Source of the DNA: Hyphomonadaceae bacterium
GTDB lineage: Bacteria; Pseudomonadota; Alphaproteobacteria; Caulobacterales; Hyphomonadaceae
Assembly: GCA_947474455.1 (NCBI GenBank)
Contig: CANJIL010000003.1
Span: 1 to 64,000, forward strand
DNA length: 64,000 nt
Direction of reading: 5' to 3'
Both the position numbers and the translations under genes were made by a program. Within the stretch, counting starts at the first letter, position 1; each line of letters opens with the position of its first letter. Under the pieces are notes generated by a model. It worked only from the letters and a program-made list of their open reading frames with translations, was not told the origin of the DNA and did no database searches. Shown here piece after piece: positions 1 to 64,000 of this stretch.

Positions 1-40
1 GAGATCCTCGAGTCCTGAGGTCGCCCAAAACTTCGGCCGA

Positions 41-76
41 AACGCCGAGGGCCCCCAATTGGGGGCCCTCGGCGTT
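41..76. terminator. 36-bp perfect palindrome, possible bidirectional terminator or hairpin
   Basis: AACGCCGAGGGCCCCCAATTGGGGGCCCTCGGCGTT is its own reverse complement; no clear T-tract follows. Confidence 0.5.
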
Positions 77-97
77 AACACCTGCGCTCACTGCAAG

Positions 98-141
98 TGA
101 TGTACTTTTACTCCGCCCGGCTGATGTAATTTTGCTCCGCC
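98..141. repeat. Two direct 20-bp repeats resembling the multiple terminal repeats of IS21-like elements (solo end/remnant)
   Basis: TGATGTACTTTTACTCCGCC (98-117) and TGATGTAATTTTGCTCCGCC (122-141), 18/20 identical, followed by CGTTGACAC; no IstA/IstB ORF nearby. Confidence 0.4.
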
Positions 142-770
142 GTTGACACCAGTATTGACGTTCTTCGACCTCATCTGCTTCGCGCCGAGGGGCTTGTCGA
201 ACAGACGTTCAGGGAAACATCGGAAACGGTTCTGAAGCCCGGTGAGATTGACGACGTCGATGAAGTTGAACGCCGCACCGATGCGGCACTGACCGAAAAG
301 CTGGGCGTCACTTAGCAAACGGTCAGACCAATCTCATACGGGGCAGGCACGAGCACCGTTACCCCAAGCTGAACACCCGTCATCGTGGAGCATCGCGAAC
401 GTTACCTCGCTGACCGGCGCCGCGCCGACATTGCATGCCGGATTGCAGTCTTCACGCCGCGCGGCACTTGGTCGGCAGCCAGCGCCAAGACCAGCTGCTT
501 AACCCGCTTGAATTTGGGAGTGCTGTAAGCGTCCGGTCTGACTGACCTAGCAGCCCACATGGGTGCAACAGGCCATCGCGCTTGCGTGTCTTGCGATGAT
601 GGCGTCCTGCGCGGCGACCCCCAATTGAGCAATAGCGGCTCCAGGCGCAGGTGGGAGCTTAACGCGAGTACATTTTCGTTCAGTGGTGAAAAGGCGGCGG
701 GTTCCCGGCGGGGTCAGCCGGCAGGGTCTTCAGCAAAATGTAGGAAGATCGAGTGATTACGCTGAATCGC

Positions 771-860
771 TGGCGGAGAGGATGAGATTCGAACTCACGA
801 TAGGGTTTCCCCTATACGCCCTTAGCAGGGGCGCGCCTTCGACCACTCGGCCACCTCTCC
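771..860 (-). tRNA. tRNA-Ser (anticodon GCT)
   Basis: Reverse strand GGAGAGGTGGCCGAGTGGTCGAAGGCGCGCCCCTGCTAAGGGCG...GGTTTCC-type variable arm...GTTCGAATCTCATCCTCTCCGCCA; 7-bp acceptor stem, long variable arm, encoded CCA. Confidence 0.95.
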
Positions 861-982
861 GCTTGGCGCCTGCGCAAGCGAGCGGCTTTCCTAGCTGGAT
901 TTGGGGCAGGTGCAAGTCTCCCGCAAAACCCAGCGGAAAAGCCCAGAAAACATGGGTTCGGGACCCCGAACCTGTCGGCCGC

Positions 983-1219
983 TCAGACGGCCTTGCTGCG
1001 CAACAGCCTTGCGCCGCTGATCTGTAGCCATACCCCAACCACTGCGAGCACGGCCCCGAACAGGCCGGCAGCCATCGCCGCCGGCCTGATGCTGAGGAAA
1101 TAGAACACCATCGCCAGCCCACCGCCGAAGGTGAGCCCGCCCATGACCAGCGCAATGCCTGTCATGAACAGCTTCTGTCCCTTCTTCTGGGCGAGGGAAA
1201 GCTCAGGCGTCGGCGTCAT
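983..1219 (-). CDS. Small two-TM membrane protein, hypothetical
   Basis: MTPTPELSLAQKKGQKLFMTGIALVMGG... two hydrophobic segments; internal Met of the listed ORF. Confidence 0.55.
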   Translation of the reverse strand: MTPTPELSLAQKKGQKLFMTGIALVMGGLTFGGGLAMVFYFLSIRPAAMAAGLFGAVLAVVGVWLQISGARLLRSKAV

Positions 1220-1221
1220 GA

Positions 1222-1473
1222 TCAGGCGCTGCGCGCTTCCCGGATCTTGTTGAAACCCATCAGCAGGAGCCCACTTCCTACCAGGAACGCCAGCCACGAC
1301 AGCGACGCGATCGGTCCGCCGAGAACGCCAAGGAACAAGGCCTTCAGCACTACGGACACGATAATTCCTGCGACGCCGAGTCCGGCGAGGATGGCGCCCC
1401 AAAGGGTAAGCTTATGTCCGACAGCGCGCATCCGCGCGCGCATGCCTTCGGGAGGGGTGTAAGCATTGGCCAT
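1222..1473 (-). CDS. Small membrane protein, hypothetical
   Basis: MANAYTPPEGMRARMRAVGHKLTLWGAILAGLGVAGIIVSVVL...; two hydrophobic segments; tightly upstream of the 983-1219 ORF. Confidence 0.55.
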   Translation of the reverse strand: MANAYTPPEGMRARMRAVGHKLTLWGAILAGLGVAGIIVSVVLKALFLGVLGGPIASLSWLAFLVGSGLLLMGFNKIREARSA

Positions 1474-2008
1474 GTTTGTATCCTGGCTCTGTTTTGCTGT
1501 GCGTTTCTACTCGTATCTGCGTCCCGCCCCGTACCTTATCAGTATCTGCCGTCAGGGTGGCGACGCGACCAGAGTAGCAGATTTGCGGATCTGTTACACC
1601 CCGCGCCATTTGGGTGAGATCATCCAACCTCGCCACACGCGCTGCGGCGACTTTCTTCGGCACGGTCGTCGTCCCAACGTCCGTTGCGCAGGCTGCGGCC
1701 TCCGCCCGCCTCAGCACTTCGATGCCACATAGCTCCAGACCATCCCTCAGGACCTACAAGGCTGGAACACGTCCGGCAGCGCCTCGGACAGAAGCTCCTG
1801 CCGCGACTTGGGCGGCTTGAAGATCCAGCGCTCGTCCTTCGCCCAGCAGTGCATGAATCGACATTGACCATGGAACCGCCGTGGGACTGCGGCTCGACCG
1901 CGCCCGGCAGTCCGAGCGCAGCGCGGCATAAGTCAGCGGCTGTGGCCAGGACGGGTCAGACTAGCTTGAGCAAACTTCTCTCGAATGTTGCTGTACGCGC
2001 GCCACCGG

Positions 2009-2043
2009 GCGACAGGCGACAGGCGACAGGCGACAGGCGACAG
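2009..2043. repeat. Tandem heptamer GCGACAG x5
   Basis: Five perfect consecutive GCGACAG units just downstream of the GlpT-like stop codon. Confidence 0.9.
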
Positions 2044-2053
2044 GCGAGCGACC

Positions 2054-3136
2054 TTACATATCCGCCTTCGCGTCAAGATGGATGCGCCAACCGTCGGCGT
2101 AGAGATGCACGCCCGCCGGATCGAACGTGATATGTGGATCGGCCGGAATCTCTTCGCCTTCCTCCGCGATCACTGTGATCGCATGACCCTCCACCACGGC
2201 CCGCACGATCCGGAAACGACCGGCGTCCTCGATGCGCGCGATCTTAACCGGAATGCCAGTATCGCCAAGGCGCATAGATTCCGGACGCACGCCGATCTCG
2301 AGCTTCGGTTTTCCGCGAAGCCTGGGCTCGCAAGGCAAGACCGCCACATACTCCCCAAGACGCATTCTGGCGCCGTCGATGCTGGTCGGGATCACATTCA
2401 TGCCTGGCGATCCAATGAAGCGCCCGACGAAGGTATGGCTCGGCCGCTCGAACAGGTCCCTAGGCGATCCGACTTGCACGATCTGGCCCGCATGCATGAC
2501 GACCACCTTGCTGGCGAGCGTCAGCGCCTCGGCTTGATTGTGTGTCGCATAGAGCAGCGTGCAACCGGAGCTCTTGTGCATCTCCTGCAGCCGGCTCAGC
2601 ATCCGCCGTTTCATCGGCGGCTCGATCGCCGCAAGCGGCTCGTCCAGCAACATGACGCCAGAATCTGGGCGAACAAGGCCGCGCCCGAGCGAGATCCTCT
2701 GTTTTACATCCGCCGCAAACCCACGCGCTTTTTGATCGCCGATCCCGTTGAGCTCGGTCAGTTCGAGCGCTTCGTTCACGCGTCGGTTGATCTCCGCCAG
2801 CTTAAGGCCGTGATTGCGCAGCGGGAAGGCCAGGTTCTCCCGCACTGTCCTCGATTCATGCACTGCCGGCGTCTCAGGGACGTGCGCAACGTTGCGTTTG
2901 CTGGCCGCCACATCCGTCACGTCTTCGCCATTGAACCTTACCCGGCCCAGCGTCGGCGTCACCAATCCGGAGATGATGTTGAGCAGCGTGGTCTTGCCGC
3001 AACCAGGCGGCCCCAGCAGGGCATACAGGCCGCCATCGCCGAACGCCTGGTTCACATGGTGCAGGGCAACGTCGGCGTCCGACTTGGGATTGCGCCCGTA
3101 GGCGTGGCGTATGTTGGCGATGTCGATGCGCGCCAC
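2054..3136 (-). CDS. ABC transporter ATP-binding protein, GlpT-like (glycerol/sugar CUT1-type NBD)
   Basis: GPPGCGKTT Walker A, VMLLDEP Walker B, ATH H-loop; family-like FAADVKQRISLGRGLVRP signature region. Confidence 0.85.
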   Translation of the reverse strand: MARIDIANIRHAYGRNPKSDADVALHHVNQAFGDGGLYALLGPPGCGKTTLLNIISGLVTPTLGRVRFNGEDVTDVAASKRNVAHVPETPAVHESRTVRENLAFPLRNHGLKLAEINRRVNEALELTELNGIGDQKARGFAADVKQRISLGRGLVRPDSGVMLLDEPLAAIEPPMKRRMLSRLQEMHKSSGCTLLYATHNQAEALTLASKVVVMHAGQIVQVGSPRDLFERPSHTFVGRFIGSPGMNVIPTSIDGARMRLGEYVAVLPCEPRLRGKPKLEIGVRPESMRLGDTGIPVKIARIEDAGRFRIVRAVVEGHAITVIAEEGEEIPADPHITFDPAGVHLYADGWRIHLDAKADM

Positions 3137-3139
3137 AGA

Positions 3140-4201
3140 TCAGGCCGCCTCAGCTACAGGCCCTAGCGCGGCTCCATCTGTACCGAACTCCAGGATATCG
3201 TCAGGCTCGACATGAACGGCCAGGGGCGATCCTGGCGCAAACGCATGGACGCCGCGCGCTAGCATCACCCAGCTTTCGGCGCCATGATTCAAGTAGATGC
3301 AGGTCTCCGACCCCTTGATCTCGGTCGACAGCACTTCCAGCGAAAACGACAGCGCACGAGATGTCTTGCGCTGGAGCCGCAGGTGATGCGGACGCACGGC
3401 CAGCACGCTCGCGCCTGGATAGCGGTTTTGCCGTATGCCGGCCTCAGGGGGAAACACGTTGAGCGGTGGATCGGAAAACGCCATTGCCGTCACCAGGGAA
3501 TTGGGGTGACGGTAGACATCGGACGTGGGGCCGAACTGGATGATGCGTCCCCTGTTCAGCGTCGCCGCCCAGCCTCCGAGCATGAGCGCCTCGGCCGGGT
3601 CCGCCGTGGCGTACACGACGACGGCGGAGCAATTCGCGAACAGAGTCGACAGTTCAGCACGCAAGTCGTCGCGCACCATAGGATGCAGGCTGGCCAGCGG
3701 TTCGTCGAGCAGGATCAGTCCGGACTTCTGAACGATTGCCCGCGCCAGCGCCACGCGCTGCCGCATCGCGTCGGGAAGCGCCGCCGTCTTGCGATCGAGA
3801 TAGGGCTTCAGCCGCAACAGCTCCGCCACGCGCGCGACCTCGCGCTCAATAAACGAGTCCGCCATCTTCCGCGCTTTCAAGGGCGAGGCGATGGTATCGC
3901 GCACCGTGAAGCGCGGCCTGGTGACGAGTTGTGGCTCGACCATCGCCACATTGCGCTTGGCGAATGGCTTGCCGGTCACGTTCTGGCCGTCGAACCAGAC
4001 CTCACCCGAACCCGGCTTCTCTAGCCCGGCCATCACGCGCAACAGGCTGGTCTTGCCCGACTGCGCCTGGCCAAGCAGGATGTTGAGCTCGCCGCGCTCA
4101 AGGCGGATCGAGACGTCCGACAGATGCTTGACGCCGCCGACCTCCCGGGAAACGCCTCTCAACTCCAGCATGCAGATCCGCGCCATTCGGTGTGAAATCA
4201 A
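3140..4201 (-). CDS. ABC transporter ATP-binding protein, GlpS-like (degenerate partner NBD)
   Basis: LELRGVSREVGGVKHLSDVSIRLERGELNILLG.AQSGKTSLLRVMAGL; LILLDEPLASL Walker B; H-loop reads ATADP; start could be 4171. Confidence 0.85.
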   Translation of the reverse strand: MISHRMARICMLELRGVSREVGGVKHLSDVSIRLERGELNILLGQAQSGKTSLLRVMAGLEKPGSGEVWFDGQNVTGKPFAKRNVAMVEPQLVTRPRFTVRDTIASPLKARKMADSFIEREVARVAELLRLKPYLDRKTAALPDAMRQRVALARAIVQKSGLILLDEPLASLHPMVRDDLRAELSTLFANCSAVVVYATADPAEALMLGGWAATLNRGRIIQFGPTSDVYRHPNSLVTAMAFSDPPLNVFPPEAGIRQNRYPGASVLAVRPHHLRLQRKTSRALSFSLEVLSTEIKGSETCIYLNHGAESWVMLARGVHAFAPGSPLAVHVEPDDILEFGTDGAALGPVAEAA

Positions 4202-4463
4202 CTTATGCCGCTGTGCTTGTCGCTGCGAAACGCGTCACCCGCGACACGCGAATCTGGCGTCAACTAGAATCCTAACGACCTCAATCCCTCCAGGGTAACG
4301 CCGAGTTCGGCCGGCCGTGAGAGCAGGCGGACTTGATCACCGGTTTTCGGATTAACCACTCCACACCGAACACAATCCAGTGCGCCGCGCATCAGCCGTT
4401 TGACGCTGTCTGGGAATGCCCGATAATTGGTGCGATAGGCGGAAACACCCAGGAGCGCTCCCC

Positions 4464-5129
4464 ATGCTCACGCGTACGTTAACTCTCTTTGCGATTGCCG
4501 CGGCTGCCGCAGATCTGACGGCGTGCTCGCCAGCGGACCCTGCGACCACCGCCGCAACCGCTCCGGTCGCGTCTGAAGCCTTCCAGGTCAAGCAGACCCT
4601 GCCGCACGCGAGGATCAACAACTTCAAGCTGAAGGACGCCAACGGGCAAGCCTACGAGCTCTACAAGATGACCGACGCCAAGGCCGTGGTAATCTCGATG
4701 CACACGCGCGGTTGCCCGATCGGCCAGCAACTCACGCCGGACTTCCACGCACTCCAGAATGCCTACGAGACCAAGGGCGTGAAATTCCTGATGATCAATC
4801 CCAACATGCAGGACACCGCGGAGATCATCGCGAAGGAGGCCAACGAGTTCGGCATCACCATCCCGATCCTGAAGGACACCGACCAGTCCGTCACCGAGCC
4901 GCTGGGCGTCGAGCGCGCCACCGAAACACTGATCATCGAGCCAAAAACCTGGAAGATCCTGTACCAGGGTCCGATCAACGACCGCGTCACCTTCGGCCGA
5001 GCGAAAGGCAAGGCGGACAACAATTACGCCGTCGATACGCTCGATGCGATGCTAGCCGGCAAGGCCGTCACGCCGAGCTATCATCCCACCGACGGCTGCA
5101 TCATCGCGTTTGAGAAACGCCACGGCTGA
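4464..5129 (+). CDS. Redoxin-domain (AhpC/TSA-like) putative lipoprotein
   Basis: Signal peptide with LTAC lipobox; MHTRGCPIGQQLTPDFHALQ thioredoxin-fold site; SD AGGAG upstream of ATG 4464. Confidence 0.75.
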   Translation: MLTRTLTLFAIAAAAADLTACSPADPATTAATAPVASEAFQVKQTLPHARINNFKLKDANGQAYELYKMTDAKAVVISMHTRGCPIGQQLTPDFHALQNAYETKGVKFLMINPNMQDTAEIIAKEANEFGITIPILKDTDQSVTEPLGVERATETLIIEPKTWKILYQGPINDRVTFGRAKGKADNNYAVDTLDAMLAGKAVTPSYHPTDGCIIAFEKRHG

Positions 5130-5345
5130 TCGCCGCAACCCCTTCTTAATACTTCGAGCCGGAATACCGCGCCGCGCTTGCTTCGCTGCAATCGCTGCGC
5201 CGTTTCGCCTCCGGAACGCCGCGTAGAAACATTGCGTCAAACGCCCGATCGAACGAATTTCATCGATCTCCTGAAACCGGCTTTGACCCTAATCCGCTAA
5301 CCTCAAGATCATCGAGAGGGCCCTCGAAAGCGTTGCGGACAATCG

Positions 5346-6852
5346 ATGCGTGCTGAGAGACTAGCGTGGGCCGACAGGCCAAAGGCCACCGCCGCCAGAC
5401 GGCGCGAGAGCGATAAAGCCACGCCGCTCGTCGTCCAGACCACGCGCCGCAAACGCTTCCTCCACCGCAGCGGCATCCGTGTCGCTACACGCTTCATCGA
5501 TGCGCTAGCTGTAGCCATCGTCACCATCGGCCTCTGCCTGTCGCACGGCATCGATCTGCTCGCGATCCCGTTCGGCGCCCGCGCTGCCTTACATGCTGAT
5601 GCCCGCCATGTCCGTCGCCGGCGTCTGGCTCCCGGGCGGCTATCGCTTCCGCTACGCCGAGCCCGTCCTCGGCCACCTCCTGCGCGCGGCCCTCGGCGCG
5701 TCCACCGCGATGGGCCTCGTCTTTGTCATCATGGCGATGGTTGACCCGGCGCAGCTGCCGGTGTTCGCACGTCTCTGCGCCGCCAACGCTCTGACCGTGT
5801 TCGCGCTGCACGCCAACTATCTCGGCATGGTCCGCGCCGCCACCCGCAAGGGCCACCTGTCCGACAACGTCGTCATCGTCGGCGCAACCCATGCCGCCGC
5901 CCGCATCGTCTCGCGCAATGTCCGCGAACACGAGCTCAACATCGTCGGCTATTTCGACGACCGCGCCGGCCGCAGCGCCGCAACGCTGATGGGCGACACG
6001 CCATTTCTCGGCGGCGTCGATGACCTGCTGACCTGGGAAGGCCTACCCGATGTCGACCGCATCGTCGTCACAGTCACGTCGACGGCTCAGGCGCGCGTGC
6101 GCGAACTGATCGACCGCATCCGCAACCTGCCGCAGGAAATCATCCTCGTCCTCGACCTCGAGGGCTTCAACCCGGAACAGACCTCGCTGGCCCGCGTCGT
6201 CGATGCGCCCGCCGCCTACATCTCCGGCGCGCCCAAGGATGTCCGGCGCGCCGCAGTCAAGCGCGTGTTCGATCTCGTCGTCGCCACCACGGCGCTGGTT
6301 GTGCTCGCGATCCCGATGGCCGTCATCGCGCTGGCCGTCCGTCTCGACAGCCCCGGCTCGGTGTTCTTCCGCCAGAAGCGCCACGGCTTCAACAACGAGA
6401 CCATCCGGGTCTGGAAGTTCCGCTCCATGCGCCCCGACAAGCGCGCCGAGGAAGGCGTCATCCGCCAGACGGTCGCCGACGATCCACGCGTCACGCGTCT
6501 CGGCCGTTTCCTGCGCCTCACCAGCCTCGACGAACTCCCACAGCTCATCAGCGTACTCAAGGGTGAGATGTCCATCGTCGGCCCGCGTCCCCACGTCGTC
6601 GGCATGACCGCCGGCTCCATCGAGGTCACGCGCACCGTCGGCGACTACGCTCACCGCCATCGCATGAAGCCCGGCATGACGGGTTGGGCGCAGATCAACG
6701 GATCGCGCGGTCCCTGCCACACGCCCGACGAAGTCCGCGCGCGCGTCCGGCTCGATATCGATTATGTGAAACGCGCTTCGGTCTGGCTCGACGCCTGGAT
6801 CGTGTTGATGACGATCCCGTGCCTGATCGGCGACCGCGCGAAGCACAGGTAG
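5346..6852 (+). pseudogene. hfsE: Polyprenyl glycosylphosphotransferase (HfsE/WcaJ type), apparently frameshifted near 5570-5592
   Basis: TM1 in the 5346 frame (RFIDALAVAIVTIGLCLSHGIDLLAIPFGA) continues as ALPYMLMPAMSVAGVWLPGG in the 5593 frame; C-terminal bacterial sugar transferase domain (KFRSMRPDKR, LDELPQLISVLKGEMSIVGPRP) is intact. Confidence 0.75.
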
Positions 6853-6857
6853 CCGCC

Positions 6858-7832
6858 ATGCACGCAGTTAAATACGTCCTCGACCTGATGCATCACCCCC
6901 GCAACGCGGACCAGGTCCATGACAACGTGTTCTGGCGCGGCGCCGTCCCGCGCATTTCGATCTGCGTGCCCACCTTCCGCCACGACGTGACGCCGCTGCT
7001 CGCCAGCCTCTCGAAGTGCGAAGCGACCGAAATGATCGAAGTCATCGTGTACGACGATGGAAGCCGCGACAACGATCTGCTCGCACGCACGCAGCACAGC
7101 GCCAGCCACGCCAACGCCGCCGTCCGCATCGTGTCTGCCGACGCCAACCGCGGCCGCGCCGCTGCGCGCAACGCCGCCATCACCCACGCCCGCGCCGACT
7201 GGGTGCTGCTTGTCGACGCGGACATGACGCCGGACACGCCAGCCTTCATCGAGGCCTATGTCAACGCCATCGATCGCGCCGCGACCCCCGCCGTCATCGT
7301 CGGCGGCTACTCGCTGCTGTCGGCGCCCACCGATCGCGTCTACGCACTGCATCGCTGGCAGGCCCTTATGTCAGAATGCATCCCGGCCTGGAAGCGCGCC
7401 GAAGTACCCGGCCGCTACGTGTTCTCGTCCAACGTGCTCCTCCACCGCGCCGTGCTCGAGGCGTGCCCCTTCGACGAGACCTTCGTCGGCTGGGGTTGGG
7501 AGGACACTGACTGGGGCCTCAGTGTCCAGAAGCTATTTCCCATAATCCATATCGACAACACAGCCACCCATCTCGGCCTCGACTCGACCCAACAGCTGAT
7601 GGGCAAGTACGCCCGCTCCAGCGCGAACTTCGCGCGCATGGCGTCCCGCCACCCCGAAGACGCCGCCGCCATGCCGCTCTACCAGGCCGCGGCCCACGCC
7701 CGCGCCTTGCCGTTCCGCGGTTCGATCAAATGGCTCGCGGCCGATATCGCAAGATCCGAAAGTCTGCCCGTCGCCGTGCGCGGCCGCGCCCTCAAGGCCT
7801 GGCGTGCGCTTGTCTATTCGGAGGTCCTGTAA
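6858..7832 (+). CDS. hfsG: Glycosyltransferase family 2 (HfsG-like)
   Basis: RISICVPTFRHDVTPLLASL..., VLLVDADMTPD, GWGWEDTDWG; located between HfsE-like and HfsH-like genes. Confidence 0.8.
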   Translation: MHAVKYVLDLMHHPRNADQVHDNVFWRGAVPRISICVPTFRHDVTPLLASLSKCEATEMIEVIVYDDGSRDNDLLARTQHSASHANAAVRIVSADANRGRAAARNAAITHARADWVLLVDADMTPDTPAFIEAYVNAIDRAATPAVIVGGYSLLSAPTDRVYALHRWQALMSECIPAWKRAEVPGRYVFSSNVLLHRAVLEACPFDETFVGWGWEDTDWGLSVQKLFPIIHIDNTATHLGLDSTQQLMGKYARSSANFARMASRHPEDAAAMPLYQAAAHARALPFRGSIKWLAADIARSESLPVAVRGRALKAWRALVYSEVL

Positions 7833-8602
7833 TGATTCAGTGGACCTACGCTCCCTCGCGCTTGCCGCCTGCCAAGGTGCAGCGCCGTGTCGTGCAATGG
7901 CGCAAGGCTTGTCAGGCCGACGTCGCGCCTGATCGCCCTGTCATTTCCTTCACGTTTGACGACTTCCCGAAATCTGCGCTCAACGGGGCCGACATCGTCG
8001 AGAAGCACGGCGGCCGCGCGGGCTTCTACGCCTGCACCTCCTTCATCGGACAGCGCAGCCCTGTCATGGGCGAGATGTTCGATGGCGCCACCCTCGCTGA
8101 ACTCCGCGCCCGCGGCCACGAGATCGGCGCCCACACGCACACCCATCTGGACTGCGCGCGCGCTCGCCTCGGCGCCGTGGAACGCGACATCGGCGAGAAC
8201 CTCGTCGCCCTGTCGGAAACCGGCCATGACGAAACCGTCTCGGCCTTCGCATTCCCGTATGGCGAAACGACATACTCGGCCAAGCGTTGGGTGGGCGAAG
8301 TCTTCGTCACCGGCCGCGGCATCCTTCCGGGCGTCAATATCGGCGAATGCGATCGCAGCCAGTTGCGCGCTGTCGAACTCGGCGGCACAGCCATGCATCG
8401 TCGGCGCGCGCTCGCGGCGCTGAAAACAGCAATCGACGCGAAGGCATGGTTGTTCTTCTTCACACACGATGTCGGTCGCACGCCCACCAACTACGGCGCT
8501 CCCGCCGACCTCCTCGAAGAACTCGCCCAACGCGCCGCAGAGTCCGGCGCCGTCCTCGCAGCCCCCACGTTCGGCGCGGTGCTGTCGGGCGTGATGGACT
8601 AG
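7832..8602 (+). CDS. hfsH: Polysaccharide deacetylase family protein (HfsH-like)
   Basis: ISFTFDDFPKS, GHEIGAHTHTHLD (NodB metal-binding motifs), FAFPYGE; ATG overlaps the preceding stop. Confidence 0.85.
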   Translation: MIQWTYAPSRLPPAKVQRRVVQWRKACQADVAPDRPVISFTFDDFPKSALNGADIVEKHGGRAGFYACTSFIGQRSPVMGEMFDGATLAELRARGHEIGAHTHTHLDCARARLGAVERDIGENLVALSETGHDETVSAFAFPYGETTYSAKRWVGEVFVTGRGILPGVNIGECDRSQLRAVELGGTAMHRRRALAALKTAIDAKAWLFFFTHDVGRTPTNYGAPADLLEELAQRAAESGAVLAAPTFGAVLSGVMD

Positions 8603-8741
8603 TCACGGACTCATCGCCGCTCGTCCCGACGAAAGTCGGGAATCAGGGACCATGTCGCCCTCATTCTGAATTCGAGCGGCAGTCCGATCGAGATCAGCCC
8701 TGGGTTCCGACTTTCGTCGCGACGAGCGGATACTCCGTGAC
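8602..8741. repeat. Long inverted repeat (REP-like) between convergent hfsH and hfsC
   Basis: Left arm about 8602-8650 (GTCACGGACTCATCGCCGCTCGTCCCGACGAAAGTCGGGAATCAGGG) and right arm about 8696-8741 (reverse complement GTCACGGAGTATCCGCTCGTCGCGACGAAAGTCGGAACCCAGGG), one small indel. Confidence 0.85.
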
Positions 8742-9971
8742 ATCTACTTGCCGCTGCTCCATCGCCAGCTTTCCCGCAACGAACACATACGTCGCCCAGA
8801 GAACGCTGTTCTGCGCGAGGATGATGCTCTCCGACATCGCGAACAGCATGAACTGCGCAAGGAAGCCGACCGCGAACACACCGGCAGGCGACATCATCGA
8901 AAGCCGCGCCGCCCGCCACGCGGAAACTGTCACATCGATTGCGAAAACGATAACGCCGATCGCGCCCAGCGAGATCGCCAGATCGAGCCCGCCATTGTGG
9001 CCAGACGGCGCATTCCAGTCGACCGCCCGCCCAAGCCAGTAGCGCGGCTCGCTGTCGAGCCCCCAGAACGCCAGATATCCGTAACCCAGCACCGGCCTCT
9101 TCTCGATCGCCGCACCAAGCTCCACCCAGATATCCGTCCGCCCCGTAAGCGTCGCGTCCTTGCCGATCACGCCTAGGAGAACCTCCGGCGCGACGGCATA
9201 GATCATCATCGCCCCGCCAATGACGCACAATGCGCCCCAGACGAGGGCCAGCGACCAGCGTCGCCCCTTGAGCATCCACCACGCCGCGCCCAGCACGCCG
9301 AGCCCCAGCGCCGCGCCCAGCAACGCCGTGGCCGACTTCGAGAGCAACACCAGCAACAGCGCGATCAACAGCCCGGCGCCCCACCACTTTCGATATGGCG
9401 CATCACGCCACGCCAGGAAGGCGAACAGGAACGCCGCACGCGCCGCATGCCCGCCCATCTCGTTCTTCTCGCCCCATCCGCCCGACCATGCGCCAGGATG
9501 GATCTCGTGCATCACCGCAAAGCCCGGCGCGACAATCCCCGCGACAAAACTCGCCGCCATCAGCGCAAACCAAACCGCCGCCAGGAGGCGCAGCGCCGCG
9601 ATCCACTCGAACCGCGCCGCGAGATAGACGCCCAGCAACGTCGTCGCCAGCACCGCAATCCCGCGCCGAAAACTCAGCTCCGGATCGATCGACCAGAGCG
9701 CCGACGCGATCGCAAGAACTGCTAGCAAAACAAGCCATGGCGATCGGAACATCACACGCCACACTTCCTTACCCGCCGCGATCAGACCAAGCCCGATCAG
9801 CCCGTAGAACGGCAGCCAGAGATACCTCAGCAACGTGCTCTCTGGCGCCTCACCTGTCACATCAACTGCCGAAGGCGCGAGAAGGCGCGGCAGGAAAGCC
9901 TCCGCGAACATGAACAGCGTCGCGGCGGCGAGCATCAGCTCGATCCGGCCGACAGGGCGCCGCGCCGTCAT
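8694..9971 (-). CDS. hfsC: O-antigen ligase/polymerase family membrane protein (HfsC-like)
   Basis: Multi-TM protein with Wzy/WaaL-like pattern (GAWSGGWGEKNEMGGHAAR, GHNGGLDLAISLG); next to HfsB/HfsA. Confidence 0.8.
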   Translation of the reverse strand: MTARRPVGRIELMLAAATLFMFAEAFLPRLLAPSAVDVTGEAPESTLLRYLWLPFYGLIGLGLIAAGKEVWRVMFRSPWLVLLAVLAIASALWSIDPELSFRRGIAVLATTLLGVYLAARFEWIAALRLLAAVWFALMAASFVAGIVAPGFAVMHEIHPGAWSGGWGEKNEMGGHAARAAFLFAFLAWRDAPYRKWWGAGLLIALLLVLLSKSATALLGAALGLGVLGAAWWMLKGRRWSLALVWGALCVIGGAMMIYAVAPEVLLGVIGKDATLTGRTDIWVELGAAIEKRPVLGYGYLAFWGLDSEPRYWLGRAVDWNAPSGHNGGLDLAISLGAIGVIVFAIDVTVSAWRAARLSMMSPAGVFAVGFLAQFMLFAMSESIILAQNSVLWATYVFVAGKLAMEQRQVDVTEYPLVATKVGTQG

Positions 9972-10663
9972 CTGGAAATGCGGTCAGCGAACCGCGCATC
10001 GGGCTTCTGCCGGTTCAGCACCACGCCGCCAACACGTCCTCCATGCGCCTCGATCTCGCGCCGCGCCGCATCCACATCAATAGGCGAAGTCTCGTCCGCC
10101 TTCACAACGATCACAGTCCGGTCCATTTGCGAGGTGATCGCAAGACCTGCCCTTGCCAGCTCCAACGCCGGCGCATCGACCACCGCCCAGTCCGTCGCCG
10201 CCCGCACTGCCTGCCAGTAAGCCGGCTGCATCTTGATCCGGACGCCGTGGCCGGTCTTCAGCCGGCTCGCATCGAACTGCGTGACCATCAGCCGCGTGTC
10301 GCCTACGCGGTGCGCCGTGAAAAGCCCCAGCCCCTGCGTGGCTTCAAGCAGCTCCGGCTCCACCGAGAAGAAGGGCTGCGTCTTCAGCGAGGCCGAGTAA
10401 GGCGGTCCGACGCCGCCGAACGTCTCGGCGAACGGCCCCACGGCAAAGGTATTGAACAAATGGTTGCGCTTGAGATCCAGGTCCACCAGCCAAACCGGCT
10501 TGCGCGCCTGTTCCGCCGCCAGCAGCGCGAACGCCGTCGCAACGCTGGATGCGCCCTCGCCAGACCGCGACGAGATAAACATCACGGTGCGCCCGCCCTC
10601 GGTCGCTGGGGTCTGCGACAACGCGCGATAAAGCTCCTTCAACTCCCCACGCAGATCCCTCAT
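9968..10663 (-). CDS. hfsB: CpsD/CapB-like ATPase (HfsB-like) with degenerate P-loop
   Basis: MRDLRGELKELYRAL...VMFISSRSGEGASSVATAFALLAAEQARKPVWLVDLDL; overlaps the HfsA stop. Confidence 0.75.
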   Translation of the reverse strand: MRDLRGELKELYRALSQTPATEGGRTVMFISSRSGEGASSVATAFALLAAEQARKPVWLVDLDLKRNHLFNTFAVGPFAETFGGVGPPYSASLKTQPFFSVEPELLEATQGLGLFTAHRVGDTRLMVTQFDASRLKTGHGVRIKMQPAYWQAVRAATDWAVVDAPALELARAGLAITSQMDRTVIVVKADETSPIDVDAARREIEAHGGRVGGVVLNRQKPDARFADRISR

Positions 10664-12162
10664 GGCGAACGGTCGCCCGCCGCCGCCAGCACCCGCAGGT
10701 TCAGCGTCCGTTCGAGGGAATTCGCCGTCGCAAAACTCGACACCGACCATGCCCGCAGCAGCCCGATCGCAAGCGCCGTCAGCAGGCCGAAGATCGCCGC
10801 CGCGATCGCAATCATCCGCTTGGTGCTGTCGCCCCGCGTCGGCGGCCGCGCCGCCTCATAGACCGAAATGTTGTCGACGCTGCGCGAGGCCAGCTCGCTG
10901 CGCACCCGCTCCGTCTGCTCGCGCGTTGCAAACGTCCCCGCAGACGTCTCCAGCGCGTCGCGATCCCGCTTCATCCGCAGGTATTCCGGCTCCAGCCCTG
11001 CCAGCGCCGCAATCCGCGCCTCCGCCTCGCGCTTCTGTCCTGCCAGCGCCGCCGAACGCCCCGTCAGCGCGCTGATATTGGCCGTCTGCACCGCACGATC
11101 CGCCTCCAGCGCCTGCCAGGTCGGGTTCGGTCCGATCCGCCGCAGACCCTGCGCCGGCGCCGACTTCAGGAAGCCCTCCAGCTGCGCGATTCTGCGATCG
11201 ATATCCTGCACCACGCGGCTGTCCGGCAGATACCGCGCTAGCAGATCCTGCCGCTCCATCCGTAGCTTCACGAGATCCTGCTCCGACGTCGTCTCGACAT
11301 AGAGATCGACATCCTTCGCCGTCCCGGCCATCTGCCGCGTCAGCCCCGCCGACTTCGCCTCGGCCTCCCGCAAGGAAGCCTCGACCTTCGCCAGCTCATC
11401 GGAAATGTCCGAGAACAGCTTCTTCGCTGCCGCCGTCTCCACATCGAAATCCGAAAGCCCATGCTGCTTCAGGAAATTCTGCAACGCCTTGTCCGACGTC
11501 GCCAGCCGTTCCTCGATCACGCCCCGCTGCTCGGTCAGTCCCGCGGCGCCCTTGCCAGACAAAACCTCCTGCCGGTACTTCAGATATTCCGTCACAAACC
11601 TGTTCAGCGTCGCCGCCGCAAGCGCCGGGTCCTCATGCGCAAACGTCATCCGCAGTATCGACGATTTCGGCGCCGAGGACACATCGAAGTCCGCCGCGAA
11701 TGCCTCAAGCGCTTCCTGATCCACTTCATACGTCGCACCATCGCGCGCGCGCAGCTTCGCCTCGGCAAACTCCGGATAGATCCGCGAGAGCCCGATGCCC
11801 GCGATCACACGCTCGGCAATCACCGGCGAGCGAGCCAGCTCCGTCTCAGCCTGCAGAACTTCTTCCTGTTGCGGAAAGGCGCCCTTGGCCGCATCGCCGA
11901 TCACCGGATCAAAGACATACTCCTGCCCCAGCCGCACCAGCAGCCGCGTGTTCGCCGAATACTTGGTCGGAGCCAGCAGCGCGATCCCGATCCCAACGAG
12001 CAGGATCGGAAAGAAGACAAGAAACATCAGCCACTTGGCGCGCCACAGTTGAAGCAACGTATCAGCCAGGCCGAGCTTCGGACGCAGTCTTGCAACACGC
12101 GTTGGCGCGCGCAGCGCAGATGCGCCGGCAGAAGTGCGCTCGGTCCAGGTCTCGACGCTCAA
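10660..12162 (-). CDS. hfsA: Wzz/GumC-type polysaccharide chain-length/co-polymerase protein (HfsA-like)
   Basis: Two terminal TMs flanking a long coiled-coil; YSANTRLLVRLGQEYVFDP; N-terminal Wzz domain. Confidence 0.82.
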   Translation of the reverse strand: MSVETWTERTSAGASALRAPTRVARLRPKLGLADTLLQLWRAKWLMFLVFFPILLVGIGIALLAPTKYSANTRLLVRLGQEYVFDPVIGDAAKGAFPQQEEVLQAETELARSPVIAERVIAGIGLSRIYPEFAEAKLRARDGATYEVDQEALEAFAADFDVSSAPKSSILRMTFAHEDPALAAATLNRFVTEYLKYRQEVLSGKGAAGLTEQRGVIEERLATSDKALQNFLKQHGLSDFDVETAAAKKLFSDISDELAKVEASLREAEAKSAGLTRQMAGTAKDVDLYVETTSEQDLVKLRMERQDLLARYLPDSRVVQDIDRRIAQLEGFLKSAPAQGLRRIGPNPTWQALEADRAVQTANISALTGRSAALAGQKREAEARIAALAGLEPEYLRMKRDRDALETSAGTFATREQTERVRSELASRSVDNISVYEAARPPTRGDSTKRMIAIAAAIFGLLTALAIGLLRAWSVSSFATANSLERTLNLRVLAAAGDRSP

Positions 12163-12238
12163 GGGGACGGGTATCCCGTGGTTAACGCCCTAGCCTTCAC
12201 CTGCGCCGCTTAAGAACCGGTTATCCATTCGCGGGCAC

Positions 12239-12964
12239 ATGTTGATCATGTCGCGTCTGCGTCTTTCCGTCCTGACCGGCGCCGCCGGGCTCGCTGCGCT
12301 TTCGGGCTGCATGGGCGATCCCTTGCCCGTGCAAAGCCCTGATTTCACAATGACTCCCTACCCGAAATGGCGCGCGGAGGACGAAAACTACCGATTCTAT
12401 CCCGGCGACAAGTTCCGCCTCGATGTCCGCACAGCCCCAGAATTGTCCGGCGAACTCACCATCGCCCCCGATGGCCGCATCACCCTGCCGACCTTCGGCG
12501 CGGTCATGGCCGGCGGCCACACCGTGCGCGAACTTCAAGTGGCGATTGAAGATGTCTACGCCGCCGAACTGCGCGATCCCTCGCTCATCATCACACCCAC
12601 CGACTTCGGCTCGCAGAAAGTCTTCGTCGGCGGCGAAGTGAAGGCGCCCGGCGTCTTCGAACTCCCCGGCGAGATCGACGTCGTGCAGGCCATCCTGCTC
12701 GCCGGCGGCTGGACCGAGGAAGGCAAACCCACCCACGTCATCATCATGCGCCGTGTCCCCGGCGGCGACCTCATGACCCGCGTCGTCGACGTCCGAAATG
12801 GCCTCGCCCGCCACGACCTCTACGACATCGGCCCCCTGCATCGCTTCGACGTCGTTTATGTCACCCGCAAGATGATCGCCGACGAAAACCTGTTCGTGAA
12901 ACAGTTCGTCCGCGACGCGCTACCCATCGACTTCTCCCTGTTCTACGACGTGGCGCGTTTCTAA
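12239..12964 (+). CDS. hfsD: Polysaccharide export outer-membrane lipoprotein (HfsD/Wza-like OPX)
   Basis: LSGC lipobox; YRFYPGDKFRLDVRTAPELSGELTIAPDGRITLPTFG poly-export domain; KVFVGGEVKAPGVFELPG SLBB domain. Confidence 0.85.
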   Translation: MLIMSRLRLSVLTGAAGLAALSGCMGDPLPVQSPDFTMTPYPKWRAEDENYRFYPGDKFRLDVRTAPELSGELTIAPDGRITLPTFGAVMAGGHTVRELQVAIEDVYAAELRDPSLIITPTDFGSQKVFVGGEVKAPGVFELPGEIDVVQAILLAGGWTEEGKPTHVIIMRRVPGGDLMTRVVDVRNGLARHDLYDIGPLHRFDVVYVTRKMIADENLFVKQFVRDALPIDFSLFYDVARF

Positions 12965-13069
12965 CCCCGTCGCTGAACTACGCTGCCCCGTGAGGAAGGG
13001 GGGAAGACGCAGGCGCGTGAGTAAACCTCGCCCTTCCCCATGCGGCCCCACCCGCCTACAGTCGCGGTC

Positions 13070-14065
13070 ATGAAAATCGAAGCCCTGCCCCGTCGCCGCT
13101 ACACGCTAAATCCCACGCCAATCCAAAAGTTAGGCAAGCTTTCCGCCCACCTCGCCGGCCCCGAAATCTGGATCAAGCGCGATGATCTCACGGGCCTCGC
13201 CGGCGGCGGAAACAAGACCCGCAAGCTTGAATTCCTCGTCGCCGACGCCCTTGCCCAAGGCGCCGATGCGCTCATCACGGTTGGCGCCGTACAATCGAAC
13301 CACTGTCGTCTCACCCTCGCCGCCGCCGCCCACGAAGGCCTCAAATGCCGCCTCGTACTCGAACAACGCGTCGCCGGCAGCTACAGGAAAGAAGCGAGCG
13401 GAAACAACTTCCTGTTCGATCTTCTTGGAGCCGAATCTATAACCGTCGTCGACGGCGGAACCGACCTCGCCGCCGCAATGAACGCCGAAGCAGACAAGCT
13501 GAAAGCTCAAAGCCGCAAAGGCTACATCATCCCGGGCGGCGGCTCGAACGCGCTCGGCGCGATGGGCTATGTCGTCTGCGCCCGTGAAATCCTGGCCCAA
13601 TCTCTCGACACTGGCCTCGCCTTCACGGACTTCGTCGTCGCCTCCGGCAGCGCTGGCACGCATGCAGGCCTTCTAGTCGGCTTCAACGCCGCAAATGCAG
13701 GCATCCCCCTCACAGGCATCAACGTCCGCCGCCCGCGCGCCGAACAGGAAGGCAATGTCCACAAGCTCGCTGTGGAAGCCGCCGCCTTCGCCAACCTGCC
13801 AGCTCCCCCGCGCGAAAGCGTCGTCGCCCTCGATGAATGGGTCGGCCCCGGTTATTCTCTGCCGACTGACGAAATGGTCGAAGCCGTCCGCCTGTTCGCG
13901 CGCCTCGAAGGCGTGCTGCTCGATCCGGTCTACACGGGCAAGGCCGCCGCCGGATTGATCGGCCTCATCCGCCGCAATCACTTCAACCGGGACTCGAAGA
14001 TCCTCTTCGTACACACGGGCGGCGCGCCATCTCTCTTCGCATATCAAGGCGTTCTGCAGTCATGA
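13070..14065 (+). CDS. dcyD: D-cysteine desulfhydrase / ACC-deaminase family PLP enzyme
   Basis: IWIKRDDLTGLAGGGNKTRKLEFLVADALAQGADALITVGAVQSNHCR; FVHTGGAPSLFAY. Confidence 0.85.
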   Translation: MKIEALPRRRYTLNPTPIQKLGKLSAHLAGPEIWIKRDDLTGLAGGGNKTRKLEFLVADALAQGADALITVGAVQSNHCRLTLAAAAHEGLKCRLVLEQRVAGSYRKEASGNNFLFDLLGAESITVVDGGTDLAAAMNAEADKLKAQSRKGYIIPGGGSNALGAMGYVVCAREILAQSLDTGLAFTDFVVASGSAGTHAGLLVGFNAANAGIPLTGINVRRPRAEQEGNVHKLAVEAAAFANLPAPPRESVVALDEWVGPGYSLPTDEMVEAVRLFARLEGVLLDPVYTGKAAAGLIGLIRRNHFNRDSKILFVHTGGAPSLFAYQGVLQS

Positions 14066-14763
14066 GCGAGACAAAATCTGTTGGCGTAATCGGCGGTCTC
14101 GGCCCCGCGGCTACGCTCGACTTCTTCGATCGAATCTTGAAAAGAACCAAGGCGCTGCACGACCAAGATCATCTGCGTCTCATCATCGACAACAACACGA
14201 AGATCCCCGATCGCAACGCTTATCAGCGCGGCGATGGTCCTTCGCCCGGCCCCGCGCTCGCCGCTGCGGCTCACGCGCTTGAAACCGTCGGCGCGGAATT
14301 CATCGTGATGGCCTGCAACACTGCTCACGCGTGGGAAGCGGATATCCGCGCCGCGATTAGCGTTCCCTTCATCAGCATTATCGAGGAGACAACGAAGGTT
14401 GTCGCGGACTTGAAGCCTGAGCGCGCAGGCGTTCTCGCTGTCGACGCCTGTCTTGCGTCAAGCCTTTACCAGGATGCGTTGAAAAAGGCTGGCGTCGCGC
14501 CGGTCCTGCTCAATGCGGACTCGCAGCGGACGTTCATGGAGCTGATCTACCGCATCAAGTCGGGCGACACGCGCGACATGGTGCGCCGCTCGATGACCAC
14601 GCTGGCGCGAAAGCTTGAGGCGCAAGGCGCCGAGGTCATCATCGCGGGATGCACGGAAGTTCCGCTCGTGCTGACGGCAGATGATATCGACAACGAATTA
14701 GTCAACTCGACTGACGTTCTGGTGGAACGGACGATCTGCTTCGCTGGAGGCGAACTAAAGTGA
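14062..14763 (+). CDS. Aspartate/glutamate racemase family protein
   Basis: VGVIGGLGPAATLDFF, MACNTAHAW and IIAGCTEVPL catalytic cysteine motifs; ATGA overlap with the preceding gene. Confidence 0.85.
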   Translation: MSETKSVGVIGGLGPAATLDFFDRILKRTKALHDQDHLRLIIDNNTKIPDRNAYQRGDGPSPGPALAAAAHALETVGAEFIVMACNTAHAWEADIRAAISVPFISIIEETTKVVADLKPERAGVLAVDACLASSLYQDALKKAGVAPVLLNADSQRTFMELIYRIKSGDTRDMVRRSMTTLARKLEAQGAEVIIAGCTEVPLVLTADDIDNELVNSTDVLVERTICFAGGELK

Positions 14764-14771
14764 AGAAGAGC

Positions 14772-15044
14772 CTAGTTGGCTTTCTTCATCCACTCGCGTG
14801 CGGCCTTCTGCGCCTTGAACACATCGGCCTGCGTCATCATCTCGGCCATCTCCTGACGGCAGAGCCTCGCGTCACGGTGACCGCGCGTCGCCGCGAGGTT
14901 GAACCATTTGTGCGCCTGCACCAGATCAACGGCGACATCCATGCCTTCGGAATAGATGAGAGCAATGCGATAGAGCTCGTCGGCCGAAACATTTTTCGAG
15001 AGAAGAGCTTCGGGCGCCTCGATCCGGATATCCGCGTACGCCAT
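14772..15044 (-). CDS. Small Sel1-repeat-like protein
   Basis: ELYRIALIYSEGMDVAVDLVQAHKWFNLAATRGHRDA matches the Sel1-like repeat pattern. Confidence 0.65.
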   Translation of the reverse strand: MAYADIRIEAPEALLSKNVSADELYRIALIYSEGMDVAVDLVQAHKWFNLAATRGHRDARLCRQEMAEMMTQADVFKAQKAAREWMKKAN

Positions 15045-15269
15045 TCTGGCATCCCTTTGAATTTAGGAAGCGCGCCTCGGTCTCTTTGCGGACCACGACT
15101 TTGCTTCCACCCACCGCCGCGTCAGCGGCTTGAGGACATTCAAGCGGAGAACACTTGCAGCGTAGTTAATACTGCAAACTTTCAACAGTATTCGCCGGAA
15201 TTATTTGTGTTTACTTCGATTCACAGAGTTGAATCGTCAGTACACGAACATAAACGCGGATTCACCACT

Positions 15270-15758
15270 CTAGTCGCTCTCCCGCGCGACGACCGCCATC
15301 CCCAGTTCGCGATAGAGCCGCTGCGCATTTGCGTTCTCTTCACGCACTTTGAGATCGACATAACGCGCGCCCCGCCCCGCAAACGCGTGAAACGCCGTCA
15401 GCATCAAAGCGCGCCCAACACCACGACGGCGCGCGCGCGGATGCACGGCGAGATCCTTCAGGAAAGCAGAGGTCCAGCATTGCGCCATGCCGATCACGTC
15501 CTTGCCCTGTACAGCAAGAAAGACGAGCGCCGGATCGAACTCTTTGTCCTTGCGCAACTGCGGCCACCATTTGCGGAAGATCGGCGCCCCGCCCCCACCC
15601 TCCCAGAATCCAGCCTCGAGAACCGAATGCGCCGCCTTCGCATCGCGCTTGTCGGGCTTCGTTCCCAGCGTCCTGCACACCACGTCCGTCGGCCACACCG
15701 GCTGCTCAATGTCGCCGGACAATTCGCGCCGCATGCGCAGCACGATATGTTGCGCCAT
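15270..15758 (-). CDS. GNAT family N-acetyltransferase
   Basis: DLAVHPRARRRGVGRALMLTAFHAF...NANAQRLYRELGM acetyl-CoA binding motif A/B. Confidence 0.85.
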   Translation of the reverse strand: MAQHIVLRMRRELSGDIEQPVWPTDVVCRTLGTKPDKRDAKAAHSVLEAGFWEGGGGAPIFRKWWPQLRKDKEFDPALVFLAVQGKDVIGMAQCWTSAFLKDLAVHPRARRRGVGRALMLTAFHAFAGRGARYVDLKVREENANAQRLYRELGMAVVARESD

Positions 15759-16492
15759 CAGGTGCGCGCCTTCTGGCCAAACAGGATCCTGCGCGCTTCC
15801 TCGGCTTCCTTGGAGTCGTCGGCGAGATTGGTGCTGCCTAGTTCAGCGCCCACTTTGCGACCCTTATCAAACAACGGCCGCGCCTTGCACCGGCCGAACC
15901 ACGCATTCAGCGCTGGAAAATCCGCCAGATCCTGGCCCTGCCCTTTATACAATGCGATCCAAGGCCACGTAGCGAAGTCGGCAATCGACAGCGGCCCAGC
16001 CAGGAACTCCCTGTCCCGCAGGCGAACTTCCGCCACGCCGAACAACCGGTTCGTCTCGTTGAAGAAGCGATCCTGACCATATTTCAACTTGTCGGAATCC
16101 GGCTCGATTTTCGGGGCATAGTTCCGGAAATGATTGTGATGCCCCATCACCGGCCCCAGATTGGCGATCTGCCAGGCGAGCCAGCTTCCAACTTCGGCCT
16201 GCTCGCGCGCATTTGCGCCGCCGAACTTGCCCGACCTCCGCGCCAGATAGAGAAGAATGGCCCCGCTCTCGAACACCGAGATCGGCCTGCCGTCCGGTCC
16301 GTCAGGGTCGACAATGGCCGGCATGCGGTTGTTGGGGCTGATGGCGAGGAATTCCGGCTTGAACTGATCGCCCTTGCCGATGTTCACCGGAACGATCCGG
16401 TAGGGCAGTTCCATCTCCTCAAGCGCAATCGTGATTTTCCGGCCATTTGGCGTTGGCCAGAAATGAACGTCGATCGGCGCGTCCGCACTCAT
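15758..16492 (-). CDS. Glutathione S-transferase family protein
   Basis: VHFWPTPNGRKITIALEEMELPYRIVPVNIGKGDQFKPEFLAISPNNRMPAIVD...VFESGAILLYLA. Confidence 0.88.
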   Translation of the reverse strand: MSADAPIDVHFWPTPNGRKITIALEEMELPYRIVPVNIGKGDQFKPEFLAISPNNRMPAIVDPDGPDGRPISVFESGAILLYLARRSGKFGGANAREQAEVGSWLAWQIANLGPVMGHHNHFRNYAPKIEPDSDKLKYGQDRFFNETNRLFGVAEVRLRDREFLAGPLSIADFATWPWIALYKGQGQDLADFPALNAWFGRCKARPLFDKGRKVGAELGSTNLADDSKEAEEARRILFGQKART

Positions 16493-16600
16493 GGGCTTCC
16501 GCTCCCTGCACTATATGCTGAGGGATGTAGCTCCCCGCCGGAGGGCGCGCCACCCCCGGTGGCCGGACACAGTGACTTCAGAAGATATGACGAGCCCAAG

Positions 16601-17554
16601 ATGACCGCGACAACCAGCCTTTTCGAACCGATTTCCTACATGCTTTGGAAAAGCGACCCGAAAGCCTTTGCAGAGCGACTCGGCGCCAGCTTCCGCGAGA
16701 CAGGCTTCGCCGTCATCAAAGATCACCCAGTCGACCAGGCTGTGATCAATCGGGGCGTCGAGGCCGGCAAGCAGTTCTTCGCGCTGCCCGATGCAGCCAA
16801 GCGCGCCTACTGCATACCCGGCGGCGGCGGGCAGCGTGGCTATACGCCTTTCGCCACAGAAGTCGCAAAGGGCGCCAAGGCAAAGGACCTCAAGGAATTC
16901 TGGCATGTCGCCCGCGAACTGCCGGAAGGCCACAGATTCTCGGACATCATGAGCCCCAACCTCTACGTCGCTGAAGTTCCCGGCTGGAAAACGGCGACCG
17001 GCGCCATGTACGACGCGATGGACAGGTTCGGCCTCGAAATTCTTTCCGCAATCGCGATGCATCTGAAGCTGCAGCCGCGTTTCTTCACTGAGACAGTGAA
17101 TGAAGGCAATTCGATCCTCCGCCTGCTCCACTATCCTTCGCAGACGGAGCCGCCCCCGGAAGGGTCCGTCCGCGCCGGAGCGCACGAAGACATCAACGTC
17201 ATCACGCTGCTGCTGGGAGCCGAGGAAGGCGGACTGGAAGTGCTGCACCGAAACGGACAGTGGCTGGGCGTAAACCCCCCGCCCGGATCATTGGTGATCA
17301 ATGTCGGCGACATGCTGCAGCGGCTGACAAATCATGTGTTGCCGTCAACAACGCATCGCGTCGTGAACCCCGAGCCTGAGCGTTCGCGTTTCCCGCGTTA
17401 TTCGACGCCGTTCTTCCTCCACTTCAATCCGGACTACGAGATAAGGACTCTTCCCGCGTGTATCACCGCGGACCGGCCCAACCGTTATGCCGAGCCGCTC
17501 AAGGCGCAGGACTTCCTCGAAATCCGGTTGAAGGAAATCGGATTGAGAATGTAG
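16601..17554 (+). CDS. 2-oxoglutarate/Fe(II) oxygenase, isopenicillin-N-synthase-like
   Basis: GFAVIKDHPVD; GAHEDINVITLLLG (HxD), TTHRVVNP...RYSTPFFLHFNPD. Confidence 0.87.
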   Translation: MTATTSLFEPISYMLWKSDPKAFAERLGASFRETGFAVIKDHPVDQAVINRGVEAGKQFFALPDAAKRAYCIPGGGGQRGYTPFATEVAKGAKAKDLKEFWHVARELPEGHRFSDIMSPNLYVAEVPGWKTATGAMYDAMDRFGLEILSAIAMHLKLQPRFFTETVNEGNSILRLLHYPSQTEPPPEGSVRAGAHEDINVITLLLGAEEGGLEVLHRNGQWLGVNPPPGSLVINVGDMLQRLTNHVLPSTTHRVVNPEPERSRFPRYSTPFFLHFNPDYEIRTLPACITADRPNRYAEPLKAQDFLEIRLKEIGLRM

Positions 17555-17989
17555 GCGGATTTGTTTCGTGATGCTTGTCTTGCAAGCCTTGCGAGTGCTG
17601 CTGAGTCGGCGTCGGGGATGTTCGAAGCACGGCATTGATTTGAGTGGTGAGCTGGGACCGTCGTTCTAACTTAAGCGGAGGAGCGTGCGTTGGCGCGCCT
17701 GATCGCTCATCCCGCTACTCTTCCCGCCGCAGCCGCAGCGTTCGTGGCTGCAATTGTCGCGACAGCCCTGGCTCTTGCCGGGATCTAGCGATCCCGCGTG
17801 ACATCGGTGACCCACAAGATTGAGGTCGAATGCGAGCTCGCGTGCTTCCTGTCCCCCGCGCAAGACGCCGAGCTGGCCGAGCGCGGGTATGTGCTGACGA
17901 CCAGCAGGTCCTCCAGCAGTTTGGGCCCGCGCGCATCGAAGCGCCGCTACCGCTGGAAAAGATCGCCGAACTGAAGGGCGAACCTGAAG

Positions 17990-18206
17990 ATCCATTGCCT
18001 GTTCACCGAAATCGTCATACCGGGCATGACTGGCCGACAGCTATGCGATGAAGCCCTGAAACAGAGGCGGGACCTGAAGGCGCTCTACACCACGGGCTAT
18101 ACACGCGACGCCGTCGTGCACAACGGTGTGGACAATCCCAGGGTCCACCTCTTGCCGATGCCATTCACGCTGGATCAGGTCGCCCAGCACTGCACAAGGT
18201 TTTCGG
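17990..18206 (+). pseudogene. Receiver (REC) domain C-terminal remnant
   Basis: LFTEIVIPGMTGRQLCDEALKQRRDLKALYTTGYTRDAVVHNGVDNPRVHLLPMPFTLDQVAQH matches hybrid-kinase REC C-termini; no intact upstream ORF. Confidence 0.65.
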
Positions 18207-18213
18207 TCCCCGA

Positions 18214-19893
18214 TCAGTCAACAAGCCGAGCGAGCTCGATCCCCGGTTGTGGCGCCGCTGGCGTTGCTTCCGGGGGATGTTGCGCGGCCAGCTTGCGCTG
18301 AGCCCTGGCCTCGGCGCTTCCGGGACGCACAGCGATCGACGCCGATGCGCGGCCGAAATGATAGCCTTGCCCGATGTCGCATCCCATTGCGACCAATGCG
18401 GCTGCCTGCTCCGGCGTCTCAACGCCTTCAGCCACGACGATCAGGCCGAGACTCTTCGCCATCGCTATGATGGTGCGCACGAGCGTCGCTGACTCAGCGT
18501 CTGCGATCATGCGGCGGATGAACGAGCGGTCGATCTTCAGCTTGTCGAACGGAAGGCGCCGAAGCTGCTGCAGGCTGGCGTGGCCCGTGCCGAAATTGTC
18601 GAGCGATATGCGGACGCCCTTACCGCGCAGCGCGTGAAGGATCTCGCGCGCAGCGTCGAGATCGGTCACCAGCACCGCTTCGGTCAACTCGATCTCGAGC
18701 CGCGACGGCGCGAAGCCGGTCTCCTCGAGGACCTTCAAAACCTTCAGGGCCAACTGCTCGTCCCGCAGCTGCACAGGCGACAGGTTGAGCGACAGGTGCG
18801 GCGCACCCTCAGCGGCGACGGCCTCGCGGCACGCCTTGCGCAGCAGGTTGAACGTCATCTCGCCAATCGCGCCAGTGGCCTCCGCCGTGGGGATGAACTG
18901 GTCAGGCGGGATGGGGCCACGCGTCGCGTGCGCCCAACGCGCGAGAATTTCGTAGCCTCGTGGCTTGCCGTCATCGAGGCTGACCAGCGGCTGGTAGTAA
19001 GGCTGGATCTCGTCGTTTCGGACGGCGTTCCAAAGGTCGCTCTCGAACAGGGCGCGCTGGCGAACAAGTTCGTCCATGCCCGTCTTGAAGAAGCCGAACC
19101 AGCCGCGGCTCGTGTCCTTTGCCCGGCGCAGCGCGAGGCTCGCCCGGTGGAGCAGTGTTTCGGCGTCACGACCATCGGCTAGGCCGATGGCGGCGCCGGC
19201 CGTGACGCTGACGGTCACTGTATGCTTGCCGAGGACCATCGGAACCTCAATCGCCGTAAGCACGGCAGAGAGCCAGTTCATCAGCTCTTCTTCGTCTTGA
19301 TCGGGCAGCAGCACGACGTATTCGTCAGTTTCGAGCCGCGCCACGAAGCCGTCGACGCCGGCCCTGAGATTGAGGATCTTGCCGACATTCACCAGCACTT
19401 CATCGCCCAGCACCCGGCCGTTCGCGTCGTTGAACGACTTGAATCGGTCGATGTTCATCATCACGACGCCAAGCTTGCGGGCGCCGTCATTGTTGCTAAG
19501 CAGCCAGTTGAGGACGCCCTTCAGGTGGCGCCGGTTCGGCAGGCCCGTGAGCGGATCGTGCATCGCAACCCGGCGCGCGCGCTCTTCTGTCTGAAGGCGC
19601 GTGCGCAGTTCCTTGATGTGCCGGCCATAGCGCGTGATCACGTAAAGCGTCAGGCCAAGGCAGGCGACGATGATCGTGCCGAACAATCTCGATGCGCTGA
19701 GATGGCTGTATTCAGACCCGAGCGCATAGAGGGCGCCGACAACATCGAGGTTCACCGACAGGATGAAGCCGGCGGCAATGAAGCCGGCGAACACCAGGAT
19801 ATCGCGGCGGACCTGCGCGGAGACCTTCCGCTTGACCGTCTCGCGCGACTGGGTGTCGACCAACAGGCGTGGCTGGTTAATTGAAGATGACAT
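18214..19893 (-). CDS. Membrane-anchored GGDEF-EAL protein with degenerate motifs
   Basis: Two TMs; GGDEF motif reads ETDEY; EAL reads EIL; DDFGTG reads DNFGTG. Confidence 0.88.
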   Translation of the reverse strand: MSSSINQPRLLVDTQSRETVKRKVSAQVRRDILVFAGFIAAGFILSVNLDVVGALYALGSEYSHLSASRLFGTIIVACLGLTLYVITRYGRHIKELRTRLQTEERARRVAMHDPLTGLPNRRHLKGVLNWLLSNNDGARKLGVVMMNIDRFKSFNDANGRVLGDEVLVNVGKILNLRAGVDGFVARLETDEYVVLLPDQDEEELMNWLSAVLTAIEVPMVLGKHTVTVSVTAGAAIGLADGRDAETLLHRASLALRRAKDTSRGWFGFFKTGMDELVRQRALFESDLWNAVRNDEIQPYYQPLVSLDDGKPRGYEILARWAHATRGPIPPDQFIPTAEATGAIGEMTFNLLRKACREAVAAEGAPHLSLNLSPVQLRDEQLALKVLKVLEETGFAPSRLEIELTEAVLVTDLDAAREILHALRGKGVRISLDNFGTGHASLQQLRRLPFDKLKIDRSFIRRMIADAESATLVRTIIAMAKSLGLIVVAEGVETPEQAAALVAMGCDIGQGYHFGRASASIAVRPGSAEARAQRKLAAQHPPEATPAAPQPGIELARLVD

Positions 19894-19986
19894 GAGGATC
19901 CGGGGGTAGCCAATTGTAACCAGAATGCGGCGCGCTGTTTAAGAATCCCGGCCACCAACTGCCCAAATTTTCGTTGATGCCGTTAG

Positions 19987-20530
19987 CCAGTGGGAGGAAG
20001 CGAGCGCTGGGCTTCCCATGCCTCGCGCTCCAGCTCCCAGTCTGGAGAGGGGCGCGGCGCGCCGTCCGGCTTTACGGCCATCACCTCGCCCATCTGGATG
20101 AAGCCGAGGCGCGATAGTAGCCGCATTAAACGGTCATCGTCCTCGGCAGTGGTTTCGCAGATGCGGGCGAGGCAGAGCTGGTCGAAGCGCCATGCTACCG
20201 CCGCCGGACCGCAAGCGCCACTGAAGCCCCGGTGTTGTCATTCAGCCTTAACGGCGGCGGCGAACTTGGCGATCGAGCACTGCGACCAAAGCTGTGCGTC
20301 GCAATGAGCGGTGGCTTCGTCCAAGGGTTAAAGGTGGCGAAGAGGATGTCGTCGCCACGCGCGCGCTGGAGGAGGTGGTCCTGGAAGAAGGCGTCCCGGT
20401 TGCGGGCATTGATGGGATTGGGCATGGTTTAGATGAGCGGCCCGATGCTTTCCCAGATCAGCAGGTCGGCCAGCGCCTCAGCATCTTCAAATCGGGCCAC
20501 GCGTGGGCCGGCGATCCGGCCGTTCATGAA
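19987..20530 (-). pseudogene. GNAT-like N-acetyltransferase, frameshifted/disrupted
   Basis: Fragments in different frames: VARFEDAEALADLLIWESIGPLI* / MPNPINARNRDAFFQDHLLQRARGDDILFATFN / GACGPAAVAWRFDQLCLARICETTAEDDDRLMRLLSRLGFIQMGEVMAVKPDG. Confidence 0.5.
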
Positions 20531-20689
20531 TTCCGCCTGCCGTATAGAGGATCTGGGCCTATCCGCCTTCTCGACAGGCACAACACGTCTCGTCTTCGGA
20601 AGATCCGCCACGACCATCTCCCGACCCAAATACAACCAACGGTTGTGTAACAGGACGTGAATGGAAAGCGATCAGGGACTTCCCTTGGA

Positions 20690-21100
20690 TCAGTCCTGAT
20701 CGATGTGGCTGCGGTTGCGTTTGACTGTGGAGCGCTTGGCCTTGCCCTCCAAGCGCTTTTCCTTCTGGGCGCGGCTGGGCTTGGTCCTTAGCCGCTTCTT
20801 CGGCTTGACCAAGGCTTTCTCCAGTAATTCGACGAGACGAGCGCGGGCTTCCTCCCGGTTGCGGGCCTGGGAACGGTGGGTCTGGATAAAGAGGACCAGT
20901 TCGCCTTCCTCGTTGATCCGGTTGGCGAGCGCGCGGCGGATCATCCATTTCTGTTCATCGTCAAAAGCGTGCGACGTCTTCACGTTGAAGCGCAGCTGGA
21001 CCGCGCTCGCTACCTTGTTGACGTTCTGCCCGCCGGGACCGCCGGCGGTCACGAACTTCTCCTCGAGTTCGTGTTCGAACTGGTGGAGATAGACCGGCAT
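20690..21100 (-). CDS. arfB: Alternative ribosome-rescue factor / peptidyl-tRNA hydrolase ArfB
   Basis: EKFVTAGGPGGQNVNKVASAVQLRF GGQ domain; basic C-terminal tail RTKPSRAQKEKRLEGKAKRSTVKRNR. Confidence 0.92.
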   Translation of the reverse strand: MPVYLHQFEHELEEKFVTAGGPGGQNVNKVASAVQLRFNVKTSHAFDDEQKWMIRRALANRINEEGELVLFIQTHRSQARNREEARARLVELLEKALVKPKKRLRTKPSRAQKEKRLEGKAKRSTVKRNRSHIDQD

Positions 21101-21103
21101 TGA

Positions 21104-21970
21104 TCAGGATTTCCGGTTCAGGCGCGAGATCAGGCTGGACGTATCCCAGCGCCCGTGGCCTTCGGCCTGCACATCGGCATAGAACTGATCGACCAGCGCG
21201 GTGAGCGGCGTCGAGGCCCCGGAGATGCGGGCGGCGTCGAGCGCGATACGGAGATCCTTGCGCATCCAGTCGACAGCGAAACCGAAATCGAACTTGCCGT
21301 CGACCATGGTCTTCCAGCGGTTCTGCATCTGCCAACTTTGCGCGGCGCCGGCTGATATGGCTTCGATCACCTTGGCTTCGTCGAGCCCGTTCTTGCGCGC
21401 GAAGTGCAGGCCTTCGGCGACGCCCTGCACCACGCCGGCGATGCAGATCTGGTTCACCGACTTCGCGAGCTGGCCCTGCCCGCTCGGTCCGATCAGAGTG
21501 ATCTGCTTGGAGTAGGCCCGCATCACGGGCTCGGCGCTGGCGAAGGCGTCGGGATCGCCGCCCACCATGACGGTCAGCTGGCCATTTTCTGCGCCGGCCT
21601 GTCCGCCGGAGACAGGGGCGTCAAGAAAGTTACCGGCCCGCGCCTTGCGACGATCGTACAATTTGCGCGCCAGCGCGGCCGAGCCTGTTGTGTGATCAAT
21701 CAGGATCGCTCCGCGCTTCAGATCGGATTCGATGTCGGCATAGACGGCCTCGACATCCGGATCGTCGCCGAGGCAAAACATGACAAAGTCCGCGTCGCTA
21801 ACGGCTTCGCGGGCGGAGGCTGCGGCTTTGCCCTTGCCGCCGCTTTTCTCCCAGGCCGCCACTTTTTTTGTCGAGCGGTTCCAGACGGTTACGTCATGGC
21901 CCTTCTGTGAGAGATGGCGCGCCATGGGACTGCCCATAACGCCGAGGCCGAGGAATGCGCATGTCGCCAT
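21104..21970 (-). CDS. NAD(P)-dependent oxidoreductase, 3-hydroxyisobutyrate dehydrogenase family
   Basis: CAFLGLGVMGSPMARHL Rossmann motif; DAPVSGGQAGAENGQLTVMVGG; GQGQLAKSVNQI. Confidence 0.9.
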   Translation of the reverse strand: MATCAFLGLGVMGSPMARHLSQKGHDVTVWNRSTKKVAAWEKSGGKGKAAASAREAVSDADFVMFCLGDDPDVEAVYADIESDLKRGAILIDHTTGSAALARKLYDRRKARAGNFLDAPVSGGQAGAENGQLTVMVGGDPDAFASAEPVMRAYSKQITLIGPSGQGQLAKSVNQICIAGVVQGVAEGLHFARKNGLDEAKVIEAISAGAAQSWQMQNRWKTMVDGKFDFGFAVDWMRKDLRIALDAARISGASTPLTALVDQFYADVQAEGHGRWDTSSLISRLNRKS

Positions 21971-22030
21971 TTGAGTGAGTCCCGATTCAGGCCTGCACAC
22001 ATAGTGGCCGCGCCAAAGCTTGTCATCCCG

Positions 22031-22513
22031 CTAGAGCGCTTTGACCAGTTCGTTGATCTTCTCGCAGCCCTGCGCGATCGTGTTGGTGTAGCCCATGCGG
22101 ATGGACGCCTCGCGACCTTCCATCGATGTGAATGTCGCGACCATGGTCCATTTCGTGCGGTCGCCATGGTCCTCGAGCGTCACAGCTGTGCGATTGGTTG
22201 GAGGGCCGCTTGTGCTTTTTCCATGGTTGGCGGGCTGCCACACGAGGCGCATGGGCTTCTTCACTTCAAGGTAGACGTATTCCAGCGGGAAGTCGGTTCC
22301 GTCGGGCGTGCGCATGACGTGCTTCCAGATGCCGCCGACGCGGACATCCATCTCGCAGACGGGCGCCGAAAAGCCGACGCCGCCGAACCAGACACTGACG
22401 TGTTCGGGTTTGGTAAAGCACTCCCAGACCTTGTCGATCGGGGCATCGAACATGCGCGACATGATGATGGTCGCTTCATCGACCGCGCTGGAATCGCTGG
22501 TGATCTTGCTCAT
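22031..22513 (-). CDS. SRPBCC/AHSA1-domain protein
   Basis: IIMSRMFDAPIDKVWECFTKPEHVSVWFGG...MDVRVGGIW. Confidence 0.88.
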   Translation of the reverse strand: MSKITSDSSAVDEATIIMSRMFDAPIDKVWECFTKPEHVSVWFGGVGFSAPVCEMDVRVGGIWKHVMRTPDGTDFPLEYVYLEVKKPMRLVWQPANHGKSTSGPPTNRTAVTLEDHGDRTKWTMVATFTSMEGREASIRMGYTNTIAQGCEKINELVKAL

Positions 22514-22539
22514 GGGTTCAGGCTTTTTGCTTGGCTGAA

Positions 22540-22905
22540 TTATTTGTGGCGCTTGCTTTTGGGCTTGTTCGTCGTGCGGGGGGGCGCGGGCATCGTTTTC
22601 AGATAAGCGGCGAAACTATCGAGGCTGCGATCCCAGAAGCGGCGATATTCCTCGAGCCATTCGGTGACGGCCTGCAAAGGTTCGGCTTCGAGATGCACCG
22701 GGCGCCACTGCGCCTCCCTGCCCCGCGAAACGAGGCCGGCGGCTTCGAGGACCTTCAGATGCTTCGAAACCGCCGCGAGACTCATGTCGTATGGCTCGGC
22801 GAGTTCGCCGACGGTGGCGTCAGCCGTCGCAAGCCGGGCGAGGATGCCGCGGCGTGTCGGATCAGCGAGTGCCGAGAGAGTCATCGAAAGCTGGTCAGCG
22901 GGCAA
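22540..22905 (-). CDS. ArsR-family transcriptional regulator
   Basis: LSMTLSALADPTRRGILARLATADATVGELAEPYDMSLAAVSKHLKVLEAAGLVSRGR wHTH. Confidence 0.9.
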   Translation of the reverse strand: MPADQLSMTLSALADPTRRGILARLATADATVGELAEPYDMSLAAVSKHLKVLEAAGLVSRGREAQWRPVHLEAEPLQAVTEWLEEYRRFWDRSLDSFAAYLKTMPAPPRTTNKPKSKRHK

Positions 22906-22909
22906 CTGT

Positions 22910-22944
22910 ATTCAACCCATTAGTTGACAACCTTATGGTTGAAT
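22910..22944. promoter_or_regulatory. Putative ArsR operator upstream of the arsR-SRPBCC operon
   Basis: Outer dyad ATTCAACC(22910)...GGTTGAAT(22937) and nested CAACCTTATGGTTG dyad. Confidence 0.5.
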
Positions 22945-23266
22945 ACGTAGCGACGCCCGAGCCGTCAAACAGCAAAATCTCAACGACACGGGCGTCTGGA
23001 GGCTCGCTGCAGCTCTGGCTCAGATGGAGGCCGGGGCGCGGGGATGCACCACTGGTTGGCGCCGGCTGTTGAGCCGCTACCGGTAGTTGAAAAAGCGCGC
23101 GGTTTCCCCGCGTCCCCGGGATCGTTTGCTCGCTAGCCGGATCAACGAAGCACAACCTCTTCACTTAAAGCGGCGTTGGCGCCTCAGAGGCTTGCCGCTT
23201 GCGCGAGGGCGGTTCAGGTTCCGCTCCGGGAACGGACGCTTCAGACGTCATCCAAGGGAGAGATTC

Positions 23267-23974
23267 ATGAAACGTTTTGTGGCGCTTACGGTGCTGGCCA
23301 TTGGGTTGGGGGCGGGCGCGGCTTCTGCGCAGAAGGTGGCCGACCTGGGAATGACAGGGATGGACCCTGCCTCCGGCAAGGCGCCGAAGCAGGTTGTCAT
23401 CATGTTCCACGGTTATACGCAGCGCGGCGAAGCGATGAAGCCGCTGGCCGATGCGCTGGCCAAGCGACTGCCGGACGCGGCCTTCATCTTCAACGATGGG
23501 CCGCTTGATGCGAACAAAGGCAAGAGCTGGTATGTGCTGCGCGGCGAGGATCCGACGAATACCAAAGCCGCGGTCAAGAAACTCGCGGTCGATACGGTGA
23601 CCAAGGCTTCCGAAGGGCTGAAAGTTTCCCACCAGAACATCGTCGTGGTGGGTTTCAGCCAAGGCGGCGGCGTGGCGCTGGATGCGGGCGCGTGTTCGAC
23701 GCCGGATGTGAAGGCGGTGGTGTCGCTGGCCGGCATCCTCGCGAACGGCGATTGCAAGGCCGAAGCGGGCGGCAAGCCTGCGCCCATATTAATCGTCTAC
23801 AATGACCACGATCCGGTGGTGAAGCCAGACAGCATCCAGGCTTTCCAGGATCAGGCAAAAGCGAACGGTTACGAGTCGAAGCTCGAAACCGTCGCGGGCA
23901 CGACGCACTATCCGGCGGCGGACGGGATCGGCAAGGCGGAGGACTTCATCGTCGCCCAACTGGGCGGGAAATAG
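23267..23974 (+). CDS. Secreted alpha/beta hydrolase (phospholipase/carboxylesterase family)
   Basis: Signal peptide; VIMFHGYTQRGEAM; VVGFSQGGGVAL nucleophile elbow; NDHDPVV; TTHYP. Confidence 0.85.
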   Translation: MKRFVALTVLAIGLGAGAASAQKVADLGMTGMDPASGKAPKQVVIMFHGYTQRGEAMKPLADALAKRLPDAAFIFNDGPLDANKGKSWYVLRGEDPTNTKAAVKKLAVDTVTKASEGLKVSHQNIVVVGFSQGGGVALDAGACSTPDVKAVVSLAGILANGDCKAEAGGKPAPILIVYNDHDPVVKPDSIQAFQDQAKANGYESKLETVAGTTHYPAADGIGKAEDFIVAQLGGK

Positions 23975-24019
23975 CCTGATCGCATCCCGGGCGGCGGCGA
24001 TCCCCGGCCCGGGCTGCAT

Positions 24020-24529
24020 TCACGACTCGTCCGATGTCAGCGTGACGAACTTGCCGCGGAAGAAGCCCAGGGCGTCGACGCCAGGGTCGGCGCGGTAGGT
24101 GATGACGTCGCCATAGATGACCTCGTGATCGCCCATGGGCTGGCGCAGGCGCATGCGGCAGTCGAGGCTGGCGACCGCGGCAACGAGCACCGGCGCGCCC
24201 GTTTCCAGAGTGCAGACCTGGTCGGGCGGAATAATGCGGTCGCCCCGGCGGGAGAAACGCTGGGCCACTTCGTGATCATCCGAGCGCAGGATGTTGAGAG
24301 AGAAGGCCGGGCAACTCGTAAATACCTCGAAAGCGCCGCTCGAATTGGCAAGGCACCACAGCATGATCGGCGGATGGAGCGACACGGATGTCAGCGAATT
24401 GACGATCAGCCCGTGTGCGCGGCCCTGTTGGTCATGCGCCGCAACCAGCGCCACGCCGGTTCCAAAGCCGCCCAGCGCGCTGCGATAGGCTTTAGGATCG
24501 AACTGGGAAAGGCTTTCTGGCTCGCTCAT
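24020..24529 (-). CDS. Flavin reductase family protein
   Basis: ALGGFGTGVALVAAHDQQGRAHGLIVNSLTSVSLHPPIMLWCLANSS. Confidence 0.88.
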   Translation of the reverse strand: MSEPESLSQFDPKAYRSALGGFGTGVALVAAHDQQGRAHGLIVNSLTSVSLHPPIMLWCLANSSGAFEVFTSCPAFSLNILRSDDHEVAQRFSRRGDRIIPPDQVCTLETGAPVLVAAVASLDCRMRLRQPMGDHEVIYGDVITYRADPGVDALGFFRGKFVTLTSDES

Positions 24530-24591
24530 GCACCCGGCTTTAACTGTACCCTGCCTATAAACCCGAGTTAACGGCCGGGATCAAATTCGCC

Positions 24592-25458
24592 ATGAGTGGC
24601 AACAGACCAATCGTCATCAAGAAAGTGAAGAAGGTCATTGGCGGCGGCCACCATGGCGGCGCCTGGAAAGTGGCCTACGCCGACTTCGTGACCGCGATGA
24701 TGGCGTTTTTCCTTCTCATGTGGCTGATCAACACGACCTCCCCGGAACAGAAGCGCGGCATTGCGGACTATTTTGCCCCGGCCAGCGTCTCGCGCTCGAC
24801 ACAGGGTTCGGACGGGCTCCTGGGCGGCACGGCCTTCCAGGAAGATGGCGCGCGCGCCTCCGGCTCTAACCGCCAGATCGATGAGGAACTGTCGGCGGAG
24901 AACGAGCGCACCAAGTCTGGATCGCCGGAGAAAACCACAACGCAGGCTGGCGTGCCGAGCGAGTCCGCCCTCGCCCAGGCGTTGTCGAAACGCGAGTCGG
25001 CGAAGTTCGCCAGCGCCGAGGCGTCGCTGCGCCAGGCGCTGCAGGACCTGCCGGACTATGCGGAGCTGTCCAAGAACATCATCATCGAGCAGAATGATGA
25101 CGGGCTGAACATACAGCTGGTCGACCAGGAAGGCCGGGCGATGTTCTCGGGTTCCTCGGCCGATCCGCTGCCACGGACACAGCACCTGCTCGACACAGTA
25201 TCAAAAGTTATCCAGCAGCTGTCGAACCGGATCAGCATTTCAGGTCACACCGACACAACAGCGCCGTCGCGACCAGGTTATTCCAATTGGGACCTTTCGG
25301 CCGACCGGGCCAATGCGGCGCGCCGGATCCTTGAAAAATCCGGTGTTGAAGCAGACCGAATCTACCAGGTCGCCGGCAAGGGCGATCGGGAACCTCTCTA
25401 TCCTGACGATCCGGACCTGCCCGCAAACCGCCGGATCAGCATCACACTGATGCCATAA
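24592..25458 (+). CDS. motB: Flagellar motor protein MotB (OmpA domain)
   Basis: GGGHHGGAWKVAYADFVTAMMAFFLLMWLINTTSPEQ; RISISGHTDTTAPS OmpA C-terminus. Confidence 0.92.
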   Translation: MSGNRPIVIKKVKKVIGGGHHGGAWKVAYADFVTAMMAFFLLMWLINTTSPEQKRGIADYFAPASVSRSTQGSDGLLGGTAFQEDGARASGSNRQIDEELSAENERTKSGSPEKTTTQAGVPSESALAQALSKRESAKFASAEASLRQALQDLPDYAELSKNIIIEQNDDGLNIQLVDQEGRAMFSGSSADPLPRTQHLLDTVSKVIQQLSNRISISGHTDTTAPSRPGYSNWDLSADRANAARRILEKSGVEADRIYQVAGKGDREPLYPDDPDLPANRRISITLMP

Positions 25459-25600
25459 GCGCCAGTTATGCCTTCGGAGCACGATCTCTGAGCGCCCATA
25501 TCGACAAAGGCGTCGAGGACCTCAGCGGATGTGACACAAAGCAGTTGAAGCGTTTTCCCTATGGCGCATCCGCCCCGGCGGCGGTTAAAGTCGATTCGAC

Positions 25601-26377
25601 ATGAAGGAAGCCGACACCAAGGAAATCTTCCCACCGGACTTCGTCCGGAAGATGAAGTTCTATCTGACTTCTCCACAGCCCTGCCCCTACCTGCCGGGCA
25701 AGATGGAGCGGAAGGTGTTCGCCAATCTTGCGGTGGACGGCGCGGTCAATCTCAATGACAGCCTGACACGATCCGGCTTCCGCCGCTCGCAGACGATTGC
25801 GTATCGGCCCGCGTGCAAGGCTTGCGGCGCCTGCCGGTCGGTGCGGATCGACGTGGCGGCGTTCAAGATGTCGAAGCGGTGGAAGCGCGTGCTGGCTCGC
25901 AACGCCATGCTCGAGCGCGAGCCGACGACGGCGCGGGCGACGCGCGAGCAGTTCCGGCTGCTGAAGAAATACCTCAACGAGCGCCATCCGGGCGGCGGCA
26001 TGACTGAGATGGAAATCCGAGACTATGCAGGGATGGTGGATGCGAGCCCGGTGCGCACCGTGGTGTTCGAATACCGCAACCGCCTGCAACCGGGACCAGA
26101 GGATGACGGCGCGCTGCAGGCGGCGGCGCTGACGGACGTGCTGCGTGACGGTTTGTCGATGGTCTATTCCTTCTTCCGGCCGGAGCTGTCTGACCGGAGC
26201 ATGGGCTCATTCATGGTGCTGGATCATATCCGGCTCGCATCCGAACTGGGCCTGCCCTACGTCTATCTCGGCTACTGGGTGCGGGGCTCAGATAAGATGG
26301 GCTACAAGGCTGACTTCCAGCCCCTCGAAGTGTTCGACGGCGAAAGCTGGCGGTCGCTGCGCGAAGAAGAGATCTGA
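25601..26377 (+). CDS. bpt: Aspartate/glutamate leucyltransferase (arginyltransferase family)
   Basis: PCPYLPGKMERKVFANL; ACKACGACRSVRIDV; VYLGYWVRGSDKMGYKADFQPLE. Confidence 0.92.
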   Translation: MKEADTKEIFPPDFVRKMKFYLTSPQPCPYLPGKMERKVFANLAVDGAVNLNDSLTRSGFRRSQTIAYRPACKACGACRSVRIDVAAFKMSKRWKRVLARNAMLEREPTTARATREQFRLLKKYLNERHPGGGMTEMEIRDYAGMVDASPVRTVVFEYRNRLQPGPEDDGALQAAALTDVLRDGLSMVYSFFRPELSDRSMGSFMVLDHIRLASELGLPYVYLGYWVRGSDKMGYKADFQPLEVFDGESWRSLREEEI

Positions 26378-26450
26378 ATCCGGGACCGCCGGCCGCCTGG
26401 CGGGCAGAAGCGGCGCTGCAGCCCGACTTTTGCGGATTTGGAATTTCAGG

Positions 26451-26765
26451 CTAATCGGTTTCCGCTTCCAGCCAGGCCGCGTAGGCCGGCTCCACTGCAA
26501 TCAGCTCTGTCGCGATGATGCAGGGGACGTTGTAGGGGTGCAGCGCTCTTGCGCGGGCGCTCAGTTTGCCGAACAGGTCCACACGGGTCTTCAACATGAG
26601 TGTGATTTCGTCAGCGGTTTCGACGGCGCCGTTCCAGCGGTACATGCTGGTCACCTTCCCTCCGATGTTGGCGCAGGCGACGAGGCGTTCCTCGAGGCAG
26701 GCTCGGGCGATCGCCTCGGCGCTGGCGCGGTCGGGACAGGTGATCAGGACGTCGATGAATGTCAT
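26451..26765 (-). CDS. cutA: Divalent-cation tolerance protein CutA
   Basis: VLITCPDRASAEAIARACLEERLVACANI...SMYRWNGAVETADEITLMLKT. Confidence 0.9.
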   Translation of the reverse strand: MTFIDVLITCPDRASAEAIARACLEERLVACANIGGKVTSMYRWNGAVETADEITLMLKTRVDLFGKLSARARALHPYNVPCIIATELIAVEPAYAAWLEAETD

Positions 26766-27189
26766 GAAAGACTCGAGGCGCCACCGGAAACCATCGCGCT
26801 TCAATAATAGCACCAGCGCATCATGGGGCTAAAGCTCTTTGATCATTTCTGCCTAGGCCATCCGCCCGCGCCGGGCGGACGGAGCCGCGCTTCCATCACT
26901 GCTCCGTTTGCGCCTTCGACGCCGGCGGCGGCTTGGCAAGATGCCTGTTTCATCAGACCGTCGCTCTCGATATAGGCGTCTTTGCGTGTCGGCTGTGTAC
27001 GGACGGAAAGATTTTCCCCTTCCTCCTGCACTACGGCATGGGCGCCTCGCCTGGGCAGAAGCTCGACGCCGTCGACCGCGTATTCGCGTCACTGCGGGGA
27101 GAAACGGACTTGTTGTCCATATCGGGCGTCTCCACGGCTTCAGGGGTCAGACGCCCGCCATTCGGGAGCGTTCCTGCGCGGCGTAACGC

Positions 27190-27654
27190 TCAGGTCAGTA
27201 AAAGCTCGAGCTGCACATCCGCGCGCGCGTAGGGCGAAGGGATCGTTTCATGCAGCGGACGGAAGCCGGCGTCATTGTACAGCTTCAACGCAGGGCCAAG
27301 CTTAGAATTCGTTTCGATGAAAACGCGACGCATCCCCATCTCGCGCGCCTTCGCCAGCGCTGCGACCATAAGCAAGCGACCGGCGCCCTTGCCCTGCGCT
27401 TGCGGACGGACGCCCATCTTCGCGAGTTCGACCGACCCCTCGCCGATGACCACAAGCGCAACAACACCCACCGGCGTTTCAACATCCACAGCAAGCAGGA
27501 TCGCGCCGCCGGGATCGAGGATGTATTTCGCGGGATTGTTCAGAACGTCGCGGTCTTTCTGCTCGACCACGAAGAAGCGTTCGATCCATTCGAGATTGAT
27601 GTCGCGGAAGGCGGCCTCGTCTCCGGGCTGGAAGGACCGGATGACGATACCCAC
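27190..27654 (-). CDS. GNAT family N-acetyltransferase
   Basis: VELAKMGVRPQAQGKGAGRLLMVAALAKAREMGMRRVFIETNSKLGPALKLYNDAGFRPL. Confidence 0.87.
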   Translation of the reverse strand: MGIVIRSFQPGDEAAFRDINLEWIERFFVVEQKDRDVLNNPAKYILDPGGAILLAVDVETPVGVVALVVIGEGSVELAKMGVRPQAQGKGAGRLLMVAALAKAREMGMRRVFIETNSKLGPALKLYNDAGFRPLHETIPSPYARADVQLELLLT

Positions 27655-27655
27655 C

Positions 27656-28219
27656 TCAGAACTTCACCGCCGGCGCGATGTTGATCTGCGCACGCTCGGC
27701 TTCGCCGACATCGAACATTTCACGCGAGGTGAATCCCGTGGAGCCGGCGATCATCGAGGCGGGGAATTGCTGGATCGCGGTGTTGTAGTCGTTCACCGCC
27801 GAATTGTAGAAGCGCCGGGCCGCCGCGACCTTGTCTTCAATCGAGGAGAGTTCGGTCTGCAGGTTGAGAAAGTTCTGGCTGGCCTTGAGATCCGGGTAGG
27901 CTTCGGCAAGCGCGAACAGCCTGCCGAGCGCGCCGGAGAGCGCGCCTTCCGCAGCACCGAGCGCGGCGGGCCCGTGGGCATTCGCGGCTGCGTTGCGCGC
28001 GGCGATCACGGCGTCGAGCGTCGATTTCTCGTGAGCGGCGTAGCCCTTCACCGTCTCGACCAGGTTGGGGACCAGTTCGCGGCGCAGCTTCAGCTGGACG
28101 TCGATGCCGGAGAACGCCTCGTTGACCGTCTGCCGCTTGGAGACGAGCCCGTTGTAGATCGCAATGATGGAGATCACGATGAGCGCAATGACGCCCAGCA
28201 CGATATAGATCGGCACCAT
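27656..28219 (-). CDS. lemA: LemA family protein
   Basis: YNGLVSKRQTVNEAFSGIDVQLKLRRELVPNLVETVKGYAAHEK; ARRFYNSAVNDYNTAIQQFPASMIA. Confidence 0.92.
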   Translation of the reverse strand: MVPIYIVLGVIALIVISIIAIYNGLVSKRQTVNEAFSGIDVQLKLRRELVPNLVETVKGYAAHEKSTLDAVIAARNAAANAHGPAALGAAEGALSGALGRLFALAEAYPDLKASQNFLNLQTELSSIEDKVAAARRFYNSAVNDYNTAIQQFPASMIAGSTGFTSREMFDVGEAERAQINIAPAVKF

Positions 28220-28398
28220 ATCCACGGCACGCCCCTTTTCCGTCCAGCCGATTCCCCGGCGCGGCCAAACTACAGCATGACGGCGATGAATCCAGTGCGT
28301 GCCGCAATCTTGGATGGCGCTGGCCGATCGACTAGTTTTTGAGCGTCGAACCTGATCTACCGGAACGGAAGACGCTTCTCTCGCAGGCGTAAACAGGG

Positions 28399-29736
28399 AT
28401 GAACATGGCGGCGAAGCTAGGCAGGAAAGCGATTGTCGCGGGCGCCGGGATGGGCGGGCTGGCGGCGGCGGCAGCACTGGCGCGGCGGTTCGAGACGGTG
28501 CTGGTGCTGGACCGGGATACGCTGCCGGACGAGGCGGCGCTGCGGACGGGCGCGGGCCAGGGTGCGCATACTCACCAGCTTCTCAAGGCGGGCGAGCTGA
28601 GCCTGGAAAAGCTGTTGCCCGGGATCACCCAACAGTTCGTCGTAGCCGGCGCCAGGCAGATGCTGGTCGGGCGCGATGTGAAGGTGTTCGACTTCGGCGG
28701 CTGGATGGACGAGTGCGACGCGGGCTTCACCGTGACCAGCCTGTCGCGGCCCGCTTACGAGGCGGTCCTGCGCAGGCGTGTGGTCACCCTGCCCGGCGTG
28801 AGCATCCAGCATGAGACGATCGTGAAGCGCTTCATCGTCGAAGGCGGGACTTGCAAGGGCGTCGAACTGGAAGACGGGACGAGGATTTCGGCCGATTTCT
28901 GCATCGATGCCACGGGGGTGACCGGGCCGCTGATGGCGCAGTTGGCGGAGGACGGCCACGCTGTGTTCGAGACGGAGAATGTGAAGATCAACGTCGCCTA
29001 TGCCAGCGCGAAGTTCCGCCAGAAGCCGGAGCATCGTGGCGAAGCGATCGGCTTCTTCTTTCTGCCCGGACCGCCTGGCAAGCAGTTCGGGTTCATGCTG
29101 CCGATCGAGGATGACCAGTGGATCGTGTCGGTGGGGGCACGTGGCGGGGATTCACCACCAAAGACGATCGATGAGCTCCGCGAATATGCCAAGGCGTTCG
29201 ACGCCAAGGTCTACGACCGGATCAGCGAGGCGGAAGCTACCAGCCAGATCCGCATGTTCCGCAAGCCCATGGCCACACGGCGCAAGGCATGGGAGGCGGC
29301 GAAATGGCCGCAAGGGCTGATCCCCATCGGCGATGCCATGAGCAGCGTAAACCCGACCTATGGCCAGGGCATGACGGTGGCCGCCTGCGAGGCCGAGGCG
29401 CTGGCGGAGATTCTCGACAAGCGCGCGACAGGCGGTGGGGGACTGGACGGGTTGGGCGCGGAATACCTCCCGGTAGCGGCGGAGATCGCGGGGCGGGCGT
29501 GGAGCCTGTCGGTCAATTCGGACTATGTCTACCCGGAGACGGAAGGTGAGCGGCCGGCCAACTTCTTGATGAACCGCGCCATGGCGCAAACATTGCGCAA
29601 GCTGGCGGTCGAGGAGCTCGATTTCCGCGTCTTCCGTTACCGGCTGGTGCACATGGTGGATTCTGCGAATGCGCTACGCGACGGACCGCTGGCAGTGAGG
29701 TTCTTTACCGCGCTGCAGGGCTCGATCCCGGCGTGA
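28399..29736 (+). CDS. FAD-dependent oxidoreductase/monooxygenase-like
   Basis: AIVAGAGMGGLAAAAALARRFETVLVLDRD; LIPIGDAMSSVNPTYGQGMTVAACEAEAL. Confidence 0.82.
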   Translation: MNMAAKLGRKAIVAGAGMGGLAAAAALARRFETVLVLDRDTLPDEAALRTGAGQGAHTHQLLKAGELSLEKLLPGITQQFVVAGARQMLVGRDVKVFDFGGWMDECDAGFTVTSLSRPAYEAVLRRRVVTLPGVSIQHETIVKRFIVEGGTCKGVELEDGTRISADFCIDATGVTGPLMAQLAEDGHAVFETENVKINVAYASAKFRQKPEHRGEAIGFFFLPGPPGKQFGFMLPIEDDQWIVSVGARGGDSPPKTIDELREYAKAFDAKVYDRISEAEATSQIRMFRKPMATRRKAWEAAKWPQGLIPIGDAMSSVNPTYGQGMTVAACEAEALAEILDKRATGGGGLDGLGAEYLPVAAEIAGRAWSLSVNSDYVYPETEGERPANFLMNRAMAQTLRKLAVEELDFRVFRYRLVHMVDSANALRDGPLAVRFFTALQGSIPA

Positions 29737-29776
29737 CCTTGTCCTGCAGCCCGGGCGGGTCGCTGATATCTTTCGG

Positions 29777-30238
29777 TTGCAGGAGATCGGGCGCGCGGCG
29801 GCGGAGCTGTTTCATGACACCGACCTGATCGATGTATCGATCATGATGGTCATCACGATGGACGATCATATCGCTCCAATCGCGGCGAAGTTGTCCGTCG
29901 TTGCGGAGATGGACGGGCGGATTGCAGGGGTCGCCATGGGCGAGATGCATGACGACAACGCCTATCTGCGCAAACGCGATGTCGATCCTGTTTTACAGCA
30001 GCGCGGAGCCGGGGCCGCGCTCGTGAACGCATTTGCGAACGGTGCGACTTGGCTGGATGCATCCGCCATTTTTCTGTCGACCTTTCGTATCCCGCCGTCG
30101 AGGGCGCCATTCTATCGCGAGCAAGGATTCCGCGATATCGCGAGCAGCGACTACCTGCCGTGGATGCAGGCAATCGAACGCGAACCGGCGATGCTTCTCG
30201 ACATTGAGAAGCGCGTGTTTCTGATGCCGGGCGTTTAG
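29777..30238 (+). CDS. GNAT-like N-acetyltransferase; true start probably upstream, overlapping the preceding gene
   Basis: DVDPVLQQRGAGAALVNAFANGA...FYREQGFRDI; frame is open upstream as DLVLQPGRVADIFRLQEIGRAAA. Confidence 0.75.
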   Translation: MQEIGRAAAELFHDTDLIDVSIMMVITMDDHIAPIAAKLSVVAEMDGRIAGVAMGEMHDDNAYLRKRDVDPVLQQRGAGAALVNAFANGATWLDASAIFLSTFRIPPSRAPFYREQGFRDIASSDYLPWMQAIEREPAMLLDIEKRVFLMPGV

Positions 30239-32478
30239 CCCGAGAACTTGCCGTTCTTGTTAAAGCCGCGGGGGGCGAGGCGGCCTGATTGGGCGCGTTT
30301 GCCTATCCAGTCTTTCCAGTCGTCCGACGACTGCTGGCGACCGCTGCTGTCGGCCCAACCGAAACCGTCGGCGCGGTTGAAAGTCTTGAGATCAAGCAGG
30401 CCGCCATCCTTGAAGGCCTGGATCTTCACGCCCTTGCCGCGCGTCATTTCCGGCATCTCGCTGGTCTTGAAGATCACCATCTTGCGGTTCGAGCCAATGG
30501 ACGCCGTCATGTCGCCGACCGCCTTCACACAGAAGATCAACTCTTCATCGCCCACATTGAGGATGATCTTGCCCTTGCGCGTGGAGGAGACGAGTTCGGC
30601 GTCGGCAACGATGAAGCCATAGCCGTTGCCGGAAGCGACGATCCGGCGGGCTTTGTCTTCGGGGACAAGCATCGCGACGATGGTTTCGGCTTCGGGGACT
30701 TCGAGCTGCAGGCGGATGGGTTCGCCATGTCCGCGGCCGCCGGGCAGTTTGTCGGCGCCGAGTGTGAAGGCGCGGCCGCCGGAGGCCATGAGCACAACCT
30801 TGTCGGTGGTCTGGCATTCGAGCGTGAGGGCGAGCTCGTCCCCTTCCTTGAACTTCAGGTCGTCGAGCTTCTGGTTGTGACCCCTGAGGGCGCGGATCCA
30901 GCCTTTCTCGGAGAGAACGACCGTTACCGGCTCTTTCACGATGAGGGCCTCGAGGGCGGCCTCGGTGTCGATCTCTTTTGCGACGTCGAAATTCGAGCGG
31001 CGCTTGCCCAGTTTTTGAGACGGATCAAAGATTTCGCGGGCGGCCTTGAGCTGGCGCTTGACTTCGGTCCACTGGCGGTCGGTCGAGCTGAGCAGTTTCT
31101 CGATCTCGCGCTTCTCTTCGGACAGTTCCTTGTGCTCGCGCGTGATCTCGATCTCTTCGAGCTTGCGCAAAGCGCGCAGGCGCATGTTGAGGATGGCTTC
31201 CACCTGAATCTCGGACAGGCGGAACTTCTTCATCATGACGGCCTTGGGATCGTCCTCGTAGCGGATGATCCGGATGACTTCATCGATGTTGAGATAGGCC
31301 TTGAGCAGGCCGTCCAGTACTTCGAGGCGATGCTCGATCCTGCCGAGGCGATGCTTGTTGCGGCGGACGATCACTTCGCGACGGTGATCGAGATAGCAGT
31401 TCAGCATCTCGGGCAGGCCCATGACCTTGGGCACGCCGTGGTCGAGCACGTTCATGTTGACCGGGAAACGCGTTTCCAGTTCGCACTGCTTGAACAGGCT
31501 GGCCATGAAGACTTCGGGGTCGACGGTGCGCGACTTCGGCGTGAGGACGACGCGGACGTCTTCGGTCGATTCATCCATCGCGTCTTCGAGCAGCGGGGCC
31601 TTCTTGGTCTCGATCAGTTCGGCCAGGCGCTCCATCAGCTTGGACTTCTGCACCTGATAGGGGATCTCGGTGACGATCACGCGCCATGTGCCGCGGCCGA
31701 GGTCTTCCCTGGTCCACTTGGCGCGCACGCGGACGCCGCCGCGACCAGTCGCGTAAACTTCGCGCAGGCCTTCCTTCGATTCCACGACCACGCCGCCGGT
31801 AGGGAAGTCCGGACCCGAGACGATCTTCATCAGGTCGTCGACTGTGGCTCGGGGATGCTCAAGCAGATAGATCGCAGCGTCGATACATTCAGAAGGGTTG
31901 TGCGGCGGAATCGAGGTCGCCATGCCGACCGCGATGCCTGACGATCCGTTGACCAGAAGGTTCGGGAAGCCCGCGGCGAGGACTATCGGTTCCTTGTTGC
32001 GCTCGTCGTAGGTGTCGCGGAAATCGACCGCGTCGTCATCGAGACCCTCGAGCAGCAGCATGGCCGCGGGCGTCAGCTTGGCTTCGGTGTAGCGGAAGGC
32101 GGCGGGTGCATCACCGTCGATGTTCCCGAAATTTCCCTGGCCATCGACCAGAGGCGCGCGCGATGCGAAATCCTGCGCAAGGCGCACCATCGCGTCATAG
32201 ATCGATTGATCGCCATGCGGGTGGTACTTACCGATGACTTCACCGACCACGGTGGCGGACTTGCGGTGGCCGCCATTCGGGTTCAGCCCGAGCTGGGCCA
32301 TGGAATAGAGAACGCGGCGGTGGACGGGCTTCAGACCGTCGCGCACATCCGGCAGGGCGCGGGCGGTAATCGTCGAAAGGGCATAGGCAAGATAGCGCTT
32401 CGACAGCGCCTCGCCCATCGGCTCGTCGATGATCTCGCCGCCATTGTCTGGCGGATCGATGGTCGTATTCCTGGCCAT
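30235..32478 (-). CDS. parC: DNA topoisomerase IV subunit A
   Basis: SKRYLAYALSTITARALPDVRDGLKPVHRRVLYSM; SATVVGEVIGKYHPHGDQSIYDAMVRLAQDF. Confidence 0.97.
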   Translation of the reverse strand: MARNTTIDPPDNGGEIIDEPMGEALSKRYLAYALSTITARALPDVRDGLKPVHRRVLYSMAQLGLNPNGGHRKSATVVGEVIGKYHPHGDQSIYDAMVRLAQDFASRAPLVDGQGNFGNIDGDAPAAFRYTEAKLTPAAMLLLEGLDDDAVDFRDTYDERNKEPIVLAAGFPNLLVNGSSGIAVGMATSIPPHNPSECIDAAIYLLEHPRATVDDLMKIVSGPDFPTGGVVVESKEGLREVYATGRGGVRVRAKWTREDLGRGTWRVIVTEIPYQVQKSKLMERLAELIETKKAPLLEDAMDESTEDVRVVLTPKSRTVDPEVFMASLFKQCELETRFPVNMNVLDHGVPKVMGLPEMLNCYLDHRREVIVRRNKHRLGRIEHRLEVLDGLLKAYLNIDEVIRIIRYEDDPKAVMMKKFRLSEIQVEAILNMRLRALRKLEEIEITREHKELSEEKREIEKLLSSTDRQWTEVKRQLKAAREIFDPSQKLGKRRSNFDVAKEIDTEAALEALIVKEPVTVVLSEKGWIRALRGHNQKLDDLKFKEGDELALTLECQTTDKVVLMASGGRAFTLGADKLPGGRGHGEPIRLQLEVPEAETIVAMLVPEDKARRIVASGNGYGFIVADAELVSSTRKGKIILNVGDEELIFCVKAVGDMTASIGSNRKMVIFKTSEMPEMTRGKGVKIQAFKDGGLLDLKTFNRADGFGWADSSGRQQSSDDWKDWIGKRAQSGRLAPRGFNKNGKFSG

Positions 32479-32501
32479 GCCAATATCCTGGAATTCTCGA
32501 A

Positions 32502-33245
32502 TCAGCCCGGTGAGAGTCGCCCTGCCCGCACGAGACGGTCAATCATAAGCAAGCGGGCTTCCGGGATCTGCTTGTTGAGATCGGCGAATAACCGCTCGCC
32601 AAGAAAATACCCGGTCAGCCTGAAACCAGCGCGGATATCGACAGGGGTTGCGGGTGCGGTGTTGTCGATCAGGAAGGCGGGCAAAGGCAAGAGCCGATCC
32701 AGATAGCCGCCCGCTTCTGATCCGCGCACCGCCTTGCCCGATTTGGGGCTCACATGGGTCAGACCATCATTGCTCCCCGATACCGCGCAACGCGACAGGT
32801 CCAATCCAAAGCCCATCATTGTCAGCAGTCCCAATTCCCAGCGGACGAATAGCGCAGGCCAGACGTCATTGTGACCCAGCATGTCGAGCAGGGTTTCGGC
32901 GGCGTCATAAAGCGCGGGCTTCGACTCGCCTTCCGGCAGAGCACCGGCGAGCAGATCGGACAGGGCCGCGAGTCCCGCAAGGGCCTCGGCATCGGCCATG
33001 TGAACCGCGGCGCGCTCGTTCTCCGACTCTGCGGTAAAGAAACCCAGATTGTCGTCGCTTCGCGCTTTCCACGTGACGCGCAGGGTATTGCCGGCCTGCA
33101 ATGGCGCGCGCTTCTTCTGGCTGGCTCCACCATAGACCATGCCGCGCCGCCGGCCGTGCGTGCGGGCAAAGACCTCAAGGATCGCTCCGGTTTCGCCGAA
33201 ACGCCTGAGGCCCAGCGATATCGCATGGTCGCTCCACTCAGCCAT
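32502..33245 (-). CDS. recO: DNA repair protein RecO
   Basis: MAEWSDHAISLGLRRFGETGAILEVFARTHGRRRGMVYGGASQKKRAPLQAGN. Confidence 0.92.
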   Translation of the reverse strand: MAEWSDHAISLGLRRFGETGAILEVFARTHGRRRGMVYGGASQKKRAPLQAGNTLRVTWKARSDDNLGFFTAESENERAAVHMADAEALAGLAALSDLLAGALPEGESKPALYDAAETLLDMLGHNDVWPALFVRWELGLLTMMGFGLDLSRCAVSGSNDGLTHVSPKSGKAVRGSEAGGYLDRLLPLPAFLIDNTAPATPVDIRAGFRLTGYFLGERLFADLNKQIPEARLLMIDRLVRAGRLSPG

Positions 33246-33323
33246 GCAAATGGCATAGGCCGTCGCACACGGAACGCAACCCGACAGATGATGCGTGCGT
33301 GGAATGGGCAAAGCCCGGAAGAT

Positions 33324-33842
33324 CTAGAGGTCGTTCGCGGCGCCTGTTTCAGCGCCGAGTTTGAAGCCCTGCTTCGCGATCAGCCCGCAGAACCGGCGCG
33401 GCCGGCCGTTCACGGTCGCAGGCGTGTGACGGTCGCGGGCGGCCCAGGCGAGCACGGAGTTGTCTAGCCGCGCATAGCCGCTGGATATCGTGACCTGCAC
33501 ATTCTCGACCCGGCCATCCGCAGAGACGCAGTAGGAGATAACGACCGTTCCCTCTTCACCGCAAAGCTTCGAAGCGGCAGGATAGTATGGGATCGCGCCC
33601 TGCAGACGCAGAGGCTGCATCACTCGGGCGCCCGAGGGCGCGGCCGGCACAAAGCTGGGATCGGGCGGTGTTGGCTCGTAAAGAACTTCCGTCTTGGCGG
33701 GACACTTCGATCGCGTCGCGGGCAACACGGCGACGATCGCACTCGCCGGCGCAGCGACGATCGGACCACGGGGCCCCGGATGTTCCGCCGGCGTCGAGCA
33801 CGCCGCCAGGACGGCGCAGGTCATTGCAGCAAGGCGTCTCAT
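33324..33842 (-). CDS. TonB C-terminal-domain putative lipoprotein
   Basis: LAACS lipobox; IPYYPAASKLCGEEGTVVISYCVSADGRVENVQVTISSGYARLDNSVLAWA. Confidence 0.8.
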   Translation of the reverse strand: MRRLAAMTCAVLAACSTPAEHPGPRGPIVAAPASAIVAVLPATRSKCPAKTEVLYEPTPPDPSFVPAAPSGARVMQPLRLQGAIPYYPAASKLCGEEGTVVISYCVSADGRVENVQVTISSGYARLDNSVLAWAARDRHTPATVNGRPRRFCGLIAKQGFKLGAETGAANDL

Positions 33843-34007
33843 GAAGCCTCCTATGCGATATGGACGATAACGCCGGGGCATGGTGCGCCGCAATGCCAAA
33901 TGATTGACGTTTCGATGAGATTGTCCCAAATGCCGAAAAAGCGAGGGCGACCTCCCCCGATCCCGGGCAAACAGGCGGGTCTGCCCGACCTATTGCAGGA
34001 GGGCGGC

Positions 34008-34328
34008 ATGGCCTGGGTGTTTCTTGGGATTGCCGGATTACTCGAAGTTCTCTGGGCATTTATGCTCAAGGTTTCTGACGGGCTGTCGAAGCCGGTCGAA
34101 GCCACAGTTGCGATTGTAGCCATGATCGCGAGCTTCATCGTACTGTCGCTGGCGATGAAGTCCCTGCCGCTGGGAACGGCCTACACGATCTGGACAGGCA
34201 TCGGCGCCGTGGGCGCTTTCGTAATCGGGATCACCGTACTCGGCGAGGCGGCAACGCCGATGCGGATCGGATCGGCCGTGCTGATCCTCGCGGGGATCAT
34301 CGGGCTTAAGCTGGCGTCAGAAGCCTAG
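34008..34328 (+). CDS. SMR family transporter, SugE/Gdx-like
   Basis: AWVFLGIAGLLEVLWAFMLKVSDG...SLPLGTAYTIWTGIGAVGAFVIGI; four TM; GGAGGG SD. Confidence 0.88.
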   Translation: MAWVFLGIAGLLEVLWAFMLKVSDGLSKPVEATVAIVAMIASFIVLSLAMKSLPLGTAYTIWTGIGAVGAFVIGITVLGEAATPMRIGSAVLILAGIIGLKLASEA

Positions 34329-35032
34329 GCCAGTTCGCTGCGATAGTAGGCCGCGACGATCGGATAGCATTCGCACGCGACCGCCTCCAGCCCGTCGCGG
34401 TCCAGGATTATGAGGCGGCCACGCGAATACTGGATCAACCCCGCCCTCTGCAGCGCGCCCGCCGCGATCGTCACGCCAGGTCGCGTGACGCCGAGCATGA
34501 GAGAGATCACCTCGTGCGTCAGGTTCAACGTCTCGCCGTCCGTGCGGTCGTGCACCAACAGCAACCAACGCGCGAGGCGATGCACCACGTCATGCGCACC
34601 ATTGCATGCGGCGGTCTGCGCCACTTGCGCAAACAGCGCGTTGGCGAAACCGTTGAGCAACTGGCGAAGTCGGCCCGACTGCTCCATCAGCGCACGCACG
34701 ACCGCAGCCTCTGCACGGAAGACGACGCCGTCACTCTGCGCCATGATCTCCAATGTCAGCGTCTCGGCGCCAAGTGCTGCGTGCACGCCCGCCACACCTT
34801 CGCGTCCGACCTGCGCAATCTCGATGCGTCCGCCATGCTCCAGCGGCGCCAGAAGCGAGACGACGCCCGAGTCGACAAAGTAGACGTATTTTGCAGACTC
34901 GACCGCGCCCTGAAGGGCGCCGCCTGACACCATGTTGATGCGCTCAAGCGATCCGCGCAGCATCCCGAAATCACCCGCCGACAGGCTGGCTAGTATCACG
35001 TTTCTCAGGTTGGGCAGCTCAGGAATCGGCAT
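34325..35032 (-). CDS. Crp/Fnr family transcriptional regulator
   Basis: cNMP-binding fold and HTH (LTHEVISLMLGVTRPGVTIAAGALQRAGLIQYSRGRLIILDRDGLEA). Confidence 0.87.
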   Translation of the reverse strand: MPIPELPNLRNVILASLSAGDFGMLRGSLERINMVSGGALQGAVESAKYVYFVDSGVVSLLAPLEHGGRIEIAQVGREGVAGVHAALGAETLTLEIMAQSDGVVFRAEAAVVRALMEQSGRLRQLLNGFANALFAQVAQTAACNGAHDVVHRLARWLLLVHDRTDGETLNLTHEVISLMLGVTRPGVTIAAGALQRAGLIQYSRGRLIILDRDGLEAVACECYPIVAAYYRSELA

Positions 35033-35479
35033 GCCTTCGCCCCGCTATACGACGGGGAGCACACACATCTCTCTGGCGGACGCCGCCGAAAAATCGTTGT
35101 CCGATAATTGAAAATCGAGGGCGCGCGACACTTCGGCGCCTTCCGTTGAGCAGCTTCACTGAAATGGCCTTGATCAAGCCGACCGCCAACATGGCGTCTG
35201 CCCCTGCCAATTCGATCTCGGAACCGAATCCTGAGGTTAGGGAACCTGCCTTCATGGCGGTCGAATTGTCTGTTCGGCGCCTTACACATCAGCCCAAGTG
35301 CATAGTGTGCAATTCACTCTGCCGCTTACGCCGCATCGGGCGGCGCTGCGAGCGCGCGAGGCGTGAATTTTATTGCCAGCAGTGTCTCCCCCAGCGCAGC
35401 GCCGAGCGGGTTTGCCATGCCGGTCGTGGAACGAGGCGGAACACATGATCGCCGGGGGCTGCGCCAAGCCGAATCCACC

Positions 35480-35695
35480 ACATCGGATGACGTATAGGAA
35501 CCTCAGCACGTTGGGCGGGGCAATCCGCATTTCTGTGATGATCAGGTGGATCCCGTTCTCGGAGGCGAACCGTAAGGCGTCCACTCCATCGACTGCTTCA
35601 ACGCTGTCAAAGCAACACTCGTGCAGAAGTCCAGCTACCTGACGACGGCCCGCCTTGTTCGGGTCAACGATCGGGGCGCGCAAATCCTTCACGAA
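35480..35695 (-). pseudogene. Response-regulator receiver remnant with altered acidic/phospho-acceptor residues
   Basis: LRAPIVDPNKAGRRQVAGLLHECCFDSVEAVDGVDALRFASENGIHLIITEMRIAPPNVLRFLYVIR; downstream half does not look like a REC domain. Confidence 0.55.
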
Positions 35696-35901
35696 ACCGG
35701 TACGGTTGCCGCCCTTAGGCGCGGGCTGGCCTGCCCAGAAAATGCAGGGGGGTTCTCTGCCTTCAGATCTCAATCCCCGATTCGACTGAAGGGTCGGCGG
35801 CCACGCAGCCTTGGGTTTGTTCGAAACCATACGGAATGGACAGATATGGACCCTATGTCTGCAAGGGCGAGGCGGCTTGATTGGGAATGCAGGCGCGTCG
35901 T

Positions 35902-36558
35902 CTAGCCAGGGAGGGAGCGCAACACATATTCGATCTTCGAGCCCTTAGTCTCGAAGGCGCATTTCACCCACCGTCCTGACGCATCGTACCAGAAGCTTGC
36001 ATCGAGTTCGGAGTCGACATCGAAGCGTTGCGCTTCGACCATCGCAGCGCCGACCTTCACGCGTTCCATGCCGCGGTTCTTGACCTTTATTGGCAGCATC
36101 TCTCCTGTCTCGGTCGAGAACATGGCGGGCTGCATCATCTCTTCACGGTTCCAGTGCGTCGAGGGAATGACGACGCCTGAAATCACGCCCTTGAACTTCT
36201 CGCTCTTCACGGCGAGGCCGCCCTCGGCGGGCTGCACGGAGAGCGTCTTCCACTTGCCTTCGTTCTTGGTGCGCGCTGCGAGCCACGCAAGCCTGCCGCC
36301 GTCATAGCGCTCGGTGACGTCGTGGAGATACTCAAAGAAGGTGATCGGGCCGAGCGCGACCTTGAGAACGACATCGGTCCTCACGGTGAGAGAGTCGCCG
36401 CTGCGGCTGAAGGTCAGGATATGCGTGCCGAACTCTCCCCCGTCGCGCAGCACGTCGAATGCGAGCTTGTCTCCGTCGGACGGACGCCAAGTTTGCGCGC
36501 TGACGGGCAAAGCGCCGAGCGCGATCATGGTTGCAACGATCAGGGGTTTGACGTGCAA
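35902..36558 (-). CDS. Secreted DUF6134-like protein
   Basis: Signal peptide; LAFDVLRDGGEFGTHILTFSRSGDSLTVRTDVVLKVALGPITFFEYLHD. Confidence 0.65.
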   Translation of the reverse strand: MHVKPLIVATMIALGALPVSAQTWRPSDGDKLAFDVLRDGGEFGTHILTFSRSGDSLTVRTDVVLKVALGPITFFEYLHDVTERYDGGRLAWLAARTKNEGKWKTLSVQPAEGGLAVKSEKFKGVISGVVIPSTHWNREEMMQPAMFSTETGEMLPIKVKNRGMERVKVGAAMVEAQRFDVDSELDASFWYDASGRWVKCAFETKGSKIEYVLRSLPG

Positions 36559-36802
36559 GCGGCCGCATCCTTCTGATTCGCGCGATCGCCGCTTATTCTG
36601 GCCAGCGGCCGGAACCGGATTCCGGAAAGGAAGCTCGGTGCGGACCCCCGTCCGGAACGCCCATTTGGGCGGCGCGGCTGATCAATACTTCCGGATACGC
36701 AGGGCAAACCTCTCCGGATCATGGGGGTTCACGGTTGATCGCAGCCCACAATCTCCCTAGGTCATAGAACGCGCCCGGAGACGATCGGGACGAGGGGCCT
36801 TC

Positions 36803-37807
36803 ATGAAGACATTCGGCAATGTCATCGAAGCGATAGGCAACACGCCGCTGATAAAGCTGAGGAAGGCCTCGGAGCTGGCCGACGCCAATATCTACGGCAA
36901 GGCCGAGTTCCTGAACCCGGGGCAGTCGGTGAAGGATCGGGCCGCGCTGGGCATGATCCGCGACGCGGAGAAATCCGGCCGGCTCAAGCCTGGCGGGCTG
37001 ATAGTCGAAGGCACGGCCGGGAACACCGGGATCGGTCTTGCGGTCGTAGGCAATGCGCTGGGTTATCGCACCGTCATCGTGATGCCGCGCACGCAAAGCC
37101 AGGAGAAGAAGGACGCTATCCGGTCGCTGGGCGCGAAGCTGGTCGAGGTGGACGCCGTTCCCTATGCCAACCCCAATCACTATGTGAAGTATTCGCAGCG
37201 CCTCGCCGACGAGATGGCGAAGACCGAGCCCAAGGGCGCGATCTGGGCAAACCAGTTCGACAACGTCGCCAACCGCAACGCCCACTACGAAACAACGGGC
37301 CCGGAGATCTGGAACCAGACCGGTGGCAAGATCGACGGTTTCATCTGCTCAGTGGGATCGGGCGGTACGCTGGGCGGCGTGTCGATGGCGCTTAAGGAGC
37401 GCAACGTGAATGTAAAGATCGGCATTGCCGATCCGGGCGGCGCTGCCCTCTTCTCATACTACAAGACCGGCGAGCTGAAGGCTGATGGCACGTCGATAAC
37501 CGAAGGCATTGGCCAGTCGCGCATTACGGCAAACCTGCAGGGCGTTGAGGTCGATGAGGCCTGGCGCATCGAGGATGCGGATGCGCTGCGCGTGCTGTTC
37601 GATCTGACCAAGAACGAAGGCATGTGCCTCGGCGGTTCTTCCGGCATAAACATCGCCGGCGCCATCGAGCTGGCAAAGACGCTTGGCAAAGGTTCGACGG
37701 TGGTCACGGTGCTCTGCGACTATGGCAACCGTTATTTGTCGAAGCTCTACAACGGCGCCTTCCTCAAGGAGAAAGGCCTGCCGGTTCCCGAATGGTATGA
37801 GACCTGA
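36803..37807 (+). CDS. cysK: Cysteine synthase A
   Basis: IGNTPLIKLRKASEL; GQSVKDRAALGMI; EGTAGNTGIGLA. Confidence 0.93.
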   Translation: MKTFGNVIEAIGNTPLIKLRKASELADANIYGKAEFLNPGQSVKDRAALGMIRDAEKSGRLKPGGLIVEGTAGNTGIGLAVVGNALGYRTVIVMPRTQSQEKKDAIRSLGAKLVEVDAVPYANPNHYVKYSQRLADEMAKTEPKGAIWANQFDNVANRNAHYETTGPEIWNQTGGKIDGFICSVGSGGTLGGVSMALKERNVNVKIGIADPGGAALFSYYKTGELKADGTSITEGIGQSRITANLQGVEVDEAWRIEDADALRVLFDLTKNEGMCLGGSSGINIAGAIELAKTLGKGSTVVTVLCDYGNRYLSKLYNGAFLKEKGLPVPEWYET

Positions 37808-37810
37808 TCG

Positions 37811-38062
37811 CTAGCCGAGAAGCTGCATAGCGATGTAGCCGACGCCGGTCCAGAACGCGGCGCAGAACAGGATCACCACAAGGCTGACCTTCCACGGTGC
37901 TGTTCTTGGCTCGTCGGCGTAGGGATCTGGCGGCTCGAAAACCGGACGCGTCTCGTGTACACGCAGCTCGTCGAGCTCGCTGACGCGGGTGACGGTCAAA
38001 TTCCAACCTTTGCGGGCATGGCCCACTTTGCGTTTCCCCCGCAAGTATGCAGCGAGACTCAT
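37811..38062 (-). CDS. Small hypothetical protein with C-terminal TM
   Basis: MSLAAYLRGKRKVGHARKGWNL...VSLVVILFCAAFWTGVGYIAMQLLG. Confidence 0.55.
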   Translation of the reverse strand: MSLAAYLRGKRKVGHARKGWNLTVTRVSELDELRVHETRPVFEPPDPYADEPRTAPWKVSLVVILFCAAFWTGVGYIAMQLLG

Positions 38063-38257
38063 TTCGGTCTGCAAGCATACCCACCCAGTCTTGGATGCGC
38101 CTGTTAACAATCCTTCAATCGCGGTTGCGGCATAAGCGGGCATAGCCCGTTCCCGCTACGTCACCCGATAATTCCCTGTGAATGATCGAAGGACGCATCG
38201 GAACCGAGGCGGGTTCCGTCGGCATGGCGCGAATGAATCCGCGATGAGGGTAGAGCC

Positions 38258-38950
38258 CTAGTAGGCGCCGATACCAAGCACAACGACCGGCACACCCATG
38301 AACAGGATCTTGAAGTCCTGCCAGAGCGACCAGGTCTTCACGTACTGGACGTCGTAGGCGACGCGCTCAGGATAGGTGAGCTTGTTGCGACCCTTGACCT
38401 GCCACAAGCCAAGCACGCCCGGACGGACGGCGGTGTAGTAGGGATAGTCTCGGCCGTAGCGGTGGATCTCGCCGGAGGTCACGGGCCGTGGGCCGATCAC
38501 CGACATCTCCCCGCGAACGATGTTCAGTAGCTGGGGAAGCTCATCGAGGCTGGTCTTGCGCAGGATGCGGCCTATGACCGTGACGCGCGGATCGCACTTC
38601 AATTTCTGGTAATTGGCCCATTCGATGGCCGCTTCCGGATCGGTCTGCAGCAACCTTTCAAGCCGTTCCTGCGCGTCGAGACGCATCGTGCGGAATTTGA
38701 AGACCGTAAATGTACGGCCGTCGCGGCCGACCCGCAGCTGGGTGAACAGCGCAGGGCCGGGGTCGAAAATCTTCAGCAGGCCGTAGATCACAATCAGCAC
38801 GGGCGCGAGGAAGGTGAGCACCGAGAACGCGAACACCAGATCCATCGCGCGTTTGAAAACGCTCGATTGGACCTTCAAGATGTCGCCGGCAGCAGGCCTG
38901 CCACCACACGCACCAAGGCGATCAGCCTCGACGCCGATTCCATTCTTCAT
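38258..38950 (-). CDS. Bacterial sugar transferase (PssY/EpsL-type initiating enzyme)
   Basis: [65 protein letters not shown]. Confidence 0.9.
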
Positions 38951-39418
38951 AACGACCACACCCTGGACCGGAGCGACTTCGGTCCCCAACACGCAATACC
39001 CGGACCAGCAAAACCGGCCCGAACCCACATCCAACCCCTCCTCCAAGGGTCGGATTCGTATGTGCTGTGGACGCTCAGACCGTCTGCCCAAACCCCAGGC
39101 AGGCGAGTTGTCCGGCCCCATCTCCCGACAAGAGAGAATTAACAGCCCGTTACCCAACGAAACTCCTATATTGCAGCGCAAACAACCAACTTCGCCTCCC
39201 GAGAGAGTGCACCCGAAGTCATTCACTCCGGCGGTTCATCCGTGTTTGGCGTGTCACATTTCCGGACATCGCCGATCCGACTGTTGCGCCGCACAATTGA
39301 TCATGCTTCTCGTAAGCAAAGGTCGTCGGCAAATCTATCCGGACCTTCGCCTTGCTCCTGTCATTGGGTCTGGCTAGGTGGACCGCCTGTCACCTCCAGC
39401 CACGGAGTCGGCGCCGCC

Positions 39419-40282
39419 ATGGTCGCCCCCTACTCACCGGAAAAGCCGATCGTCTCCGCCGAATGGCTGATGTCGCATCTCAATGCACCGGATGTGCGCG
39501 TCCTCGACTGCAGCTGGTTCATGCCGGATGCGCCGCAGACCGGTCGTCAGGTCTATGATGCCCACCACATACCGGGCGCCCGCTTTTTCGACATTGACGA
39601 CATCGCCGACACCGACAGCTCGCTGCCCCACATGCTACCCGGCCCGGAGAAGTTCTCGGCTCGTGTCCGCAGGCTGGGGCTGGGCGATGGCCACCGCATC
39701 ATCTGCTATGACCAGAATGGCTTTGTTGCTTCGGCGCGCGCCTGGTGGATGTTTCGCGTGATGGGCCACTGGGATGTCGCAGTGGTCGACGGCGGCTTCA
39801 ATGCCTGGCGAGCTGCAGGCGGCGCCATCGAGGATCTGCCGCCTCACGTTCAGTCCGACCGGCACTTCACCGTGCGTCCACGCCGCGATCTCGTTCGCGA
39901 TCTCGGCCAGATGAAATCCGGGCTCACGACGCAGACGGTGCAGGTGGTCGACGCCCGGTCCGCCCCGCGCTTTCGCGGCGAGGTGGAAGAACCGCGCCCC
40001 GGCTTACGCAAGGGCCACATCCCGAGCTCCATCAGCGTTCACTATCTCGAAGTCATCGCGCCCGATGGTCGGCTGAAAACGGAAAGCGAGTTGAAGGCCA
40101 TATTTGAGAAGGCAGGCGTTGATCTCGGCAAGCCGATCGTCAACACCTGCGGCTCGGGCGTTACGGCAGCGATCCTCGCCCTCGCACAATCCATAGCCGG
40201 CCACGATGACTCGGCCGTCTATGACGGTTCATGGAGCGAATGGGGCAAGCCCGAGAGCGAAACTCCGGTCGAGACGGGTTGA
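39419..40282 (+). CDS. sseA: 3-mercaptopyruvate sulfurtransferase (two rhodanese domains)
   Basis: YDAHHIPGARFFDIDDIAD; active-site loop CGSGVTA. Confidence 0.92.
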   Translation: MVAPYSPEKPIVSAEWLMSHLNAPDVRVLDCSWFMPDAPQTGRQVYDAHHIPGARFFDIDDIADTDSSLPHMLPGPEKFSARVRRLGLGDGHRIICYDQNGFVASARAWWMFRVMGHWDVAVVDGGFNAWRAAGGAIEDLPPHVQSDRHFTVRPRRDLVRDLGQMKSGLTTQTVQVVDARSAPRFRGEVEEPRPGLRKGHIPSSISVHYLEVIAPDGRLKTESELKAIFEKAGVDLGKPIVNTCGSGVTAAILALAQSIAGHDDSAVYDGSWSEWGKPESETPVETG

Positions 40283-40286
40283 GACG

Positions 40287-41468
40287 ATGGGAGCCGGCTC
40301 GGACAAGGACAACAATCCCAAGTACAGGCTTGGCACCCGTCTTTCTCATGCTGCCCGCGACCGCAATCTCACCCAGGGCGGCGTCAATCCTGTCATCCAG
40401 CGCGCTTCGACGGTTCTCGTGGAGAGTGCAGCCAAGCTTTTCGAACCGGGCGGCTGGACCTATGGCCGCCACGGCACGGCGACTCACGAAGCGCTGAAGC
40501 AGGCGCTGGTCGAGATCGAGGATACGCAACATTGCGCGCTCGTTCCCTCGGGCCTGCTCGCCTGCACTGTTCCATTTCTCGCCTTTGCCGAAGCCGGCGC
40601 GCATGTGCTTGTCGGCGACAATGTCTATGGCCCGACACGCCGTTGGTGCGATCGCACGCTGAGCCGGTGGGGCTGCGAGACGGAGTATTTCGACCCGACG
40701 ATCGGCGCCGGCATTGCGACGCTGATCCGTCCGTCTACAAAACTCATCTTCGTGGAAAGTCCTGGCTCCATGACGTTCGAAATCGCGGATGCGCCAGCAA
40801 TCGCGGCGGCGGCGGTGGCGCGGAACGTCGTCACCGTGATGGACAACACATGGAGCGGCGGCGTGTTCTACCGCCCCCTTGACCTGGGCTTCGACATCTC
40901 GGTGCAGGCCAACACCAAATATGTCAGCGGCGGCGCCGACGTGCTCAACGGCGCGATCTTCACCAATCGCGAGCCGTTGAACTCGCGCATCAAGGAAACC
41001 ATCGCCGACCTCGGCCTCAACGTTGCGGCGGACGACGCCTACGCCGTGCTGCGCGGGGCGCGCTCCCTCGCCCTGCGGATGGAGCGGCATCAGTCATCTG
41101 CGCAAGACGTCGCGCGCTGGCTTGCAGCGCATCCGGCAGTCAATCGCGTGCTTCATCCGGCGCTTGAACATGATCCCGGCCACGCCCTGTGGAAGCGCGA
41201 CTTCTCGGGATCATCCGGCCTATTCAGCATCGTACTCAAGCCATCGCAGACCAAACAGGTCCACGCTTTCCTTGATGCCCTGGAGCTCGTTGGGCTGGGC
41301 TTTTCCTATGGCGGCTATGAAAGCCTCGCCATTCACTGCGACCCGCAACTGAAGCGCACGACGACGAAGCCCGCGTTCGGCGGACCGCTGATCCGTTTAT
41401 CGATCGGGCTGGAAGATCCCGCCGATCTCATCGCCGACCTCGATCAGGCGCTGAAACAGCTCGGCTAA
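40287..41468 (+). CDS. metC: Cystathionine beta-lyase
   Basis: GGVNPVIQRASTVLV; YGRHGTATHEALKQALVEIE; SVQANTKYVSGGADVLNGAI (PLP Lys). Confidence 0.9.
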   Translation: MGAGSDKDNNPKYRLGTRLSHAARDRNLTQGGVNPVIQRASTVLVESAAKLFEPGGWTYGRHGTATHEALKQALVEIEDTQHCALVPSGLLACTVPFLAFAEAGAHVLVGDNVYGPTRRWCDRTLSRWGCETEYFDPTIGAGIATLIRPSTKLIFVESPGSMTFEIADAPAIAAAAVARNVVTVMDNTWSGGVFYRPLDLGFDISVQANTKYVSGGADVLNGAIFTNREPLNSRIKETIADLGLNVAADDAYAVLRGARSLALRMERHQSSAQDVARWLAAHPAVNRVLHPALEHDPGHALWKRDFSGSSGLFSIVLKPSQTKQVHAFLDALELVGLGFSYGGYESLAIHCDPQLKRTTTKPAFGGPLIRLSIGLEDPADLIADLDQALKQLG

Positions 41469-41474
41469 AAATGA

Positions 41475-41508
41475 AGGGCGCCCCGCACCTCTCGGTACGG
41501 AGCGCCCT
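41475..41508. terminator. Stem-loop between convergent metC and wzc-like gene
   Basis: AGGGCGCCCCGCACC-TCTC-GGTACGGAGCGCCCT, 13/15 paired. Confidence 0.65.
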
Positions 41509-41529
41509 ATGCCCCCCGGCACATCAAGC

Positions 41530-43821
41530 CTATTTGTCGTGGTAATACTTTGCGTAAGCCTTGTAGTTCGCGCTCGTGTAGGCATGGTGGCCGCGTTTGC
41601 GCAGGTCCACGAAGGTGAGCACGACGCCTGCGACGTTGGCGTGGAAGTCGCGCAGGATCTTCATCGTCTCGCGCAGCGTGCCGCGATGCGTCTTGCGCCA
41701 GCGCGTCGCCACAACCACCTGGTCGACCTTGGACGTCACGACGCGCGTTTCCGCCATCAGCAGGATTGGGCCGGTGTCAATGATGATCAGGTCATAGGTC
41801 TGCTGCAGCATGTTGAGCAGAGCGTCGAAGGCGCGGCTGCCGAAGACGTCGCGCGGCGTGTGCTTGCGGTCGGTCAGCGGCAGGATATGAAGGCCGGTCT
41901 GTTCGTCGGTCTGCACGGCGTCCGCAAGGCGGGCTTCGCCGAACAGGTATTCCAGTAGGCCCGCTTCGGCTTTCACGCCCGACACTTCGGTGAGCTGGCG
42001 CAGGCGGATGTCGCCGTCGATCACGATCGTCTTGGTGCCTGACATGGCAGCCATGCGGCCGAGGCAGAAACTCATGCTCGTCTTGCCTTCGCTGGGCAGC
42101 GAGGAGACGACCGCCACGGTCTTCGCGGCCTTGTCGATGTCCGCGAACATGACGGAGGCGCGCAGGTGGCGGTAAGCTTCGGCAAATCCTGAGTGCGGCT
42201 TGTCTATGAGGTATTCCGCGGGTTTCACTTTCGCCTTGGTGAAGTTGCCGGCGGGGTGCAGCAGCGGGATCTGGCCGATGAACGGCACACCCGCGACCTG
42301 CTCGACTTCTTCCGGGGACGACATGTAGTTGTCGAGCAACTCCATGACGAGCCCTGCAAGGCCGGCCAATGCCAGGCCAAGCATGAAGCCCAGTATCAGG
42401 TTGAGTTGGGTGTTGGGGAAGCTGGGCGCGTCGGGGGTCGGAGCATAGCTATCGATGACGGCGTCAGCATCGGTGATGCCTTCGAGTTCGCTTGTTTCCT
42501 TGAACCGGTTGTTGAACTCGTCGAACAGCGTGCGGGTCGCCTGGGCGTCGCGCTCAAGCGCGGACTGCTCGACGCCAGCGCGGTTGTTCTGCGCAAGCTC
42601 GCCCTTGGCGCGGTTGAGGCTGCCCTGCAGGCTGCTGACCCGTTCACGCGAGATCAGGACTTCCTGTTCGAGCGATGAAGCAATGCGCTGCAGTTCGGCA
42701 TCGATCTGGCGCGCGTTGTCAGCCTCTTCGGCCATGACTTTCTGATACTCGGGGTGGCGCACGTCGTAGCGGCGCGTGACGTCGGCCTTGCGTGCGGACA
42801 GGGCTGTCTGCGCCGAGCGCAGGTTGCCGATGGCGGCCGAGTTCTGCGCTTCCGCGATGGTGTCGATGCCGCGGTTGGCGCGCATCTGCTCGTTCATGTT
42901 GCGCAGGCGGGCGCTCTTGGCGGCGTATTCGGACTGCGCCTGCGTGAGCTCCGTGTTAATATCGCGAATGGTCTGCTCAGTAAGCGTCACGTCGCCGCTG
43001 CGCAGCAGGCCGGTCGAGGCTCGGTGGGCTTCAACCTTGCCTTCGGCGTCGCGCAGTTCTTCACGCAGGACAGACAGGCGTTCGTTCAGCCATTCCTGGG
43101 CGCGTTTCGTCGCCTGGAATTTCGTTTCGAGCTGGTTGTCGAGATAAACTTCCGCCAGCGTATTCGCGAGCGTGGCGGCCATCTTGGGCGAGCCGCTCGA
43201 TGCGTTGATCTCGATGATGAAGGTGATGCCGAGACGGTTCACTTTGATGCGTTCGCGCACGCCATCGATGATGCCGTCCAGCAAGTTGCGCTCGGCTTCA
43301 ATCGCTTCAGGCGAGCCCGGCGGCGGCGGCGGCGCTACGGCCTCTCCCTTGCCGAAGGGCAGAAGTCCCTTAATGAAGGATTTGACCTGTTCGATGCGAA
43401 CAGCCGTCTCGGTGGGCTTAGCAAGGCTCGAGTTGAACTCGGGGTTTTTCACGAGGTCGAGACGCTTGACGACCTTCTCGATCAGCGAACGGCTACGCAG
43501 GACTTCGGCCTCGGTGTCGAGCATCCCCGTGTTGGCTGGCATGCCTGAGAGGACGGCGCCGATGTCGACGACCTTCGTATCGCGCGTGTTGACGATGACG
43601 CGCGAGGTCGCGGTGTAGGACGGCTGCAGCTGCGAGGCGTAAATCGCGACTGCGGCGAAGGTCAGCACGAATACGGCCGCCATCGGTCCGAGGCGGCGGC
43701 GCACGGCGCGCACGATCCGCTGGATGCTGATGACGTTATCGCCCTCGCCTGTGGAGGACGGCAAGGGCGTTGCTCCGCGCGGATAGCCCGAAGTCACATC
43801 GAGGGGATAGACCTTATTCAA
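41530..43821 (-). CDS. Wzc-type exopolysaccharide co-polymerase / BY-kinase
   Basis: Wzz N-domain; VVSSLPSEGKTSMSFCLG Walker A; IVIDGDIRLRQL; C-terminal Tyr cluster YTSANYKAYAKYYHDK. Confidence 0.92.
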   Translation of the reverse strand: MNKVYPLDVTSGYPRGATPLPSSTGEGDNVISIQRIVRAVRRRLGPMAAVFVLTFAAVAIYASQLQPSYTATSRVIVNTRDTKVVDIGAVLSGMPANTGMLDTEAEVLRSRSLIEKVVKRLDLVKNPEFNSSLAKPTETAVRIEQVKSFIKGLLPFGKGEAVAPPPPPGSPEAIEAERNLLDGIIDGVRERIKVNRLGITFIIEINASSGSPKMAATLANTLAEVYLDNQLETKFQATKRAQEWLNERLSVLREELRDAEGKVEAHRASTGLLRSGDVTLTEQTIRDINTELTQAQSEYAAKSARLRNMNEQMRANRGIDTIAEAQNSAAIGNLRSAQTALSARKADVTRRYDVRHPEYQKVMAEEADNARQIDAELQRIASSLEQEVLISRERVSSLQGSLNRAKGELAQNNRAGVEQSALERDAQATRTLFDEFNNRFKETSELEGITDADAVIDSYAPTPDAPSFPNTQLNLILGFMLGLALAGLAGLVMELLDNYMSSPEEVEQVAGVPFIGQIPLLHPAGNFTKAKVKPAEYLIDKPHSGFAEAYRHLRASVMFADIDKAAKTVAVVSSLPSEGKTSMSFCLGRMAAMSGTKTIVIDGDIRLRQLTEVSGVKAEAGLLEYLFGEARLADAVQTDEQTGLHILPLTDRKHTPRDVFGSRAFDALLNMLQQTYDLIIIDTGPILLMAETRVVTSKVDQVVVATRWRKTHRGTLRETMKILRDFHANVAGVVLTFVDLRKRGHHAYTSANYKAYAKYYHDK

Positions 43822-43865
43822 CGGTCTTACTCCGGTTCGCTATTTGGTCAGCCGACTTGTCCGGC

Positions 43866-45122
43866 TTAGGGGAAGAGTTTCAGCCCAATATTGAAGATGT
43901 TCTGGTCGAGATCGCCCGCGATCGAAGGAGCGCCCGTCGTCTCGCGCGAATGCATCTGATAGCCGACTTCGATGTGGGCGTGCTTGTTCAGCTTGTAAGC
44001 AGCGCCAAGGAGAACATCGGTGAAGTCGTCCTTGCGTTTGAAGACCGGGAAACTGGGAGAGGCGTTGAAGTCGTAGGAGCCCATCCCAACCTCGCCAAAC
44101 AGCAGCACGTTGCGCAGCAGCTCGTGATCGACACGCACCGAATAACGATCGGTGTTGGCCGACAGCGATTCCGGAATGCCCGGATCAGTAATGCCGGCAA
44201 AGCCGCGGAACGACACCGTGGTGAGCTGGGTCGGGAACCACAGCAACAGCCCATCGAAGCTGAAAAACTGCACATCATCCAGGCCGGCCAAGTCCCGGTT
44301 GTCCGTAACCTGGCCCGCAGAGATTTCGCCGCGGAATGGCGCGGACAGCTCGAAGTTCACGCCGACACGCAGATTGGTCAGCGTGCTGTTGCGGATAGCC
44401 GCATCCTGCTCATAGTTGCGATCCGTCTGACGCACGTCGCCGAAGACTGCGATGTCGGGGGAAATCGCGTAGGAAAGACGCCCGCCGAGGAAGTTCTCGG
44501 TCGCGTTGCGCTGGGAATAGAAATACTTGTAGTTGTTGTCGCGCGTACCGGCCTGACCGAGCAGCGCCAAGCGATCGGATCTGAACGTGGCGCCCACTTC
44601 GGCGCCAATATACCTGTTCTGTGCGGGCTCGGGCGCGCCTTGGCTGGACGGCTCATAACGCGACTCGGTCAGCTGGCCGGCGCTGGCGTTGCCGGTGAGC
44701 TGGAAATTGCGGGTCGCATCTAGGCGGCCGTCTGCGAAAATATTGTAGTCCCTCGTCGTCTCGCTGCTCTCGCTCGAGTATTCGCGGTGATCGACGGAGG
44801 CGCCGGCCCTGAGCGCGTGAACGGACCAGGTCGAGCGCGCTTCGACCTGTGACCGTGCCCGGATGATCGTGTCGTCCACCTCGTTGGTGAATTGGGCATA
44901 GACGTTGTCGTTGAGCTCCCCGGAAAGACCCAGGCTGGAGATGATGTCAAAGCCGCTGGTGCGCATGGGTTCCGGATCGAATTCCGGCTGGCCGCGCTCG
45001 GTCACGGCCACGTGCCTTCCGCGGATGAAAGGATTGTCCTGCGCTGACGCAATTGGCGCGAAGACGCCCGCAGCGGCGCATGTCAGGAGGAGATGTTTCA
45101 GACCGAGCTTCATGTCACTCAC
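43866..45122 (-). CDS. Outer-membrane beta-barrel protein of EPS locus
   Basis: Signal peptide; repeated amphipathic strands (VRVDHELLRNVLLFGEVGMGSYDF...), C-terminal FNIGLKLFP. Confidence 0.8.
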   Translation of the reverse strand: MSDMKLGLKHLLLTCAAAGVFAPIASAQDNPFIRGRHVAVTERGQPEFDPEPMRTSGFDIISSLGLSGELNDNVYAQFTNEVDDTIIRARSQVEARSTWSVHALRAGASVDHREYSSESSETTRDYNIFADGRLDATRNFQLTGNASAGQLTESRYEPSSQGAPEPAQNRYIGAEVGATFRSDRLALLGQAGTRDNNYKYFYSQRNATENFLGGRLSYAISPDIAVFGDVRQTDRNYEQDAAIRNSTLTNLRVGVNFELSAPFRGEISAGQVTDNRDLAGLDDVQFFSFDGLLLWFPTQLTTVSFRGFAGITDPGIPESLSANTDRYSVRVDHELLRNVLLFGEVGMGSYDFNASPSFPVFKRKDDFTDVLLGAAYKLNKHAHIEVGYQMHSRETTGAPSIAGDLDQNIFNIGLKLFP

Positions 45123-45243
45123 CTTTTTGGGCGTTTCGTGGTTTCGTGGGTAGCAAGAACGGGGCCGGACACGTCCAGGGCCTCGCTATCAGGTTGAATC
45201 CTACAGGGCCGCTCCCCGACGACGACAGCTAACGCCGCGCGAT

Positions 45244-45673
45244 TCAGGGGCCGCCCATTCTCCCCTTCGTCATGTGGCGGGGCGGAGGCCCCACATCGAA
45301 TTTCAGACTGCCAGCCTTCCGGTCGGCTTCAGCGAGCGTCTTCTCCACCAGCGACCGGGCAGAATTGACCGCCGTTTCTTCCGGCTTCGGCTCTGGAATT
45401 ATCATATAGGTCGCGGCAAGCTCCCGGGCAGCTTCCCGCATCGGCGCACATCGCGCCTCGTCGGCGGCAATACCATTCAATGCTGTACCGATCACGTTGT
45501 CAGTCGCCTCAAGCTTCTTGATGTTGAATACAAAATCTTCCTTGGCATTGGAGCCGAAGCAACGGACGCCTTCGGTCAGCGGACCCGCGAGATCGGCATC
45601 CTGTGCAAAGGCGACCGGCGCGAGCGCAGCCAGGCCGATTGTAACCACGACAAAGCGAACAGACCATTTCACG
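45244..45673 (-). CDS. Small secreted hypothetical protein (GTG start preferred; longer ORF to 45732)
   Basis: VKWSVRFVVVTIGLAALAPVAFAQ signal peptide, GGAGAGG upstream; two conserved-looking Cys. Confidence 0.6.
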
Positions 45674-45777
45674 TGAGCCAATTGCCTCTCCGGTTTACCA
45701 ACAAGGTGGGGCCAGTGGTTCAAGAAGCTCATCCGCCAGAGTGTTCAAACAGCCCGGCCGTGCCTGAAAGGATTGGC

Positions 45778-46362
45778 CTAGAAGAAACGTTCGCGAACCC
45801 GGATCGTGTCGCCAGGCCGCACAACCGTCGTTGGCGTCAGCTCGACTTCGCGTTCGTTAGGGCTGTCCGAGCTTTTGATCAGGATGCGGCCGCGGTCGGC
45901 GCGATAGGTGAAATCGCCTGCGCTTGCGATCGCGTTCATCACAGTAAGGCCCGAGACGAAGGGGAACTCGCCCGGTCGGTTCACTTCGCCGAGAATGTAA
46001 TAGGGACGGCCCTTTGCCAGTTCGGTGCTGACCTTCGGTTCTTTGAGCCAGCCCTCCTTGAGTCTTGTTTCGAGAAGGCGGCTTGTGTCGGTCAACGAAA
46101 GGTTGACGACTTCAACCTGGCCGATCAGCGACATCGAGATCGCGCCTTGCCCGTCTACCACGAAGGAGCCGGAGAGATCAGGCTCGCCATAAACCGTGAC
46201 CTTCACCTCGTCGCCCGTGCCAAGCTTGTAGCCGGCGATACCCGTCCCGGTTTGGGCCAGCTCCTGAGGATTGCCCTGGGCGGGACCCGTAGCACAGGCG
46301 GTCAGCGCCAATGCACCCGCGCCCACGATCGCCAGAACGACCTTCTTGAGCGGATTCATCAT
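45778..46362 (-). CDS. Polysaccharide export protein (Wza/GumB-like OPX lipoprotein)
   Basis: LTACATG lipobox; YKLGTGDEVKVTVYGEPDLSGSFVVDGQGAISMSLIG; YYILGEVNRPGEFPF. Confidence 0.9.
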   Translation of the reverse strand: MMNPLKKVVLAIVGAGALALTACATGPAQGNPQELAQTGTGIAGYKLGTGDEVKVTVYGEPDLSGSFVVDGQGAISMSLIGQVEVVNLSLTDTSRLLETRLKEGWLKEPKVSTELAKGRPYYILGEVNRPGEFPFVSGLTVMNAIASAGDFTYRADRGRILIKSSDSPNEREVELTPTTVVRPGDTIRVRERFF

Positions 46363-46369
46363 GTTGCTC

Positions 46370-47425
46370 CTAAGAACCATTGCCCGCCGCCGCCGGCTCG
46401 ACTCGCGGGCCGGTTGAAATGAACTCGACGCCGTCATGCTCAAATCGGGCCGCGGTGAGACGGCCGCTGAGATAGGCGCCTGTATCGACCCCGATGCGCC
46501 GGGAATCCCGGTAAGGCCTGGTCGCTGGGGTGTGGCCATGAACGATCACGGCGCCCAGAGGCCTGCGGTCATCGAGGAAGTCTTCTCGGATCCAGAGTAG
46601 GTCGTATTCGGTCTGCTGGTCGAGCGGCACGCCCGGGCGCACGCCAGCATGCACAAAGACATAATCTCCGATGCGAACGCTGAGATCGAGGTTCGACAGA
46701 AAATGAAAATGCTCGGGCGGCAGCACTTCGTTAAGCGCTTCGGACGCGGCCGCCCATTCCTCTGCCGAGGTCCGTGTCCGGGGCGGGCGCACGCCATAGG
46801 ACACGAGTGTTTCCGCGCCGCCGAACTCCGCCCACCGCGGCCCGATCGACGGGTCCGTGAGGAATTGCAGCATGGCTGCTTCGTGGTTCCCCTTCAGGAA
46901 ATATGTTTCGAAGGGAGACATGGTGTCACCCAACAGGACATCAATCACATCCTTCGACTTGAAGCCGCGATCAATGTAGTCACCGAGGAAGACCAGGATC
47001 GGACGGCCTTCAAAGCCGCCTCGCGCCACGTCCTCATGAAGGTCCTGCATCAGCTGCACGAGGAGATCGGCCCGGCCGTGAATGTCGCCAACTGCATAAA
47101 CGCGCCTGCCCGTCGGAACGAGCGCAGGGGGCCCAGGGATATGAACTTGCTTGGTTACCGCAGGCGCAGGTTCGCCGCCAAAAATACGCACAAGTCCGCG
47201 TCTCAGCGGCCCAAGCACATTGCTGGTCGCTTGTGCGAGGCCAGACACTGCCTCGCCGATTTTCGGCTGCGGAATTGACAACCCGAACTCCTGTTTCGGT
47301 CCGGCGCCTGCAACAGGCGCGACGAACGGGTTACGCAACAGGCGAGCCACGCCTCCAAGCGTTCCCCGCACAAGCGTGCCGCGAGGGCCCGACGCCAGCA
47401 GCCCTGTGGCAGGCTCGCACGGCAT
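46370..47425 (-). CDS. Metallophosphoesterase (Ser/Thr protein phosphatase-like)
   Basis: VGDIHGRADLLVQLM; FLGDYIDRGFKSKDVIDVLL; FLKGNHEAAML; VHGHTPATRPY. Confidence 0.88.
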   Translation of the reverse strand: MPCEPATGLLASGPRGTLVRGTLGGVARLLRNPFVAPVAGAGPKQEFGLSIPQPKIGEAVSGLAQATSNVLGPLRRGLVRIFGGEPAPAVTKQVHIPGPPALVPTGRRVYAVGDIHGRADLLVQLMQDLHEDVARGGFEGRPILVFLGDYIDRGFKSKDVIDVLLGDTMSPFETYFLKGNHEAAMLQFLTDPSIGPRWAEFGGAETLVSYGVRPPRTRTSAEEWAAASEALNEVLPPEHFHFLSNLDLSVRIGDYVFVHAGVRPGVPLDQQTEYDLLWIREDFLDDRRPLGAVIVHGHTPATRPYRDSRRIGVDTGAYLSGRLTAARFEHDGVEFISTGPRVEPAAAGNGS

Positions 47426-47578
47426 ATCCCACGTTCATTGTGTCACCTTGTGCCCGCCACGGTCCACAGCAAAAGGCGTTCAACTATGGCGTGCATGGTT
47501 AATGCAGTTGCATGATACCGGGCTGGGCCCCGATGCGCAGTGCCGGATCAGAGGCCCGACCCTTGCAGGTTTTCGTGC

Positions 47579-48775
47579 ATGACGCGTGTTGCTTTCTTCG
47601 GTCATGACGCCGCCGACGCCGCTGTTCGTCGGCGTGTACAAGGATTCCGTGATGACGGGCTCGAGGTGACCGGCTTCACCATGCGCCGCCGCGATGACGT
47701 TGTCGTGGAATGGGAAAATGTCGATCTCGGCCGCACTTACGACGGCGCCTATCGCCAGCGGATACGGTCGATCTTCGCTGGGGCCAGGCGGGCGGCGGCC
47801 CAGCGGGACCTGCTGGCCAAGAGCGACGTAATCTACGCCCGCAACCTCGATATGCTGGCCATCGCCTTTCTCGCCAAGCTCCTTGCCGGGCTCAAGACGC
47901 CGGTCGTCTACGAGGCGCTCGACGTTCATAGATTGTTGACCAGAAGAGACCTGATCGGCCTGACGCTTCGGCGCATCGAAGGCATGCTGCTGAAGCGCAC
48001 CAAACGATTGGTGGTTTCTTCACCAGGGTTTCTGAACAATTACTTCGCCGTTTATCATCGGGGCCAGTATCGCGCCTGCCTGATCGAGAACCGGTTGGCG
48101 GCGGGCGCTGACTATGGCCAGCGCCCTGCCCGCAACGCCGCGTTCAGGGTCGCAGATCCGCTGTCGATCGGCTGGATTGGCCGGCTGCGCTGCATCCGCA
48201 GTCTGAGTCTTCTCATGGATCTCGCGCGCGAATTTGGTCCTCAGGTGCGTATCGTGATGCATGGGATCGCCTCACCGCAAGAAATCCCCGACTTCAACGA
48301 ACGCATCCAGGGGCTCGCTAACGTGGAATTCCACGGCCGCTATCGCGCACCGGAGGACCTTTCACGCATTTACGACAGCCTCGATCTGGTCTGGGCGGGC
48401 GACTTCATGGAGGCAGGCTATAATTCGGTCTGGCTGCTGCCCAATCGCATCTACGAGGGAGGTTACTACGCCGTTCCTTCCATAGCGCCGGAAGACACGC
48501 AAACGGCGAAATGGATTAACGCCCGCGCCGCCGGATTTACGGTTTCCGAGGATCTCGCCACCACGTTGCCGGGACTCATCCGTACCCTGATCGCCGACCG
48601 CGGCTCCATTGCGGTGAAGCGCTCTCACCTGCTGGATCTTCCGGAAAGCACGTTCGTCGCGCCGCACGGCGAACTTGCCGCCCTGATCTCGGATGTAACT
48701 CAACAGGCCAGTACGAACGAGAAAGCTCGTCTGACTCCCTTCACCACACGCGAGGCGCGAAAGCCCGCCGAGTAA
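47579..48775 (+). CDS. Glycosyltransferase (GT-B-like)
   Basis: LSIGWIGRLRCIRSLSLLMDLAREFGPQVRIVMHGIAS...YDSLDLVWAGDFMEAGYNSVWLLPNRIYEGGYYAVPSIA. Confidence 0.78.
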   Translation: MTRVAFFGHDAADAAVRRRVQGFRDDGLEVTGFTMRRRDDVVVEWENVDLGRTYDGAYRQRIRSIFAGARRAAAQRDLLAKSDVIYARNLDMLAIAFLAKLLAGLKTPVVYEALDVHRLLTRRDLIGLTLRRIEGMLLKRTKRLVVSSPGFLNNYFAVYHRGQYRACLIENRLAAGADYGQRPARNAAFRVADPLSIGWIGRLRCIRSLSLLMDLAREFGPQVRIVMHGIASPQEIPDFNERIQGLANVEFHGRYRAPEDLSRIYDSLDLVWAGDFMEAGYNSVWLLPNRIYEGGYYAVPSIAPEDTQTAKWINARAAGFTVSEDLATTLPGLIRTLIADRGSIAVKRSHLLDLPESTFVAPHGELAALISDVTQQASTNEKARLTPFTTREARKPAE

Positions 48776-48817
48776 TTCCGGCGGCCTATCCTAACACGCG
48801 AGCATAATTTTCTGTCC

Positions 48818-50245
48818 TTGCTCGCCATAAAAATGGACTCGTCCTTGCGTAGACCTACTGTTCCACCGGGGATCGAGGCGGTCGGCATGAAACAAACTCC
48901 TGCGCAGGCGGCAATGGGATGGGGCCAGTCGCGCTCCGAGCCCACGCGACCTGTTCGCGTTCGCCTTCGCGACGTCATTCCGCCGCTGGCGGCGGTCGTC
49001 GTGCTCACACTCGCTCACCTTGCCTTCGGCGCGGTCCAGCCAATTGCGGCGTTGCCGCTTTCTGCAATGTTCACCATCATTGCGATAGCCGCGATTTTCG
49101 CCGCCGGACCACGTCACATCACCATCGGTATGCTTGGCGGCGCCGGCGCGATCGCAGTATTTGGCGTGACCGGCCTCGCCGGCCCGCTCTACAGGTCCGC
49201 TCCGCAACTCGCGGTTCTCTTCGCCGCCGGCGCACTCTGGTCGATCGGCTATGTCGCGTCGCGTCATCGTCGCGCGCTGGACATTGCATGGACCGCGCAG
49301 ATGTGGGGCGCCATCATCTATTGCGCGTGGATGTTCACGCTGAACGTATCCGCCATTCCCTCTGGCGTGAACGCAATCACCGAAGCTTTTGAAACGCCGG
49401 CAAACGCGTCGGTGCTGTTCGGTCTTTTCGCCATCGTCGGAATGAGCAAAATTCTCCAGATTATCAAACGCATGGATGCGGATGCGCTGGCGCGCTCGCG
49501 GATGATCGAAGAGCTATTGCGCAATGGACTCGCGCCGATCCTGCTGGTCGGCCTTTCGTTCACGTGCCTCATGATTGTCGGCTCGCGGCCCGGCATTCTT
49601 CTCACGCTTGCCGTGCTCGTCGCGCTTTCATGGTGGGACATGTTGGCGATCGCGACACGCGAGCATCGCGGCATCCTCATGCGGCTCGCCGCGATCGTTG
49701 CGCCCTTCGCTGCAGTTGGACTTGCCGTGTGGGGCGTCAGCCTCGCCTGGATTCGCGATGAGACCATCGCGCCTGGCCTTGGCGGCTCCGACATCATGCC
49801 GAACGTGCAGCGCCTTCAGGCGTATATGAGCGTGTGGATGGAAAGCCCCGCGATCGGTCATGGCCTTGGCTCGATCGGCGCTGAAGGCGACAAGACGATG
49901 ACGCTCTTCAATGCGAAGGCGATGCTGGCGCCGGGAGAAGCTCACAACGTTTTCGTCACATGGCTTGTCGAGGCTGGCGTCGTTGGAATCGCTCTATTGG
50001 TCCTTGCAATAGCTACGATGTACGCGAACATCTTCGTATCATTGAGATCACGAAGCACGCCGCGTACATTGCCGCGTCTCGCCATCGCGGCCGGCGCGCT
50101 GATGCTTCTCCACGGAACAACGGATTCCTCTCTCGACCTGCCCAGCGCTGTTTGGCTGTTCGCCTTGATCCTCGGCGCCGCATGCGGCGTCGCCAGCGGG
50201 CGCCAGGTCGAGCCGCGTGACAATGAGAAAGAACGGGAAGCCTGA
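48818..50245 (+). CDS. O-antigen ligase/polymerase family membrane protein
   Basis: Multi-TM; SRPGILLTLAVLVALS; GLGSIGAEGDK...GEAHNVFVTWLVEAGVVGIALLVLAI. Confidence 0.82.
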   Translation: MLAIKMDSSLRRPTVPPGIEAVGMKQTPAQAAMGWGQSRSEPTRPVRVRLRDVIPPLAAVVVLTLAHLAFGAVQPIAALPLSAMFTIIAIAAIFAAGPRHITIGMLGGAGAIAVFGVTGLAGPLYRSAPQLAVLFAAGALWSIGYVASRHRRALDIAWTAQMWGAIIYCAWMFTLNVSAIPSGVNAITEAFETPANASVLFGLFAIVGMSKILQIIKRMDADALARSRMIEELLRNGLAPILLVGLSFTCLMIVGSRPGILLTLAVLVALSWWDMLAIATREHRGILMRLAAIVAPFAAVGLAVWGVSLAWIRDETIAPGLGGSDIMPNVQRLQAYMSVWMESPAIGHGLGSIGAEGDKTMTLFNAKAMLAPGEAHNVFVTWLVEAGVVGIALLVLAIATMYANIFVSLRSRSTPRTLPRLAIAAGALMLLHGTTDSSLDLPSAVWLFALILGAACGVASGRQVEPRDNEKEREA

Positions 50246-50253
50246 CGCCGGCG

Positions 50254-51118
50254 CTGACGGTCGCCATTGCAAATCTCAAAGGCGGCGTTGGCAGATCGAC
50301 CACCAGTGTGATGCTGGCAGACAGCCTGACGCACTGCAACGGCATGAACGTGCTGGTCACCAATCTACCCGCAAGCGAACTCCAGCCAGAGGCTTTGACG
50401 GAACGTCGGCGTGCAGGATGCCACGGACCAGGGCAAGGCCGTGCATCACGTGCTCGCCGGCTTAAAGGAAGGCAAGCCACCGTAAGCGGCGCCTTGCATC
50501 ATCCCCAATGCCGTCTCGCTGGAGGAGTTGCACCGCACGAAGGGGCTGGAGGAGCGGCAAGGCTGGATCGCCGGCCTTGCCTCGCCGCCGCAGCCGCGCT
50601 TGTGCGAGCAAGTTCTGGAAGAGGACTGGTATTCGCGCTCGGGCGCGCGGCCGACGCTATCGGACGCCCTCGCCATTTTCCTGCGCCAGGCTTTTGATCC
50701 CCTGCCGCCGATCTACGACATCATCGTGCTGGATTGCCCGTCCCATCTTTCGCCGCTTGCGCGCGCTCGCCTATCGCTGGCGAGCGCCTACGATAGCCGA
50801 CCCGGTTTCGAACTGGGAACGAAACAGCTTTCCGGTCGGGTCGGGAAATTCATCGCCCCCGATCTGCCCAACCGCAACTTCGTGCTGATCACGCGTTTCC
50901 GCGACACAAAGTATGCCTACGCCGTCGCTTCCGCGTGTGCAAAATCTATCTGAAGGACCGCGGGTTTGGCCCGATACGTCCCGCATGCGTTCACGTTTTG
51001 CATTCCATCGATCGCGCGGCGCCAGACAGCTACGATACTTTTCTCGGCAATATGTCGGCGTGACCAACGACGTCCGCTGCCTGGCCGGCCCTTCAGCGAC
51101 TTCATGAACCAATACACC
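50254..51118 (+). pseudogene. Decayed ParA/MinD-like ATPase
   Basis: LTVAIANLKGGVGRSTTSVMLADSL (Walker Lys->Arg) / LPPIYDIIVLDCPSHLSPLARARLSLA / FIAPDLPNRNFVLITRFRDTKYA / FGPIRPACVHVLHSIDRAAPDSYDTFLGN in several frames. Confidence 0.7.
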
Positions 51119-51126
51119 GGTGCAAC

Positions 51127-51480
51127 ATGGACGAGAAGTTGGGACTGACACCGGTCGAATGTCTCGATCGCTACGTCCGTGAACTTCGCGCCGAAGTGCG
51201 CGCCAACCCGAAATTTGCCGACGGGCTGGTGAAGGCGCTCGGCGGAACTGTCGTCTTCGACGAGGGGCTCGTTCAGAGATCGCCAATGCCTCCGCGTTCG
51301 CGACTGGATCGAAAGCCAGATTCTTTTCTGTTTTCAACTCGATGGAACTCGGCGAGATCACGAAGATCCTGATAGAAAACAATCTCGCTATTCGCGTGGA
51401 CATGAATGGCAAGTCGGCAGCCAGCTGGTCGCCGTGATGCTTGAGCGCGCCATGACGAAGGTGCAGGAACGCAGGAGCCC
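51127..51480 (+). pseudogene. Decayed small (about 120 aa) partner of the ParA-like ATPase
   Basis: MDEKLGLTPVECLDRYVRELRAEVRANPKFADGLVKALGGTVVFDEGL / KARFFSVFNSMELGEITKILIENNLAIRVDMNGKSA / LERAMTKVQERRSPI across three frames. Confidence 0.6.
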
Positions 51481-51511
51481 GATTTCTAGGTTTGTCGCAG
51501 GCGAGCGACGG

Positions 51512-52567
51512 CTACAGACGCTGGCCCTTCAGGATCTGGCGGAAGAAGCCCGCCGACCACGACATGTGCATCGTCGCCGACGCAGGTCCGGCCATCAGGC
51601 CGCAGAGCGAGGCGTATCGCACCGTCACCAGCAGTGAAGCCGCGGCGAGCGCCGCCAGATAGATTCCAGGCAGCAGCAGGCCCCACGCGTTGAACGGCGC
51701 AATCACAAAGCCGAGCACGCAGGCCGCAAGCGTTGCCGGGGGAATCAGCTGGCGTAGCCTGGGCTTCTCGCCGTGCTTCATCAGCGTGCGGGCCCTGCCC
51801 TTGCCATAGTTGAAGTACTGGCGCGCCAGCGACCGCATTGTCGCGCGCGGCAGGTAGACGAGGCGGATATCAGCATCGAGGAAGATCTGACCACCGGCCT
51901 CAACCAGCCGCGTGTCGAACTCTGCGTCCTCATTGTGCGAGAACGTCTCGTCATATCCACCGACCTGCAGGAACGACTTCAGATCGAACCCGGCGTGGTG
52001 GCCGTGATTGACATACATGGACTTGCGTCCGCCCCGATGCGCCGATCCGCCAGAACCCAGCGGCGTATCCACGATCCAGGCGTTAGCTTTCTGGAAGCAG
52101 GTCTTGCCGACGGCGTCCATTGGCACGACCACAGACGCGACGCCGCGCGAGCCCAGCGCGTCGGCCACCTTCATCACATAGTTGGCCGGATAGATCGCAT
52201 GAGCATCGCAGCGCACCATTATGCGCCTGGCAGGCGCCGCCTCGCGTGCGGCAAGGTTAACGGCGGCCGACTGCAGCCGCTTTGAATTGTTAATGAGGCG
52301 AAGGTTGGGAAACTCGTCGCGCAGCTCCTCCACGATCACGCGCGTCCTGTCAGTGCTTCCGCCATCGGCGACAACGACTTCAGTGTCGCGTAGGCGCACA
52401 TCGCCCGTCATCAGCGACCGCAGGCAAGCTTCAATGTGGGCTTCTTCGTTAAGCACCGGGACAACGACGAGCACATCGGCGCCAGCGATCATCCGGGCTG
52501 GCGGGGTGTTAACCGTTCGCAACTCAACGAACGGCGCATCGAGGACGAGGGTCATCTTCATCGCCAT
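51512..52567 (-). CDS. Glycosyltransferase family 2 (ExoA-like)
   Basis: VLVVVPVLNEEAHIEACLRSLMTGDVRLRDTEVVVADGGSTDRT; HNEDAEFDTRLVEAGG; C-terminal TMs. Confidence 0.87.
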   Translation of the reverse strand: MAMKMTLVLDAPFVELRTVNTPPARMIAGADVLVVVPVLNEEAHIEACLRSLMTGDVRLRDTEVVVADGGSTDRTRVIVEELRDEFPNLRLINNSKRLQSAAVNLAAREAAPARRIMVRCDAHAIYPANYVMKVADALGSRGVASVVVPMDAVGKTCFQKANAWIVDTPLGSGGSAHRGGRKSMYVNHGHHAGFDLKSFLQVGGYDETFSHNEDAEFDTRLVEAGGQIFLDADIRLVYLPRATMRSLARQYFNYGKGRARTLMKHGEKPRLRQLIPPATLAACVLGFVIAPFNAWGLLLPGIYLAALAAASLLVTVRYASLCGLMAGPASATMHMSWSAGFFRQILKGQRL

Positions 52568-52595
52568 CTGCAGAGCAAATCTTCTGCCGCAGGGA

Positions 52596-53345
52596 TCAAG
52601 TCGTTTGCGCGGCCTTCGCGGCCTTGGATTGTGGCGCGGGACCGATATCCCAGGTCCGCGCCGGAGTGTTTACCGCCGCGCGGTAAGCGTCGAACGGAAT
52701 GCCGCTCTGGCGCGCCTTGATACGCATCTCGGCAAGGAATTCCGCATTGGATCCGATCCAGCGCAGCAGGTCCGCATGCTCGAAGGCGCGGCGCCGCAAG
52801 GGTTCGGGGACCGAGGCCCAGTTGGAAAGCACGAAGTTGAGCCGCCAGCCGATCAATTCCTCGCTGCACAGCGGGCAAGCATCCATGGACTTCGTCAGGG
52901 CGTCGAGAGCGGCCGAGTTAACCTTGCCAGATGCGCGTTTTGTTTCGAGATAGGCGAGCGTCGCCCAGGCCGACGCGCGCGAAGGATCGAGTTGTGTCGC
53001 GCGTTTGGCGGCGACATAGGCCGAGCCAGTATCCACCACCGGTATCCGCAAGCCGAGTTCGGAGAGGGTCTCAACGTAGTCCGGCGACGCGGAATGTGAC
53101 CAATCCTGCTCCAGCGCCCGCGCAGCAGCGGCATCGTCGGCCTGCAGCAGCATCAGGGTCTCGGCTTCCTGGAGCGTGAAATGCGAGAGTGGCGCGATCA
53201 CCGCAACGCCGCCGGCCATAAGCCCGATCCATGCGAAATAACCACCCGCGCGCTTCGCCCGCGATTTCTCGCGCGGAGGCCTGGCGCCGACGACGACGAC
53301 TGGGCCCTTCGCCACAAGCGGGTTGAAGGATGTTGAATCGGCCAT
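52596..53345 (-). CDS. Single-TM protein with TPR-like region, hypothetical
   Basis: One TM (YFAWIGLMAGGVAVIAPL) followed by helical SAYVAAKRATQLDPSRASAWATLAYLETKR. Confidence 0.65.
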   Translation of the reverse strand: MADSTSFNPLVAKGPVVVVGARPPREKSRAKRAGGYFAWIGLMAGGVAVIAPLSHFTLQEAETLMLLQADDAAAARALEQDWSHSASPDYVETLSELGLRIPVVDTGSAYVAAKRATQLDPSRASAWATLAYLETKRASGKVNSAALDALTKSMDACPLCSEELIGWRLNFVLSNWASVPEPLRRRAFEHADLLRWIGSNAEFLAEMRIKARQSGIPFDAYRAAVNTPARTWDIGPAPQSKAAKAAQTT

Positions 53346-53472
53346 AACTGCCAGTTTCCTTATTGAAGCCTAGCGCCCGAACGTGGCCGGGATCACCGGT
53401 CCTCGCCTGATGCGTGTTGCTATTCGCCCGGCTGGGGTAGGCGCGCCGTGTTCTGTGTTATACGCGCAACGC

Positions 53473-54402
53473 TCACGCACTCGCCTCTCCGTAGAGTTCG
53501 AGCGGCGCCTTGCCGAGCGCTGCCCCCATGACTCCGGCATGAAAGCGCGAGCGCACGGCGGACCTGCGCCAACGCGCTGGCGACCAGAAGGTGAGTCCAG
53601 CGATCGCGAGCGAAAAACCCATCTTTGCCAGCGAGATGGCGACCAGCATAACCTTCTGTTTACCGTTGCGAAGTTTGACCAGGCCCCAGGTCTGACCGGA
53701 GCGATACGCGCGTGTTTTGAGCCATTTTAGGCTCGACCGCGCCGGCGGGATCGGCTCGTCAACGATCGCGTCATCCGCGTAAACCATCGCGACGCCGGTG
53801 CGCTGCAGCTGAGTGAAGAAAGTCGTGTCTTCACCGCCGCTGCGGCCGAACGCTGGATCGAAGCGAAGCGCGCCGACAGCGTCGCGGCGCATAAGAACGT
53901 TGCATGTGTATCCGCCTGCTATCGTGCCATTGTGGATGGGCGGCGGCGTTGAATGCATGTCGGCCGCCGGCATCCAGGCCGGCGCGTCCTGCGGATAAAC
54001 GGCTTCAACTTTTCCGAACACCACGCCGGCCTGTGTCGCCTCCCGACGTGCGATCAACCGGGCTAGCCAGTCCGGTCGTGCTGTTTCATCGTCATCAATA
54101 AAGGCGACCAGCGGCGCCGTGGCCGCGTTCAGGCAAGCGTTGCGCGCGATCGAAATGTTTCGGGCCGGGGCGTGAACATACCGGCCTTCCAGGCCCTGCG
54201 CCGCAAAAGCCTGCTCCACCACGCCGCGCGCAGACGGCGTATCGTCATTGTCGGCGACGATCACCCGCATCCGCCAGCCAGGCGTTTCCAACTTCGCCAG
54301 CGAGGCGAGCAGATCGGCAATGGAGGCGCGGCGGAAGGTGCAGACGCACACATCCACGTCGCGTTCGGCCACTGGGTTAACGCTGGAATCCGGCATGCGC
54401 AC
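53473..54402 (-). CDS. Glycosyltransferase family 2
   Basis: VDVCVCTFRRASIADLLASLAKLETPGWRMRVIVADNDDTPSARG; LVAFIDDDETARPDWLARL; GRSGGEDTTFFTQLQ. Confidence 0.88.
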   Translation of the reverse strand: MRMPDSSVNPVAERDVDVCVCTFRRASIADLLASLAKLETPGWRMRVIVADNDDTPSARGVVEQAFAAQGLEGRYVHAPARNISIARNACLNAATAPLVAFIDDDETARPDWLARLIARREATQAGVVFGKVEAVYPQDAPAWMPAADMHSTPPPIHNGTIAGGYTCNVLMRRDAVGALRFDPAFGRSGGEDTTFFTQLQRTGVAMVYADDAIVDEPIPPARSSLKWLKTRAYRSGQTWGLVKLRNGKQKVMLVAISLAKMGFSLAIAGLTFWSPARWRRSAVRSRFHAGVMGAALGKAPLELYGEASA

Positions 54403-54438
54403 AGTTGCTGCAAGCGACGCGCCATTCCGGTACGAGGG

Positions 54439-55161
54439 TTAAGACCTTGCGGGACGGTTCTTCAGCCAGCGACCAGCAAGCCAGCAAGCCGTCGCCCATG
54501 CGGCCCCGGCAGACCACCCCGCCAGCACATCTGTCGTCCAATGCACCCCTAGATAGATCCGCGTGGCGCCGACGATCAGCATAAGCCCGGTCGCCGCTGA
54601 CATCACGAAAATGCGAAGGGCCTTTCCCTTCGCCGCCTGAGCCAACATTGCCCCGAGCGTCAGGAACACCACGGCGGACAATAGGGCGTGGCCGCTCGGA
54701 AAGCTGGCGTTAAGAATCTCGGCTGCCCGGTAGACCTCGGGCGGACGTTCGCGGCTGAAAAACGCTTTCAGCGACTCGCTGAGCGCAAGCCCGCCCGCAA
54801 ACGCCACCACGATGATCGCCGCCTCGACCCTTTTGCGCCGCAACACCAGGAAGCCGCCGACCAGTAGTGCGATCGCGGCCAGCACCGAGACGCTTCCCAA
54901 AGCGGTAAGGTCCGCCGCCGCATGATCCAGCCAGTGCGGCCCAACAGGTTCGGATGGATTGGCCGGGTCTGGGTGAAGCGCCTCCAGCACGACCAGGTCA
55001 AAGCCGTGCGCATGGCCCTCGGTCATTTCGTCAGCGATCTCAATAAAGAAGAGCACCGCAGCCGCGATGATGGCCAGCGAGGCCAGCAGCACGAACTCGG
55101 CGCGCACAAAGGACCAGATGGTCTTTCGAAAGTTCCGGGAATCGAAGGTCATCCACTTCAT
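54439..55161 (-). CDS. PAP2-family phosphatase
   Basis: KAFFSRERPPE; SFPSGHALLSAVVFLTLG; GATRIYLGVHWTTDVLAGW. Confidence 0.9.
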   Translation of the reverse strand: MKWMTFDSRNFRKTIWSFVRAEFVLLASLAIIAAAVLFFIEIADEMTEGHAHGFDLVVLEALHPDPANPSEPVGPHWLDHAAADLTALGSVSVLAAIALLVGGFLVLRRKRVEAAIIVVAFAGGLALSESLKAFFSRERPPEVYRAAEILNASFPSGHALLSAVVFLTLGAMLAQAAKGKALRIFVMSAATGLMLIVGATRIYLGVHWTTDVLAGWSAGAAWATACWLAGRWLKNRPARS

Positions 55162-55276
55162 CCGCCAGCGAAACGCAGTCGAGGTCAAATGTTTCCCTTC
55201 ACATGTTCGGCGGCTGAAACTCAAGCTCAGTTCCCGCGTTGGTGCAGATCTTACCCACCAAGCAAAGGAAGACCCC

Positions 55277-55642
55277 ATGACCACAACAACTGGACACACG
55301 AGCGCCATCCGCGCCTCGAAGGTTATCGGCACCAGCGTCTACAACGGCGCCGGCGAGAAGATTGGCAAGGTCGAAGACGTCGTTCTCGACAAGCAAAGCA
55401 ACAACATCATGTTTGCGGTCGTCGGCTTCGGCGGCTTCCTCGGCATGAACGAGAAATTCCATCCCCTGCCCTGGTCCACTCTGGACTATCAGAAGGGCGA
55501 GGAGGGTTATGTCGTGAACCTCACCAAGGAACAGCTCCAGGCTGCTCCCGCCGACGCGATTGACCACCTCACCACCAATGGCGGCGATGGTCTGCGCGAC
55601 GAAGTGTACGACTATTACAAAGCACAGCGTTACTGGCTGTAG
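55277..55642 (+). CDS. PRC-barrel domain protein
   Basis: SAIRASKVIGTSVYNGAGEKIGKVEDVVLDKQSNNIMFAVVGFGGFLGMNEKFHPLPW. Confidence 0.92.
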   Translation: MTTTTGHTSAIRASKVIGTSVYNGAGEKIGKVEDVVLDKQSNNIMFAVVGFGGFLGMNEKFHPLPWSTLDYQKGEEGYVVNLTKEQLQAAPADAIDHLTTNGGDGLRDEVYDYYKAQRYWL

Positions 55643-55760
55643 GCCTCAAGTCATCGGATCGCGATTCTTGGCTCCAAAGCTTGTCGCGATCCGGCGACAC
55701 GGGCGGAGCTGCAGCCCGCCCGGGCCTCCTTTCCTCAAATCGGAGGAGAGACTTTGACGA

Positions 55761-56186
55761 TCACCTTGTCGACGGCGCCGCAGCGGTCACGGCCTTGTCG
55801 GCTTCCTTGTTCCATTTGTAGATCCGCGTGATCGAGCATGAGCCGCCGGGATACCGGGAGTCGGTGACCAGCCGGTCGCCGTTCTCAAGGCATGAGCCCC
55901 CGGCGGGGCGCGAAATAAGCCCGATCGAACTGAAGGCATCCTGAGGATCGCACGTCCCGACCAGATCCAGCTTGTAGTAGTCGTTGACGCCTTTCTCGAC
56001 GATCACCGAATGGCGATCGAGCGCATTCCAGTTACGGATCTGGGACTGGAAGCATATGTTCTTCACCTCCTCGCCCTGCCGCGGATCGGGCTTCGCGTCA
56101 GCGGTTTCCGTTGGGGCGGTGGAGCACGCAACGACGACCATGGTCGCGGCGCAGGCTGCAAAGAGTGTTCTGAAGGTCTTCTGCAT
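55761..56186 (-). CDS. Putative lipoprotein, DUF6491-like
   Basis: VVACSTAP lipobox; NICFQSQIRNWNALDRHSVIVEKGVNDYYKLDLVGTC. Confidence 0.65.
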   Translation of the reverse strand: MQKTFRTLFAACAATMVVVACSTAPTETADAKPDPRQGEEVKNICFQSQIRNWNALDRHSVIVEKGVNDYYKLDLVGTCDPQDAFSSIGLISRPAGGSCLENGDRLVTDSRYPGGSCSITRIYKWNKEADKAVTAAAPSTR

Positions 56187-56534
56187 GGGTATTCTCTCTT
56201 CAGGACCGCAGGCTGAAACGCTCCGTCTGAACGGCCAGTGAATAGACGTTTCAACATATAGTGACGGTTTTCAGGCAAAGAATATCGCGTCTACGCGCTG
56301 ACAGCGTCGTCGCCAACACGCTGCCCCGGCATAACGCTCGCTCGCGGAACCGCCAAGTTCCCCCACACGTTCTGCGGTTTGGATCTTCGGCGGCCAAACA
56401 TGGCAAGACGCAAACGACGGGCTTCGGGCTTCGAGACCACGCCACGATGAGCGGCTGGGCCGCGAACACGGCTCTGCGCTTGTGAGAAGCGGCAGGATTA
56501 CGGGGCGATCAGGCGCGTGCCCCCGGCGCAGTCG

Positions 56535-56885
56535 TCACTTCCACGATCGAGCCGCGATGGGCAAGCTTCGGCTGAGCTTCTGGCGGGCTGTGACCCGCAC
56601 CGACTTGCCCAGCCCATATCCGGTCGCTTCAACCCATGGCAGCGTCAGCGCCATCTCCGACGAGATCGGAAACTTCACGGTCAGCGAGACCTCGCCGGCC
56701 ATGTCAGCCTCACCGCCAAATGTCACGAACATCTTGCCCTTCACTTTCACGGCGTCATGCCCCAACGGCTGCTCCAGCACCGCCTTGGGAAAGGTAAGCG
56801 CGAACTTCATCAACCTCTGTTGGGACTGCTTGACGCACAGCTTCGGCGTTGCGATGTGACCCATCGAGGAAACAAGCATGCGCAT
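56535..56885 (-). CDS. MmcQ/YjbR-like protein
   Basis: FALTFPKAVLEQPLGHDAVKVKGKMFVTFGGEADMAGEVSLTVKFP...ATGYGLGKSVRV. Confidence 0.65.
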   Translation of the reverse strand: MRMLVSSMGHIATPKLCVKQSQQRLMKFALTFPKAVLEQPLGHDAVKVKGKMFVTFGGEADMAGEVSLTVKFPISSEMALTLPWVEATGYGLGKSVRVTARQKLSRSLPIAARSWK

Positions 56886-57249
56886 CCGCGTCGACTATCG
56901 CGACAGGCCATGGATATCGCCCCTCACACCATGGGTGCACAAGGGCGTGGACGCCTCCTACTGGAAAGCGACTGTCTTCGATCCGCCAATGCCGAAACCG
57001 ACGCTTGGAAAAGGCTGGCCAGCCTGGGCGATCGAGCATCGCGGCCGCGAACTCGTCTTCGCCTCGCCGGAGGAGATCGAGCACGCGATCGACATCCTTT
57101 CGCGCAAGATCCTGCCGCTGACACGCGACCTGGGCCAGCCGCACCGTGCCGTAAACTCCCACTGGCTCTCCCGCCTGCACTCCAGCTTCAAGCCATGGAA
57201 GGTGCGGGGGGAGTTAGTGAAACGCCTGAAGCAAGCGCCGCCAGCGTGA
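56878..57249 (+). CDS. Conserved-looking hypothetical protein
   Basis: MRIRVDYRDRPWISPLTPWVHKGVDASYWKATVFDPPMPKPTLGKGWPAWAIEHRGRELVFASPEEIEHAIDIL; codon pattern consistent with coding. Confidence 0.65.
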   Translation: MRIRVDYRDRPWISPLTPWVHKGVDASYWKATVFDPPMPKPTLGKGWPAWAIEHRGRELVFASPEEIEHAIDILSRKILPLTRDLGQPHRAVNSHWLSRLHSSFKPWKVRGELVKRLKQAPPA

Positions 57250-57319
57250 CATAAGGGCTTGATCTGGCACAATCCATTCGCCCCCGAAATTGTCCTTTCT
57301 TGGACAAAGAGGATAGTCG

Positions 57320-58375
57320 ATGAAACGCGCAATTGGTCTTGGCTGTGTGCTGGCAATAACCGGATGCGCCAGCGCGCCGCCCGCGCCGCGGCAGGGTGGT
57401 TTTCTTGGCGGCGAGGCAGGCGACCTGCGCGTGCTGCTTGATGACCGGTGCCCGCAAGCCCGTCCTACTCCCTTCCAGCCGGACCGCAATGAGCCATTCA
57501 AGGGGCTTGAGGATCGCGCATCACTGCCAGGCCTCGCCTTCGACATGCTTTCGAATATCGGCGGCATCGCCTTCGAGTCGTTCGGCAACTACCTAAAGCG
57601 CGCCGGACAGGAAGACATCAGCCGCTCCGTCGGCGCCAATGGCGGCCTTTTCTACACCAGCCCCAGCAGCGGCGATGTCACGATCAATCCGGGTATCCGC
57701 TGCATGTACATCGTGCGCAACGGGTTCGGACCACAGACGCAGCCCTTCGCCGAAGCCACCGCGCCCGATCTGAGGCAAACATGGACTCGGCTCAAACTCA
57801 CGCGCACGCCGGACCTTTTTGCCATCGTTTATATCGAGACATCGGGCGATATTGGCGGCGGCGCGTTGACGGCGTCCGCCGGTGAAGCGTCAGACACTGG
57901 TGCGCCGGTCTTCTGGAACCCCGCGATATCTCCGCCGTACTTCCGCCTGAAGCTGGACCGTCTTTACATCAACCGCTTCCAGTCCATGGGCGCGACGCCT
58001 TCGCGCGACCTCGCCGTGATCTTGAATTACGGGCTCGCCGCCACGCGGACGGTGGTGCAGGCCGAAGGGGCCGACGCGGGGGTTCCCGAACTCGCTTCCA
58101 AGTTTGCAGTCGGCGGCATACGCCTCGCGGGCGCACGCGCGAGCGACTACCAGGGGGCGGCGCTTACCGCGCTACAGTCAGCGTGGATGCCGGTGCCCGG
58201 CGTGAAATCTTACGACCCGCGCGCTACTGTCGATGTCGTTGCCTACGTGGTGGAATTCTCTCCAGGCAATCCCATGCTGGAAGAGATCGGCGAATATCTC
58301 GCCGGACCGGATGTCCGCAGGAAGGTCGAGACCGTGATCAGCCAAGCGGCGGGCGAGTCGGGTAACCAGCACTAA
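57320..58375 (+). CDS. Hypothetical lipoprotein
   Basis: [21 protein letters not shown] lipobox; long ORF without recognised domain. Confidence 0.7.
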
Positions 58376-60315
58376 CCCACGATCAGCTTCAGCGCACGTT
58401 CATCGCCACGGCCCAGCGCCTTGATGGCGCTTGCGGCTATGGAGCGGGCGTCCAGGCCAGCTTGCTCGTACATCTTTTCGGGCGTGTCGTGGTCCTGGAA
58501 GATGTCCGGCAGCGTCAACGTGCGGATGCGCAGGCCGTTGTCTAGCAGGCCGCCCCCGGCCAGCGCATGCAACACGAAAGCGCCGAAGCCGCCGACCGAA
58601 CCTTCCTCGATCGTGATAAGCACTTCGTGGTGCTTGGCCAGCTGCGCAATCAGCGCCTCATCGAGCGGCTTGGCAAACCGCGCATCGGCGACGGTGGTCG
58701 AAAGCCCCTGCTTCTCCAGCATGTCGGCAGCGACCAGGCATTCCGCCAGACGCGTGCCGTAGGAAAGGATCGCAACGGCCGAGCCCTGCTTCACGATGCG
58801 GCCCCTGCCGATCTCCAGCGGTTGCGGATCATCCAGCAGGCGCAGGCCGACGCCCTCGCCGCGCGGATAACGGAAAGCCGACGGCCTGTCGTCGATCACA
58901 TGCGCCGTGGCAACCATGCGCTGCAGCTCCGTCTCATCCGCAGCCGCCATCAGCACGAAGCCCGGCAAGGCGCCCAGATATCCGACGTCAAAAGATCCCG
59001 CGTGCGTCGGACCATCCGCGCCGACAAGGCCCGCGCGGTCGAGCGCGAAACGCACCGGCAGCTTCTGGATCGCTACATCATGCACGACGCTGTCATAGCC
59101 ACGCTGCAGGAAGGTCGAATAGATCGCCGCGAACGGCTTCATGCCATCGGCCGCCAGGCCCGCCGCGAACGTGACCGCGTGTTGCTCGGCAATGCCGACG
59201 TCAAAGCAACGATCGGGGAAGCGCGCCGCGAAGATATCGAGGCCGGTGCCGGATGGCATCGCCGCTGTGATCGCCACGACCTTCGGGTCCTTCTCCGCCG
59301 TGCGGATCATCTCCTGCGCGAACACCTTCGTGTAGGAAGGCGGCCCGGCTTTCGCCTTGGCCTGCTCGCCTGTTATGACGTTGAACTTGGAAACGCCGTG
59401 ATACTTGTCAGCGGCGCTTTCGGCAGGCGCATAGCCCTTGCCCTTCTGCGTGACGACATGAACCAGCACGGGGCCGTTCTCCATCTCGCGCGCATTCTCG
59501 AGCACATCGACCAACGCACTGATATCGTGTCCGTCGATGGGGCCGACATAATAGCAGCCCAGCGCATCGAACAAATCGCCGCCCATCGTGAAGTTGCGCA
59601 CCGAATGCTCGGCCTTCTTGGTCCAGCCTTCGAGGCCGATCTTCCGCACCACACGCTTCGCCAGGCTGCGCACCTTGCGATAGCCACGCGAAGAGACCGT
59701 GCGCGAAAGATAGTGGCTCATCGCGCCGACGGGCGGGGCGATCGACATGTCGTTGTCATTGAGGATGATGATCATGCGCGTGCGCATGCCGCCGACATTG
59801 TTTATCGCTTCGTAGATCATGCCGGCGCTCATTGCGCCGTCGCCCACGACCGCGATCACGCGATTGCTGCCGCCCTGCAGGTCACGCGAGACGGCAAAGC
59901 CGCTCGCAGCTGAAACCGACGTACCCGCATGCGCTGCGCCGAATGGGTCGTACACGCTCTCGTCGCGCTTGGTGAAGCCGGAAAGCCCGCCGCCCTGGCG
60001 CAGCGTGCGGATGCGATCGCGCCGCCCGGTGATGATCTTGTGCGGGTACACTTGGTGCCCGACGTCCCAGACGATCTTGTCGTTCGGCGTGTCGAATACC
60101 GCATGCATCGCGACGGTCAGCTCGACAACGCCCAAACCAGCTCCCAAATGGCCGCCGGTCACTGAAACCGCGTCGATGGTCTCCGCCCGAAGCTCGTCTG
60201 CGATCTGCTTGAGGTCCGCCTTCGACCGGCCCTTCAAATCGGCCGGACTGCCGATCTGGTCCAACAGGGGCGTCTTGGTCGTCATGGTCTGTGTCTCGTC
60301 CCGGATACGGGTCAA
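58372..60315 (-). CDS. dxs: 1-deoxy-D-xylulose-5-phosphate synthase
   Basis: [66 protein letters not shown]. Confidence 0.96.
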
Positions 60316-61221
60316 TTAGTGGCGGCGGTTGAGCACAAAGTCGACCGTGTGCAGCAGAGATGAGGCGCGCGACCCAAAAGACGCCAGATGCTGTTTCGCT
60401 TGTGCGGCGAGATAGCGCACCCGATCCTGCGCTCCCTCAACCCCCAGGAGAGAAACGAAGTTAACCTTGCCCGCGCGCTGGTCCTTGTCGGCCGCCTTGC
60501 CAAGGATTTCGGGGTCGCCCTCCACATCGAGCAGATCGTCCACAATCTGGAACGCCAATCCCAAATCATTTGTATATCCGGAGATGGCGTGACGCTCTGT
60601 TTCCAGCGCACCACCCAGAAGCGCGCCCACTTCCCCCGCCAATGTGATCAGCGCACCCGTTTTGAGACGCTGCATCCGGGTCAGGATCTGCAGCGGCTCC
60701 TCGCCGCCCGCTACCGGGAACATGTCAATCATCTGGCCGCCGACCATGCCCCGCGCTCCCGAGGCGTAAGCCAGCCGCTCCACCAGCTTGCAGCGCATCA
60801 GCGCATCACGATGCGTCTCTGGCGACGCCATGATCTCGAACGCCAGCGCCTGCAGCGCATCGCCCGCCAACACCGCTGTCGCCTCGTTAAAGGCCTTGTG
60901 CACCGTCGGCTGCCCCCGCCGGTAGTCATCATCGTCCATGCACGGCAGGTCATCGTGGATCAGCGAGTAAGCGTGCATGCACTCCACCGCCGCGGCCCCA
61001 CGCAGCAGCGCCTTCTCCTGCGCGCCGAACATGCGACCCACTTCGATGGTGATGAACGGACGCAGCCGCTTGCCCTTGCTGAGCGCGCCATGCCGCATCG
61101 CGCGCATCAGCTGCGCCTCAGGCCCCGACGCTGGCGGGATCAGCTGATCGAGCGCAACCGTGATGCGATCCGCAACCTCGTTGAGGCGCTGCTCGAAGCC
61201 CGGATCGAGATTATAGATCAT
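60316..61221 (-). CDS. ispA: Polyprenyl (farnesyl) diphosphate synthase
   Basis: [25 protein letters not shown] and [15 protein letters not shown] Asp-rich motifs. Confidence 0.95.
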
Positions 61222-61462
61222 CAGTTCTCTCAACGCCCTTCGGACCATCCGGCCCGAACACGATCTTTTCGACCTTCAGCTCGGCTTCCTTGAGCTTCTT
61301 CTCGCAGTGCGCCTTCAGCGCCGCGCCGCGCTCATAGATGCGGATCGAGTCCTCCAGCGCCACATCGCCCGCCTCGAGCTTGTGTACGATCTGCTCCAGC
61401 TCGCGCAGGGCATCCTCGAAACTCATCGCCGCAATGTCGCCGCTGGCCTTTGGCTCTGGCAT
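61211..61462 (-). CDS. xseB: Exodeoxyribonuclease VII small subunit
   Basis: [55 protein letters not shown]. Confidence 0.94.
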
Positions 61463-61559
61463 CCAGTTCTCCGAAAAGTGCGCCACCATAGGCGCATCGA
61501 GCCGGGAGGCAAGCGCGCGAATATAGGCTTGGAAGCACGCCTTCAGCGAGGGAAGCACG

Positions 61560-62183
61560 CTACTTCTTCGCGTAGATCCGATACGACCAGTACTTGTCGC
61601 CACCATCGTGCACGTTGGCCCAGCCGCGCTTCCTCAGCTCCGGCCGCAGCATGCGGTTGAACCAGCCATGCGCCGCCAGAACGACATCGCGCCCGTGACT
61701 GTGTTCCGCCGTGCGGATCAGCTGCTCGGCCGCCCGCGCCGCGCGGCGCTTGGCGTCGTGCACATGTTCCTCGCCCCCGCTGTGCCCGAGCATCCACAAC
61801 AGCCTCGCCAGCTTGTTCCAGTTCTTTGGTCGCATCGGAAAGCGGCCCAGATTTGGCGCCGGCAGCGGCGCTTCGTTGAACATCGGATCGTGCTTGATAG
61901 GGCGCCCGCGTCCAAGATGTCCCGCCGTCTGAATTGCCCGCGGCCGCGCGCTGGACAGGATGATCGCGTCCTCGCCGACCTCTTTCAGCAGATCCTCGGG
62001 ACAGCGCTGACCGTCCTTCAGCGAGCTCTGCTCATACTTCGCCCACCACTCGCGATAATCCCGCCAGCCCATGGGCGGGGCTTCCTTCGGGATCACCTGC
62101 GGACGGCCATGGCGCACGATGATGATGCGGCCTGGGCGAGCCCCCTTCATCGCAGGTGTCTCCTGTTTGACGGCAACGTCCAT
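61560..62183 (-). CDS. Histidine phosphatase family protein
   Basis: [13 protein letters not shown] motif; [24 protein letters not shown]. Confidence 0.85.
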
Positions 62184-62495
62184 ATTCCTCGTTGGCCCTG
62201 AGCCAATCAGCCCCCCGAACTGGAAGGCGCTCCCCGCCCGGTGCTTAGAGCATCGCACCGGAAAACCAAACCCGCTTGTGGAGTCCGGTTGCTAACTCAC
62301 GGCAATTCATCGGGAAATCAGATGGCCCCGGCCTGAACGGCGGCCTCTAACGCTGTCGATGAGCGCGCCACGACGGGATCTTCGGTCAGCGTACGGGTCA
62401 CTCCGGGCACCTGTTCGCAGCGCTCGAAACAAGTGGTTTCCCGCTCTCCGCCCTTCTGGATCCGGCGGGAGTGACGGGCAAGGACTGCACAGTTC

Positions 62496-63438
62496 CTATT
62501 TCGGCTTCTTCGCCTTCGCCGCCTCGCGCTTGTCCCTTGCACCGCCGGCGAGAAGGATATTGGTCTGCGAGTAGTTCGCTTCGTGGCAGGCATATTCGTA
62601 GAATGTCGTGTCCAGGAGATTGAACGAATACTCGGCAAGACGGGGCGCGGTGTAGAGGTCGCTGTCCTCCACGGTGAACTGATAGAGGAATTCGGTCGGC
62701 GAGACGCGAGTGAAGCGTTCGGTAAGTTTGCTGTCGGGCTCGACCAGAACGAGACGGCCGAATCCGCCGCTAAAAGGATCGTCGGCGCGGATATGTGTGG
62801 TTTCCGCCACGAGCGTGTCCCCTTCCCAGCGCACTGCGGACCAGCCTTCAAAGGCGGTCACCGCAGCAGGCGGTGAAGTAGCGCTATCAAGGTGGATCAC
62901 GCGCAAGCTTCCCGCGTCTTCAGTGAGGATGACGATTTCCCGCCGTGTCTCGAGAAACGTGTTGGGCGCCATGGCCGGAATCTGGCGGATCGGCGGCTGG
63001 CCCAGACCGGCGAGACAACGATCGAACATCGTGCGCTCCTCCGGATTGTCGTGCGCCTGCGTGTCCATCCAGTCGGCGCGTTCGGTGAGCTTGATGCCTG
63101 TCTCGGTGTAAGGCATCTGCCCATCGGCCGGCGGCGCCAGAAGCGAAGACCTGTATTCGCCGCGAACCCGCGCAACCGTCTGGATGTTCGCACGAAGAAA
63201 TCCGGATCAATCAGATCGGGCGTGCCTTTAGTCAGCGCCGTGACCGCCCTACGCGCCTCGTCTGGAGTAAGGCCCAGCGTCTTCAGGAAAGATGGCCGTT
63301 CAAGCAGCGTCATGAAGGACGCGCCCCACGTGCCGCCGAACTCGGGATGACGTCCGCGGCGCGCGGCGGCTGATAGACCTGCTGCGCGAGCGCGGCAGGG
63401 GCGACAGCGGCGATCAGCGCAACGAACAGACAACCCAT
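62496..63438 (-). pseudogene. Secreted hypothetical protein with two apparent frameshifts
   Basis: MGCLFVALIAAVAPAALAQQVYQPPRAA (signal) / PEFGGTWGASFMTLLERPSFLKTLGLTPDEARRAVTALTKGTPDLIDPDFFVR / ANIQTVARVRGEYRSSLLAPPADGQMPYTETG... lie in three frames. Confidence 0.65.
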
Positions 63439-63493
63439 GGTCCGGCCCCTGAACTCTGCCGGTCAGGGCGTATCATGGGAAGCCAGATCCAAA

Positions 63494-64000
63494 CTACAAC
63501 CCCTTCCAGAGCCGCCCTTCTGGACATTCCGTCCCTGGCGCCTGCTTGCAGCCGTGCAACGTGAACAACACGGTTTCGGCGCGGCCGATCAGGTAGTCCA
63601 TCGGCACGAAACCGATCGCGTCGTCACGTGGATCGGCCGGCGGGGTGGTTGAACGGTACGGCCACGCCTCGGGGAAAGCCGCCGCCATGCTGCGATGGCC
63701 CGAAGGTGCGCGGCTATCTTCCGAGTTGTCGCGATTGTCACCCATCATGAACACATGTCCTGGCGGAACCTTGAACACCGGCGTCTCGTCGAGATCGTTC
63801 GTGTCCGAGAACTCGTGGATCAGATAGGTCTTGGTCTTGTCGCCCTCGCCCGTGGGGATCGTCTCGCGATACTCTGTCGCCGTCGCGATCCGGTTGCTGT
63901 CGTCGGGCACATAGCTCGTCGTCCGCACCTTCTCCCGCGATACTTCCTTTCCGTTGAGGAGCAACAGCCCGTTCCTGACCTGAACCATGTCGCCCGGCAG
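63494..64000 (-). CDS. lepB: Signal peptidase I, C-terminal part (truncated by window end)
   Basis: LPGDMVQVRNGLLLLNGKEV; VPPGHVFMMGDNRDNSEDSR; IGFVPMDYLIGRAETVLF. Confidence 0.93.
   Translation of the reverse strand: MPGDMVQVRNGLLLLNGKEVSREKVRTTSYVPDDSNRIATATEYRETIPTGEGDKTKTYLIHEFSDTNDLDETPVFKVPPGHVFMMGDNRDNSEDSRAPSGHRSMAAAFPEAWPYRSTTPPADPRDDAIGFVPMDYLIGRAETVLFTLHGCKQAPGTECPEGRLWKGL

Follow-up and report, generated by a model that had tools for sequence, protein, structure and literature searches.

The window analysed here, a stretch of 64,000 nucleotides from a Hyphomonadaceae bacterium, carries the remains of a gene for a ParA-like ATPase followed by those of a small gene, both within a locus for exopolysaccharide (EPS) synthesis and export. 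An earlier note, made from the sequence alone, described them as the fossil of an uncharacterised two-gene cassette. This raises the question whether the two genes strayed into the locus as a mobile or partition cassette or belong to it, and what such an ATPase might do for an EPS machine.

A decayed gene pair behind the Wzy polymerase gene

The decayed ATPase gene and the decayed partner gene of about 122 codons together span positions 50245-51489 of the plus strand (Table 1). The peptides from which the pair had been reconstructed are all encoded on this strand, in the order described and in shifting frames: KGGVGRSTT is read in the frame of 50263, YDIIVLDCPSHLSPLARA and NFVLITRFRDTKYA in the frame of 49901, the partner peptide that starts with MDEKLGLTPVECLDRYV begins at 51127, and FFSVFNSMELGEITKILIENNLAIRVDMNGKSA is read in the frame of 49902. 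The earlier description as a degraded, ordered pair holds, as the remnant can be aligned over its whole length with intact pairs (70-73% nucleotide identity) and the 22-nt overlap of the two genes persists. An intact ATPase used as query matched positions 50248-50418 (E = 2.9e-13) and profiles of the intact relatives matched two pieces of the partner (E = 2.5e-13 and 3.8e-9), so the similarity of the remnant is not due to chance.

Compared with the intact relatives, at least eight frameshifting deletions are distributed over the remnant pair, from 50366 to 51413. The ATPase remnant has lost its start codon (ATG to ACG) and the D-x-D motif, carries an in-frame TAA at 50483-50485 and retains its natural TGA stop at 51146-51148. 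Its catalytic Walker-A lysine is replaced by arginine; this arginine of the KGGVGR motif is a decay mutation, and all intact relatives read KGGVGK. The partner remnant is frameshifted and its normal stop is out of frame. Between the ATPase remnant and its closest intact copies the pairwise dN is 0.17-0.18, which is about 3-4 times the value of 0.04-0.06 found between intact copies, and the adjacent gene for a family-2 glycosyltransferase (GT2) has no comparable rise in dN. Several disabling lesions thus coincide with selection that is relaxed relative to the intact orthologues, and the window pair is a real, lineage-specific pseudogene pair. Sequencing or assembly error was considered as an explanation and ruled out because the lesions are too numerous; they are spread over both genes, and the relaxed selection is confined to them. 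A further EPS-type partner was looked for in the window's own genome and none was found; other ParA-like ATPases are encoded there.

The genes directly on both sides, wzy and the convergent GT2 gene, are intact, and GT2 delimits the junction on the far side whether or not a relative has the pair. Between the genes for the outer-membrane polysaccharide export (OPX) protein and the beta-barrel lies a small conserved ORF of 162 aa (45244-45732) that evolves fast, with 27-56% identity among relatives. The frames of the phosphoesterase and OPX genes, called from longest-ORF starts, overlap by about 170 nt, likewise in relatives, and OPX probably begins at a start codon downstream of the called one.

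Table 1. Positions in the window of the decayed pair and of the surrounding EPS genes.
Feature	Position	Strand	Remark
Wzz-type polysaccharide co-polymerase fused to AAA_31 domain, BY-kinase-like	41530..43821	-	
BBP2_2 outer-membrane beta-barrel, EPS locus	43866..45122	-	
Poly_export/SLBB (Wza/OPX) protein, EPS locus	45778..46539	-	
Calcineurin-like phosphoesterase, conserved locus neighbour	46370..47425	-	
Conserved locus protein, presumed glycosyltransferase, upstream of wzy	47540..48775	+	no Pfam match
Wzy-type polymerase (Wzy_C)	48818..50245	+	intact, directly upstream of the ATPase remnant
Decayed ParA/Soj/McdA-like ATPase gene	50245..51148	+	intact relatives about 304-308 codons
ATPase-stop/partner-start overlap, 22 nt	51127..51148	+	same length in nearly all intact pairs that are not split
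Decayed small partner gene	51127..51489 (end approximate)	+	intact relatives 119-125 codons
Family-2 glycosyltransferase (GT2)	51512..52567	-	intact, convergent
Conserved hypothetical	52596-53345	-	syntenic block 52596..54402
Second family-2 glycosyltransferase	53473-54402	-	syntenic block 52596..54402

Intact orthologues and repeated absence of the pair

An ATPase profile run against 84,980 species genomes recovered 33 ATPase loci at about 60-95% identity, that of the query's own genome included. All 33 are of Hyphomonadaceae type and belong to Hirschia, Henriciella, Hyphomonas sp. ih12, UBA7672 and other MAGs. Apart from the window genome, 22 of 60 relatives, all members of the same GTDB family, have the partner, and it accompanies the ATPase in every partner-positive relative checked. 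When the EPS partner was sought in a class-wide sample of 385 Alphaproteobacteria, only the window's own genome matched, so the partner is lineage-restricted.

In 28 of the 33 loci, genes for Wzy, Wzz/BY-kinase, OPX or the barrel are found no more than 10 kb from the ATPase gene. Of the other five, three have an adjoining GT2 gene (L057, L058, L060), one lies amid glycosyltransferase and sulfotransferase genes (L068) and one is on a short contig (L059). The usual gene order is co-polymerase/BY-kinase, barrel, OPX, phosphoesterase, presumed glycosyltransferase, wzy, ATPase, partner and a facing GT2. In L043-L053 and others, ATPase and partner occupy the interval from wzy/GT to GT2. The stop of wzy and the start of the ATPase gene overlap by 4 nt in four loci (L043, L044, L050, L051), and the ATPase/partner overlap of 22 nt recurs in nearly all unsplit intact pairs. 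At one Henriciella locus (L069) the ATPase gene is located between Wzy and a Polysacc_synt_3 (Wzx-type) flippase encoded on the other strand. Purifying selection in the relatives is strong, with w of 0.02-0.06 for the ATPase and 0.04-0.16 for the partner; Wzy dN/dS values that involve L049 were left aside as mis-framed.

The pair is a bicistron belonging to the Hyphomonadaceae EPS locus, and the window copy decayed in place; positions 50245-51489 are almost certainly what is left, at its original site, of a two-gene unit that is conserved in the Wzx/Wzy exopolysaccharide locus of the Hyphomonadaceae. Of the fossil cassette proposed earlier, the two-gene system stands, with intact pairs in hand, and the mobile element that arrived and died there does not, since the orthologues hold the same wzy/GT2 junction. 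The search for intact pairs and their contexts that the earlier note suggested found them in EPS loci, with a plasmid location only for more distant homologous pairs. That note had also considered that the intact homologues might be ordinary plasmid ParA/ParB, or that the partner might never occur together with the ATPase; neither is the case.

In three genomes of the same genus wzy and GT2 are adjacent with no pair between them, at a spacing of -4, 9 and 120 nt. On a GT2 tree whose root is not fixed, the rows without the pair, taken together with that of the decayed window copy, require four changes between intact and not intact, and the window row groups with two intact genomes. The simplest reading of this pattern is repeated loss from an ancestral state. 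With the root not fixed, the pairless group L142-L144 may never have possessed the pair. As the lineage apparently tolerates the loss, the pair seems to be accessory and not core to synthesis.

In Henriciella and allies (L062-L074, L079) the two genes are about 5-39 kb apart and both are usually kept. Most Henriciella have the partner about 5-11 kb from the ATPase and inside the EPS locus, and it was detected in 13 of the 14 genomes searched for it. It adjoins the co-polymerase/BY-kinase gene at a distance of 10.2-10.7 kb in L173, L174, L176 and L180 (Henriciella), adjoins phosphoesterase/OPX genes in L064-L066 and L079, and lies 21 and 39 kb from the ATPase in two other split genomes. In the genome of L068 the ATPase is present and no partner was detectable.

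The two proteins and their homologues

Across 36 intact ATPase sequences the residues K12, K17, D40, D42 and D164 are invariant, and the marks of the A/D ATPase superfamily, i.e., the deviant Walker A motif KGGxGK[ST], the D-x-D switch and the Walker B motif DCPP, are invariant or nearly so. The ATPase matches AAA_31 (5.1e-25), and its structural model (pLDDT 88) finds as best PDB folds ParA-ATP (8ray), Soj (2bej/6iub) and McdA (6nop, TM 0.68-0.79). A Soj/ParA/McdA-like fold is confidently predicted for the intact enzyme. Within NCBIfam it stays below every equivalog cut-off, scoring 66 bits against NF041546 (ParA_partition; cut-off 180), 38 bits against the BcsQ model TIGR03371 (cut-off 157.85) and 17.6 bits against TIGR01007 (cut-off 108); PF06564 is matched above its cut-off, but the best stretch spans residues 9-46 only. 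In line with the earlier note, the intact homologues are neither plasmid ParA/ParB nor a replication gene. Nucleoid-binding ParA proteins have conserved DNA-binding arginines, R195 and R224 in CcParA (PMC7229837). In the alignment of these canonical regions the EPS ATPase keeps the invariant arginine of the first (TRFR), and the PRN of the other reads PES, which makes nucleoid binding by this ATPase uncertain. An assignment as defence system was dismissed, as the PADLOC match covers only a 45-residue Walker-A stretch of PDC-M28B.

The partner, described earlier as a protein of about 120 aa, had no match in Pfam, NCBIfam, PHROGs, PADLOC, PDB sequences or PDB folds, and none of the ParB models matched it. 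Structure prediction yields an all-helical protein in two parts, with an N-terminal helix pair (YLDRFFDELRxEVRxNPxLAxRLVKALGG), a disordered linker and a C-terminal SAP-like helical bundle; pLDDT is 74 overall and mostly 84-91 in the bundle. Similarity to SAP itself is weak and seen in one paralogue of the partner (12 bits, E 0.16), far below the SAP cut-off. The ParA-binding peptides of ParB are short helices in which hydrophobic residues surround one positively charged residue (PMC12462528). The partner has such an N-terminal feature: YLDRFF/VIDKFL falls within a predicted helix of residues 9-26, with hydrophobic residues around one basic residue that is present in most of 25 sequences. Many ParA/MinD partners, McdB among them, have a positively charged N-terminus (PMC12204374); the first 40 residues of the EPS partner are not net basic, with a charge of +1 to -5 in the same number of sequences.

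Homologous pairs occur at other loci. The window's own genome contains an intact gorA-linked pair (G000:C11, L152:4947-6166) of a ParA-like ATPase of about 285 aa and a 122-aa partner; this type was matched in 19 of 61 genomes searched, is conserved in the family, and in some relatives has a gene for a 110-aa membrane protein upstream. A second type consists of a ParA fused to a wHTH domain and a partner of 124-156 aa; it is found on Rhizobiales plasmids, from Methylocystis and Rhizobium, and elsewhere among the Alphaproteobacteria. Loci examined for this type, with a SAP-like partner, are L162:6949-8471, L165:3908-5396, L157:5709-7138 and L164:4087-5393, among them Methylocystis iwaonis plasmids; on Caballeronia pNK81 the pair lacks the wHTH. 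On the Methylocystis iwaonis plasmid pSS37A-Re-4 the wHTH-ParA pair occurs together with repABC, a T4SS and a multiubiquitin/E2/ThiF cluster, and in the Rhizobium pRL1 region it adjoins helicase-like and methyltransferase-like genes. Profile comparison by hhalign aligned the partners over nearly their full length, giving E = 3.4e-7 for EPS versus wHTH, 1.9e-5 for EPS versus gorA and 8.9e-9 for wHTH versus gorA, exact values that need careful reading as the underlying alignments are shallow. The gorA-linked (L152) and plasmid (L157, L162, L165) types thus resemble the EPS pair in having a homologous partner with the ATPase directly upstream, but they lie at other loci, the plasmid type carries the wHTH extension, and the C-terminal motif of the partner is HHLDP or GMDPGKLV in these types, in contrast to NLATxVDMxGK in the EPS type.

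Two further arrangements were seen. In D6_Bin_7 (L082:9998-12429) the order is ParA, partner, second ParA, so that two different ATPases surround one partner. Another ParA-like group, which shares 36-40% identity with the EPS ATPase, comprises L075, L076, L077, L078 and L080 (around 10001-10930) from Hirschia and UBA5336-type genomes; it has no partner directly downstream, and its neighbours include an enoyl-ACP reductase-like gene (L075, L080) and a ribD-like gene (L077, L078).

Possible functions and relation to known systems

For ParA/MinD ATPases the genes nearby are commonly taken as the first hint of what the cargo is (PMC10241942). As the neighbours here are genes of the EPS export machine, the favoured model, to which we give an even chance, is that a ParA/MinD-type ATPase and its adaptor position the EPS machine or gate and time its activity. 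With ATP bound, the ATPase would form a dimer and associate with a surface, either the nucleoid or the inner membrane. The partner would bind it via the N-terminal helix (YLDRFF) and stimulate ATP hydrolysis or release, and its C-terminal helical domain would connect the ATPase to the EPS machine, i.e., Wzy/Wzx, the co-polymerase/BY-kinase or the OPX complex. The machine would thereby be positioned, or activated, at a particular place in the cell or point of the cell cycle. Physical interaction, cargo and positioning are what we infer from gene arrangement and predicted structure. The shared junction, the purifying selection, the motifs and predicted fold of the ATPase, the small two-part helical partner and the precedents of BcsQ, CpsD-ParB and the ParA-binding helices speak for this model. 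Against it stand the N-terminus of the partner, which is not net basic, the PES in place of PRN in the ATPase, and the partner model with its pLDDT of 74 and no PDB match. Positioning would also have to be dispensable, given that the locus persists in three genomes of the genus that have no pair.

An unlikely alternative is a module like BcsRQ, in which ATPase and partner would be stable subunits at the cytoplasmic face that activate or stabilise the EPS complex without positioning it. BcsQ is a MinD/ParA/Soj homologue encoded together with the small BcsR in the cellulose operon; it is essential and polar, binds synthase parts as well as BcsR and is required for secretion (PMC5727187). This precedent, the gene order with its tight linkage to wzy/wzx/wzz and the loss of the pair as a unit agree with such a module; however, the ATPase resembles Soj/McdA and falls well short of the BcsQ cut-off, and some genomes whose EPS loci are otherwise complete have no pair or a dead one.

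A regulatory pair, in which the ATPase and a DNA-binding SAP-like partner would tune EPS transcription, is a still more doubtful explanation. The MinD-like FleN acts with FleQ on EPS genes, the related plasmid ATPases have an N-terminal HTH-like region, one paralogue of the partner has a marginal SAP score, and a SAP-like bundle is predicted for the partner. Yet this score is far from the cut-off and no fold was matched, the partner bears little net positive charge, and the EPS-type ATPase has no HTH. A checkpoint that couples EPS production to chromosome segregation and does not place the machine, as in the CpsD-ParB link of capsule synthesis to the cell cycle, where CpsD binds ParB (PMC4574921), is very unlikely: the Soj-like predicted fold and the BY-kinase-like co-polymerase in the same locus are compatible with it, but the data contain no tie to ParB or replication, and the partner does not resemble ParB. 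That the pair is a dead ParA cassette of mobile or plasmid origin, or a partition system that inserted into the EPS locus, is hardly credible, as distant homologous pairs do reside on Methylocystis, Rhizobium and Caballeronia plasmids but the orthologues keep the same chromosomal position across genera, no ParB-like gene lies alongside, and chromosomal ParA/ParB are encoded elsewhere in the window's genome (L153). For the EPS type a plasmid or phage cassette is refuted by this synteny; a close ATPase copy was sought in plasmid and phage records, and the partner in plasmids and viral contigs (IMG/VR), and none was found.

Beyond positioning or timing in the EPS locus, the homologous pairs may represent an undescribed class of two-protein spatial organisers, a proposal that we rate at somewhat under even. 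The class would combine a Soj-type ATPase with its own family of SAP-like helical adaptors and would have radiated into at least three types, for the EPS machine, gorA-linked on the chromosome and wHTH-fused on plasmids or islands, with the EPS branch placing or gating the Wzx/Wzy export machine. If this is true, the Wzx/Wzy export machine would be a cargo that the literature cited here does not describe for ParA/Soj-type ATPases. An ATPase and adaptor encoded behind wzy and under strong purifying selection would offer a genetic handle on the placement of this machine in stalked and budding marine bacteria such as Hirschia. The adaptor family is absent from the libraries searched and accompanies several other ParA-like ATPases. 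As the window copy is dead, the interest lies in the intact system.

Compared with known systems, the EPS pair shares with McdA/McdB and other ParA/MinD ATPase-adaptor systems the Soj/McdA-fold ATPase with deviant Walker A, the small, poorly conserved partner gene alongside and the linkage to cargo genes. In contrast to McdA/McdB, these cargo genes are for Wzx/Wzy exopolysaccharide and not for a carboxysome/BMC, and the partner is without similarity to known partners in the libraries searched and without the net basic N-terminus, which places it outside McdAB. With ParABS and plasmid ParA (Soj, RepA, NF041546) the ATPase has fold and motifs in common, but its equivalog scores, a partner without ParB domain, a position away from replicon-maintenance loci and the apparent replacement of one conserved DNA-binding arginine region set it apart. 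The BY-kinases CpsD/Wzc are likewise P-loop ATPases of capsule loci with a ParA-like fold; however, the locus already contains a separate co-polymerase/BY-kinase gene, and the EPS ATPase is Soj-type with weak similarity to TIGR01007. BcsQ/BcsR resembles the pair as a MinD/ParA/Soj-family ATPase with a small partner in an exopolysaccharide operon, whereas the EPS ATPase is too weakly similar to TIGR03371 to be a BcsQ and its locus is Wzx/Wzy-type; a scan of locus genes revealed no cellulose synthase. By analogy, the pair most likely works like McdAB or BcsQ while being, by the tests made, a member of neither family.
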